DNA from: Pseudomonadota bacterium
GTDB lineage: Bacteria; Pseudomonadota; Gammaproteobacteria; Steroidobacterales; Woeseiaceae
Reading direction: 5' to 3'
Assembly (NCBI GenBank): GCA_027621915.1
Contig: JAQCAD010000024.1
Span: forward strand, 1 to 46,466
DNA length: 46,466 bases
Part shown: positions 1 through 46,466 of the stretch, piece by piece
Layout: each line of letters starts with the position of its first letter
Numbering within the stretch: position 1 is the first letter of the stretch
The notes under the pieces: model-generated
Told to the model about the DNA's origin: nothing
What the model saw: the letters and a program-made list of their open reading frames with translations, nothing else
The model's database searches: none
Program-made: the position numbers and the translations under genes

Positions 1-336
1 TAGTACATGTCTCTTGGCATGTCTATCCCCCGCCAAGTAGTACCTGAAGGTGTCGTTAAAGTCGTGCCTCAGTCGGCCTTCCAGAATCTTGTTGTTGTTG
101 AAAGGAGACTGAGCGCAGGGCCAAAAGTTCGCAGAAATGTAAATTGATGTCAATCTGGCAGGCACTTTCCGAAACCGGAATAGAGATCCATGCACTCGGT
201 GTTGCTCTCAGACCACAATAATTAGTGCTCACTACCGGTAGAATTGAGCCGAATCAATGACTTGCCTGCATGCGCAGAAACGGTCTGCAGTTTCACTATG
301 AGTAACGAGCGAAAACCAGGCGGCCGATGGGGCCGC
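1..336. other. Left-edge region, no supportable gene
   Basis: I see no convincing gene here. On the minus strand a frame stays open for 65 codons from a GTG at 195 to the window edge, but it has no clear Shine-Dalgarno and no motif I recognise. A 46-codon plus-strand frame from ATG at 7 is equally featureless. Either could be chance or the edge of a gene lying outside the window. Confidence 0.3.
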
Positions 337-3297
337 TCAATGAAATACTTTCTCCGCTGGCACAACGACGATCCTGTCTTCGTCAAGATCCAATTCAAAA
401 GACTGGATCAGTTTGTCTTCCAAATGTATTGCGGCCGACTTCTCCGACTCGTAGCGCATTGGTGAGGGCAGATCCGCGACCAGACGCTGTTTAAGATCTG
501 CGCCATCTTTGGTCACAAAAACATACTGCATGTGTTCTGCAGCCAGATTTTCGCGGATCACACGATTGACATCGGCAAGTGTCAACTTTGAAAGTCCTTC
601 ACGTACATATTCCGGAAACTCATCAATTTCGTAGTACAGGCTGTCCAGTGCGTAGCCTAATTGCTGCGACTGGCCGTCGGTCATCAGGCTGGCAAAACTA
701 CTAAGGTATGTTCTTGTCGCCTCAAAGTCCGATTCGGACATTCCATCCCTGGCGAGCTTTTCGAGTTCGAATCTGGCGGCGCGAGTCGCGAAGTGTGCAT
801 CATTATTATTTCGTACCGGACGTACCCAGATTTGAAAAATTTGATGTTGCCGGCCCATATTGGTGCCTGGCCGCATGTTGTACATGCCCCCCGGAAAATA
901 CTCGACATAAGCGTAGTCTCCGTAATTCATCCCGCGATCACTGCGAAGACTTTGGTACAAACGCCCGTTTTCACTCCGGTGCTCACCCAAATACGAGCGA
1001 GCGAGCCACAAAGCAAGCCAGTCAGGGTCGCCCCGTTTTAAGTCAATCGGAAAACCAAGTGAAACGGCGACGCCAGACGTTTCTTTTTCAATAATCGTCG
1101 CTGCGCTCGAATCGATGCCGTCGATCGCCGGCAGTACAACCCGAGTTCTTTCGCCCGCCGGCAGCACCTGCAAATCCCTGCCAATCCTCGTTGCGAACGA
1201 ATCAGGATATCCGCCGGACAAACCAACAGTGAGATTATTAACCGTATAGTAGCTGGCATAAAATGCCTTGACATCTTCGAGGTTGATCGCGGCAATATCA
1301 CCGCTGTTTCCAAGGTTCAGTGAACCATACGGGTGGTTCGCACCATAAATATCACGATACAAGACCTCCTTCGCCAGTTCTTCATCGTTATCGCCTGCGA
1401 GCCCCGTTCGCACCGCGTTTATCTGGTGCGTCTTGATTCGCTCGAAGTCCTGTTCGTTCCAACCGGGGTTTAACAATTGACTGCGTACATAGCGGTACCA
1501 CGTATCAAGATTATCTCTATGCACCTGCCCCGACAGGCGCGTCATTTCCTTATCGACGCTGGAATCAAATCCGCTGGCAATCGGATACATCGCATCATTA
1601 ATTTCCTGAGTCGACCAGGTCGCTGACCCGGCGTCCGTCAGCATCGAAGCCGTCAGCGCCGCCAGCCCTTTCTTTCCCGGCGGATCCTGAGCTGCCCCTG
1701 CATGTACCAGGATCGACACGTCGACGAGCGAAGAGGATGCCAGTGGGATCGCGACAACGGCTACCGGAACCATCTCACTCTTCGCGACGAACTTTTCTGC
1801 TTCCTTAAAATGGTCGGTCTTAGCCGCAAAATTGACCGACGAGCCAGCAGAAGTTGCGACGCTTGCCGCGGACGACACCAGTTCATCCAACGTGAGGTCA
1901 CTATCCAGACCCGCGATACCTGGGGAGTTGGAGAGGGAAACGGTCACCCTGCTGGCATCGGTAAAATATTCGTTCGCAATGCGACGAATATCCTCGCCGG
2001 TCAAATCATCATAAGCCTGGTACATCGCATTGATGGTTTCCGGCGTACGGTCGTACTGCACATAGTCAGCCAAAGCGCTGCCGATATTTGAAGAATTATC
2101 CAGTTCCGATGCAAACGAATAACGCAGCCGGGATTTGGTTTCGTCAATCTTCGTTACGTCAACTGATGTCGTCCGCGCCTCTGCCAACGTCGCCAGTATT
2201 GCTTTCTCGACATCCGCCGCATGTGCCTCGTCGGTTAGCCGAACATATATAAGATTGAGATTCGGGTCTTTGTTCAACGGAAAATCCGTAGCGAGCTCGT
2301 CCACGGTCTGATCTTCGATAACCAGTTTCTGGTAAAGCGCCGAAGAATCGGAAAAGTAGATGGACGACAACAGGCTCATCGCCGGCATATCTTTTTCACC
2401 AGATACGAACGCCGGGCTGCGAAAACCAATGAGCAGCCAGGGCTGCGTTTCGCCCTCCCATACGATGTGATCGTAGTAGGGGCCCTCCGGCGCAGGTTCA
2501 GCGGGAATATCAACCGTATACTTACCGGCCTCCCAATTTTCCCAGTATTTTTTGACCAGGTCGTAAGTCGCATCCGGCTCGACATCGCCGACAATGAGCA
2601 CCGCCACCTTTTCCGGTCGATACCAGCGATCAAAAAACGCTTTTGCATATTCGACCTGATCGGGCATCGCCTCGATGTCTTCGATAGACCCCATCGTCGT
2701 ATGGCGATACGGATGGATGCTGAACTGCAGCGCTCGTGCCCGCTCGAAGGCCGCCATCAGCGGGTTGGAGTGATTCTTCAGGTACTCGCCTTTGACGGCG
2801 AGAGCCTCGGTCCTGAAATCCGGCTCAGAATAATCGAGACGCTGGAAACGATCCGCTTCCAGCTCGATGATCTTTTCCAGGTCGGGCTTGGTAAACGTGG
2901 TGTAGTAATTGGTGTAGTCGTCGGTGGTATACGCGTTTGAATTGGCCCCGGCTTTCTTCAGTATTTGTGTGTAGGCAGCGGACGGATACTTTTCGGTTCC
3001 ACGAAACATCATATGTTCGAAGAAATGCGCAAACCCCGACCTTCCCTCCTCGACTTCATTGCGCGATCCCGCCTGCACCAGGATTTGCAAATTCACAATG
3101 TCCGGATAATCCGTCTTAACGATGATGACACGCAGACCGTTGTCCAGGCTTCGCATCAGGTAGGGCGTATCGAAAATGCGTGATACCGCCCCATCACCCA
3201 AGTCTCCCGCTGACGCGTGACTTGCATCAGGCACATCCTGCTGGCCGCAGGCCGCGAGAACCAGACTGACGATTGCACCAATCACTCTTAAATTCAT
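337..3297 (-). CDS. M16 family zinc metallopeptidase, lipoprotein
   Basis: Predicted 986-residue insulinase/pitrilysin-type (M16) peptidase made of two tandem M16 halves. The N-terminus is a lipoprotein signal with lipobox LAAC (Cys17), so the mature protein is probably anchored in the periplasm. The inverted zinc motif HFFEH lies at 91-95, and Glu171 sits 76 residues on, where the third metal ligand is expected. The C-terminal half has no HxxEH, as usual for the inactive, chamber-forming half. I chose the ATG at 3297 because GGAGAG lies just upstream and the signal peptide starts there; the frame runs 49 codons further but only through the divergent promoter region. The substrate is probably peptides and is otherwise unknown. 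Confidence 0.9.
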   Translation of the reverse strand: MNLRVIGAIVSLVLAACGQQDVPDASHASAGDLGDGAVSRIFDTPYLMRSLDNGLRVIIVKTDYPDIVNLQILVQAGSRNEVEEGRSGFAHFFEHMMFRGTEKYPSAAYTQILKKAGANSNAYTTDDYTNYYTTFTKPDLEKIIELEADRFQRLDYSEPDFRTEALAVKGEYLKNHSNPLMAAFERARALQFSIHPYRHTTMGSIEDIEAMPDQVEYAKAFFDRWYRPEKVAVLIVGDVEPDATYDLVKKYWENWEAGKYTVDIPAEPAPEGPYYDHIVWEGETQPWLLIGFRSPAFVSGEKDMPAMSLLSSIYFSDSSALYQKLVIEDQTVDELATDFPLNKDPNLNLIYVRLTDEAHAADVEKAILATLAEARTTSVDVTKIDETKSRLRYSFASELDNSSNIGSALADYVQYDRTPETINAMYQAYDDLTGEDIRRIANEYFTDASRVTVSLSNSPGIAGLDSDLTLDELVSSAASVATSAGSSVNFAAKTDHFKEAEKFVAKSEMVPVAVVAIPLASSSLVDVSILVHAGAAQDPPGKKGLAALTASMLTDAGSATWSTQEINDAMYPIASGFDSSVDKEMTRLSGQVHRDNLDTWYRYVRSQLLNPGWNEQDFERIKTHQINAVRTGLAGDNDEELAKEVLYRDIYGANHPYGSLNLGNSGDIAAINLEDVKAFYASYYTVNNLTVGLSGGYPDSFATRIGRDLQVLPAGERTRVVLPAIDGIDSSAATIIEKETSGVAVSLGFPIDLKRGDPDWLALWLARSYLGEHRSENGRLYQSLRSDRGMNYGDYAYVEYFPGGMYNMRPGTNMGRQHQIFQIWVRPVRNNNDAHFATRAARFELEKLARDGMSESDFEATRTYLSSFASLMTDGQSQQLGYALDSLYYEIDEFPEYVREGLSKLTLADVNRVIRENLAAEHMQYVFVTKDGADLKQRLVADLPSPMRYESEKSAAIHLEDKLIQSFELDLDEDRIVVVPAEKVFH

Positions 3298-3443
3298 CAA
3301 AACGCTCTCCGAACAGATTACAATTCCCTGCGACAGGACTGCGTCGAAGCATAAGTGGTTCGCCGCACAATCGAAAGCGCAAATTGTGCGGAATCGAGTG
3401 TCAATCGGGCTCGCGCCCAACGCTAAGAATCGAGGAAACCGCA

Positions 3444-5126
3444 TTGAACAACTTTTTCAGATCAATGACTTGCACATTTGTGCTGCTGGCCACACCGATC
3501 GCGAACGCTGGCGAGACGTTGTTGCATTCAGTAACCGGCTATACGAGCACGAACAGCGGCGTTATTGAATTCAGCACCCTCGTCATCGACTCAGACGGAC
3601 GCGTAGTCGCAACCGGTGGCGATGAACTGATTGCTGAGTACGATGATGCAATCGCGATTGACGGCAAAGGGCGCTTCGTTTTGCCGGGCTTGCACGATAG
3701 CCACGGGCACGTTTCCAGCCAGGGCTTTCTCAATGTAGAACTGAACGTGACCGGCTCCGAAAGTCAGGGCGAGGCCGTTGCGAAAATCGCAGCTTACGAT
3801 AAGGCCAACCCCGGGTCTGGCTGGATCAAAGGCCGGGGCTGGAACCAGGTGCTTTGGCCGGTCAGGGAGTTTCCAACGGCCGCCGCCATTGATGTGGTCG
3901 TATCAGATCGACCCGTATGGCTGCGACGCATTGATGGACACGCCGGTTGGGCGAACAGCAAAGCACTCGTGATTGCCGGCATAGATAACGACACTGCTGA
4001 TCCGGTCGGCGGAAAGATTATCCGGGACGACAATGGTGTTGCCACCGGCACCTTGATCGATGCCGCAATGGATTTTGTCTCGTCACAGGTGCCGCCCTCG
4101 AGCAAGGATGACTACCGTCGTGCATTTATGGCCGCATTCAAAGAGCTGACTTCACTCGGACTGACCAGTGTCCACGACGCCGGCATCGATATCAGCGAAG
4201 CTGAGGTCTACATGTCGATGGCAGATAACGGTGAAATTCCGATGCGAATCTACGCGATGATGTGGGAGGCCGGCGAAAATCTGGATGCAATCGGCAAGCC
4301 GATTATTGGTTATGCAAATGACAGGCTCGACATTCGATCGGTCAAACTGATGTCCGACGGGGCGCTGGGCAGTCGCGGTGCGGCAATGATCGATCCTTAT
4401 GAAGACGACACGGAAAATCGCGGCCTTCGCATGTATACGCAGGACGACGTCAATGCCAAAGTTAAAAAGGCAAATGATTTGGGTTTCCAGGTCGGCATTC
4501 ATGCTATTGGCGACTTCGGAAATCGACAGTCACTTGACGCTTTCGAGTATTCCCAGGGACGTATGCCGTCCCCATTGAGAAACCGTGTCGAGCACGCCCA
4601 GATTATTGCGCTGGACGACATACCGCGCTTCGCGGAACTCGGCGTAATCGCGTCGATGCAAGCGACGCATGCCACCAGTGACATGAACATGGCAGAAGAC
4701 AGAATCGGATCGGAGCGCCTGAAAGGCGCCTACGCGTGGCGAAAGCTACTCGAATCCGGGGCGGTGATCGCCAATGGTTCGGATTTTCCAGTCGAATTCG
4801 CGAACCCGATGCATGGAATGTACGCGTCGATTGCGCGCAAAAGCCGGGCAGGACTCCCGGACGGAGGCTGGCATATCGAGGAAGGTTTGACACGTGAAGA
4901 GACATTGCATTCGTTCACTCTCGCTGCCGCGTATGCAGCGCTGCAGGAAGATCGGCTTGGTAGTCTTGAGCCTGGCAAGTGGGCAGATTTCATCGTCGTC
5001 GACCGGGATTTTTTCAAGATTCCGGATGCCGAGATCGATGACATCCAGGTCCTGCAAACCTGGGTCGGTGGCAAGCTTGTCTATGAACGCTGCGAGGACC
5101 CGGACAGTGCCGATTGTGAAAACTGA
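3444..5126 (+). CDS. Exported amidohydrolase family 3 (YtcJ-like) metal-dependent hydrolase
   Basis: 560-residue amidohydrolase of the amidohydrolase_3/YtcJ type. The metal-site signatures are in order: DSHGH near residue 80, HAIGD around 360, RVEHAQ around 387, and GSDFP around 450. The likely start is TTG 3444, preceded by GAGGAA at 3432-3437 with a 6-nt spacer; an in-frame ATG at 3465 is the alternative. The first 30 residues look like a Sec signal peptide ending in ANA, so the enzyme is likely periplasmic. The gene is divergent from the M16 peptidase and 8 bp before glyoxalase II. Family members hydrolyse C-N bonds in small amides or cyclic compounds; I cannot name the substrate. Confidence 0.87.
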   Translation: MNNFFRSMTCTFVLLATPIANAGETLLHSVTGYTSTNSGVIEFSTLVIDSDGRVVATGGDELIAEYDDAIAIDGKGRFVLPGLHDSHGHVSSQGFLNVELNVTGSESQGEAVAKIAAYDKANPGSGWIKGRGWNQVLWPVREFPTAAAIDVVVSDRPVWLRRIDGHAGWANSKALVIAGIDNDTADPVGGKIIRDDNGVATGTLIDAAMDFVSSQVPPSSKDDYRRAFMAAFKELTSLGLTSVHDAGIDISEAEVYMSMADNGEIPMRIYAMMWEAGENLDAIGKPIIGYANDRLDIRSVKLMSDGALGSRGAAMIDPYEDDTENRGLRMYTQDDVNAKVKKANDLGFQVGIHAIGDFGNRQSLDAFEYSQGRMPSPLRNRVEHAQIIALDDIPRFAELGVIASMQATHATSDMNMAEDRIGSERLKGAYAWRKLLESGAVIANGSDFPVEFANPMHGMYASIARKSRAGLPDGGWHIEEGLTREETLHSFTLAAAYAALQEDRLGSLEPGKWADFIVVDRDFFKIPDAEIDDIQVLQTWVGGKLVYERCEDPDSADCEN

Positions 5127-5134
5127 GGTGACAC

Positions 5135-5926
5135 GTGATTGTTGAACAGGTATGGGTCGGCAACGATTTTCGTAATTTTAACTACCTGATCGCCTGCGCC
5201 GAAACCGGAGAGGCGCTTGCCATCGACCCGCTCGACTTTCGTAAATGTCTGGCGGCGGCCGAGCGAAACGGCTGGGCAATTACGCAGATACTCAATACGC
5301 ATGAACACGGCGATCACACGGGCGGCAACAAGGGAATGGTTGCGGCCACCGGCGCGAAAGTCATTGCGCACGCAAATGCCGGTAACCGGATCCCAAACAT
5401 TGACCGAGGTGTGGGCGCAGGAGACATCATCAGCGTTGGCAAGTCAGTCGAGCTTGAATGTCTGGACACACCTGGCCACACGATGAGCCATATCTGCCTT
5501 CTGTCGCACACCGACCAGCCCGCCCTGTTCAGCGGCGACACGCTGTTTAACGCGGGTGCCGGCAACTGCCACAACGGCGGCCACCCGATAGAGCTGTACA
5601 ACACGTTTGCCAGCCAGCTCGATGAACTCGGGGACGATACCCTGCTCTATCCAGGTCACGACTACCTTAAGAACAATCTCGAATTTACACTCGATAGGGA
5701 ACCGGAAAACTCTGACGCACGGCAAATGCTGCTCGACTACGCAAACCAGGATCCGGAAACGGCACTGATTACTACGCTGGCCATGGAGCGGAAGATGAAT
5801 ACGTTTTTTCGACTGGATAGCCCGGACGTCGTTGCGAAACTCAAACGGGAATTTCCGGCATTGGGTGATGCGCCTTCACCGAGGGACATTTTCTTGAAAT
5901 TGCGTGAGCTTAGAAACAAATGGTAG
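5135..5926 (+). CDS. gloB: Hydroxyacylglutathione hydrolase (glyoxalase II)
   Basis: 263-residue metallo-beta-lactamase-fold enzyme that hydrolyses S-lactoylglutathione to lactate and glutathione, the second step of methylglyoxal detoxification. The binuclear metal motif THEHGDH lies at 55-61 (H56, H58, D60, H61). GHTMSH, SGDTLF and PGHDY follow at the expected spacing. Length matches GloB (about 250-260 residues). It starts with GTG, and the GAGGTG ribosome site overlaps the stop codon of the upstream amidohydrolase, which implies co-translation. It ends 4 bp from the convergent kinase gene, so little room remains for a terminator. No glyoxalase I was recognised nearby; the VOC gene at 39195 is not obviously one. 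Confidence 0.92.
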   Translation: MIVEQVWVGNDFRNFNYLIACAETGEALAIDPLDFRKCLAAAERNGWAITQILNTHEHGDHTGGNKGMVAATGAKVIAHANAGNRIPNIDRGVGAGDIISVGKSVELECLDTPGHTMSHICLLSHTDQPALFSGDTLFNAGAGNCHNGGHPIELYNTFASQLDELGDDTLLYPGHDYLKNNLEFTLDREPENSDARQMLLDYANQDPETALITTLAMERKMNTFFRLDSPDVVAKLKREFPALGDAPSPRDIFLKLRELRNKW

Positions 5927-5930
5927 CCGC

Positions 5931-6764
5931 TCAGCGAATTCTTTGTTGTAACTCTTCCAGTCGTCGCGCCTGTGCCGTGCTCGGAAAGACGAGATGACGG
6001 GAAGCCAGCCATAACCACTGGATAGCATCGTATACCCTGATCTGCTCGGCAAGCCGGTCAATGAGCTCTGCACCAGCCCCCCCGGCATAGGCATCGAGCA
6101 GGATCCTGGCATTTCGATCGTCCAGATTGTGAAAACCGATGGCAGATGCCAGATCGAACAAAGGATCATTGTCACAGGCGAATTCCCAGTCGATAAGCAT
6201 TAATGTCGAACTCTCGATTATATTCGCCGCAACAACATCGTTATGGCAACAAACGGAGTTGCCATGAACCGGCACGCTATTGATGACATCAACGCAATGA
6301 GTCGCGAACGCATGCAACCCATGCCGCCTTTCCAGGTAGTTTTCGTAATTCCGCGCGGCCCTGGCAACATCAAGTCGGTTCCCACAAAGCGGCAGCGCAT
6401 GAACTCTGCGCAAAAGCCCGGCGAGCGCTTCGAGCTTTTCCGGCGACCTGAGATCGGAAGCATCCCAGGCGCGGCCATGAACAAAGGTCATCACCAGAAT
6501 ACCGCGTTCTTTGTCAGCGTAAATCACCTTGGGAGCCAGCACGGCTTTGCCAGCGCGCTCCAGAATCAGCATTTCGCTCGTGCGATCAAACTGAAAAAAG
6601 CCTGCTTGCTGCGCGTCGAGGCGAAGGACATATTCACTTTCATCTCGCCGCACGTGATAGGTACGATTGGTCAGGCCACCTTTCAACTCCTGGACATCGC
6701 ACTCCGAGGCACTCCATCCCGGAACGAGGGCCAATGCTTCGAAGGCATTCAAATCTACGCTCAT
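5931..6764 (-). CDS. Choline/thiamine-kinase-like phosphotransferase, last gene of thiamine salvage operon
   Basis: 277-residue aminoglycoside phosphotransferase-fold kinase. Visible motifs are the catalytic loop HNDVVAAN (His174, Asp176, Asn181) and the metal-binding IDWEFA (Asp192, Glu194), both typical of the choline kinase/LicA/ThiK group. The ATG at 6764 overlaps the stop of the transporter gene (ATGA, 6761-6764), so the two are translationally coupled. Longer readings of the frame run back into the transporter gene and are unlikely. Being the last gene of a TPP-riboswitch operon, it most plausibly phosphorylates imported thiamine to thiamine monophosphate, as E. coli ThiK does. This is inference from context; a choline or other amino-alcohol substrate fits the sequence equally well. 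Confidence 0.8.
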   Translation of the reverse strand: MSVDLNAFEALALVPGWSASECDVQELKGGLTNRTYHVRRDESEYVLRLDAQQAGFFQFDRTSEMLILERAGKAVLAPKVIYADKERGILVMTFVHGRAWDASDLRSPEKLEALAGLLRRVHALPLCGNRLDVARAARNYENYLERRHGLHAFATHCVDVINSVPVHGNSVCCHNDVVAANIIESSTLMLIDWEFACDNDPLFDLASAIGFHNLDDRNARILLDAYAGGAGAELIDRLAEQIRVYDAIQWLWLASRHLVFPSTAQARRLEELQQRIR

Positions 6765-7381
6765 ACTCTCGCTGCAACCTCTTGATTCCGCCAGGATCGG
6801 GTCCAGGCTACCAGGCCAAACGGGATCAATATTACATACAACACAAAAAGCATGGACGTCAGCTCCAGTCCGCGGGACCAGTAAACCACGATCGATACAA
6901 TATCGATGACAAACCAGTACCACCAGTTTTCCAGGACTTTCCTGGCAATCAGAAACGTCGACCAGATCGCAGCAAAAGTCGTTGCGGAATCGACGTAGGG
7001 AAACGCCGCGTCCGTATAGCGGGTTAGCAAGAATCCAGAGCCCAAAGCCAGGATCACAATTGCTCCCAAAGCGATTGCATGGGTCTTCGGCGTGTAAGTG
7101 GTGACCGGAATTTTTTTCGCACCGCCAGTGTCAGACGTCCACACAGACCAGCCATAAATTGCCATTGCAAAATAGAACAGGTTGAGCGCCGACTCCATAT
7201 ATAACTTTGCATCAAAGTACAGATAGACATATATCGCCGTGCTGATTCCGGCACAAAACCAGCACCATATGCTCTCGCGGATTGCCAGCAGCAGATATAG
7301 AACCGCAAAACATACAGCGATAATTTCACTCGGCGTCCATGTGCTGAGATCTGACAGAAGCTCGGAAATCGACGATGCCAT
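6761..7381 (-). CDS. pnuT: PnuC-family vitamin transporter, probably thiamine-specific (PnuT)
   Basis: 206-residue integral membrane protein of the PnuC facilitator family with about seven hydrophobic segments and tryptophan-rich signatures (YGWSVW near 75; ENWWYW near 150). PnuC proteins move vitamin precursors across the inner membrane by facilitated diffusion, with trapping by cytoplasmic phosphorylation. The thiamine assignment rests on context: it sits in a TPP-riboswitch operon behind a receptor and a thiamine-binding protein, and overlaps the gene of a small-molecule kinase that could do the trapping. Nicotinamide riboside as substrate cannot be excluded from sequence alone. It starts 9 bp after the stop of the upstream gene. 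Confidence 0.85.
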   Translation of the reverse strand: MASSISELLSDLSTWTPSEIIAVCFAVLYLLLAIRESIWCWFCAGISTAIYVYLYFDAKLYMESALNLFYFAMAIYGWSVWTSDTGGAKKIPVTTYTPKTHAIALGAIVILALGSGFLLTRYTDAAFPYVDSATTFAAIWSTFLIARKVLENWWYWFVIDIVSIVVYWSRGLELTSMLFVLYVILIPFGLVAWTRSWRNQEVAARV

Positions 7382-7390
7382 GACGTTTTA

Positions 7391-7639
7391 TCAGTCACCG
7401 TGCGGGTTGTTCAGGATTTTTATTGCGAAGACCGCTTTCGGCAGCTTTTCGAACGTCGTGCCGATTTCTTTGTGCAAGGCAGTCATCACGTCGTTGTATT
7501 CGCCGCGGATTTGGGTACTCATTGAATTAGTAGTTACTTCAATCGACGGGTGAGAATTCAGACGCCCGATCACGTCGTCAATCGGTGGAATAAAATTCGC
7601 GTCCAATGGATAAAGACTGATATCAACTGCCACACGCAT
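7391..7639 (-). CDS. MTH1187/YkoF-type thiamine-binding protein
   Basis: 82-residue protein of the thiamine-binding MTH1187 family (formerly DUF77). The sequence follows the family pattern: an ISLYPL strand at the N-terminus, a TNSMSTQIRGE core near residue 40 and a KAVFAIKI strand near the C-terminus. Related proteins are small ferredoxin-like oligomers that bind thiamine or its precursors (YkoF binds HMP and thiamine). No signal peptide is seen, so it is probably cytoplasmic. The start lies 2 bp after the stop of the receptor gene, within the same riboswitch-controlled operon. Its role may be to buffer thiamine or pass it to the kinase; that part is inference. Confidence 0.83.
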   Translation of the reverse strand: MRVAVDISLYPLDANFIPPIDDVIGRLNSHPSIEVTTNSMSTQIRGEYNDVMTALHKEIGTTFEKLPKAVFAIKILNNPHGD

Positions 7640-7641
7640 CG

Positions 7642-9744
7642 TTAAAACCTCATATCGAATGAAACGCCAGCCTGGCGCGGATCGCCCTGGCGAATATATA
7701 GCGTCGGTGGAAAATTCGGCGGTTCATTGCCAAAGTAAAAGCCGCGGACAGCATAATGTTCATCGAAAATATTTCGAACCCATAGTTGCGCCGTCCATCG
7801 TTCCGCCTCATACCCAAGGCGCGCGTTCGCCAATGAATAGGGTTCGGAAACCTGATTATGCGAAACGTCGAAATAGAATTCATCTTTTGCCGAGAAATCG
7901 ATGCGGGCAAAAACACCAGACGTGTGACGATATACGCCACCAATTGCGATCGTGTAATTCGGCGCATGTGCCTGGTCACGGCCGTTTATGCTGACCTGTG
8001 GAGTTACAAATTCTTCGAATTCTGCGTTTAGCAATCCAACACTCGCGTGCAACTCCAACGTTTCACTCGGATACCAGCGAATATCCGCTTCCAGGCCGAT
8101 GGTCCGGCCCTCGGCTGCATTGTCCGTAAAGAAAACGAAGGACGCCGGATCGTTCGGGTCTATCTGAAATGACGTCTCGACCTGTTGGTTCTTTCTCACG
8201 CTATAGAAAATCGTCCCGCCAAGATGCAATCGGTCGTCGAAGGATTTCGTTTTGACGCCGATATCTATATTCCACATTGATTCCGCACCGAATTCACGAC
8301 GTCCCGCGGGTACGAGTCCGAGATTGAACCCGCCGGCTTTATAACCGCGTGACAATGTGGCAAATCCAGTCGAGGTATCATTGAATTCGTGTGCGTACCC
8401 CAACTCCCCTCCGGCCATGTTCTCCGATGGGCTGAGGTCAAGCCCTCCGGAATCACGGTAATCTACCTCCCGGCGTTCCGCTCGAACGCCGAGCGTCAGT
8501 CTTCCTGACTCACTGACGGCCTTCTCCAGCTGGCCGAATACGGCGGTGCTGAAGGCTTCAAAATCACTATTGAGCTGGTCGTCCAGCGAATCTGAGAAAT
8601 TGGATGCCGGATCGAAATAGTCTCCCCGGTTTGTTGTAACGAGATCTTCAGCCGTTTTATTCATGTAGAAACCGATAATCCAGTCCGTCGTTTTATTGAA
8701 TATCCGGCCCGCCTCTTTGGAAATGAATCGCATCTCCCGGTTCAACGTCATACGTTGTCGATCATTTAATGAAACGTAGTTGTAAAGAATCGGCGACCAG
8801 GCCCCGTCATTGCCCCAGTCGGCGTCAAATGAGAAATCGATATCGGAGTCCACCACTGACGTGACGGACGTGGCTTTGAATTTGTTGCTGCCGTCCCAGT
8901 CAATATTGAAAGATGCGCCGAGGCTTTTTTGCATGTCTTTGCCAGGTTTGTCGGACAACACCGTGAGGCTGTTGTCGATCGCAAATGCATCGTAGCCATC
9001 AGCCACATCGATCAGCATGCCGGTTAATTTGAACGACCAGTTGTCGCCAGCGCTCCAGACGTACCGTCCTCGCAACGACGTCTCATCCCTGCCGTTGGTA
9101 TCCTTACGGCCGAGATAGGAATTATTGCGAAAACCATTGCTCTCATAATGATGTGCGCTGATACGATAGCCTCCGTTGCCCGCAGGCCCACCTAACGCAA
9201 TGCCGCCGCCAATGGTGTTATCGTCTCCGGCCAGCAGATTCAGGCGACCGGAAAATGACTTTCCCGGGTCGGTACTCTGAATGTATATGAGGCCTGCGAG
9301 CGCGTTGGCGCCATACCGGGTTCCCTGTGGTCCGCGCAAAATCTCGATACGATCGATATCGAATAGCGTCGCAATGCCGCCGATGCCACTGAAGTCGATA
9401 TCGTCTACAACAAATCCCACGGAAGGGTTTGGCGCCCCTTGATATTGGGCAAGCTCCCCCACACCACGAATCTGGAGATATTTCGCGCGATGACCATCGC
9501 CGGACCAGTTAAGGTTCGGCAGGCTGCCGATCAGCTCCTCGAAATGTTGCACCGCCGTTGCCGATATTGTTTCCGCATCGAGAATGGTAATGCTCGCAGG
9601 CATTTCTGCAGCGGGCCGGCCACGGTAGTCAGCGGTAACGACAATTTCAACGACAGGTTCGCTGTCCTGGCTGAATGTGTCTAAAGGCAAGCAGGCACAC
9701 AACGCGACCAGGCTTGATCGCGATAAGTGTCTGGCTGAATCCAT
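7642..9744 (-). CDS. TonB-dependent outer-membrane receptor, predicted thiamine uptake
   Basis: 700-residue TonB-dependent receptor. In order: a signal peptide ending near SFSQ, a TonB box-like EIVVTA near 33-38, a plug domain (about 45-160) with RIEILRGPQGTRYGANALAG, and a 22-strand barrel ending in the terminal aromatic RF typical of outer-membrane proteins. It is the first gene after a TPP riboswitch, so its expression should fall when thiamine diphosphate is plentiful, and its ligand is probably thiamine or a phosphorylated form. Riboswitch-linked receptors of this kind (called OMR1 in comparative genomics of thiamine metabolism) are known in gammaproteobacteria. The ribosome-binding site AGAGGA lies directly at the 3' edge of the riboswitch. 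Confidence 0.88.
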   Translation of the reverse strand: MDSARHLSRSSLVALCACLPLDTFSQDSEPVVEIVVTADYRGRPAAEMPASITILDAETISATAVQHFEELIGSLPNLNWSGDGHRAKYLQIRGVGELAQYQGAPNPSVGFVVDDIDFSGIGGIATLFDIDRIEILRGPQGTRYGANALAGLIYIQSTDPGKSFSGRLNLLAGDDNTIGGGIALGGPAGNGGYRISAHHYESNGFRNNSYLGRKDTNGRDETSLRGRYVWSAGDNWSFKLTGMLIDVADGYDAFAIDNSLTVLSDKPGKDMQKSLGASFNIDWDGSNKFKATSVTSVVDSDIDFSFDADWGNDGAWSPILYNYVSLNDRQRMTLNREMRFISKEAGRIFNKTTDWIIGFYMNKTAEDLVTTNRGDYFDPASNFSDSLDDQLNSDFEAFSTAVFGQLEKAVSESGRLTLGVRAERREVDYRDSGGLDLSPSENMAGGELGYAHEFNDTSTGFATLSRGYKAGGFNLGLVPAGRREFGAESMWNIDIGVKTKSFDDRLHLGGTIFYSVRKNQQVETSFQIDPNDPASFVFFTDNAAEGRTIGLEADIRWYPSETLELHASVGLLNAEFEEFVTPQVSINGRDQAHAPNYTIAIGGVYRHTSGVFARIDFSAKDEFYFDVSHNQVSEPYSLANARLGYEAERWTAQLWVRNIFDEHYAVRGFYFGNEPPNFPPTLYIRQGDPRQAGVSFDMRF

Positions 9745-9754
9745 CGGGAAATCC

Positions 9755-9857
9755 TCTTCCTACGCCGGCATTACCCGGATCAGGTGCTAGGGTTCCCGTT
9801 GCGGTACGTCTGTCCAGTCGCACCAAGGATCTCAGGTCATTCTGACCACCCCTGTGA
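9755..9857 (-). promoter_or_regulatory. TPP riboswitch (THI-box)
   Basis: Read on the minus strand, the conserved TPP aptamer parts appear in order: GGGGTG near 9852, CTGAGAT near 9830-9836, then ACCTGATCCGGGTAATGCC near 9769-9787 followed by GGCGTAGGAAG. These are the pyrimidine-binding and pyrophosphate-binding arms of the THI-box. The aptamer ends about 10 nt before the start codon of the receptor gene, and the AGAGGA ribosome site falls within or against the closing helix. Control is therefore likely translational, by sequestering the ribosome site on TPP binding. I see no separate terminator hairpin with a U run in the short 3' expression platform. Confidence 0.95.
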
Positions 9858-9865
9858 TGTGCGGA

Positions 9866-9871
9866 ACTATA
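9866..9871 (-). promoter_or_regulatory. Probable -10 box of the thiamine operon
   Basis: On the minus strand TATAGT differs from the consensus TATAAT at one position. A transcript starting about 7 nt downstream, near 9858, would begin just at the 5' edge of the riboswitch aptamer, which is what a riboswitch leader requires. The -35 region about 17 nt upstream is weak, so a regulator or an extended promoter may contribute. Confidence 0.5.
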
Positions 9872-9926
9872 ACGCATTTGACAGTACTGAGTGAGGCCGA
9901 TCGTCGACTTCACTCATGATCGCTCG

Positions 9927-10176
9927 AGCCGCGCGATAAGACTGGAAGTGTCCCCAATCCGCCTGCGATCTCATTAACCAGGCACCGACGAATGCGGATT
10001 GATCTTTAGTGCATCAATCGATCAGGGAGCCTTTTCAAGCCGCGCGATAAGACTGGAGGTGTCCCCAATCCGCCTGCGATCTCATTAACCAGGCACCGAC
10101 GAATGCGGATTGATCTTTAGTGCATCAATCGATCAGGGAGCCTTTTCAAGCCGCGCGATAAGACTGGAAGTGTCCC
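9927..10176. repeat. 111-bp tandem direct repeat, 2.25 copies
   Basis: Two full 111-bp units (9927-10037 and 10038-10148) are followed by a 28-bp partial copy (10149-10176) inside the 3' end of the downstream dehydrogenase gene. The two full units differ at one position that I can see (ACTGGAAG versus ACTGGAGG). Each unit carries the last codons of that gene, including its TGA, plus the 3' flank. The array therefore arose by tandem duplication of the gene's tail. Each unit also contains a GATTGAT/ATCAATC hairpin (for example 10108-10130) and a longer-range CAATCCGC/GCGGATTG pair (10066-10073 with 10105-10112). Confidence 0.95.
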
Positions 10177-11002
10177 ACCGCTGCCCGCCCATCTCCTGCA
10201 CCTCGGCATAATATCCGTCCACCAAACGGGTCATGTCCAGCTTCGCGCCGTTTCTCCCGGCTTCTTCGATCGCAATTTTCAGATCCTTGCGCATCCACTC
10301 GACGGCAAAGCCGAACTCGAAGTCATTGTTGACCATCGTTCGCCAACGATTTTCCATTTGCCATGATTGCGCAGCGCCCTTCGAAATGGCTTCGATCACT
10401 TTCGTCGTATCGAGATTCGCGCATTTCGCGAAGTGCAGCGCCTCTGACAATCCCTGCACGATGCCCGCGATACAGATCTGATTGACCATTTTCGCGAGTT
10501 GACCTGAGCCAACCGGCCCGATCAACGTGATGGCCCTGGCGTAACAATCCATTACCGGCCTGGCGATTTCGAAAACAGAATCATCGCCGCCAACCATGAT
10601 GGTCAACTGGCCGTTTTCTGCACCAGCCTGCCCACCGGACAAGGGCGCATCGAGAAAGCCGACGTTCTTCTCGCTTGCCGCGTCGGCAACTTCACGTGCG
10701 ACAAGAGCCGATGCCGTCGTGTGGTCGACGATCACACTACCATCTGGAATTCCGGCAAGCACTCCATCGTCCTCCAGGATTACGGCGCGAACGTCCTCGT
10801 CATTGCCGACACAACAGAAGACAATTTGTGCTGTCTCGGCAGCGACAGCGGGCGTAGCCGCACTGGTGCCACTGAATTTCTCACACCACTGGTCTGCCTT
10901 CGCGCTGGTCCGATTGAATACAGTGACTTCATGCCCGGCCTTCCTGAGATATCCCGCCATTGGATACCCCATTACACCGAGACCGACAAATGCGACTCGC
11001 AT
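10133..11002 (-). CDS. 3-hydroxyisobutyrate dehydrogenase family oxidoreductase
   Basis: 289-residue beta-hydroxyacid dehydrogenase. It has the Rossmann motif GLGVMG at 7-12, the substrate-binding segment DAPLSGGQAGAENG at 118-131, and Lys171 in GSGQLAKMVNQ, the position of the catalytic lysine in this family. Substrates in the family include 3-hydroxyisobutyrate (valine degradation), tartronate semialdehyde and succinic semialdehyde. The acyl-CoA operon context favours 3-hydroxyisobutyrate (MmsB), but no methylmalonate-semialdehyde dehydrogenase is adjacent. It is the last gene of the operon, 113 bp after the acyl-CoA dehydrogenase. Its final codons are the source of the tandem repeat downstream. 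The array has not altered the encoded C-terminus. Confidence 0.85.
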   Translation of the reverse strand: MRVAFVGLGVMGYPMAGYLRKAGHEVTVFNRTSAKADQWCEKFSGTSAATPAVAAETAQIVFCCVGNDEDVRAVILEDDGVLAGIPDGSVIVDHTTASALVAREVADAASEKNVGFLDAPLSGGQAGAENGQLTIMVGGDDSVFEIARPVMDCYARAITLIGPVGSGQLAKMVNQICIAGIVQGLSEALHFAKCANLDTTKVIEAISKGAAQSWQMENRWRTMVNNDFEFGFAVEWMRKDLKIAIEEAGRNGAKLDMTRLVDGYYAEVQEMGGQRWDTSSLIARLEKAP

Positions 11003-11071
11003 AAACTTGCCTCTTGATTATTAACGTGGGTGCAGCTTTTGTGGCAAACGGTCCTAATCGTACACGGACCT

Positions 11072-11098
11072 CTTTCGCGGCTAAAGCCGCCCCGAAAG
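11072..11098. repeat. REP-like hairpin
   Basis: GCGGCT at 11077-11082 and AGCCGC at 11085-11090 form a tight stem, extended by CTTTCG/CGAAAG outside. It lies in the 113-bp gap between two operon genes. The GCGGCT..AGCCGC core matches the second element at 15321-15336 and resembles REP palindromes of pseudomonads and xanthomonads. A role in RNA stability or attenuation is possible. Confidence 0.55.
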
Positions 11099-11115
11099 AT
11101 CGACGCCAGAGCGAT

Positions 11116-12300
11116 CTAGGCAGCCTGCTCTTTCCCAACGGATTTCGGCATCTTTTTGCGAGGGTCAAGACCGACAGACCGTGCGATTATTTCACGCATG
11201 ATCTCCGAACTACCGGCATAGATCCTCGAGATCCTGGCGTTCACATACATGCGGCTGATCGGGTATTCGTCCATATAGCCGGCACCGCCATGCAGCTGCA
11301 CGCAGGCATCCACTACGCGACCTTCAAGCTCGCTCGTATAGAGCTTCGCTTTTGCCGCATCGTCTGCACTTAGGTTGCCTTCGTTGTGCTCGACGACGCA
11401 TTGATCGACAAACGCCTGCGCCACATCGATTTCCGTTCTCATATCCGCCATTTTGAATCGCGAATTCTGAAAGTCACCAATCGCCTGACCGAACGCTTTT
11501 CTCTCCGTGATGTATTCCAGCGTGATATCGAACGCCGCGTTTGCAGTGGCGAGGTAACCCACCGCGCCAAGCAGCCGTTCTTCGGCAAGGAAGTGCATCA
11601 GCTGATAGAAGCCCTTGTTCCATTCACCCAGCAGGTTTTGCTTAGGTACTTTGACGTTGTTAAAAAACAATTCCGCCGTATCCTGACTTTTAAGTCCCAT
11701 TTTCTTCAGGTTTTCGCCGCGTTCGAACCCGTCCATGCCGCGCTCAACCACGAACAGGCTGAGTCCGTGTTTACTTTGATCGGTTTTAGCAACGACGACT
11801 ACGAGGTCGGCAAGAATACCGTTTGAAATATAGGTCTTCGAACCATTGAGCAGGTAATAATCACCCTTGTCATCCGCCTTTGTGCGTATGCCGGCAACGT
11901 CGCTGCCAGCACCAGGCTCTGTAATCGCAACCGCGAGAATATGCTCGCCGCTAACGCATTTTGGTAACCATCTCGCTTTCTGCTCTTTTGTTCCCAGTTC
12001 GCCGATATAAGGTCCCACGAGGCGACTATGCAGTGTGGCGAAGAAACCAGCGTCGCCGTATCGGGCATTTTCCTCGATCAGCACCTGTTCGTAACGAAAA
12101 TCTTTTACGGCCGCACCACCGTATGCTTCATCGGCCCACATTAACAAAAGGCCTTGTTCGCCGGCCTTCAAATACGCCTCACGATCAACAATGCCCTGCT
12201 CCTGCCACCTGTCACTGTGCGGCTGAATTTCGTTTTGCAGAAAGCTTCGGACCGAGTCACGAAACGTTTCATGTTCTTCATCAAAAATACGTCTTTTCAT
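11116..12300 (-). CDS. Acyl-CoA dehydrogenase (long-chain type)
   Basis: 394-residue FAD-dependent acyl-CoA dehydrogenase that introduces the 2,3 double bond of an acyl-CoA, passing electrons to ETF. The FAD/substrate signature AVAITEPGAGSD is at 123-134. The usual short/medium-chain catalytic Glu near the C-terminus is replaced (RIYAGSSEIM), whereas LAEERLL at 238-244 provides Glu241, where the long-chain and isovaleryl-type enzymes carry their base. I therefore expect long-chain or branched substrates. It lies between the crotonase gene (32 bp upstream) and the hydroxyacid dehydrogenase gene in one operon, so it supplies the first step of the beta-oxidation encoded there. Confidence 0.9.
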   Translation of the reverse strand: MKRRIFDEEHETFRDSVRSFLQNEIQPHSDRWQEQGIVDREAYLKAGEQGLLLMWADEAYGGAAVKDFRYEQVLIEENARYGDAGFFATLHSRLVGPYIGELGTKEQKARWLPKCVSGEHILAVAITEPGAGSDVAGIRTKADDKGDYYLLNGSKTYISNGILADLVVVVAKTDQSKHGLSLFVVERGMDGFERGENLKKMGLKSQDTAELFFNNVKVPKQNLLGEWNKGFYQLMHFLAEERLLGAVGYLATANAAFDITLEYITERKAFGQAIGDFQNSRFKMADMRTEIDVAQAFVDQCVVEHNEGNLSADDAAKAKLYTSELEGRVVDACVQLHGGAGYMDEYPISRMYVNARISRIYAGSSEIMREIIARSVGLDPRKKMPKSVGKEQAA

Positions 12301-12332
12301 TTCAGTTTCCAGAGTGTGTAGGTCGGCAAATT

Positions 12333-13115
12333 CTATTTGCCTTGGAATTCAGGTTTGCGTTTTTGCAAAAAAGCCGCAACGCCCTCGGCGCTGTCCGAAC
12401 TCTCACGCAGGGATTGCTGCAATGGCGCTTCGACATCGAAAGTACTCGCCCACGAACCGCTTGCGGCATGACGCATCGCCTTTTTGGTCGCAGCGATCGA
12501 CAACGGCGCGCGTTCGACCAGCGACTTCGCCCAGCTTAATGCTTGCTGCTGCAATGAATCGGCGGGAACCACCTTGTTGGTCAGGCCAAGTTCAAGGCAG
12601 CGATCTGCCGTGATGCGTTCCGATTCAATGCTCAATTGGAATGCTCGCCGGTATCCAAGCTGGTGCACGAGCAACCAGTTGAGGCCGCCATCGGGAACGA
12701 GTGAAATCGTCGTAAACGGCGACAGGAGAAACGCGTTGTCCGCCATGATCATCAGGTCGCATACGAGGGCAAATGACATCCCTATTCCCGCTGCCGATCC
12801 ACCTACCGCTGCAATGACCGGTTTTTCCATGTTCCAGATGCACTCGAGAACCGGCCGGTATTCTGTCTGCAGCATATCTTCAATGCTGTCATCAGGATTC
12901 AGGCTGCCCTTCAGATCCGCGCCGGCACTGAACGAACGTCCCTCGCCGGTCAATATCACGGCCCGTATTGTCGAATCGTCAGCGGCGCGCTGGCATGCGG
13001 CCAGCAGATCGGCTCGCAAGACCTGGTTAAACGAATTCAGCGCTTCCGGTCGATGGATCGTGACGATGGCGACCTGGCCGTCAGTCGCGTACTTGACTGT
13101 TTCATAGTCACTCAT
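12333..13115 (-). CDS. Crotonase-family enoyl-CoA hydratase/isomerase, PaaG-like
   Basis: 260-residue crotonase-fold protein. FSAGADLKG near residue 62 is the oxyanion-hole segment, and GGSAAGIGMSFALVCD is the second CoA/oxyanion segment. The two glutamates that hydrate the double bond in classical hydratases are not present: my alignment places Ser and Phe there. Instead VPDGG supplies an Asp as in PaaG-type isomerases. It is therefore more likely an enoyl-CoA isomerase (2,3- or epoxide/oxepin type) than a hydratase. It starts 9 bp after the FadB-like gene. A 7-bp-stem hairpin (GGCAAAT/ATTTGCC, 12325-12341) covers its stop codon. Confidence 0.82.
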   Translation of the reverse strand: MSDYETVKYATDGQVAIVTIHRPEALNSFNQVLRADLLAACQRAADDSTIRAVILTGEGRSFSAGADLKGSLNPDDSIEDMLQTEYRPVLECIWNMEKPVIAAVGGSAAGIGMSFALVCDLMIMADNAFLLSPFTTISLVPDGGLNWLLVHQLGYRRAFQLSIESERITADRCLELGLTNKVVPADSLQQQALSWAKSLVERAPLSIAATKKAMRHAASGSWASTFDVEAPLQQSLRESSDSAEGVAAFLQKRKPEFQGK

Positions 13116-13124
13116 CGAACGCTC

Positions 13125-15299
13125 CTAGGCAGCCGACCGTCTCGCGGCAGCATCGGCCTGGCCGTAAAACGTTTCGCCCTTTTTCGCCATCGATCTCAGG
13201 CGCTTCGGCACCGCGAATCGCTCGCCGTATGCCGCTGCAAGCCGGTCGGCCTCAGCAACAAAAGCAGCAAGCCCTTCGGTCTCAATGAACGAGATCGTCC
13301 CGCCGGTATACGCTGGAAATCCCCAACCGAAAATGGACCCGATGTCCGCATCGGCCGGGTGCGTGACAACGCCCTCATCCATGCATCGGACTGTTTCGAT
13401 CGCCTGTATGTACAAAAGACGCTTCCGGACTTCATCCGGCGTCGGCTGACTATCGGCGAGGGGAAATTGCTCACTCAGTCCGGACCAAAGGCGCTTCTTT
13501 TCGCCGTCCGGATATTCGTAGAAACCTTTGCCGGTTTTCTTGCCGGTACGGCCAAGCTCTTTGACAAACCTGGTGATCACTTCATCTGCAGCGGACGGAC
13601 GGTATTTCGAACCCAGGGCATTCCTGGTCTGCTCCAAGACGTGATAACTCAACTCCAGCGACACTTCGTCAGTGACCGCCAGCGGTCCGACCGCCATGCC
13701 GGCGTGCCTGGCCACGTTTTCGATCAGCGCAGAATTTACGCCTTCCGCCAGCATCGTGATGCCTTCCTTGCTGTAGGTTCCGAACACGCGGCTGGTATAG
13801 AACCCGCGACTGTCATTGACAACGATCGGCGTTTTCCTGATTTGTTGAATGTAGTCGAGCGCCTGTGCGATCGCGACGTCGCCCGTCTTTTCGCCAATGA
13901 TTACTTCGACGAGCGGCATCTTGTCGACCGGAGAAAAGAAATGGATTCCGATGAACTGCTCCGGCCGTTTCGATGCCTCGGCAAGGCCGGTAATGGGAAG
14001 CGTTGATGTATTCGACGCAAAGATCGCATGTTCGGCAATTATCGCTTCCGTCTTCCCGGTTACGTCGGCCTTGATCTTGCGATCTTCAAATACTGCCTCG
14101 ATGATCAACTCACAACCCTCGAGATCCGCATAGTCCGCCGTCGTAGTTATCCGCTCCAGAATGTCAGCAGCTTCGTCCGCATCCATCTTTCGACGGTCTA
14201 CGCTTTTCTGCAGCAGGCTACGCGCATAGTCCTTACCCTTCTCCGCATCGGCGACTGAACGATCGAGCAAAATGACCTGCATTCCTGCATAAGCGGAAAC
14301 GTACCCTATCCCAGCACCCATCATGCCAGCGCCCAGAACGCCAAGCTTCGTAACCGGCCTTTTCGGTGGCCCCTCGGGTCGCCGCACCAGTTTGTCGGCA
14401 GCGCCTTTGTTAAGGAACAACGTCCGGGTCATGTTGCGCGAAGTCGGGTGCATCAAAAGTTTCGTAAAGTACTTCGATTCAACATCAAGCGCTGTGTCCA
14501 TCGGCAGCACACTGCCTTCATAAACGGCAGACATGATTGCGATAGGTGCCGGATAGTTATGATTCGTTGCTTTTTGCAACAATGCGGTGCCGACCACCTG
14601 GGTTTGAATCGCACGCGGATCGAGAAGGCCTGCGCCGCCCGGAACTTTGAATCCTTTCTGGTCCCATGCGGGGGTTGCGTCTTCGCAACTCATTACCCAC
14701 CTCTTCGCCGCTTCAATTTCTCTGCCCTGATCAACGACCTGATTGACGAAGCCCAGCTCGAGCGCTTTCTCGGGCGCGAGGTGAGTGCCTTCAGTCATGA
14801 GTCGCAGCGCCGGCTCAATACCCATCAGGCGTAGCAGTCTTTGTGTTCCTCCCGCACCGGGCATCAGACCGATCTGAACCTCAGGCTGGCCCAATTTTGT
14901 CTTTGGGTTGTTGCCGACAACGCGGTAGTGGCATGCCAGCGCCAGTTCAAGTCCACCACCCAAAGCCGTACCGTTTATCGCCGCAGCAACCGGTTTGCCA
15001 CAGGTTTCGAGCTTGCGGTAAGCCTGCTGCAGCTTGCGGCACCATGCATAGACTTCTGCTGCGTCGGTCCGCTGATCGAACGTTGCGACCATTTCCTTGA
15101 GATCGGCGCCCGCCATAAACGAACTTTTTCCCGACGTGACTACCGCGCCCTTAATGTTCGAATCGCTTTGGATCTTCGCCGCAACTTCGGCAATGTCATC
15201 CATGAACTCAGGTGTGATGACATTCATTGGCTTGCCCGGCACGTCAACTGTGACGATTGCAATGCCGTCCGCATCAATTTCGAAATTAATTGTCTTCAT
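13125..15299 (-). CDS. FadB/FadJ-type bifunctional enoyl-CoA hydratase / 3-hydroxyacyl-CoA dehydrogenase
   Basis: 724-residue multifunctional beta-oxidation protein. The N-terminal crotonase domain (1 to about 290) has both hydratase glutamates (Glu118 in GGGLELA and Glu140 in GQPEVQIG). The NAD-binding domain starts near residue 322 with VLGAGMMGAGIG, followed by the IHFFSPVDKMPLVEVI catalytic-His segment. Two C-terminal 3HCDH domains follow. It converts 2-enoyl-CoA to 3-ketoacyl-CoA, to be cleaved by the thiolase encoded 43 bp upstream. The length and domain order match FadJ-like alpha subunits. The small gap to the thiolase gene holds a REP-like hairpin. Confidence 0.93.
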   Translation of the reverse strand: MKTINFEIDADGIAIVTVDVPGKPMNVITPEFMDDIAEVAAKIQSDSNIKGAVVTSGKSSFMAGADLKEMVATFDQRTDAAEVYAWCRKLQQAYRKLETCGKPVAAAINGTALGGGLELALACHYRVVGNNPKTKLGQPEVQIGLMPGAGGTQRLLRLMGIEPALRLMTEGTHLAPEKALELGFVNQVVDQGREIEAAKRWVMSCEDATPAWDQKGFKVPGGAGLLDPRAIQTQVVGTALLQKATNHNYPAPIAIMSAVYEGSVLPMDTALDVESKYFTKLLMHPTSRNMTRTLFLNKGAADKLVRRPEGPPKRPVTKLGVLGAGMMGAGIGYVSAYAGMQVILLDRSVADAEKGKDYARSLLQKSVDRRKMDADEAADILERITTTADYADLEGCELIIEAVFEDRKIKADVTGKTEAIIAEHAIFASNTSTLPITGLAEASKRPEQFIGIHFFSPVDKMPLVEVIIGEKTGDVAIAQALDYIQQIRKTPIVVNDSRGFYTSRVFGTYSKEGITMLAEGVNSALIENVARHAGMAVGPLAVTDEVSLELSYHVLEQTRNALGSKYRPSAADEVITRFVKELGRTGKKTGKGFYEYPDGEKKRLWSGLSEQFPLADSQPTPDEVRKRLLYIQAIETVRCMDEGVVTHPADADIGSIFGWGFPAYTGGTISFIETEGLAAFVAEADRLAAAYGERFAVPKRLRSMAKKGETFYGQADAAARRSAA

Positions 15300-15315
15300 T
15301 GTTCAATCCAAATTC

Positions 15316-15338
15316 TGTTGGAGCGGCTTCAGCCGCAA
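15316..15338. repeat. REP-like hairpin in thiolase/FadB gap
   Basis: GCGGCT (15323-15328) and AGCCGC (15331-15336) form a stem within the sequence TTGGAGCGGCTTCAGCCGC, very close to a REP palindrome common in pseudomonads and related gammaproteobacteria. It sits in the 43-bp intercistronic gap and may tune relative expression or mRNA stability. Confidence 0.6.
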
Positions 15339-15342
15339 ATAT

Positions 15343-16554
15343 CTAAACTCGCTCAATGATCGTCGCCGTGCCCATTCCGCCGCCAATGCACAGATTAATC
15401 AGGGCGGTGTTCAGATCGCGACGCTCAAGTTCATCGAGCACCGTTCCAAGTATCATCGTCCCGGTCGCGCCCAGAGGATGTCCCATCGCAATAGCACCGC
15501 CATTGACGTTTATCTTGTCGTGAGGAATTTCCAGGTTCTTCATGAACAGCATGACGACAGATGCAAATGCCTCATTCAGTTCAAAAAGATCAATATCCGC
15601 CGTCGTCATGCCACAACGTTTCAGGACTTTCTCCGCTGACGGCGTCGGACCAGTAAGCATGATCGTCGGATCCGAACCAATCGATGAAAAGCCAACAATT
15701 TTCGCGCGTGGCTTGAGCCCCAGGGAATCACCCATCTCTTTATTGCCGAGCAACATCGCTGCACATCCATCAACAATGCCGCTTGAGTTTCCTCCCGTAT
15801 GCACGTGATCGATCGCTTCCAGCTGAGGATATTTCTGCAGTGCGACCGCATCAAAGCCAGCCTGGTCACCCATTACGCTGAACGCCGCTTTGAGACCCGC
15901 GAGATCTTCCATGCTCGTGCCCGGGCGCATATGCTCGTCTTTGTCGAGCAACGTCATGCCGATATGATCCTTGATTGGTACAACGGAGTTTTTGAAATAA
16001 CCGCTTTCCCAAGCATGCGCTGCGCGCTTCTGACTTTCGACGGCATAGGCATCGACATCCTTGCGCTTGAATCCGTTCAGGCTCGCAATAAGATCGGCAC
16101 CGATACCCTGCGGCGCGAAATACAGTCGATACGCGATGGCCGGGTCCGCATGCATTGCTCCGGAGTCAGAACCCATGGGCACGCGTGACATACATTCAAT
16201 GCCACCACCGATCGTGAGATCAGATTGCCCCGACATGATTTGCGCCGCCGCTGTATTGACCGCCTCAAGGCCCGATGCGCAATAGCGATTCAGTTGTTTG
16301 CCCGGGACACGCTGGTCATAGCCGGCGTTCAACACCGCTGTGCGTGGAATCACCGATCCCTGTTCTCCGACCGGTGACACGCAACCCATAATGACGTCAT
16401 CAAGTTTACTGGTGTCCAGATTGTTTCTGTCGCGCAGGCTTGCCAGGACCTGGGACGCGAGATCGATCGGTGTCACCTCGTGAAGTGAACCGTTGGACCG
16501 GCCGCGGCCGCGTGGGCTGCGCACGTGATCGTAAATAAAGGCGTCTGTCATCAT
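15343..16554 (-). CDS. Acetyl-CoA C-acyltransferase (thiolase)
   Basis: 403-residue thiolase that cleaves 3-ketoacyl-CoA with CoA or runs the reverse condensation. The nucleophile is Cys92 in [12 protein letters not shown]. The later signatures are [30 protein letters not shown] with the catalytic His, and CIGGGMGTA with the second Cys. Its ATG overlaps the stop of the TetR gene by 4 bp (ATGA). Together with the FadB-like protein it gives a complete cleavage module. I assign it to the degradative FadA side because of the operon rather than to the biosynthetic type. Confidence 0.92.
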
Positions 16555-17204
16555 TTAATTCCTGAATTGGCCCTGAGTGAAAGTTTGAGATGTTTTTTCA
16601 TATCTTCATTGGCCCCGTGAAAATCAACCGAAGTCGGATGAATCAACCACAGGTACGTCATGCCCGAAATGTAGGCAATGTACTGCGCAGCAACACTTTC
16701 CGGGTTGACGTCGTCACGCACGCTGCCATTTTCGATGCCAAGTCGAATCCACTCCGCGACATCATCTCGTTGTCGTTGATGCAGATTGACCGAGGTTTCC
16801 TGATATTCCGATTTCGGGCTCGCCGCCGCGCAATAGAGGATCTGCAGCACGCGCGCTTCCCGCGGCATGTCCGAAACAAACCGAAAATAGGCGTCCAGTG
16901 CGGCGCACATCGCGTCGACGCCAAATTCCTCACCGACGCCGTCGTTCAGGTAGTCGAGCCAGCGGCGCGATATCGATTTACAGACCTCGTCGAACAAACC
17001 TGCCTTGGAGCCAAACCGGTAAGTCGCCAGTCCCCGGCTATACCCGGCCTTCTCGCCAATCGCGGCAAGCGTCGTTTTGTCGGTGCCATGCTCGAGGATC
17101 AGATCGACGGCCGCATCGAGCATTGCGCGATCCGAGATGGCCGTTCGTTCAGACTGTGTGAGCGTTCGGTCTGACGGCGATGATGTCTGGAGATTTGTGG
17201 ACAC
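16551..17204 (-). CDS. TetR-family repressor of the adjacent fatty-acid operon
   Basis: 217-residue TetR-type regulator. The helix-turn-helix ([24 protein letters not shown], about residues 44-68, hyphen-free in the protein) follows a 25-residue polar N-terminal extension. The C-terminal all-helical part should bind the ligand, probably an acyl-CoA. It is the first gene of the operon and overlaps the thiolase gene by 4 bp, so it is very likely autoregulated together with the enzymes. A 21-bp inverted repeat lies at 17257-17277, upstream of its start. The next gene upstream is divergent (amidase) and may share control. Confidence 0.85.
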
Positions 17205-17256
17205 GGGGTCGGTGTTTACAATCCTAAAAACAACAACTTACGTTAAGAATCAATAT

Positions 17257-17277
17257 ACTTGCTGTTGACAAGCAAGT
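17257..17277. promoter_or_regulatory. Candidate TetR operator (perfect 7-7-7 inverted repeat)
   Basis: ACTTGCT and AGCAAGT flank a 7-bp spacer, 53 bp upstream of the tetR start and about 100 bp upstream of the amidase start. Size and symmetry suit a TetR dimer. On the minus strand TTGTCA lies within it, 17 bp upstream of TCTTAA, a possible -35/-10 pair, so binding there would block the operon promoter. Confidence 0.6.
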
Positions 17278-17375
17278 GAGTATACGCCCGCGCCCGCCGC
17301 CGGACAAGTGCAAAATTGCCGCTATCGCGTCAGACTCGCGGCACTATGCAACCGGGTCATGTGAGTGTCTGCAGG

Positions 17376-18965
17376 ATGATTGGAGCTGAGCGAAAGTCTT
17401 GTCGAACGATTATTTTCAGCCTGTGCATGGCCGCTATTGGCGCGTGCACACCGGACGAACCGACCCCGCCGTTCCAGTTTGTGGAAGCAACCATTGGCGA
17501 TGTCCAGGCAACGATCGTTGCAGGCGACATGTCGTGCACGCAAATCGTAAAAGGTTATCTGAAACGTATCGAAACTTACGACAAATCTTCGGGGCTCAAT
17601 GCCGTCATATTTACCAATCCGGATGCTGTCGCAAAAGCCGAACGGATCGACGAACGCGTAGCCGCCGGGGAAAAGCTCGGTCCATTGTTCTGCGTGCCAG
17701 TGCTTCTCAAGGACAATTTCGACACGGCTGATATGCCGACGAGTGGCGGATCGATAGCACTCAAAAGCAGTATTCCTCCGGACGATGCTTTCATGGTGCG
17801 AAAACTTCGGGAGGCTGACGCAATAATCATCGCCAAAACGAACATGGCAGAGTGGGCGTTCAGCGCCGGACAAACAGTCAGCTCGTCCTACGGTACGACA
17901 GCGAACGCGTACGATCTGGATCGGGTGCCCGCCGGTTCGAGTGGCGGAACAGCATCCGCCGCGGCCGCCAGTTTCGGCGTCATCGGCATGGGATCGGATA
18001 CCGGCAATTCGATCCGCGGGCCTTCATCACATCTCGCGCTATTCGGCATTCGCTCGACTATAGGACTGACAAGCCGTGACGGCGTCATCCCGCTATTTTT
18101 CGACAGGGACATCGCAGGACCAATGACCCGTACGGTTACCGACGGCGCAAAAGCATTTAACGTATTGGCAGGCTATGACCCGGCGGATCTTTATACGACC
18201 GCAGGGCGCGATCGACGTGAGCCCGATTACACGCACTTTCTTGACCGCGGCGCGCTGCAGGGAAGACGGATCGGGGTTCTTCGAGCGCTGGTCAATACTG
18301 AAGACGCCGATCCGGCTGTAATAAAGGTTTTTGAAAAGGCGCTTGTTGATCTTGAAAAAGCAGGTGCCGTAATCGTGGACAACTTCGCCATCCGCAATTT
18401 CGATGAGCATATTGACGCCGACTACTGGTGCAATCGATTCCGGTACGACGTGGCCGTATACCTCCACTCTCTGGGTGACGATGCACCCATCACCGATGTC
18501 GTACAGGTGCTGGAGTCCGGTGACTACTCGCCCTACATTGAGGGTCGCCTTGAGCGCTGGAGTGTGAATCCGTCGGATGTACATCCAGAAGACCTGGACC
18601 CGCCGTGCCTTGATTACGATGAGCATGAAGGCAGGCAGGCATATCTCGCCGATGCCGTCGGGTCGATGGATGATGCGGGCGTCGATGCAATTATTTATCC
18701 CTCATGGACAAACCCGCCCGCGCACGTTGACAAGGGCGAAGAAGAGTATCGCGGTGACAACAGTCAATTGGTCGCGCCGGCAACCGGACTGCCGGCGGTT
18801 ACCGTGCCGATGGGCTACACCTATCGCCACTTGCCTGCGGGTCTGCAGATACTTGGCCGACCCTACTCAGAGGGCCTGTTAATTGGTCTTGCCTACGCAT
18901 ATGAACAAGCTACGATGCATCGCGTACCGCCGGATTCCTTTCCTGAACTGGTCGATGAGCATTGA
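17376..18965 (+). CDS. Amidase-signature family hydrolase, lipoprotein
   Basis: 529-residue amidase-signature enzyme with the Ser-cisSer-Lys triad: Lys112 in PVLLKDNFD, Ser188/189 in GSSGG and the nucleophile Ser212 in SDTGNSIRGP. The N-terminus reads as a lipoprotein signal with lipobox IGAC (Cys24), so it is exported. The start is chosen at ATG 17376 because the charged n-region begins there; the ribosome site is poor, and an ATG at 17346 is possible. It overlaps the next gene by 11 bp. The family hydrolyses carboxamides and related bonds; the substrate cannot be deduced. Confidence 0.86.
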   Translation: MIGAERKSCRTIIFSLCMAAIGACTPDEPTPPFQFVEATIGDVQATIVAGDMSCTQIVKGYLKRIETYDKSSGLNAVIFTNPDAVAKAERIDERVAAGEKLGPLFCVPVLLKDNFDTADMPTSGGSIALKSSIPPDDAFMVRKLREADAIIIAKTNMAEWAFSAGQTVSSSYGTTANAYDLDRVPAGSSGGTASAAAASFGVIGMGSDTGNSIRGPSSHLALFGIRSTIGLTSRDGVIPLFFDRDIAGPMTRTVTDGAKAFNVLAGYDPADLYTTAGRDRREPDYTHFLDRGALQGRRIGVLRALVNTEDADPAVIKVFEKALVDLEKAGAVIVDNFAIRNFDEHIDADYWCNRFRYDVAVYLHSLGDDAPITDVVQVLESGDYSPYIEGRLERWSVNPSDVHPEDLDPPCLDYDEHEGRQAYLADAVGSMDDAGVDAIIYPSWTNPPAHVDKGEEEYRGDNSQLVAPATGLPAVTVPMGYTYRHLPAGLQILGRPYSEGLLIGLAYAYEQATMHRVPPDSFPELVDEH

Positions 18966-20157
18966 TGTGTTCGGACGAACGATAGTTTTGACCAGCCTGT
19001 TTGCAGTCGGACCAACATTACCGGCACAAGAATTGCCGTACCCACACCGTGACGAAACCATTGGCACTGTCAGGCAGGTTTACGACGGCGCTCTCTTCCC
19101 TGACATCCAGGTCAATACGTTTCGCAATATTGATCGATTGTTTCCGACGCGTGCTGTCCATGCCGGAATCTCAGCGTCGAAGCTGACAAATAGAAAAGAG
19201 CAGTTGCAAAATTTTCGCTTCACCTCGAGAGAGAAAGAGTACGACCTGTACGACTTTCTTTCGCTTAACCGGGTGAGCGGAATAATCGCCATTAAAGACG
19301 GGGAGGTCGCGTTCGAGGAGTATTTCCTTGGCAATACCAACAAGACGAAATGGATGTCGATGTCAGTTGTAAAGTCGATAACCGCCACGCTCGTCGGAAT
19401 GGCCATCAAAGATGGACACATCGGGAGTATCGATGACGCGTTGACCGATTACCTGCCGCAATTCAAAGGCTCGGCCTATGACGGAGTCACTGTTCGAAAC
19501 CTGTTGCAGATGGCATCAGGTGCCGAGTGGAACGAAACCTATACGGATCCGAATTCTGACCGTCGTGCGATGCTCGAGGCGCAGATCTCACAGCAACCCG
19601 GCGAAATTCTCGCGTTGATGGCTAACCTTGATCGCGCCGCGGAACCAGGTACACGCTGGAATTACAGCACCGGAGAAACATCAGTAGTTGGCGCACTCGT
19701 CCGTGCGGCGACCCGCAGGCCTGTCGCCGATTACTTGTCCGAAAAAATATGGATTCCGTACGGAATGGAATCCGAAGCGAGATGGTGGCTCGAATCCGCT
19801 GACGGTCTCGAAATCGGCGGCAGTGGGTTATCGGCCACCTTGCGCGACTACGCGCGCTTTGGCCAGTTCATGCTGGCCGGCGGCGTCATCAATGGCGAAG
19901 AAACATTGCCTCAGGGTTGGGTAGATGCCGCCACGACATCGAAAACCATTGGCGGGGAACGCGTTGAGTACGGTTATATGTGGTGGCCGCTCGACAGGGG
20001 CGCATACGCGGCGATTGGGATCTTCGGCCAGTTTATCTACGTCCATCCGGACAGCCGACTCGTGGTTGCGATGTGGGGCGCGCAACCGAAACCAGTTGGC
20101 ACCGATGCAATTGATGAATATGATTTTTTCAACGCGTTGTCAAAAGCGCTGGAATAA
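18955..20157 (+). CDS. Exported serine beta-lactamase-family hydrolase (esterase/6-aminohexanoate-dimer hydrolase type)
   Basis: 400-residue class C beta-lactamase-fold hydrolase with S137-V-V-K140 as the SxxK nucleophile motif and Y237-S-T as the second motif. The KTG box is not obvious, which suits the esterase/NylB-like group rather than true beta-lactamases. ATG 18955 gives a signal peptide ending in LPAQ. This start lies inside the end of the amidase gene (11-bp overlap), implying translational coupling and a shared task on an external amide or ester. It ends 3 bp from the convergent PLP-enzyme gene. Confidence 0.82.
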   Translation: MSIDVFGRTIVLTSLFAVGPTLPAQELPYPHRDETIGTVRQVYDGALFPDIQVNTFRNIDRLFPTRAVHAGISASKLTNRKEQLQNFRFTSREKEYDLYDFLSLNRVSGIIAIKDGEVAFEEYFLGNTNKTKWMSMSVVKSITATLVGMAIKDGHIGSIDDALTDYLPQFKGSAYDGVTVRNLLQMASGAEWNETYTDPNSDRRAMLEAQISQQPGEILALMANLDRAAEPGTRWNYSTGETSVVGALVRAATRRPVADYLSEKIWIPYGMESEARWWLESADGLEIGGSGLSATLRDYARFGQFMLAGGVINGEETLPQGWVDAATTSKTIGGERVEYGYMWWPLDRGAYAAIGIFGQFIYVHPDSRLVVAMWGAQPKPVGTDAIDEYDFFNALSKALE

Positions 20158-20160
20158 GAA

Positions 20161-21138
20161 TTAACGACCTGAAGACCAGGGGTCAGTACTCAGGTACTTC
20201 ATCCCGGAATCGCATGCGATGATTGCGATTGTTGCGCCGGGCAACGGTCCCTTTAACAAACTCAACGCGGCTGAAAGATTTGCGCCAGTCGAGAAGCCGG
20301 CGAAAATTCCCTCTTCCCTCGCAAGTCTTTGCGTCATGTCGACGGCGTCTTCGCTTGTCACAGTCAAATATCCGTCCGCCACAACGCCATGCAATTGATC
20401 GAGATTCGACATCGCATATCCGCCGCCCTGGATCGGATGATCCACTTTCGTGACCATAGTGCCAGCCAACGCAGCAGCACCTTCCGGCTCGACAACAAAG
20501 CAGGCGATATCGGGGTCTTGCTCCTTGAAATAACCCGTGCAACCGGCAAACGAGCCGCCGGACCCGACGAAATCACAAAAAGCGGTGACCCGGCCCCCGC
20601 TCTGTCTCCATATTTCCGGCGCCGTATGTTCATAATGTGCGGCCCTATTGCCGAGATGCCTGAACTGATCGGCACGAAACGCCCCGCGTTCATTGGCTAA
20701 CCGGGTTGTTTCCTCGTCGACCCGTTTCAGATCATCGCCGCTCACTTTGCCCGCGCACGCACCCGGACCCTGGTCGACAAGCACCACTTCAGCACCGAGT
20801 GCACGCATCATTCCAGCGCGCTCCGGCGAATTTCCTTTAGACATTACGGCAATGAACGGATAACCCCTGACCGCGCAGACGAGTGCGAGCCCGGTTCCCA
20901 TGTTTCCGCTTGTCAGCTCGATGACGGTTTGGCCGGGGCAGAGCGTGCCGCTTTTTTCCGCCGCCTCGATAATGCAAAGAGCCGCCCTGTCTTTCTTTGA
21001 CGCTCCCGGATTCAGGTATTCAAGCTTCAGAAGAATCCGACCGTCGAGTTCCTTTGTGATCCTCTGCAAATCGACCAACGGCGTATTTCCTATTGCCTCG
21101 GCGACAGACGCGCAGACTTCATCACGTTCCTTCTTCAT
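20161..21138 (-). CDS. Cysteine-synthase-like PLP enzyme (fold type II)
   Basis: 325-residue fold-type II PLP enzyme. The lysine for the Schiff base is Lys49 in NPGASKKDR, and the phosphate/substrate loop is TSGNMGTG, a variation on the TSGNTG of O-acetylserine sulfhydrylases. GNTPLV at 17-22 is the family N-terminal motif. The Gly-rich loop FVGSGGSFAG and a C-terminal CDSGMKYLST segment complete the fold. Its ATG overlaps the stop of the racemase gene by 4 bp, so it is translated with acyl-CoA enzymes rather than with sulfur genes. It may make cysteine, or perform a beta-replacement or elimination on another substrate; the Thr-to-Met change near the active site leaves this open. Confidence 0.83.
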   Translation of the reverse strand: MKKERDEVCASVAEAIGNTPLVDLQRITKELDGRILLKLEYLNPGASKKDRAALCIIEAAEKSGTLCPGQTVIELTSGNMGTGLALVCAVRGYPFIAVMSKGNSPERAGMMRALGAEVVLVDQGPGACAGKVSGDDLKRVDEETTRLANERGAFRADQFRHLGNRAAHYEHTAPEIWRQSGGRVTAFCDFVGSGGSFAGCTGYFKEQDPDIACFVVEPEGAAALAGTMVTKVDHPIQGGGYAMSNLDQLHGVVADGYLTVTSEDAVDMTQRLAREEGIFAGFSTGANLSAALSLLKGPLPGATIAIIACDSGMKYLSTDPWSSGR

Positions 21139-22283
21139 TTCGATCCAAATGCACCGTCAGTATCGAACTTGCGAATTTCGTCATTGGTGAAGCCCCAATC
21201 CAGCAGTAACTCCCGACTACCGGTTACCGGCGCAAAAGGCCCTGACCGCACCTCAGACACAGTACGTGAAAAACGTGGTGCTGGAGCCGGCTGGACGACA
21301 CCATCCACTTCAATAAACGTATTTCGCGCTTTGTTATGCGCATGCTGCGGCGCTTCCGCGACAGACAGGACCGGTGCGAAACAGGCATCCCTGTCGGCGA
21401 AGGTCTCGCACCACTCAGCACGCGTTTTCGTTACGAAGATTGACTCGATTGTTTTCTGCAGAGTCGGCCAATTTGCCTGGTTGTGCTGATCTTGCGGCGA
21501 AACTCCGGTGATCCCCAGCGTATCCAGGAGTTCGCCATAGAAACGAGGCTCGATCGCACAAACGACGACGTATTTCTCGTCACTCGTCTTGTAAGTTCGA
21601 TAGAAGGGCGCACCACCATCGAGGAAATTGCTGCCGCGTTCGTTACGCCACAAACCGCCGGAATACATGCCATAAAATAATGTCATCAATGACGCGGCAC
21701 CATCGACCATTGCTGAATCAACGACCTGACCTTCGCCGGATCGATGCACTTCCAGCAGTGCGGCCAGAATGCCAATTGCGAGATAGGCTCCGCCGCCACC
21801 GAAATCTGCCACAAGATTCAATGGAATCGCCGGGCTGCCACCTTTTTCACCGATTGCCGCCAACGCACCGGACAATGCCGCGTAGTTGCCGTCGTGCCCA
21901 ACGGAATCGGCGAGTGGGCCATCCTGACCCCAACCGGTCATCCGCCCAACCACGAGGCGACGGTTTCTCTGCCGGCAAATATCCGGCGCGAGGCCCAGTT
22001 TCTCCATCACGCCCGGACGGAATCCTTCAAATATCGCGTCCGCGGATTCACAAAGTTTCAGTATGAGTTGCGAACCGGCAGCAGATTTCAGATCTACTGC
22101 AATCGCCGGCCGGCTTCGGTTCATCAAGTTAAATCTTGCCGGCAAACCAACGCCAACATCAGTTCCGCCGGGGCGCTCAATCCGAATGATTGATGCGCCC
22201 ATGTCGGCGAGCAGCATTCCGCAAAACTGCGTTGGGCCGATTCCGGCCACCTCGATGATTTTAAAGCCCTTCAATGGGCCCAT
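21135..22283 (-). CDS. Alpha-methylacyl-CoA racemase (family III CoA-transferase fold)
   Basis: 382-residue family III CoA-transferase-fold protein that closely follows the bacterial racemase MCR in its motifs: GHDGNYAALSG gives His130, NLVADFGGG gives Asp160 and AIEPRFY gives Glu245. These sit at the same spacing as His126, Asp156 and Glu241 of the characterised mycobacterial enzyme. It should interconvert the 2R and 2S forms of 2-methylacyl-CoA, needed because acyl-CoA dehydrogenases accept only one form. This implies catabolism of methyl-branched chains such as isoprenoids or sterol side chains. It is the fourth gene of a five-gene overlapping operon. Confidence 0.9.
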   Translation of the reverse strand: MGPLKGFKIIEVAGIGPTQFCGMLLADMGASIIRIERPGGTDVGVGLPARFNLMNRSRPAIAVDLKSAAGSQLILKLCESADAIFEGFRPGVMEKLGLAPDICRQRNRRLVVGRMTGWGQDGPLADSVGHDGNYAALSGALAAIGEKGGSPAIPLNLVADFGGGGAYLAIGILAALLEVHRSGEGQVVDSAMVDGAASLMTLFYGMYSGGLWRNERGSNFLDGGAPFYRTYKTSDEKYVVVCAIEPRFYGELLDTLGITGVSPQDQHNQANWPTLQKTIESIFVTKTRAEWCETFADRDACFAPVLSVAEAPQHAHNKARNTFIEVDGVVQPAPAPRFSRTVSEVRSGPFAPVTGSRELLLDWGFTNDEIRKFDTDGAFGSK

Positions 22284-22314
22284 GGCGATATCCCGCAGTG
22301 TGCCTTTTTGAATT

Positions 22315-23079
22315 CTACAGACTGTTGCAGAGGTGTCCGCCGTCTACGGTAACAATGCTGCCCGTCATGTAACTGCCGGCGTCCGAGGCGAGCAGCAGCA
22401 GAGGGCCCGATATTTCCTGCAGCTCGCCGACCCGCCCCATCGGCACCACATGTTTCAATTTTTCATGGGTAGATTCATTAAACTGATGTTCGTTGATTTC
22501 GGTTATGAAGTAGCCCGGCGCAAGCGCATTGACACGAATATTGTTACGTGACCATTCGAGCGCCATCGCCTTGGTTAACTGAATTACACCGGCTTTCGAC
22601 GCGATGTATGAACCCAGCGCTTTGCTCACGCGGTAGCCGAGTATTGACGCGATATTAATAATGCTGCCTGGCCTGCCCGATCGAATCATCGATTTTGCAG
22701 TGGCCTGCGCAACCAAAAAAACGCCCTTGAGGTTCGTATCAAGCACATTGTCCCAATCCGCTTCACTCATTTCTGTCAGGTAAGCCTGGCGGGCAATGCC
22801 CGCATTGTTGACAAGAATATCGGGCGTACCGAGTTCACTCTCGGTCTCCCGCACACAATTGGTAACCGACAACGTGTCGGTAACGTCGAGTTCCAGGCAA
22901 ATTGCATGACCACCGCTATCACGAATTGCTGCGGCGGTCTCCTCGAGCTTCTCCCGTCGCCTTGCCGCCAACGCGACTTTCGCACCTGCGGCGGCAAGCG
23001 TTGTGGCGAATTGTCGGCCCAGTCCGCTACCTGCGCCGGTCACGAGTGCGACTTTGTTTTCCAGGTTCAACCAGTTCAT
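22315..23079 (-). CDS. Short-chain dehydrogenase/reductase
   Basis: 254-residue classical SDR. The coenzyme motif TGAGSGLG lies at 15-22, NNAG near 90, and the catalytic Tyr-x-x-x-Lys as YIASK near 158, followed by PGYF. An Arg pair just after the second strand (AARR) suggests NADP(H). It overlaps the thioesterase gene by 4 bp (23076-23079) and lies 31 bp before the racemase gene. In this operon it probably oxidises a 3-hydroxyacyl-CoA or another hydroxylated intermediate, but the substrate is not readable from sequence. Confidence 0.85.
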   Translation of the reverse strand: MNWLNLENKVALVTGAGSGLGRQFATTLAAAGAKVALAARRREKLEETAAAIRDSGGHAICLELDVTDTLSVTNCVRETESELGTPDILVNNAGIARQAYLTEMSEADWDNVLDTNLKGVFLVAQATAKSMIRSGRPGSIINIASILGYRVSKALGSYIASKAGVIQLTKAMALEWSRNNIRVNALAPGYFITEINEHQFNESTHEKLKHVVPMGRVGELQEISGPLLLLASDAGSYMTGSIVTVDGGHLCNSL

Positions 23080-23534
23080 GACGAATCTCGCTTTTTGGGC
23101 ACGGCATGATTCGGGTCACGCGACTGCCTTTTGTACGTGCCGGTAGCCGTCGCGCAAAGGCGATGACTTTGCGGGTCCATCAACCTGGCCTGTGCGAAAA
23201 ACAATGACTGGGTAGTCCTGACGAGCTCGCCTTCTGCAATGGCGGTTTCGGCAGTATGCGGCGCCATATAATTGCAATTCAGATTTACTGTGATGGCCAC
23301 GAATTTCTCAGACACTCCGTAACTTCCTGCGACAGCGCCGGCGAGATCGAGGAGCGATGCGATGACACCGCCATGAAGATATCCAACCGTATTGCGATGA
23401 TCCGGACGCACCGGCATTTCGATTTTGGTGTAGCCCTCTTTCCACGCAATTATTTTGAATCCGAGAAATTCAAGATAGGTGTTTTTGTTAAACGCCGGGG
23501 GATCGAGAATACTGCCGGTTTGATCGTTGCTCAC
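23076..23534 (-). CDS. PaaI-type hotdog acyl-CoA thioesterase
   Basis: 152-residue hotdog-fold protein with the PaaI-family signature GYLHGGVIASLLDLAGA near 52-68, whose His/Gly/Asp residues form the thioesterase site. It starts with GTG at 23534, overlapping the stop of the peroxiredoxin gene (GTGA), and its own stop overlaps the SDR start. It likely releases CoA from stalled or toxic acyl-CoA intermediates of the pathway. The family usually forms cytosolic tetramers. Confidence 0.83.
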   Translation of the reverse strand: MSNDQTGSILDPPAFNKNTYLEFLGFKIIAWKEGYTKIEMPVRPDHRNTVGYLHGGVIASLLDLAGAVAGSYGVSEKFVAITVNLNCNYMAPHTAETAIAEGELVRTTQSLFFAQARLMDPQSHRLCATATGTYKRQSRDPNHAVPKKRDSS

Positions 23535-24400
23535 TTCGGGACTACTCCTGATCGGCGAAGAATCGCCAAAAAAATATCTGGTTCCGGTCGAACCCGATAA
23601 TTGTCGGTCTGGTCTGAAAAAACGATCGTACCGCTCGCATTGGTTACGACCAGCGTCGGCAATACGGTATCCGGTGCATAGCCGCCAGGCAATCCGATCG
23701 GAACGCCATTGGCAACCCCGATACCAAGCGATGCGGCAAGGTCGTTGTCTTTGTCTACCAGAAAACGAAAGGGGACTTTGTGCATCAATGCCAGTTTGCG
23801 ACTTTGTTCATCCGGTTGCGGACTAATCAGAACAATGTTGATGCCCATGGCCTCCAGGTCCTTGTACCGGTTGGCCATCTCCTTTATCTGCGCCATGCAC
23901 AACGGGCACCAGTTTCCCCTGTAGAACAACACCACAGCGGGCGAGCCCAAAAGCTCCCCGGAACTGAAACGCCCGCCATCGCTGTCCGGAAGTTCGAACG
24001 CGGGTAGGCGATTACCGACCGCAAGGAGTGCGCTGGGTACCCGGCCGAATCGCGAGTACCAGAATACATAAATGCCGAAAATACACGCACTGGCCAGGGC
24101 AACCGCGGTAGGCGCCCATCCGCCTGTAACCTCGATGAACTGCTCCCACACCGCGACCATGACGCCTGCGGCGGCCATGGTCAGCAGGAACGGCAGGTTT
24201 TCGCTGGTGCGTTCTTTCGAACTTAACGTGAGCCAGCCGAGCAGGATCGGCAACGGTAAAGCGGCGATTGCCGCGCCTAGCCACGCCGTCTTTTCATGAT
24301 CCGACACGAAAGCCTGAAACAGGGAAAAAACCAGCAGGACTAAAACAATCCCGACTGCGGGAAATATGAACAGGGATTTGAGTCGGGCGTCGATAACCAC
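23531..24400 (-). CDS. Membrane-anchored peroxiredoxin-like (AhpC/TSA, redoxin) protein
   Basis: 289 residues in two parts. The first 115 residues hold about four hydrophobic segments (8-31, 39-58, 69-86, 96-114). The rest is a redoxin domain with GNWCPLC (Cys165, Cys168), a CxxC where thiol peroxidases and thioredoxin-like proteins have their active cysteine. The start is GTG 24400 with a poor ribosome site; no better one was found. It opens the racemase operon 88 bp after the mutase gene. The redoxin domain could sit on either side of the inner membrane. A role in removing peroxide made by flavoenzymes is conjecture. Confidence 0.78.
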   Translation of the reverse strand: MVIDARLKSLFIFPAVGIVLVLLVFSLFQAFVSDHEKTAWLGAAIAALPLPILLGWLTLSSKERTSENLPFLLTMAAAGVMVAVWEQFIEVTGGWAPTAVALASACIFGIYVFWYSRFGRVPSALLAVGNRLPAFELPDSDGGRFSSGELLGSPAVVLFYRGNWCPLCMAQIKEMANRYKDLEAMGINIVLISPQPDEQSRKLALMHKVPFRFLVDKDNDLAASLGIGVANGVPIGLPGGYAPDTVLPTLVVTNASGTIVFSDQTDNYRVRPEPDIFLAILRRSGVVPK

Positions 24401-24488
24401 AGGAAAACCATCGCAATTGTAATGTCGCCAAGCTTACCTCAGATTATCGGCGCGGTCAGAACCCGGCATCTGTCCCGATCCTGGCGGC

Positions 24489-27400
24489 CTACATATTGCG
24501 TCGATATTCGCCACCGACTTCGTAAAGTGCCGCGGATATTTGCCCGAGGGAATTGGATTTCACCGTCCGCATCAGTTCTTCGAACACGTTTCCGCGCGAT
24601 CTTGCGACGTCTTTGAGACTGGCAATCGCCGCCGCGGAATCTTCCTGGTGCCTATCACGAAATTGCCGCACATGCCGAATCTGGTCGTCTTTCTCGGCCT
24701 CTGTCGAGCGGATTAACTCAAGGTCATGGACTTCGTCTTCCTGTCCTTTCTTGGGCAAAAATGTGTTCACGCCGATCAGCGGATATGACCCGTCGTGCTT
24801 CTTGCTTTCGTAGTAAAGGCTTTCTTCCTGGATCTTGCCGCGCTGGTACATGGTATCCATTGCACCAAGCACACCCCCTCGCTCCGATAGTCGATCGAAC
24901 TCCTTGAAAACAGCTTCCTCTACAAGATCCGTCAATTCATCGATGATGAACGAGCCCTGCAACGGATTCTCGCAATAGTTCAGCCCCAGCTCCCTGGCAA
25001 TGATCATCTGGATCGCGACGGCCCGACGAACGGATTGCTCCGTCGGCGTCGTCACTGCCTCGTCAAAGGCGTTCGTATGCAGGCTGTTGCAGTTATCAAA
25101 AAGTGCGTACAGCGCCTGCAATGTTGTACGAATATCGTTGAAGCTGATCTCCTGTGCGTGGAGGCTTCGACCGGACGTCTGAATATGGTATTTCATCATC
25201 TGGCTTCGCGGGCTCGCTCCATAGCGTTCCCGCATCGCCCGGGCCCAGATTCGGCGCGCCACCCGGCCTATCACCGAATACTCCGGATCCATGCCATTCG
25301 AAAAAAAGAAACTTAAGTTTGGCGCGAAATCGTCGATGCTCATTCCGCGGGCAAGGTAATACTCAACGATCGTAAAACCATTCGACAAAGTGAAGGCCAG
25401 CTGGCTGATCGGATTCGCACCGGCTTCGGCGATGTGATATCCACTGATCGATACGCTGTAATAGTTGCGAACTTTATTGTCGATGAAAAACTGCTGCACG
25501 TCACCCATCATCTTCATCGCAAATTCCGTCGAGAAGATGCAGGTGTTCTGCGCCTGGTCTTCCTTGAGGATGTCGGCCTGCACCGTGCCTCGCACCGATG
25601 CCAGCGTTTGCTGGCGAATTTGCTCATAAGTTTCCGGATCAACCAGCTGGTCTCCGGAAATACCCAGCAACGCCAGCCCCAGGCCATCGTTTCCGGCCGG
25701 CAGCTTTCCGCCATAGGTTGGTCGCGGTTTACCCGAAAAATACGCGTCGATCGTCCGGCTGGCGACATCCCAGCCGCCAGTTTCCTTGAGGTGCTTTTCG
25801 ATTTGCTGATCGATCGCGGCATTCATGAAAAATGCCAGGATCATTGGTGCCGGACCGTTGATCGTCATTGAAACGGACGTCGTTGGCGAACAAAGATCGA
25901 ACCCTGAATAAAGTTTCTTCAGATCATCGACGGATGCGATCGAAACACCGGAGTTTCCAACTTTGCCGAAGATGTCCGGCCGCACGTGCGGATCCTCGCC
26001 GTATAAAGTCACCGAATCGAAAGCAGTGGACAGCCTGGCGGCATCCTGCCCAAGTGAAAGATAATGAAAACGTGCATTCGTTCGTTCAGGCGTGCCTTCG
26101 CCTGCGAACATCCGGGTCGGATCCTCGCCGAGGCGTCGATAGGGATAGACACCTGCCGTATACGGATACGCGCCGGGCAGGTTTTCCTTCATCAGGAATT
26201 TGAGTCGCTCGCCCCAGTCAGCGTAGTCGGGAGTCGCAATTTTTGGAATCTTTTGATGACTCAATGATTCGATATAGTTGGATCCGGTAACCGCCTTGCC
26301 ACGCACTTCGTAGGAATATTCATCGCAGCGAACGGCATCGCGTCGAGCGGGCCATTCGCGCAGCAGGGAAATCGCATCGCTGCTCAACTCCTGCAACGCT
26401 TCCTGGTATCGCTGCCGAAGGACGAGGATGGATCTGTCCTTGTTGTCGGCAAGCGCGTTTGGCATATACGCACCAAGTTTTTCTGGCAAATCAGGATCAT
26501 CAAGTGCCCTTAATGCCTCGTACAGGTGTTGCAATTGACTCGCCGCGCCAGCCTGTCGAAGCACGCTTTGATTTACACCGCGGCCATGCTCGCTGATCTC
26601 CGCCAGGTATCGAATGCGATTTCCGGGAATGATCGCCATTGCGCGCGGCTCTTTTTGTGAGACATCCAGCGCTGGCGTCCACAGCTCGTCGTCGAGTCCA
26701 AGCTTGGCCGCCATCCGCTTGCACAGTTGAAAGAACATCCAGCTGATTCCGGGATCATTGAACTGACTGGCGATCGTCGGATAGACCGGAATGTCTTCGT
26801 CGGCCGTCTCAAAACGCACGTGATTTCTTTTCCATTGCTTGCGAATATCGCGAAGTGCATCTTCGGCGCCTCGTTTATCGTATTTGTTCAATACGATGAC
26901 GTCCGCGAAGTCGATCATGTCGATCTTTTCGAGCTGGCTTGCGGCGCCATAGTCACTGGTCATGACGTAAACGGAAAAGTCCACCAGGTCTACAATCTCA
27001 CTGTCGCTCTGGCCGATGCCTGCCGTCTCCACAATGATCATGTCGAAATCCAGCGACTTCAGGAAGGCAATCTGATCCGCCAGCACCTCGCTGGTCGCGA
27101 GATGTTGTCGTCGCGTGGCAATCGATCGCATGTAAACGCGTTCGGAACGCAGCGAGTTCATGCGAATTCGGTCGCCGAGCAATGCACCCCCCGTTCGTCG
27201 ACGGGTTGGGTCAACGGCAACCACAGCAATTTTCATTTCCGGGTAGCCAGTCAGGAATCGATTGAGCATTTCATCGGTGACACTGCTCTTGCCTGCGCCA
27301 CCCGTACCTGTGACTCCAATGACAGGGACAGTTCCCGATTTCAATTGCCACTCTTTTCGCAACGCAGCAAGTCCTGCTTCGCCGAACAGGCCTTGCTCGA

Positions 27401-27932
27401 TCGCCGAAATCGTCGCAGCGACGTCAGTCGACTGTCCTGCACGGATTGCCCTGGGAGAAATTGTGGCCCGACGCCCTTGCTCTGTTCGCGAGATGAGATC
27501 CGCGATCATTTCCTTGAGGCCCATGTTCATGCCGTCGTGCGGGTGATAAATGCGTTCAACGCCGTAATCCATCAATCCGGCGATCTCATCCGGCGTGATC
27601 GTTCCGCCGCCACCACCGAACACTTTGATATGGGGTGCGCCCGACTCGCGGAGCCGATCGATCATGTAACGGAAGAATTCGTTATGACCGCCCTGATACG
27701 AACTGACGGCGATCGCGTCAGCGTCTTCCTGGACGGCGGCGCGAACGATGTCATCGACGCTGCGGTTGTGTCCCAGGTGAACGACTTCGGCGCCCTGCGC
27801 CTGAATCAGCCGGCGCATGATATTGATCGCCGCATCGTGGCCATCGAACAGCGATGCAGCGGTGACAAAGCGTAGCGGAGGTGTCTCGGTCTTGCCGGAT
27901 ATCGCCGGCAAATCGGATTGAGCGATGCTCAT
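24489..27932 (-). CDS. icmF: Fused isobutyryl-CoA mutase with G-protein chaperone (IcmF)
   Basis: 1147-residue fusion in the IcmF order. An N-terminal B12-binding domain carries DGHDAA (cobalt-binding His32). A MeaB-like GTPase domain has Walker [10 protein letters not shown] ending at 217, a VETAGIGQ switch near 301 and NKYDKR near 349. A C-terminal mutase barrel has the catalytic His833 in GYHIAEAGA. IcmF interconverts isobutyryl- and n-butyryl-CoA (some also isovaleryl/pivalyl-CoA), and its G domain guards cofactor loading. By my alignment the specificity positions are Tyr596 (AGVYPY) and Gln795 (AQNTC): Gln is IcmF-like, while Tyr is reminiscent of methylmalonyl-CoA mutase. The gene is divergent from a TetR gene and leads toward the racemase operon. 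Confidence 0.94.
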
Positions 27933-28021
27933 TGCCCTGTACCCTCGAACTGATTGCGCCGGAAATCACCGCATATGCGCGGTTATTTCTTTTTAAATCA
28001 ATAATTTCTGGCGTTGCAATA

Positions 28022-28041
28022 ATTTTAATGTAGATTAAAAT
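28022..28041. promoter_or_regulatory. Candidate TetR operator between icmF and tetR (8-4-8 inverted repeat)
   Basis: ATTTTAAT and ATTAAAAT flank GTAG as a perfect inverted repeat, in an AT-rich stretch 61 bp before the tetR start and about 90 bp before icmF. It overlaps plausible promoter parts on both strands, as a shared operator for the divergent pair would. Confidence 0.6.
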
Positions 28042-28101
28042 AATGCAGTCTTGACAAGAGTTCAAGTGCGTAGCGACGGTAAATACAGGCAAATATTGAA
28101 A

Positions 28102-28710
28102 ATGACCGCAAAACCTGATGAAACCCGATTCGAATTGCAACGGCACCGCATTCTTAAAGCGGCGGCCGCCTGCTTCAACCAGAAGGGTTATAGCGGCACG
28201 TCCCTTAAAGACGTGTCTCGCCACCTTGGGCTGACGGACGCTGCGCTTTACTACTATGTCAAAAACAAGGAGGAGCTGGTCTTCCAGTGCTATCTGCGCG
28301 CGGCCGAGCTCGGACGAGAAGCGATGGAACGGGCAGTTCGTGACGGCGACACGGGATTTGAGCAGGCGCTCCTCTACATCCAGTACCACGTGGAGATCAT
28401 GGTCGGCGATGCCGGACCGGTCGCGATAATGAGTGAAATTCCGTCGCTCAAGCGTGTACACCGCAACGAAATTCTCGAAGTTTCTCGCCAACACAGCGCG
28501 AGCTTCGAAACGATTCTCAGGCGCGGAATCGAGGATGGCAGTATCGCGCCGTGCGACGTACGCATGACCGGAAACGCGATCATGGGATCCATCAACTGGA
28601 TCCCGAAGTGGTTTCACGGCAAAACGGATATGGCGGCGGACATTTGCAGTGAATTTCCGATGATCCTGACGCTGACACTCAAGAACCAGGACCGTCGCCC
28701 CGTTAGCTAA
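28102..28710 (+). CDS. TetR-family regulator, divergent from icmF
   Basis: 202-residue TetR-type regulator. The DNA-binding part is near residues 13-60 with CFNQKGYSGTSLKDVSRH followed by LTDAALYYYVKNKEEL, the FadR/AcrR style of recognition helix. The C-terminal domain is presumably a ligand-binding helical bundle responding to an acyl-CoA. ATG 28102 is preferred, though the frame extends 17 codons to a TTG and the ribosome site is weak at both. It is divergent from icmF and overlaps the convergent crotonase gene by 8 bp at their 3' ends, so it may regulate either or both of the neighbouring operons. Confidence 0.84.
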   Translation: MTAKPDETRFELQRHRILKAAAACFNQKGYSGTSLKDVSRHLGLTDAALYYYVKNKEELVFQCYLRAAELGREAMERAVRDGDTGFEQALLYIQYHVEIMVGDAGPVAIMSEIPSLKRVHRNEILEVSRQHSASFETILRRGIEDGSIAPCDVRMTGNAIMGSINWIPKWFHGKTDMAADICSEFPMILTLTLKNQDRRPVS

Positions 28711-29512
28711 CGGGATCTGCAAATCGAGGATCACGCTTTTCAATATTGGCACGGGCGGCTTCGGCCTGGTTCTCGCCGGCCATTACGATAGCCTGCAGTT
28801 CGGCTTCACGACGCAGGCCGGCTGCCGAATCACCCTTCCACGATTCGTTAATCAGTTTTTTGATTGCCCTGATGGCATCCGGCGATTTTGCAGCAATTTC
28901 TGCCGCTATCTCCTTTGCCCGCAGAAACGGATCATCGACCACTTGTGTAACCAGTCCGGCCGTCAGCGCTTCATCAGCGGAGAGTATGCGTCCCGTATAC
29001 GCAAGTTCGCGGGCCTTATCTTCCGCAATTACGCCTGGCAACGTCGTCGTGATCGCCATGTCCGGAATGAGACCCCATTTGATTTCCATCACGGACATTC
29101 GGACATCCGGCGCCGCGTATCGCATGTCCGCTCCCATCGCGATCTGCAGCCCGGCCCCGAATACCGTGCCACGCAACGCGGCGATGACCGGCACTGGCAA
29201 TTCGCGCCAGAGGGTCGCCGCACTCTGAAAGAAATTCGCCGTACTTCCGGTTCGGGGAGCCAGCTTCGCAGCAACGTCCTTTCCGACACCGACGCCCTGA
29301 AAGACAGAAATATCGATCCCGGCGCAAAAATGCCCGCCGTCTCCGTGAAGAATGACAGCGCGCACGGACTTGTCACTGGCCAGCGCATCAGCAGTCTGTA
29401 TCAGCGCCTCGAACATCGCCGTATCAACTGCATTTCGCTTGTCCGCACGATTCAGCATCACAGTTGCAACATGGTTTTCTATCGTTGTGATGATTCGCTC
29501 AGTCATATTCAA
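28703..29512 (-). CDS. Crotonase-family enoyl-CoA hydratase/isomerase
   Basis: 269-residue crotonase-fold protein. The first oxyanion segment is FCAGIDISVF near 61 and the second is TVFGAGLQIAMGAD near 115. At the classical glutamate pair I read Gln in the first position and Glu (VMEIKWG) in the second, followed by IPDMA, whose Asp matches dienoyl-CoA isomerases better than hydratases. A delta3,5-delta2,4-dienoyl-CoA isomerase-like role is therefore possible. It is the last gene of the dehydrogenase/carboxylase/kinase/MaoC operon, 18 bp after the MaoC gene. Confidence 0.82.
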   Translation of the reverse strand: MNMTERIITTIENHVATVMLNRADKRNAVDTAMFEALIQTADALASDKSVRAVILHGDGGHFCAGIDISVFQGVGVGKDVAAKLAPRTGSTANFFQSAATLWRELPVPVIAALRGTVFGAGLQIAMGADMRYAAPDVRMSVMEIKWGLIPDMAITTTLPGVIAEDKARELAYTGRILSADEALTAGLVTQVVDDPFLRAKEIAAEIAAKSPDAIRAIKKLINESWKGDSAAGLRREAELQAIVMAGENQAEAARANIEKRDPRFADPVS

Positions 29513-29530
29513 TTCCTGAAATTTTCTTGC

Positions 29531-30385
29531 CTAGGCGGCAAGCGTACATTTGCCGTTGTTGATAACGACGACGTTCCGCGCGCTTACCTTGCAACGGAAC
29601 GAAACGATATTTCGGTCCTGCCACATCTCGGTCGTTACGATATCGCCCGGAAATACCGGCGCGCTGAAACGAACGTCAAATCCGGTGATCAATGTGAAGT
29701 CGTAGTCGCAAACTGTCTTCAGTACAGCACGACAGGCAATTCCGTACGTGCAGCGACCATGCAGAAGCGGTGCATCGAAGCCGGCCTCCCTGGCAACCAG
29801 CGGATCCGCATGCAGTGGATTGAGATCACCTGACAAGCGAAACAGCAGCGCCTGATCAGGCCGGGTTGGCAGATCGCAGACGAGGTCCGGTTCGCGATCC
29901 GGCAGTACATGGCGCTCCCGTGCAAGCGGCGGCGGCCCACCGAAGCCGCCGTCGGCCCTGGCAATCAATCGACTGACAAGCGTACAGATAACCGTATCGT
30001 CGCCGGTCCGACGCAATTCCGTTTCAATCTCGATCTCAGCGCCTTGCTCGGCACCTCGATCAATAACGCCGGTAACCCTTTGATTGGCAAGAAAATTACC
30101 TGCTGGTGGCAACGGACGGTAGAGCGCCAGGCTTTGCGTCCTGTGCAATATCTTTCGAACGTTGCAGCCGGAACCGGCAAGAAATGATTCCGGGACCAGC
30201 ATACTGGCGAACGTCGGGACGGTATGTGGGCCGCGTTGTTCAAATACATAAGGCAACTCGCGCGGGTTTCCTGGGTCGCTGCCGAACCCCGTCCCAAGCG
30301 CATAGAGCACGACATCTTTTTCGTCGTAACTGATCGGGATGTCAGACAGACTCGCTGACATCAGTGCGTCGTACTTGATCGCCAT
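29531..30385 (-). CDS. MaoC-family (R)-specific 2-enoyl-CoA hydratase (hydratase 2)
   Basis: 284-residue double-hotdog protein resembling hydratase 2 of peroxisomal multifunctional enzyme 2. The hydratase 2 motif is complete: FRLSGDLNPLHADP (Asp187, Asn189, His192) in the second hotdog, followed by PLLHGRCTYG. The N-terminal hotdog has no catalytic set and likely holds the acyl tail, as in the eukaryotic enzyme. It should form (R)-3-hydroxyacyl-CoA, including from bulky or 2-methyl-branched enoyl-CoA. The start ATG 30385 is chosen because the upstream part of the frame runs into the kinase gene in a non-coding composition. It lies 62 bp after the kinase gene. Confidence 0.88.
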   Translation of the reverse strand: MAIKYDALMSASLSDIPISYDEKDVVLYALGTGFGSDPGNPRELPYVFEQRGPHTVPTFASMLVPESFLAGSGCNVRKILHRTQSLALYRPLPPAGNFLANQRVTGVIDRGAEQGAEIEIETELRRTGDDTVICTLVSRLIARADGGFGGPPPLARERHVLPDREPDLVCDLPTRPDQALLFRLSGDLNPLHADPLVAREAGFDAPLLHGRCTYGIACRAVLKTVCDYDFTLITGFDVRFSAPVFPGDIVTTEMWQDRNIVSFRCKVSARNVVVINNGKCTLAA

Positions 30386-30447
30386 TGTTTCATTCGTTCG
30401 CTGGATGGAACTTCGGGGATGCATTCTAGCAGCTTGTTGAACCAGCC

Positions 30448-31518
30448 TCAGTTGAGCCTTTGCGCGAACTCCCATCCGATAGTGGCGAGCGGTTCCACCG
30501 CCTGAATCGCACGCTCCGCGTGTGCGCTCGAAGCCGTGCCGTCGCGGACGCGCCCGGCTATGCCCTGGAGGATCGCTGCAAGGCGGAAAAAGTTGTAGGC
30601 CGCGTAGAAATTGCGATCCGGTATGCCATCGACGCGTCCGGTTCGTTCGCAGTACCTTGAAACGTATTCGTCTTCTGATGGTATCCCCAGCGCAGCGAGA
30701 TCTTTGCCGACCAGGCCGGTGCTGCCGATACCGATTTTTGGCATTTGCCAGGACATCAGGTGATAAGTGAAGTCTCCCAGCGGATGACCGATCGTCGACA
30801 GCTCCCAGTCCAGAACGGCAATCACCCGAGCCTCGGTCGGGTGAAAGATCAGGTTGTCGAGACGAAAATCCCCATGCACGACGGTCGATGCATCGTCCGT
30901 CGGAATATGCGCCGGCAGCCACGCCATCAGCCTGTCCATGGCATCGATCTTCGAAGTCTCGGAGGCGACGTACTGCCGCGACCAGCGGGAGATCTGCCGT
31001 TCAAAGTAGTTACCGGGCCGGCCGAATTCTCCAAGACCCAGCTTGGCAAAATCAAAAGCATGCAGGCTGGCGATCGTCCAGTTCATGCTGTCGTACAGCG
31101 CGCTGCGTTCGTCCGGGTCGCATTCGGGCAAATCGAGGTCCCAGAAGATCCGGCCCTCGACAAATTCCATGATGAAAAACATTGTGCCAACAACTTCGTC
31201 ATCACCGCATAACGCCAGCGGCCTGGGAACCGGAAAGCCCGCAGCATAGAGCGAACTGATTACCCTGAATTCTCGGTCGACTGCATGCGCGGAGCGGAGT
31301 AACTGGCCGGGTGGTTTTCGACGCAGGACATATTTCCCGGATGGCGATTCCAGGAGATAAGTCGGATTCGATTGCCCGCCTTTGAACTGCCTGACAGAGA
31401 GCGGAGCCCTGAAGCCCTCCACATGCGAGAGCATGTAGTCCTCGAGCCTTGCCAAATCGAATCGATGGGCATCAGATACGTCGCGCGTTCCTGAATTCTG
31501 TTCCTGGCGTGTGCTCAT
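30448..31518 (-). CDS. ACAD10/LvaA-like acyl-CoA-pathway phosphotransferase
   Basis: 356-residue APH-fold kinase. The catalytic loop is VVHGDFRLDNLIF (HGDxxxxN), and the metal-binding motif VLDWELST follows. The overall pattern, with KGGQSNPTYLL near 46 and KYVLRRKPPG near 62, is that of the N-terminal kinase domain of ACAD10/ACAD11 and of bacterial LvaA. In those systems the kinase phosphorylates the hydroxyl of a 4-hydroxyacyl-CoA and a partner acyl-CoA dehydrogenase eliminates the phosphate. Here the gene shares an operon with an acyl-CoA dehydrogenase and two hydratase-type genes, which supports this role. It begins 9 bp after the carboxyltransferase gene. Confidence 0.82.
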   Translation of the reverse strand: MSTRQEQNSGTRDVSDAHRFDLARLEDYMLSHVEGFRAPLSVRQFKGGQSNPTYLLESPSGKYVLRRKPPGQLLRSAHAVDREFRVISSLYAAGFPVPRPLALCGDDEVVGTMFFIMEFVEGRIFWDLDLPECDPDERSALYDSMNWTIASLHAFDFAKLGLGEFGRPGNYFERQISRWSRQYVASETSKIDAMDRLMAWLPAHIPTDDASTVVHGDFRLDNLIFHPTEARVIAVLDWELSTIGHPLGDFTYHLMSWQMPKIGIGSTGLVGKDLAALGIPSEDEYVSRYCERTGRVDGIPDRNFYAAYNFFRLAAILQGIAGRVRDGTASSAHAERAIQAVEPLATIGWEFAQRLN

Positions 31519-31527
31519 GCGAACAGT

Positions 31528-33138
31528 TTACATGCGGAAGATGCCGTACAGCGTCTCCTTGTCACGCGGATTGTTCATGGAGGCGGATATTGCCTGGCCC
31601 AGCATCCGGCGGGTATCAATCGGATCAATCACGCCGTCATCCCATAACCGCGCGCTGGCGTAGTAAGGGTGCCCCTGCTTATCGTATTGCCGGCTGATGC
31701 GGCGCTCGTAATTCGTCTGTTCTTTCTCCGGCCATTGTTCGCCACGCAATTCCATGCCTTCACGCTTGACGGTCGACAGCACCAGCGACGCCTGCTCGCC
31801 ACCCATCACCGAAATTCGCGCGTTCGGCCACATCCAGAGCATTCTCGGGCTGTACGCCCTGCCGCACATCGCATAATTTCCCGCGCCAAACGAGCCGCCG
31901 ATGATCACAGTGAACTTGGGCACTGAGGCCGTCGCAACCGCGTTCACCATTTTCGCCCCGTCTTTCGCAATGCCACCGTGCTCGTACTTTCGACCGACCA
32001 TGAAGCCCGTGATGTTTTGCAGAAAAACCAGCGGAATCCCGCGTCGATTACAAAGCTGGACGAAATGCGCGCCTTTTTGCGCGGATTCCGAAAACAGGAT
32101 GCCATTGTTCGCAACAACGCCAACCGGATACCCGAACAAGTGAGCGAAACCACAGACGAGCGTTGGGCCGTAAAGCGCTTTGAATTCCTGAAACTGCGAT
32201 CCGTCAACCAGCCGGGCGATTATTTCGCGAACATCGTATGGGTAACGAAATTCGCGCGACACGACTCCGTACAACTCATCCGCCGGATAGAGTGGTTCCG
32301 CCGGCTCGCGTAGCTTCAATGGAATCTCTTTTCTCCAGTTCAGGTTCGAGATCGATTCCCGGACCATCGCCAGTGCGTCTGCATCATCTTTGGCGAGATA
32401 GTCCGTCACGCCGGATATGCGCGAGTGCACGTTACCGCCACCGAGCGTTTCGGCATCGACTATTTCGCCTGTGGCCGCTTTGACCAGCGGCGGACCACCA
32501 AGAAAAATCGTTCCCTGGTTGCGCACGATGATGGCTTCATCACACATCGCCGGCACGTACGCGCCACCCGCCGTACACGAGCCGAGGACTGCCGCAATTT
32601 GTGGAATTCCCCTGGCCGACATCTGTGCCTGGTTGTAAAAGATCCGGCCGAAGTGATCGCGGTCCGGAAACACCTCGTCCTGCATGGGCAGGAACGCCCC
32701 GCCGGAATCAACGAGATAAATACACGGCAGCCCGTTTTGTAGTGCCACTTCCTGGGCCCTGAGATGCTTTTTTACCGTCAGCGGGTAATAGGTTCCACCT
32801 TTCACCGTTGCATCATTGGCGACGATGACACAGTCGATATCGCTGACCTGACCGATTCCCGTGATAATGCCGGCCGAGGGCACTTCATCGTCGTACATGC
32901 CATAGGCTGCGAGTTGTCCAATTTCGAGAAACGGAGAACCGCGATCGACAAGCGATCGAATCCGGTCCCGAGGTAACAATTTGCCGCGCGCCACGTGTTT
33001 CTGACGGGCGCGATCGCTGCCGCCTTCGGATATCTTGGCTTTTATGCCTTTGAGTTCGGCCGCAAGACCCCGATTCGACTCATCGTTTTTCGTAAAGTCC
33101 TTTGAGTCCGACTTGATTTTTGTTACTAGAATCGGCAT
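31528..33138 (-). CDS. Acyl-CoA carboxylase carboxyltransferase subunit, methylcrotonyl-CoA carboxylase beta type
   Basis: 536-residue carboxyltransferase, the usual length for the beta subunit of methylcrotonyl-CoA carboxylase (LiuB/MccB). Typical segments are KLLPRDRI near 74, [18 protein letters not shown] near 160, [16 protein letters not shown] near 200 and the biotin-side [12 protein letters not shown] and [15 protein letters not shown] segments. ATG 33138 is used; the frame continues upstream 18 codons into the dehydrogenase gene. The biotin carboxylase/carrier subunit and the hydratase and lyase of leucine breakdown are not in the window, so a partner must be encoded elsewhere. The gene is 22 bp after the dehydrogenase gene. 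Confidence 0.9.
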
Positions 33139-33160
33139 TGGCGTGATTGAATATTTTCCG

Positions 33161-34321
33161 TCAATTGGTGGCGTCAAACAACTCGCGGCCAATTAGCATA
33201 CGCCGAATTTCGCTGGTGCCCGCTCCGATTTCATAGAGCTTGGCATCACGAAAAAGGCGACCAGCGGGATAGTCGTTAATATAGCCGTTCCCGCCCAGCG
33301 CCTGAATCGCCTGCCCCGCCATCCACGTTGCACGCTCCGCCGCCAGCAGAATGCAACCGGCCGCATCGAATCGAGTCGTCCGCGAATCGTCGCAGGCTTT
33401 GGCTACAGCATACACATAGGCGCGGCACGAATTCATCGCCGTATACATGTCTGCGATTTTTCCCTGCATCAGTTCAAACGTCCCGATTGGCTGACCGAAT
33501 TGTTTGCGGTCGTGAAGATAAGGCATCACCAGGTCGAAACAGGCTCTCATGATGCCAAGCGGACCCGCAGCCAGCACCAGCCGCTCATAGTCCAACCCGC
33601 TCATTAAAATAGCAGCACCCTTCCCTTCAGTTGCCAACAGGTTACCTGGTGGCACGCGGCAATTGTCGAGAACGATCTCGCCGGTATCGGATCCGCGCAT
33701 GCCCAGTTTGTCGAGCTTCTGCGCGGTACTGACGCCGGGTGCGTCCATTTCAACGATAAAGGCACTGAGCTTGTTGTGGCCGTTGTCGTTGAACGCCGTC
33801 ACAGCGTAGACGATCGAGATGTCCGCTTCCGGCGCGTTCGTAATCCACATTTTGCTGCCATTGAGGATCCACGCATCGCCATCCTTTTTCGCGGTCGCCG
33901 TCATTCCCATAATGTCCGAGCCCGCGCCAGCTTCGCTCATTGCCAGCGCACCGACATGTTCGCCGGAAACGAGTTTCGGCAGATACTGCTTTTTCTGTTC
34001 CGATGTACCCCAGCGTCTCAACTGATTGACACAGAGATTGGAGTGCGCGCCGTAGGAAAGCCCGACGGAAGCCGACGCCCTGCTGATTTCCTCCATCGCG
34101 ACCACATGTGCGAGGTACCCGAGCCCCGCTCCACCGTACGCTTCCTCGACAGTGATACCCAGGAGTCCCATTGCGCCCAACTCGGGCCACAGGTCGCGGG
34201 GGAATTGATTGGACTCGTCAATTTGCGCGGCGCGACAGGCAATGCGATCTGCGGCGAAATCGCTGACTGACTCTCGCAGCAGATCGATGTCGTCACCGAG
34301 GCCGAAGTTAAAGTCGAACAT
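33161..34321 (-). CDS. Isovaleryl-CoA dehydrogenase-like acyl-CoA dehydrogenase
   Basis: 386-residue FAD acyl-CoA dehydrogenase. The signature [12 protein letters not shown] is at 125-136. The base is Glu246 in [16 protein letters not shown], which is the location and sequence context of the isovaleryl-CoA dehydrogenase catalytic Glu, and the C-terminal [12 protein letters not shown] lacks the Glu of medium-chain enzymes. It should oxidise isovaleryl-CoA to 3-methylcrotonyl-CoA, matching the carboxyltransferase encoded next. It opens the five-gene minus-strand operon, with 111 bp upstream that can hold the promoter. With an LvaA-like kinase in the operon, a phosphate-eliminating dehydrogenase is an alternative role. 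Confidence 0.88.
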
Positions 34322-34432
34322 GGTGTTTTCCCGGGAGCTTGAGACTGGTCGGAAATGTTCTTCGAGCAGGCGGACGAACAGAATACCATTGCGACGGTAT
34401 GGGTTTCTTAACTAATTGTTTATATTGACATT

Positions 34433-35227
34433 TTAAATGCTGCTGAGGTCGTCGATAAAGAGCGAAAACAGCTCGTAATGTGAGCTGATACCCAGTTTGC
34501 TGAAGAGATTCCGTTTGTGCACCATGACTGTGCCCGGGGCTATTTTCAGCTCCCGCGCAATCGATTTTGATGAATGCCCGCGAAGCAGTAATTGACTAAT
34601 CTCGCGCTCTCGCCTGGTCAGCGTGTTCTGTCCGAAATTCGTGAAGCAACTTGTCAGGCGTTGATGAACATCATCCTTGCCGCGCACGTTGCCAGAACGA
34701 GATACCCAGGCACGCCATATGCTCCGCAGAGTCGCATGCACCATCGGCTCGATTAGATTGAGCCGGTTCAGTTCGGCCTTACTGAACATCCTGTCGCGAC
34801 GGCCAACCACGAGGACCACGGTCGTACGTTTTGATACCGGCACGACGAAATCCATTTCATCCAGAAGATGCGTTCGTTCGCAGTACTGACGATAGTACTC
34901 ACTTGAACGAAACCGATCCGGAAGTTCATCCCGAAATCGACACAAGCGTGGTTCCCTGGTTTGCAACGATAACTGGTACAAGGGATCAAGCAGGTACGGA
35001 CCAGCCAGGTATCGCTCCACATAGTGCTTTCGACCCGCTGGTTCGAGCGTGTGATGCAAAACGTCGGGTCTCGCGTCATTGTGAAAGGCAATGAGGCAGG
35101 TTCCTTCATGATCGACGACGGCATCAATCGCTGCCGCAAGTCCTACGGCGACGGACTTGCCTTCCGTTGACCCGATTATTTCGGCGACTGCTTTATGCCA
35201 CGCCGGCGATTCGAATTTGCTCACCAT
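34433..35227 (-). CDS. LuxR-family transcriptional regulator
   Basis: 264-residue regulator with a C-terminal LuxR/FixJ helix-turn-helix (about residues 197-255). Recognisable pieces are LTRREREISQLLLRGHS, then SIAREL and APGTVMVHKRNLFSKLGI. The N-terminal 190 residues resemble neither a receiver domain (no Asp/Lys set) nor clearly an acyl-homoserine-lactone domain; a GAF-like ligand domain is possible. It is the last gene of a three-gene operon after the TIM-barrel protein (10-bp gap), so it probably regulates these genes or their own promoter. Confidence 0.83.
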   Translation of the reverse strand: MVSKFESPAWHKAVAEIIGSTEGKSVAVGLAAAIDAVVDHEGTCLIAFHNDARPDVLHHTLEPAGRKHYVERYLAGPYLLDPLYQLSLQTREPRLCRFRDELPDRFRSSEYYRQYCERTHLLDEMDFVVPVSKRTTVVLVVGRRDRMFSKAELNRLNLIEPMVHATLRSIWRAWVSRSGNVRGKDDVHQRLTSCFTNFGQNTLTRREREISQLLLRGHSSKSIARELKIAPGTVMVHKRNLFSKLGISSHYELFSLFIDDLSSI

Positions 35228-35237
35228 GAGTTAGGGA

Positions 35238-36086
35238 TCAGGGCTCCTGTGCTTCAAGCTCGTTCCAGATTTCACGCACCCATTCCCGAATTAACAATGC
35301 TTCTTCCCAGCGGTCGGACAATTCCCGGCGGTTTCCATCCGTGATGGCGTATGGCGGCGGACCCAGCTCGCACAGGAAAATCAATGTGGCGTTTGCCGCG
35401 TTACGTGCACGCCACTCACGCATGCCCTGTTTCCACCATCGCCTGAAAATATCAACCCATGCCTGGTGCTGTGGAAATCCGATTTGAATCTGCACCTGCT
35501 CCCGATTGGCAATGCGCCCCTGGTAACAGTCGGAATGCTCCAGGATCCTGTCGATATAGGCCTGGTCTTTTTCCGAAATCGGGTCACGCATTTCACGATC
35601 GACGACAAAGTGCGAGAGATCCGCACAGAGCCTTATTTCCGGGACAAGGTCAATAATCTGCAACGTGTAATAGAGATCGTTGAGTAAGCTGTCACGATGC
35701 GTTTCGAACAACATGGTAAGGCCCGCTTCTTCCGCTTCGCCCATCCATCGATCAATAACCGGCACCGCATCTTCCGGCCGGATAGGCATCACACCACCGA
35801 TGATATTTACCAGCACTGCGCCCAGATCGTTTGCCAGACCGTAAAGCGGCTTCATGTCCCCCATCTGATGCGGAAACGCATTCATCATGCATTCGAGGCC
35901 GAACGTTTCGTAAAGCGGTTTGAGTTCAAGAGACTCGGCAATCTCGGCAACGGACGGATCAATGCATAAGCCGTCGAACCCCGCCTCGGCAGCCATGCGA
36001 AAATTTTCTTCGGCTGTACGCTCCGCCCGATCGGGGCTACGCAGTTCCATTGCCCATAAGGACTGGAATACTTTTAGTGTCTGCAC
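35238..36086 (-). CDS. Sugar phosphate isomerase/epimerase-like TIM-barrel protein
   Basis: 282-residue xylose-isomerase-like TIM-barrel (AP endonuclease 2 superfamily) protein. Likely metal ligands are the Glu of LFETHRD near 147, the Asp/His of ADLSHF near 174, and a Glu in FLCELGPPPY near 247. A candidate GFPQHQAWVDIFRRWWKQG segment follows the usual layout. Family members isomerise sugars or inositols, or hydrolyse related compounds; the substrate is not readable. It sits 15 bp after the desaturase gene and 10 bp before the LuxR gene, an unusual partnership. Confidence 0.78.
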   Translation of the reverse strand: MQTLKVFQSLWAMELRSPDRAERTAEENFRMAAEAGFDGLCIDPSVAEIAESLELKPLYETFGLECMMNAFPHQMGDMKPLYGLANDLGAVLVNIIGGVMPIRPEDAVPVIDRWMGEAEEAGLTMLFETHRDSLLNDLYYTLQIIDLVPEIRLCADLSHFVVDREMRDPISEKDQAYIDRILEHSDCYQGRIANREQVQIQIGFPQHQAWVDIFRRWWKQGMREWRARNAANATLIFLCELGPPPYAITDGNRRELSDRWEEALLIREWVREIWNELEAQEP

Positions 36087-36101
36087 GAAAGCCGGCTGCG
36101 G

Positions 36102-37142
36102 TCAGAATGAAGTCAAAAATGACGCAGCGTTGCCGCCATAGACTTCAGCACGTCGTGCCGCCTTGAGAAACTCCTTGCCCTCGGGTACCACGCCTTCATG
36201 GTTTCCAACGATTCGGCGGACCCGTTGCTTGTGGAAAATCTTCAATTGAGCGCTTAGCGGAATGACAACGGTTGGATCGCCTCCGAACATTTCGCGGTGT
36301 TTCGCCGGCAATCGATACCAGGGGATCGTCATATCCGCATGGTGCGCGTTGTGGAAACCGAAATTCAACGTTAACCAGTTAGGCCACTCTGCCTTGAGCG
36401 TGTGCGGATTGCTGAAAGTGTGCTCCTGCTCCCATTCGAAATTTCCCTTACGCGGTGGTTTGCCGAATTCAAATAACGTCAGGCTGTAGGGATAGTCATG
36501 TTGCACACTGTCCATAAATCGTAGCACTGTCATCATTAACAGATAAGCGACGACATACAATCCGGCGACTTTTGGAAAGAAGACAATCAATGAAACGAAA
36601 ATACTACCGCGAACGACTATAACGACAAGGTTTCGACGGCGCTGGTTCTTGCGCTTCGGAATGATGAAAGAGGTAAACACCATGATGAAATGCATGATCA
36701 GGTCGTGTGCAGGAATGTAAAACCATTCGACAAACCGGGTAACGCGCAGGGCCGCCGGGTGATCGTCGAAGAATTTTTCATAATCGAACCAGACCACATC
36801 ATCGTTATCGACGTGGTGCCTGAAATGCTTGTAACGAATATCTTCGTAAGTGCCATACGCCGAGCCGCAGAACCAACTCAGTACTCGGCCGAGTTTCGCA
36901 TTCTGCTGAATACTTCTAAAAACCAGGTTATGGCCACACTCGTGAATCATGTAAGCCGCGATAACCATGGCATGCGCGAGCAGCAGCACGGCACCGGAAT
37001 TGACGAGCAGTGATCCTGGAAAGAGACCAGCCCAGCCGACCACGTAGGCAATGACCACATAAATCACTGCCCCACCCTGAAACCAGAGTCCGTCCGAATC
37101 GTACAATTGTTCCCGAATCGCCAAATTGTCACTCCGAATCAA
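36102..37142 (-). CDS. Membrane fatty acid desaturase
   Basis: 346-residue integral membrane di-iron desaturase/hydroxylase. The three His clusters are H67ECGH71, H106FRHH110 and H264NAHH268, with two hydrophobic stretches before the first and two between the second and third. The HECGH box is typical of the acyl-lipid desaturase/ceramide hydroxylase type. It probably introduces a double bond or hydroxyl group into a membrane lipid or carotenoid-like substrate using O2 and a reductase not in this window. It opens an operon with the TIM-barrel and LuxR genes and is divergent from an SDR gene. Confidence 0.86.
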   Translation of the reverse strand: MIRSDNLAIREQLYDSDGLWFQGGAVIYVVIAYVVGWAGLFPGSLLVNSGAVLLLAHAMVIAAYMIHECGHNLVFRSIQQNAKLGRVLSWFCGSAYGTYEDIRYKHFRHHVDNDDVVWFDYEKFFDDHPAALRVTRFVEWFYIPAHDLIMHFIMVFTSFIIPKRKNQRRRNLVVIVVRGSIFVSLIVFFPKVAGLYVVAYLLMMTVLRFMDSVQHDYPYSLTLFEFGKPPRKGNFEWEQEHTFSNPHTLKAEWPNWLTLNFGFHNAHHADMTIPWYRLPAKHREMFGGDPTVVIPLSAQLKIFHKQRVRRIVGNHEGVVPEGKEFLKAARRAEVYGGNAASFLTSF

Positions 37143-37201
37143 GAAAATATGTGGAGCCCCTGAGGGCCGATGCGTTCGCCCGGTAGCAAACGATAACCGC
37201 A

Positions 37202-37217
37202 GTCATGTCGTCATGAC
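37202..37217. promoter_or_regulatory. Inverted repeat in divergent desaturase/SDR intergenic region
   Basis: GTCATG and CATGAC flank TCGT (6-4-6), located 60 bp upstream of the desaturase start and about 83 bp upstream of the SDR start. It could be an operator for the divergent pair, for example for the LuxR protein encoded in the desaturase operon. Evidence is symmetry and position only. Confidence 0.3.
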
Positions 37218-37299
37218 AAGACAACAATGGCCGACGGTGTTAATCGTTCAACAGTATTGCTAGCATAGCGCGCCATCCGTAGTGCTAAAGACCCAACTT

Positions 37300-38058
37300 A
37301 TGAAATTCGAAGGCAAGGTAGTCATCGTGACCGGCGCAGCGCGCGGACTAGGCCAGGAATATGCGCGACAGTTTGCACGCCGTGGCGCGAAAGTTGTGGT
37401 TAGTGATCTGCGGGATTGTCAGGAGACACTTGGAATAATCGAGAGCGAGGGCGCATCAGGCCTGGCCGTCAAAACAGACGTCACTGACGCGACGAGCGCG
37501 GCAAGCATGGCCAGTGCCGCGATCGATGCATTCGGCGGAATTGACGTACTCATCAATAACGCGGCGCTGTACGGAAGCCTTAAGTTTGCTCCCTTCGACC
37601 AACTTGACGAGGCCGAATGGGACGCGACCATGAATGTTAATGTCAAAGGAATCTGGCAATGCTGCAAGGCGGTCGTTCCGGCAATGAAGGCGCGTGGCGC
37701 AGGCTCCATCGTCAACATCAGTTCACTGGCTGCCACTTACGGGATGCCAAACGGACTGCACTACACAACCTCGAAAGCCGCAGTAATCGGTGCAACACGT
37801 GGACTGGCGCGTGAACTGGGCCGTTACAACATTCGGGTCAATGCAGTCGCACCCAACGTCGTCAACACCGAGGCCACGAGCGAGGTCTTCGGTGACAAAC
37901 GTGACAAGATCATTGACGTTACGCTGTCACAACAAGCCATCAGGAAACCATTGCAGCCCGGGGACATTGTCGGCGCCGTCCTTTTCCTCTGCAGTGATCA
38001 CAGCAGTGCGACGACAGGCCAGACGATTATGGTCGATGGCGGAACTGTTTTTCTGTAA
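37300..38058 (+). CDS. Short-chain dehydrogenase/reductase
   Basis: 252-residue classical SDR with TGAARGLG at 11-18, NNAA near 85, Ser in NISSLAATYG and the catalytic YTTSK near 150, ending with VDGG. An Asp after the second strand (VSDLRD) suggests NAD(H). ATG 37300 is preferred over the GTG at 37282. Direction and position opposite the desaturase operon suggest shared control; the SDR could act on a hydroxylated product, but this is conjecture. The P-II gene starts 35 bp downstream. Confidence 0.84.
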   Translation: MKFEGKVVIVTGAARGLGQEYARQFARRGAKVVVSDLRDCQETLGIIESEGASGLAVKTDVTDATSAASMASAAIDAFGGIDVLINNAALYGSLKFAPFDQLDEAEWDATMNVNVKGIWQCCKAVVPAMKARGAGSIVNISSLAATYGMPNGLHYTTSKAAVIGATRGLARELGRYNIRVNAVAPNVVNTEATSEVFGDKRDKIIDVTLSQQAIRKPLQPGDIVGAVLFLCSDHSSATTGQTIMVDGGTVFL

Positions 38059-38093
38059 ATTGCCAAATCCTATATGTTGAGGACATCAAATAA

Positions 38094-38432
<339 letters not shown>

Positions 38433-38440
38433 TGTGATGT

Positions 38441-38466
38441 GGGGTCAGAGCCCGGCTCTGACGCCC
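38441..38466. repeat. Hairpin with GTCAGAG/CTCTGAC arms between convergent genes
   Basis: GTCAGAG (38444-38450) and CTCTGAC (38456-38462) form a 7-bp stem over a 5-nt loop, extended by GGG/CCC outside. It lies between the convergent P-II and signal peptidase genes. It could act as a terminator stem, though no long T run follows; the GGGGTCAGAG core resembles intergenic palindromes frequent in gammaproteobacteria. Confidence 0.5.
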
Positions 38467-38481
38467 TTCAATCACTTTCAA

Positions 38482-39093
38482 TCACAGGGGTCGCCAGACG
38501 AATCCTTCTTCACGTCGACGGTAAACTCCCAGCGCCTTGCCGTAAATTTTGGATTCCGGAACAAGTCCGAAATACCTGCCATCAAGACTGCTGCCACGAT
38601 GATCGCCGATAGCCAGTAACATTCCCGCGGGGATCGCCTCCTGGTCGATATCCGGACCGCCGCCGTCGCTAAGATTAAGTGGGGCTATGTGCTTATCAAA
38701 AATCTCAACCGAATCGAATTCCGATGCGAGAAGAGTGCCGTTGACGGTCAATAGTCCGTCTTTCAGGGAAATGGTATCCCCGCCAATTCCGACGATTCGC
38801 TTGATCAGGCGCGTGCCATCTTTCGGCGAGTCAAATATGACAACGTCACCACGAGTGACATTGCCACCATCTGAAATTTCAAAATTCGTGAACGGCAAGC
38901 GCAGGCCGTAGGCAAACTTATTGACAATGACGCGGTCGCCGGGAATCAACGTGTACTCCATCGATCCCGATGGCACGTAGTAGTGATCGGCGACTGACGA
39001 CCGGACTGCAAATATTCCAAGCGTAAGTAATACGATGGACGGCAGCTCGTTTTTCAGCCAGGACTTCTTCGGAATCGTTTTGTCTGCAGACAT
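38482..39093 (-). CDS. lepB: Signal peptidase I
   Basis: 203-residue type I signal peptidase (S26) that removes Sec/Tat signal peptides at the inner membrane. One N-terminal membrane segment (about 17-31) is followed by Ser44 in PSGSMEYTL and Lys98 in RLIKRIVG, the Ser-Lys dyad, and later GDHRGSSLDGRYFG. It is shorter than the E. coli enzyme (324) and has a single anchor, which suits a second signal peptidase paralog. It is not next to lepA, rnc or era, the usual neighbours of the primary copy. It is the last gene of the minus-strand cluster from 41513, flanked by two related hairpins. Confidence 0.9.
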   Translation of the reverse strand: MSADKTIPKKSWLKNELPSIVLLTLGIFAVRSSVADHYYVPSGSMEYTLIPGDRVIVNKFAYGLRLPFTNFEISDGGNVTRGDVVIFDSPKDGTRLIKRIVGIGGDTISLKDGLLTVNGTLLASEFDSVEIFDKHIAPLNLSDGGGPDIDQEAIPAGMLLAIGDHRGSSLDGRYFGLVPESKIYGKALGVYRRREEGFVWRPL

Positions 39094-39124
39094 TAGATAT
39101 TTCCCGGATTTTGCGAGACCAGGA

Positions 39125-39182
39125 TCAGAGCAGTTCCCCGGCCGGCATTGGTCAGGACCGGTTTTCGACGAACTTGCTCTGA
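39125..39182. repeat. Imperfect long inverted repeat with TCAGAGC arms
   Basis: TCAGAGCA (39125-39132) pairs with TGCTCTGA (39175-39182) after 42 bp that include CCGG blocks and an internal palindrome GGTCAGGACC (39150-39159). The arms share the TCAGAGC core of the hairpin at 38444-38462, so the two elements bracket the signal peptidase gene. It could be a REP-type element or a terminator-like structure upstream of lepB. Confidence 0.5.
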
Positions 39183-39194
39183 CTCCGTCGCATC

Positions 39195-39566
39195 TTACTC
39201 GCCGAAATAAAACGCATTCAGCTTGTTGCCGTCCAGGTCACGGAAATAACCTGCGTAAAAATTATCGCTTCTCTGTCCGGGTGCGCCTTCATCCGTGCCG
39301 CCGAGCTTAAGCGCTTTGGCGTACATTGAGTCGACCTTCTCCCGCGAGTCCACCATGATGGCGACCATCACGCCATTGCCAACTGACGCTGGTTTACCGT
39401 CGTGTGGTTTGCAAATCGAAATCGCCGGCGAGGCAGGCCCAGTGGACCACGCGATGAAATTGTCAGCCTCCATCATCCGGCCCGCCCCCAGCATGCCCAG
39501 CAAATCATCATAAAATTTAGCGGCATCGTTGAATTTGTTTGTCCCTACCATTACGTAACCAATCAC
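39195..39566 (-). CDS. VOC superfamily (glyoxalase/dioxygenase-like) protein
   Basis: 123-residue vicinal-oxygen-chelate protein, one copy of the beta-alpha-beta-beta-beta module pair. The layout fits: an N-terminal MVGTNKFNDAAKFYDDLLG and a C-terminal YFRDLDGNKLNAFYFGE, where the last Glu is the usual metal ligand. His at the first ligand position is not obvious, so it may not be a glyoxalase I. The family includes glyoxalases, ring-cleaving dioxygenases and bleomycin/fosfomycin resistance proteins; the function is not determined. It is followed by lepB and preceded by DUF2277. Confidence 0.72.
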   Translation of the reverse strand: MIGYVMVGTNKFNDAAKFYDDLLGMLGAGRMMEADNFIAWSTGPASPAISICKPHDGKPASVGNGVMVAIMVDSREKVDSMYAKALKLGGTDEGAPGQRSDNFYAGYFRDLDGNKLNAFYFGE

Positions 39567-39609
39567 TTTATTCTCCTTTTTTTTCCCGGCGCAATGCCGG
39601 ACATTTTCA

Positions 39610-39894
39610 TTAATGATTCACGGGCGCATTGCCGAATCTTTCTGTAGCACGCACTTTAGCCTTCGCGGTTTCAACCTCGCGATTTTTTGATGGAGCGTCG
39701 GTTACCAGCGAGTCCACAAGTCCCCTTGCGATCGCGGCTACGTCTTTGATGGCCTGTTCGAATACGGCCTCATTGGCCTTCGACGGTTTCGTGAACCCGC
39801 TTATCTTGCGCACGAACTGCAACGAGGATGCCTCAATTTCAGTGTCAGTCGCCGGCGGGTCGAAATTGAATAAGGTTTTGATATTTCTACACAT
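39610..39894 (-). CDS. DUF2277 family protein
   Basis: 94-residue soluble protein with the conserved features of DUF2277: the N-terminal MCRNIKTLFNF-PPAT type segment, a central VRKISGFTKPSKANE and a C-terminal REVETAKAKVRATERFG, mostly helical. The function of the family is unknown, and nothing in the sequence suggests a catalytic site except the conserved N-terminal Cys. It is encoded between the DNA glycosylase and the VOC protein, both same strand. Confidence 0.85.
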   Translation of the reverse strand: MCRNIKTLFNFDPPATDTEIEASSLQFVRKISGFTKPSKANEAVFEQAIKDVAAIARGLVDSLVTDAPSKNREVETAKAKVRATERFGNAPVNH

Positions 39895-39906
39895 TTTAAT
39901 GTCTCA

Positions 39907-40428
39907 TTATGATCGATATGTCCGCCCGGTCGCGATTTTTGACCAGCACGAGAGCTTATCGGCAAAACTCATCGCCGCCAATGCCGGGCTGGTCGATGGC
40001 ATAGTGACAAATCTGACTGACGCAAACGACTCCTGGACATCCGGCGGAACCAGGCGCTTGAAAAGGCGTGCAGCCGCCTGACCATTGAAGCACACCAGTT
40101 CCAATTCCGGATGTGCCGCGTGCAGTGCCGCAAAATTATTCGGACTGGCATCTTTTTTTTCGATGGCGGCGTCCATGCTTCCCGCGCGCCTGGCGGACCG
40201 CAGCACATCCCAAACCGCAATCTCGTGGTGCTGCAACAGTTGAGTGCGTTTCGCGTACGGAAGTTCCGGACCCGCTCCAAATATTTCGCCCATGATAGGC
40301 CAGAACGCGTTTCGGGGGTGGCCAAAGTATTGATTCCTTTTCAGCGACTGCTGACTCGGCAGCGTTCCGAGAATCATGACACGGGCAACGGGGCCCAGTA
40401 TCGGTGCGAATCCCTGGGTGACCTGCAT
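39907..40428 (-). CDS. Hypoxanthine-type DNA glycosylase (uracil-DNA glycosylase superfamily)
   Basis: 173-residue UDG-superfamily protein resembling family 6 hypoxanthine-DNA glycosylases. The first motif reads LGTLPSQQSLKRNQYFGHPRNAFW near 19-43 (read in two pieces), and the later base-contacting loop is TMPSTSPA near 148. It should excise deaminated bases (hypoxanthine, possibly uracil) from DNA. Longer readings of the frame run into the SDR gene, so the ATG at 40428 is chosen; the ribosome site is weak. It lies 10 bp after the SDR gene. Confidence 0.82.
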   Translation of the reverse strand: MQVTQGFAPILGPVARVMILGTLPSQQSLKRNQYFGHPRNAFWPIMGEIFGAGPELPYAKRTQLLQHHEIAVWDVLRSARRAGSMDAAIEKKDASPNNFAALHAAHPELELVCFNGQAAARLFKRLVPPDVQESFASVRFVTMPSTSPALAAMSFADKLSCWSKIATGRTYRS

Positions 40429-40438
40429 TGGCAACCGG

Positions 40439-41194
40439 CTAAACGCCGCCTGTGACGTCGATCGATGCGCCCACAGCGTATGTCGCCTTGTCGGATACCA
40501 ACCAGAGTATCGCTCGCGCCACATCGTCCGGCTCCCCGCCTCTCTGAAGCGGGATTGTGCTGACCAGGCGGTCAACACGGCCTGGCTCCCCGCCGTCAGC
40601 ATGCATTCCGGTATAGATGAAACCCGGGCGGACAAGGTTGACGCGGATTCCCTCCGGCGCTACTTCGCGGGCTAGTCCGGCGGTCATTGAATCGAGGGCG
40701 CCCTTCGATGCGGCATAGTCGACGTATTCAAATGGTGCGCCGGATCGCGCGGCTAGCGATGACACATTGACAATCGACCCGCCGTCCCCGCCGTTCGAAC
40801 GCGACATTCGGCGAACAGCTTCCTTCGCACATATAAATGCCCCGATCACGTTGGTCTCCAGAATGCGTCGAAACCGGTCAACGCTAATACCGGAAAAAGT
40901 ACTTTGTGTCCCGAGCACACCAGCATTGTTGACCAGCGCACCAACAGGTCCAAACTCACCGGCCACCTGATCGAACATTCCCGCAACGTCTCTTTCGTTG
41001 GCGACATTGGCTGCAATTGCGATCGCGCGACCACCACCACTGGCAATCTGCTGCACGACGCCTTCTGCCGCGTCACGGTTGCGTCGATAATTAACGCAAA
41101 CAGCGTAGCCTTCTCTGGCCGCCATCAATGCAGTCGCGGCGCCGATACCGCGGCTTGCTCCTGTAATGATGATTGTTTTTTGCGCTTCGCCCAT
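40439..41194 (-). CDS. Short-chain dehydrogenase/reductase (FabG-like)
   Basis: 251-residue SDR with TGASRGIG near 11-18, NNAGVLG near 88, and a catalytic YAASK. VCVNYRRNRD after strand two has the Asn/Arg pair of NADPH-dependent 3-ketoacyl reductase-like members. The start at ATG 41194 is chosen because the DUF2834 gene stops 4 bp upstream; the frame continues for 19 codons into that gene. Substrate unknown. Confidence 0.84.
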   Translation of the reverse strand: MGEAQKTIIITGASRGIGAATALMAAREGYAVCVNYRRNRDAAEGVVQQIASGGGRAIAIAANVANERDVAGMFDQVAGEFGPVGALVNNAGVLGTQSTFSGISVDRFRRILETNVIGAFICAKEAVRRMSRSNGGDGGSIVNVSSLAARSGAPFEYVDYAASKGALDSMTAGLAREVAPEGIRVNLVRPGFIYTGMHADGGEPGRVDRLVSTIPLQRGGEPDDVARAILWLVSDKATYAVGASIDVTGGV

Positions 41195-41198
41195 CGTG

Positions 41199-41513
41199 TT
41201 ATTGAACCGGGCGTTCAGGCTCGTTCGCGTACAGGTATGCCGGCAGGGCACACGACAGGCCGATCGTGAGATTCAGAACAATGAACAGCCACGGCTTCGG
41301 ACCCTTGCCAAGACTGCGCCGGTGAAATATCGCAATCCAGAAAATACCGGACGTGATCAGGAGATCGGCCGTAAAACCACCTGCGGCCGGATTGGCAAAA
41401 AGGGCTGCGATGAAACCGGGCAATCCGAAGCCACTATCCGCAAAATGTTGCACAAAAAAGATGTACGGCACGACCGCACCAACGATTGCCAACCCAAGAT
41501 ATAATTTTTTCAT
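41199..41513 (-). CDS. DUF2834 family small membrane protein
   Basis: 104-residue integral membrane protein with three to four hydrophobic segments (about 3-22, 29-41, 46-64, 74-93). The motif KLYLGLAIVGAVVPYIFFV at the N-terminus, a central LFANPAAGGFTADLL and FHRRSLGKGPKPW fit DUF2834. A GGGGAGT ribosome site is about 9 nt upstream of its ATG. Function unknown. It sits at the head of the cluster leading to the SDR, glycosylase and DUF2277 genes, after the Fe-S pseudogene. Confidence 0.8.
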   Translation of the reverse strand: MKKLYLGLAIVGAVVPYIFFVQHFADSGFGLPGFIAALFANPAAGGFTADLLITSGIFWIAIFHRRSLGKGPKPWLFIVLNLTIGLSCALPAYLYANEPERPVQ

Positions 41514-41586
41514 TAACGGTAGACTCCCCTGACGTGCGAATTCGCAGCACTTGAAAAGTGTGACTGCACCTGATTAATCGTGTCGC

Positions 41587-41758
41587 TCATTCGCTTTTGA
41601 ATCCGACTTTCTTATGCTCACGATCGCAGAACGGTTTGTTGTTTGATGAACCACACCGGCAAAGCGCCGCCGCATTCGCCGATATGTATACAAAGCCTGC
41701 CATTCCACGAGACTGTGGCATCCTGCCCGGGTTACTCAAACGCAATTTTGTCTGCCAT
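41587..41758 (-). pseudogene. Decayed Fer4_19-CDGSH iron-sulfur protein gene
   Basis: An excellent GGAGG (41767-41771) precedes ATG 41758, but the frame reads MADKIAFE then TAA after eight codons. Past the stop the same frame reads VSWNGRLCIHIGECGG, a Fer4_19-type [4Fe-4S] motif. In the next frame the DNA reads ALCRCGSSNNKPFC then DREHKKVGF and a stop at 41587, a textbook CDGSH [2Fe-2S] site. Intact fusions have these two domains separated by about 100 residues. The remnant has a nonsense codon (probably from a Tyr codon) and an internal deletion joining the domains out of frame. A 44-codon CDGSH-only product from an internal ATG is possible but unproven. Confidence 0.75.
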
Positions 41759-41917
41759 GGATCCGACCTCCGGACATTGCCGTGCAGAAATCAGCCGGTG
41801 CACAATATACCGCAGTTCCGCATTGCTTGGCGTTTTGCCAATTAATTCGTGTGGAATATGCCGCGAATTGCAGCGAGTCTTATGCGAACCCGATCGGATT
41901 GGCAAGGAGGCAAATCC

Positions 41918-42127
41918 ATGCATTTACTAATAGTCATCGCCCTCTCACTACTACTGACCAATAGCCAGGCGCACGAAGTCGCCAATGAGGCCGAGTGCAG
42001 AGAAGCCAAAGAGAAGATCCGCCACCTTCAGTCCCGGATGCGATCAGGTTATTCCCGGGCACAGGGAGAACGATTGGAAAGCAAGTTGAGAAAACTACAG
42101 GCAAAGCGGAAGGCGACGTGTCGCTAG
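41918..42127 (+). CDS. Small exported protein of unknown function
   Basis: 69-residue protein with an excellent ribosome site (AAGGAGG at 41904-41910) and a signal peptide ending in NSQA. The mature part is highly charged and helical (RHLQSRMRSGYSRAQGERLE), with one Cys near the start and one at the second-last residue that could form a disulfide. The frame extends 23 codons upstream but without a ribosome site. Similar small periplasmic helical proteins occur in gammaproteobacteria. I cannot assign a function. Confidence 0.75.
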   Translation: MHLLIVIALSLLLTNSQAHEVANEAECREAKEKIRHLQSRMRSGYSRAQGERLESKLRKLQAKRKATCR

Positions 42128-42204
42128 CTGGACAGCGGGCGACCTAACCAGGCGAATGATCGACAAAAAATAATCTACCAAAAAAATCGACGACGCGCGG
42201 CGAA

Positions 42205-42843
42205 CTACTTTGTTCGGCGCACCCAGGCTATCCTTGGGACACTCTCGATCTTCATTCGATTTCCGCCAAAGCGACCATCCGAAATCTCGACCGATTTTCC
42301 TGCCTTGGGCCGACCGACCCGGGATCCCTCGGTTTCCCGCCAAACCTGGCCATTATCCAGCTCAACGGCGAAACGCCCGTCACTGGTTCGCCAAACGCGC
42401 ATGATCGTCGCATGGACAATCTCAGCATCAGACTCCGGTGCATCGCTCTCTTGCAGTTCAGTCTCGACAGTCATGGTCGATGCCTCGGGTGTGACGGCCG
42501 GCAGCGGTAACTTTTTGACCGCTGTCGTTGGCCCTGGAGCAACTTTGACGACCGGTGACATCGCTGTTGGCGATGTGTTGTCCACCGCCGGGTATTCCGG
42601 GATAGACGCCGGTACGGATGGAGAATCGGCAGGCGACGAAACAGGACTCCGCTTCAAACTATCGACAAGATTATTGATGCACGCCAGTCTTGCGGCCGAA
42701 TCGGCTACGCGATCGCAGATCAGGAGCTCTTCGGCGGTGCTGCTCGACGCACCGTGTTGTGCGAAGGCCGTTGGCGCAACACCAACGAAAGCCACTATCG
42801 CAGCAATCACTAATGCGGTCGTTATTGCCGGATTTGTAAACAT
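42205..42843 (-). CDS. Exported protein with Ala/Pro/Ser-rich linker, unknown function
   Basis: 212-residue protein with a signal peptide ending in AFAQ, a short Cys-pair segment ELLICDRVADSAARLACINN (about 38-57), then 60 residues rich in Pro, Ser, Thr and Val that look disordered. The C-terminal 75 residues (IVHATIMRVWRTSDGRFAVELDNGQVWRE) resemble a small beta domain. ATG 42843 is preferred for its AGGG ribosome site; an upstream ATG at 42858 is also in frame. No homolog recognised. Confidence 0.75.
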   Translation of the reverse strand: MFTNPAITTALVIAAIVAFVGVAPTAFAQHGASSSTAEELLICDRVADSAARLACINNLVDSLKRSPVSSPADSPSVPASIPEYPAVDNTSPTAMSPVVKVAPGPTTAVKKLPLPAVTPEASTMTVETELQESDAPESDAEIVHATIMRVWRTSDGRFAVELDNGQVWRETEGSRVGRPKAGKSVEISDGRFGGNRMKIESVPRIAWVRRTK

Positions 42844-42918
42844 CAGTTGCCCTGCCATCGAGTCGAAAAGCAAAACCATCTTATCAGGCGATCCCGACTT
42901 CGGACACCGCCGGTAAGC

Positions 42919-42950
42919 AAAAAAAAACCGGGGCCCTAAGGCCCCGGTTT
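42919..42950 (-). terminator. Rho-independent terminator of the TonB receptor gene
   Basis: On the minus strand the stem CCGGGGCC (from 42947-42940) and GGCCCCGG (from 42935-42928) closes over a 4-nt loop and is followed by an uninterrupted run of nine U in the transcript. It is 31 bp past the stop of the receptor gene. A shorter U run in the opposite direction makes it partly bidirectional. Confidence 0.92.
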
Positions 42951-42980
42951 GTCTTTCACAAGCTTAAATCACTCTCTCAA

Positions 42981-45900
42981 TCAGAAGCTCTTCGTAAAGT
43001 TAAGGAAGGCTGAAGTACCGATCAGGTCGTAACGAGCCGAAGCAACAGCGTTGTTTCGGTTCGGACCGGCTTCCTGTGAGATGAGCGGCGGCTCTTCGTC
43101 AAAAATGTTGTTAATGCCGATTGTCAGAGACGCAGTTTCCCAGTTATACGTCAGACCGAGATCATGATGCCACTGTCCCTCGGCTGCTGTGACAGGACGT
43201 ACCGGACCAATGCTGGCCATCAGCTGGGTTGTCGATGCGAAACCGTAGTCCGTGAATCCATCTTCGGCGAAGACGACTTCCGGATCCTGCCCTACGGGAC
43301 AGCCGGATAGACACAGGCCGTTCTCGTCCGTGATGACCGGATTTGGCAAACCTTCCATAAACTCGGTGTCAGACCAATATCGTGACTGGAAGACCAGGTC
43401 CCAATTGCCGAAAGCCGCTCCAATCGTGGACTGGAAGGTCCACTCAGGATTGCCGATGCGGCCGACGTCGTTAACGATAGCGGAGCCGTCCGGATCTGCC
43501 TCACTTGGCGGGAATTCCTGGCTCAGGCGCTCGTCCATAAAGGTCGTAGCCGTCGACCAATTGACGCTTACCTTGTCAAATTCCATCCCGAAGCGAGTCG
43601 TGATGTCATAGCCACTAGCCGTCTCTTCACCCGTGTTGACAAAACCTGCGCGCACGAAACCAATGAAGTTGTTAAGTGGCGTGGCATTCGCCCGGTTCCT
43701 TGAGACGCGCTCGCAGAATGGGCTGGCCAGGTTCGGCTGGTCGTTGTAGCAACGCGAGACGATCGTACCCGGATCCAGCGCACGAACGGTGTCTTCGATT
43801 GTGATGTCGAAATATGTCAACGCGACGTCAAAATCAAATCGATCGGTCCATGGCTGAGCCACAGTCAAGGTTGCCGTCAAGGACTCCGATGTTTCCGGAT
43901 TCAGGCCTGCTGCGCCACCGGTAGAAGTCGGAATGGCAACAGTGAATGCGGAACCCAAAAGCGTAACGTCCGCGCCACTCAGGACACAGTTTGCGATCAG
44001 GCGATCCAGTGCAGGACCTGGTGTTGCCAAAGCAATAGCTTGCGAATGACAAGGATCCGAGCCACCGGGCAATGCCCCAGCCTGATCCGCCAGGAATTGC
44101 TCCCGCAAGTTCGGTGCGCGGAAAGAGGTATTGAATGACGAGCTGAATGCTACGTACTCGTTAATTCTCCACAATCCACCGATCTTGTACACGGTCTCGT
44201 TACCGAAATTCTCATCGTCGGTGAAGCGAACAGCCGCATCAACCTGTAGAAGATCGGCCCACGAAGCATCAACCACCAACGGTGCCGATATTTCTCCATA
44301 GATATCGAAGGTGTCTCGGCTGCCACGAGTCTCGCCTTCCTGCAGCGGATTCTCCGCGGCATTCAGCCCAAGTACGCCAATGGCATCGTTCTGCGAATCG
44401 ATTTTGTCTTTGCGATATTCGATACCAAATGCGGACCCAACGGCCTCTCCATTAGGGAGTTCAAACAGGTCACCCGTCACGAAGGCCGAGAGAATCGACT
44501 GCTCGGTGACTGTACGGTTGGTTCTGTTTCCCATCAGGTAGTCGCGTTCCGCGTCAGTACTGAATCTGCCAGACGACGTCACGCCGTCTCCGGCAACGCT
44601 CATATTAAAGATGTCGAATGGCACACAGGGCGCCGGCGTGATAAGCCCACCAGGCGCCAGGAACCGCATGTCACAAACGACTTGACCTGTCGTCCCGGCT
44701 CCACCAGCCACACCGTCCCAGACAGCGCCGAGGTTCTGGGTCGCGAAGAACAGGTTATTTTCGAGCAGGACCGGTTGTGCTACGAAGCCGGTACTACGGT
44801 CGTAACTCGCCGAAACGTCATACGACCAATTGTCGCTGAACGGTATGTCGCCGGTGATGCCACTAACCAACCGTATCTGCTGCAACTCGGTATCGAAGAT
44901 CTGCGGAATGTCGTCCAAAGTCAGGACAGGATTGACATCGAACGAAAACGGATTCATTGGGTTGTCGACCATCTGAATCGCACCATTCGAGTCTAAAACT
45001 AAGTTATTGCTGTCGTCTACGAGCGGTATCATTCCAGGATGACCCGGGAAAATCTGCTCGCGCGCAGCAATGACTTTATTGGTCCGGTTGAAGTAATAAC
45101 CTTCGAAATAAGCTTCCTCGTTATGCCCCCAATCGAGATCAAGGTGACCATTCATCACCAGTGAAAATCGCTCATATGGTCGCCACAAGTCGGCATCCGC
45201 GCGATCCAGCTGATCGTTGGTGCTCGGATCGTAACGGAACCGATCCAGGTAGAAAGGCCTGCCGGCACTCGGGAAATTGTCGACGGTATTGCCTGGTGCA
45301 GGCGGTAGTGACGAGAATAACGAGAATCCGGTGACCGCTTGACCGGGGTTTAGTCCGGTCGCGCCCCAAAGGATGTTGCTCGAGCCTGGCGTATAGATCA
45401 GACGCGTGCCATCGACCGGGCTGACTGGCATACCGTCCGCCGCAACCAGTTCGCCTGACGCAAACGCATCGAAACCCAGCGTCGTCATCCAGTTATCCGG
45501 GAAATCACTGCGGCAGTTCAAAATTCTTTGCCCGCTCATCGTCTGGCTGATACCGGAGGTGCCTCTTCGCAAACAGGAAGAATAAGAACGGTCGCCTGTG
45601 CGGACGCGTTCCTGCCTGGAATACTCCATGCCGAACGTGATATTGCCGACATCGCTGCCAACGCCACCGACGAGAGACGCTTGATAAATCTCACCGCCTT
45701 CATCATTGGGTATTTCGGTATTAACAGTGAAGTTGATGCCTTCATAGTCCTTCTTCATGCGTACGTTCACGACACCCGCTACTGCGTCTGCGCCGTAAAC
45801 AGTCGACAGACCGCCGGTCAAAAGGTCGACACCTTCCACCATACCAATTGGAATCATGTTGATGTCCGGCTGCGGCGGGGCGCCGCGAATACCGGCAAGA

Positions 45901-46286
45901 CCCAGGCGCTTGCCATTGACGAGAACCAGAGTTCTTTCACAACCCAGGCCGCGCAGGTTAATACAGGCAGAGCCCACGCCGCCGTCGGATGGACTCTCGG
46001 AGGCATTCGTCTGACCGGCGTTAGTACTAATGCTCCCATCGATCTGCTGACCGCTGGAAGCCGTGGCTTTTTGCAGCAACTCTGAAATGTTGGCTATGCC
46101 AATTCGCTGTGCTGCCTCGGTATTGAGGATCTGTATCGGTGTGGTGGTAGAGAATTCGTCCCGCGCAATACGGGATCCGGTTACTGTAATTTCCTCAACT
46201 GCCTCGTCGTCGGCGTCGCTACCTTCCTGCGCCTGCAACGGTGACACAAAGAGAAAAATACCCGCTACCACCGGCCACGCGGACAA
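42981..46286 (-). CDS. Large TonB-dependent receptor, start region uncertain
   Basis: 1101-residue (from TTG 46286) TonB-dependent outer-membrane receptor. Features: signal peptide ending in PLQAQ, TonB box-like EEITVTG, an acidic linker, plug domain with LRGLGCERTLVLVNGKRL and TVYGADAVAGVVN, then a long barrel ending in KSF with a terminal Phe. It belongs to the large receptors common in Steroidobacter-like and sphingomonad-like bacteria that take up plant or polymer-derived compounds; no ligand is predicted. No good ribosome site precedes TTG 46286, whereas a strong one serves an ATG that runs into a stop after five codons in another frame. See the separate start-region entry. Confidence 0.85.
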   Translation of the reverse strand: MSAWPVVAGIFLFVSPLQAQEGSDADDEAVEEITVTGSRIARDEFSTTTPIQILNTEAAQRIGIANISELLQKATASSGQQIDGSISTNAGQTNASESPSDGGVGSACINLRGLGCERTLVLVNGKRLGLAGIRGAPPQPDINMIPIGMVEGVDLLTGGLSTVYGADAVAGVVNVRMKKDYEGINFTVNTEIPNDEGGEIYQASLVGGVGSDVGNITFGMEYSRQERVRTGDRSYSSCLRRGTSGISQTMSGQRILNCRSDFPDNWMTTLGFDAFASGELVAADGMPVSPVDGTRLIYTPGSSNILWGATGLNPGQAVTGFSLFSSLPPAPGNTVDNFPSAGRPFYLDRFRYDPSTNDQLDRADADLWRPYERFSLVMNGHLDLDWGHNEEAYFEGYYFNRTNKVIAAREQIFPGHPGMIPLVDDSNNLVLDSNGAIQMVDNPMNPFSFDVNPVLTLDDIPQIFDTELQQIRLVSGITGDIPFSDNWSYDVSASYDRSTGFVAQPVLLENNLFFATQNLGAVWDGVAGGAGTTGQVVCDMRFLAPGGLITPAPCVPFDIFNMSVAGDGVTSSGRFSTDAERDYLMGNRTNRTVTEQSILSAFVTGDLFELPNGEAVGSAFGIEYRKDKIDSQNDAIGVLGLNAAENPLQEGETRGSRDTFDIYGEISAPLVVDASWADLLQVDAAVRFTDDENFGNETVYKIGGLWRINEYVAFSSSFNTSFRAPNLREQFLADQAGALPGGSDPCHSQAIALATPGPALDRLIANCVLSGADVTLLGSAFTVAIPTSTGGAAGLNPETSESLTATLTVAQPWTDRFDFDVALTYFDITIEDTVRALDPGTIVSRCYNDQPNLASPFCERVSRNRANATPLNNFIGFVRAGFVNTGEETASGYDITTRFGMEFDKVSVNWSTATTFMDERLSQEFPPSEADPDGSAIVNDVGRIGNPEWTFQSTIGAAFGNWDLVFQSRYWSDTEFMEGLPNPVITDENGLCLSGCPVGQDPEVVFAEDGFTDYGFASTTQLMASIGPVRPVTAAEGQWHHDLGLTYNWETASLTIGINNIFDEEPPLISQEAGPNRNNAVASARYDLIGTSAFLNFTKSF

Positions 46287-46305
46287 GCGCCGCAGCCAGC
46301 TGTTC

Positions 46306-46323
46306 TTAATTAATCATATCCAT
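46306..46323 (-). other. Five-codon frame or frameshifted start of the TonB receptor gene
   Basis: GGGAGA (46327-46332 on the minus strand) precedes ATG 46323 and a second ATG 46317; both open the same frame, which reads MDMIN then TAA (46306-46308). One base later, the receptor frame has no in-frame start until TTG 46286, but its residues just before that (KNSWLRR then LSAWPVV) form a plausible signal-peptide start. The most economical view is that one extra T in the ATTAATTAAG run shifted the start out of frame. A short leader with translational coupling, or a sequencing error, are alternatives. Confidence 0.5.
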
Positions 46324-46466
46324 TATTCTCCCAAATTAATGACCCCGCATTTCTTATATTCTGGATCTTTCGATCCGGGTCATATCGCTACAAAGAGAGC
46401 TATGCTCGAAAGTAGTGTTTGGCTGAATTGAAAAAGGCGGCGTATCAGGTTGAAATGGTTTGTTAC

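Follow-up and report, generated by a model that had tools for sequence, protein, structure and literature searches.

A probable thiamine salvage operon with a predicted TPP riboswitch and a probable thiamine kinase in a Woeseiaceae bacterium

The stretch of DNA analysed here (46,466 nt, hereafter the window) very probably carries a thiamine salvage operon of a Woeseiaceae bacterium that probably cannot make thiamine itself. A kinase encoded at the end of the operon would trap thiamine as thiamine monophosphate (TMP), and ThiL, encoded elsewhere in the genome, would finish the conversion to TPP. The source genome is a draft of 3.56 Mb in 101 contigs (the operon lies on contig C18) that is 95.14% complete, and therefore the absence of any single gene is not certain.

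All parts of the operon lie on the minus strand. A TPP riboswitch aptamer (THI element, 9740..9863; RF00059, 53.9 bits, E 5.7e-10, complete over model positions 1-105) is followed by a TonB-dependent outer-membrane receptor that is OMthi/omr1-like by context (7642..9744; Plug domain PF07715, 59.7 bits, E 4.6e-16), a putative small thiamine-binding protein of the YkoF/MTH1187 type (7391..7639; PF01910, 27.3 bits vs a cut-off of 24.9, and PF07615, 21.9 bits, both narrowly above cut-off), a PnuT-type inner-membrane transporter (6761..7381; PF04973, NMN_transporter, 166.2 bits) and an APH-fold kinase that is probably a thiamine kinase (5931..6764; APH PF01636, 85 bits; Choline_kinase PF01633, 65.8 bits). 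The junctions are +2 between receptor and binding protein, +9 between binding protein and transporter and -4 between transporter and kinase, the last with the kinase start taken as the ATG at 6764, which gives a 4-base overlap. The coordinates, the Pfam matches and a relaxed Rfam match thus confirm the order and the junctions given in the preliminary description. Since the same order recurs in relatives, it is not due to chance. A consensus scan of the operon strand detected neither a sigma-70 promoter nor a terminator; as both counts were lower than in shuffled sequences, this result carries little weight. The operon is flanked by a glyoxalase-II-like gene behind it (5135-5926) and a dehydrogenase-like gene before it (10133-11002), which recur at matching positions in many Woeseiaceae loci. 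Just upstream of the riboswitch lies a 111-bp tandem repeat (9927-10176, 2.3 copies, 98% matches) that overlaps the final bases of the dehydrogenase-like gene.

Conservation was followed in 60 genomes, comprising the source genome, 36 others of its family (f1, Woeseiaceae) and 23 of the same order. A PnuC-family gene occurs in 47 of the 60, and directly behind it the kinase is encoded in 45 of these 47, with the same 4-base overlap in 29 of the 45, a count that rests on the chosen start codons. The receptor lies upstream on the same contig in 44/47, and a binding protein was identified in 34/47. Kinases are missing in two cases: in G029 the contig ends within the transporter, and G051 encodes a PnuC-like protein that is 34% identical, in a genome that has ThiC and ThiE. 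The 10.5 kb around the G051 transporter yielded no receptor, binding protein or kinase, and its genome gave no TPP match; the G051 gene is probably a true PnuC and serves as a natural control. TPP matches are present in 43/60 genomes (above the gathering score in 39/60), and 43 of the 44 matches fall in operon loci, the window included. Five of the 47 transporter-bearing genomes have no TPP match, namely G051 and four genomes (G006, G011, G026 and G028) with contigs that break off within or beside the operon. Two loci (L081 and L085) combine a TPP match with a receptor or receptor fragment and have no transporter. Genome G023 has a second TPP match at C3:1934-2057, outside the operon stretch.

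Within family f1 the transporter is present in 33/37 genomes. The transporter was unmatched in four f1 genomes (G003, G010, G012 and G016), among which G010 carries a TPP element ahead of a receptor fragment. Genome G012 (94% complete) encodes ThiL and gave no match to the transporter, the TPP element, ThiC, ThiE or the ThiK model.

A scan of named genomes with the transporter alignment confirmed at least 563 relatives, of which the best 80 were kept, some from the same genomes as in the 60-genome set. Among these best 80 loci, the kinase follows the transporter in 71 (70/78 where at least 600 nt are available downstream), a receptor stands ahead of the transporter in 75, and 61 loci yielded a binding protein. 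A THI motif, sought as a regular expression, is present upstream in 66 of the 80 (62/69 where at least 2.9 kb are available upstream). Kinase-bearing loci of this set come from records titled Shewanella, Thalassolituus, Colwellia, Porticoccus, Pseudomaricurvus, Aestuariicella and Wenzhouxiangella. The pairing of PnuT with the kinase, for which the preliminary description had asked whether it always holds, is thus usual in the relatives and in the best named loci, and not invariable. Of the 78 PnuT loci that extend far enough downstream, eight lack the kinase (L140, L144, L146, L153, L162, L163, L164 and L167), and in L140, titled Latescibacteria, the other operon parts are absent too. The remaining seven have a TPP-controlled receptor and PnuT with no kinase behind them, and two of these are titled SAR86 cluster. 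On inspection, the forward frames just downstream of PnuT in the eight loci showed no obvious pyrophosphokinase, and a relaxed kinase search gave weak matches only, in L144, L163 and L164 (best E 0.002). In three other loci (L137, L152 and L159) a further THI motif stands behind the kinase together with three long frames. In L152, the one of the three that was scanned, these frames encode ThiC, an FAD-dependent oxidoreductase and ThiG; therefore the salvage operon can adjoin synthesis genes.

The riboswitch is the sole TPP match in the source genome (RF00059, E 1.2e-9 against the whole genome). It reaches 53.9 of the 54.3 bits of the gathering score with an intact core, and because it falls 0.4 bits short, a default Rfam scan of the window lists nothing; the aptamer was found by a local covariance-model search at a relaxed threshold. 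Folded alone, the leader does not reproduce the aptamer (z -1.26; 24/200 shuffles fold equally well). From the sequence match the aptamer is predicted to bind TPP and control the following gene, and the direction of this control is our inference. In the cmscan alignment two of the five P1 pairs are non-standard and the helix is weak here. The 3' strand of P1 reads GAGGA (9752..9756, minus strand, thus running from 9756 to 9752) and stands seven bases ahead of the receptor ATG, so that by sequence and alignment it is also the likely Shine-Dalgarno sequence of the receptor. Receptor starts could be measured behind 41 of the 43 riboswitches of operon loci. They lie 7-13 nt past the conserved CGxAGGRA in 31/41, with GAGGA at that place in 20 of those 31, and 50-165 nt past it in 10/41. 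All 10 long spacings are outside family f1, and the 31 short spacings comprise 29 from f1 and two from other families (L041 and L071). Given the short spacing in f1, the ribosome-binding site of the receptor seems to be part of the aptamer there, and it appears that in the Woeseiaceae family TPP would hide this site directly, via P1.

The transporter passes not only the Pfam family model but also the PnuC equivalog TIGR01528 (71.9 bits vs a cut-off of 42.45), and therefore automatic naming calls it PnuC. It combines membership of the PnuC-fold family (PF04973) with a thiamine context (TPP element, thiamine enzymes). It probably carries thiamine rather than nicotinamide riboside, as predicted from this genomic context. 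An Asp at position 160 of the operon transporter, where solved PnuC has Asn, was considered as a marker between PnuT and PnuC and rejected, since the PnuC-like protein of G051 has Asp too.

The small binding protein does not reach the narrower MTH1187 model (TIGR00106, 18.5 of 54.7 bits). A single-sequence search against solved structures gave E 0.28 only and a family profile was needed, which matched YkoF (E 1.2e-9) and also SP2199 and MJ1052. Its predicted structure (pLDDT 92.5) matches MJ1052, SP2199, TM0486 and MTH1187 (1lxn, E 5.0e-5) and, more weakly, thiamin-bound YkoF (1sbr, E 3.7e-3). That it buffers thiamine in the cytoplasm is a guess.

The argument for the substrate of the kinase comes from the pathway. 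ThiL converts TMP to TPP, and the thiL that the preliminary description expected elsewhere in the genome is present away from the operon (320.6 bits). The genome was searched with profiles for ThiL, ThiC, ThiE/TenI, ThiM, thiamine pyrophosphokinase (TPK) and the ThiK model. No match was found to ThiC, ThiE/TenI, ThiM or TPK, and each of these families was found in control genomes; the genome searches suggested in that description are among those run. The ThiK model matches one place, the operon kinase, and the PnuC family one place, the operon transporter. Without ThiE, TMP must arise from thiamine via a kinase or enter the cell as TMP, and because ThiC, ThiE, ThiM and TPK are unmatched, ThiL has no visible source of TMP other than the operon kinase. 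The operon kinase as the probable maker of TMP is the simplest reading of this gene content, and that it phosphorylates thiamine to TMP is supported by pathway logic. The same logic supports the earlier reading, in which thiamine would be trapped as TMP and ThiL elsewhere would take the final step. A complete set of thiamine synthesis genes under other regulation, named in the preliminary description as evidence against this reading, was not what we found, as no such set was detected and the predicted regulation is by a TPP element.

In the 60-genome set, ThiL is over cut-off in 54/60 genomes, ThiC is found in 6/60 and some ThiE/TenI match in 11/60, and none of the 60 has a TPK match. In family f1 no genome has a ThiC match (0/37), and ThiE/TenI gave weak matches in two genomes, one of 23.7 bits in G003, which is under the cut-off, and a partial one of 31.4 bits in G036, which is over it. 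Two other activities of the kinase can be weighed against these data. Instead of thiamine, the kinase could act on HMP or hydroxyethylthiazole, as precursors or degradation products of the vitamin, and the use of such B1 precursors and breakdown products has been reported for marine bacteria (PMC10470507). ThiE would still be needed to join both halves, however, and the genome has no ThiE match, which makes this activity very unlikely. Alternatively, the kinase could transfer pyrophosphate and make TPP in one step, like thiamine pyrophosphokinases. APH-fold kinases transfer single phosphates, and ThiL would be needless in that case, yet it is present here and in most relatives. Although the genome has no TPK family member and the same slot in Bacteroidetes operons is taken by tnr3, called thiamine pyrophosphorylase in the text drawn on (PMC5613172), we regard a pyrophosphokinase activity as extremely improbable.

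The kinase is predicted with high confidence (pLDDT 94.3) to have the APH fold with intact catalytic residues, and His174, Asp176, Asn181, Asp192, Glu194 and Trp252 are identical in 44/44 operon kinases. It scores 101.5 bits against the thiK model TIGR02721, under the equivalog cut-off of 299.45, which none of the 60 relatives reaches (0/60). Because it is below this cut-off it is not filed as ThiK, and it may nevertheless function as ThiK does. The best-scoring NCBIfam model is GntI (pre-guanitoxin N-oxide kinase of guanitoxin biosynthesis; 134.3 of the cut-off 357 bits). All 37 members of kinase alignment A4 match both the ThiK and the GntI models at E 0.001 or better, and the operon kinase and GntI may share ancestry.

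Among solved structures, both the profile search (4r77, E 1.5e-35) and the fold comparison (4r7b, with choline, E 5.5e-15) rank choline kinases best, with LicA in first place. The caution of the preliminary description about the specificity of the kinase therefore stands. These relatives and the Choline_kinase match would fit a LicA-like choline or ethanolamine kinase that is co-transcribed with thiamine uptake genes by happenstance. Such a kinase would, however, sit behind a TPP element in a conserved place after the transporter, and it would leave the ThiL of the genome without a visible source of TMP. LicD, the one possible user of phosphocholine that was searched for, is moreover unmatched in the genome and occurs in 2/60 relatives. 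The structural resemblance itself does not separate thiamine from choline, because the solved matches listed include no APH-fold thiamine kinase for which the comparison might have spoken. We therefore consider a choline or ethanolamine kinase unlikely and retain thiamine as the probable substrate.

In the wider class, the kinase profile has 21 matches at E 1e-15 or better, spread over 17/274 genomes. Seven of these matches adjoin a PnuT-type transporter, and two of the other 14 loci end at a contig edge. As the wider family is mostly not beside PnuT, its context does not tie it to thiamine, and our inference is limited to the operon members. In a kinase tree rooted on one sequence, 8 of the 12 kinases that are not adjacent to PnuT fall near the base, and L171, L173, L185 and L186 nest among the operon kinases; our reading of specificity does not draw on this tree. 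We think it reasonably likely, taking both parts together, that the operon kinases constitute a widespread thiamine-kinase lineage below the ThiK cut-off that has no name as yet and would be the only route to TMP in Woeseiaceae, where none of the 37 genomes searched has a ThiC match, and that the TPP riboswitch there has no separate expression platform, the P1 strand itself being the receptor's ribosome-binding site.

The cycle that we infer would run as follows, where thiamine as substrate for receptor, transporter and kinase, the regulatory direction, the masking of the ribosome-binding site and the buffering are all part of the inference. At low TPP, P1 would be open and GAGGA free as a ribosome-binding site, so that the receptor is translated, and the three downstream genes would be carried along through their close junctions. 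The receptor would pass thiamine across the outer membrane, PnuT would equilibrate it over the inner membrane and the small binding protein would perhaps buffer it in the cytoplasm. The kinase would then phosphorylate thiamine to TMP, which should not exit via PnuT; the Shewanella woodyi PnuT protein, in a study of its facilitated diffusion, reportedly does not carry phosphorylated thiamine. ThiL would make TPP, and TPP would close the switch. The operon would be a simple genetic case of diffuse-and-trap uptake. On this reading, a kinase labelled by family models as aminoglycoside phosphotransferase or choline kinase acquires a probable substrate, and a transporter automatically named PnuC acquires a probable role with thiamine. 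The distribution of ThiC implies that the Woeseiaceae family depends on the B1 of its neighbours.

Several parts of this system have counterparts in the literature. Gammaproteobacteria, Cellvibrionales foremost, have been described as B1 consumers via omr1, and Cellvibrionales, in the sections of the source used, as having no thiE (PMC12442306). A survey of Shewanella reported that thiamine riboswitches govern synthesis genes or uptake transporters (PMC3223726), and Shewanella SO2713 has been listed as pnuT, a predicted thiamin transporter (PMC5955497). Our literature search found no paper linking Woeseia, thiamin and auxotroph. None found on PnuT and thiamine kinase named the operon kinase, in a search that subscription papers mostly fell outside, and neither did the accessible parts of the regulon papers.

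The E. coli thiamine kinase ThiK (YcfN) has the APH fold and shares the HxDVxAxN and LIDWE motifs with the operon kinase. It differs in sequence, with 28% identity over 216 aligned positions, and in context, since thiK adjoins lpoB and nagZ and no transporter. The LicA choline kinase (PDB 4r77, 4r78 and 4r7b) is the best solved fold match and has the same catalytic core, whereas identity in the fold alignment is only 21-22% and the operon context here is that of thiamine. A locus of Shewanella sp. (L142) repeats the operon's arrangement, from THI motif and receptor through binding protein and transporter to APH-fold kinase, but its kinase is 359 aa long and scores only 35.6 bits against the ThiK model.

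The closest described system is that of gut Bacteroidetes, where OMthi, pnuT and tnr3 are TPP-controlled and mostly form one operon, and where thiamine transport by PnuT was demonstrated in E. coli (PMC5613172). Both systems combine a TPP riboswitch, an outer-membrane receptor, PnuT and a thiamine-phosphorylating enzyme, which in our case is the predicted one. In the Bacteroidetes operons, as far as the cited text goes, tnr3 makes TPP in one step (PMC5613172), whereas here an APH-fold kinase is combined with a ThiL encoded elsewhere and an extra small binding protein is present. The operon would work like those of Bacteroidetes and is of a general kind already described, with a kinase-plus-ThiL route replacing the single pyrophosphokinase step.
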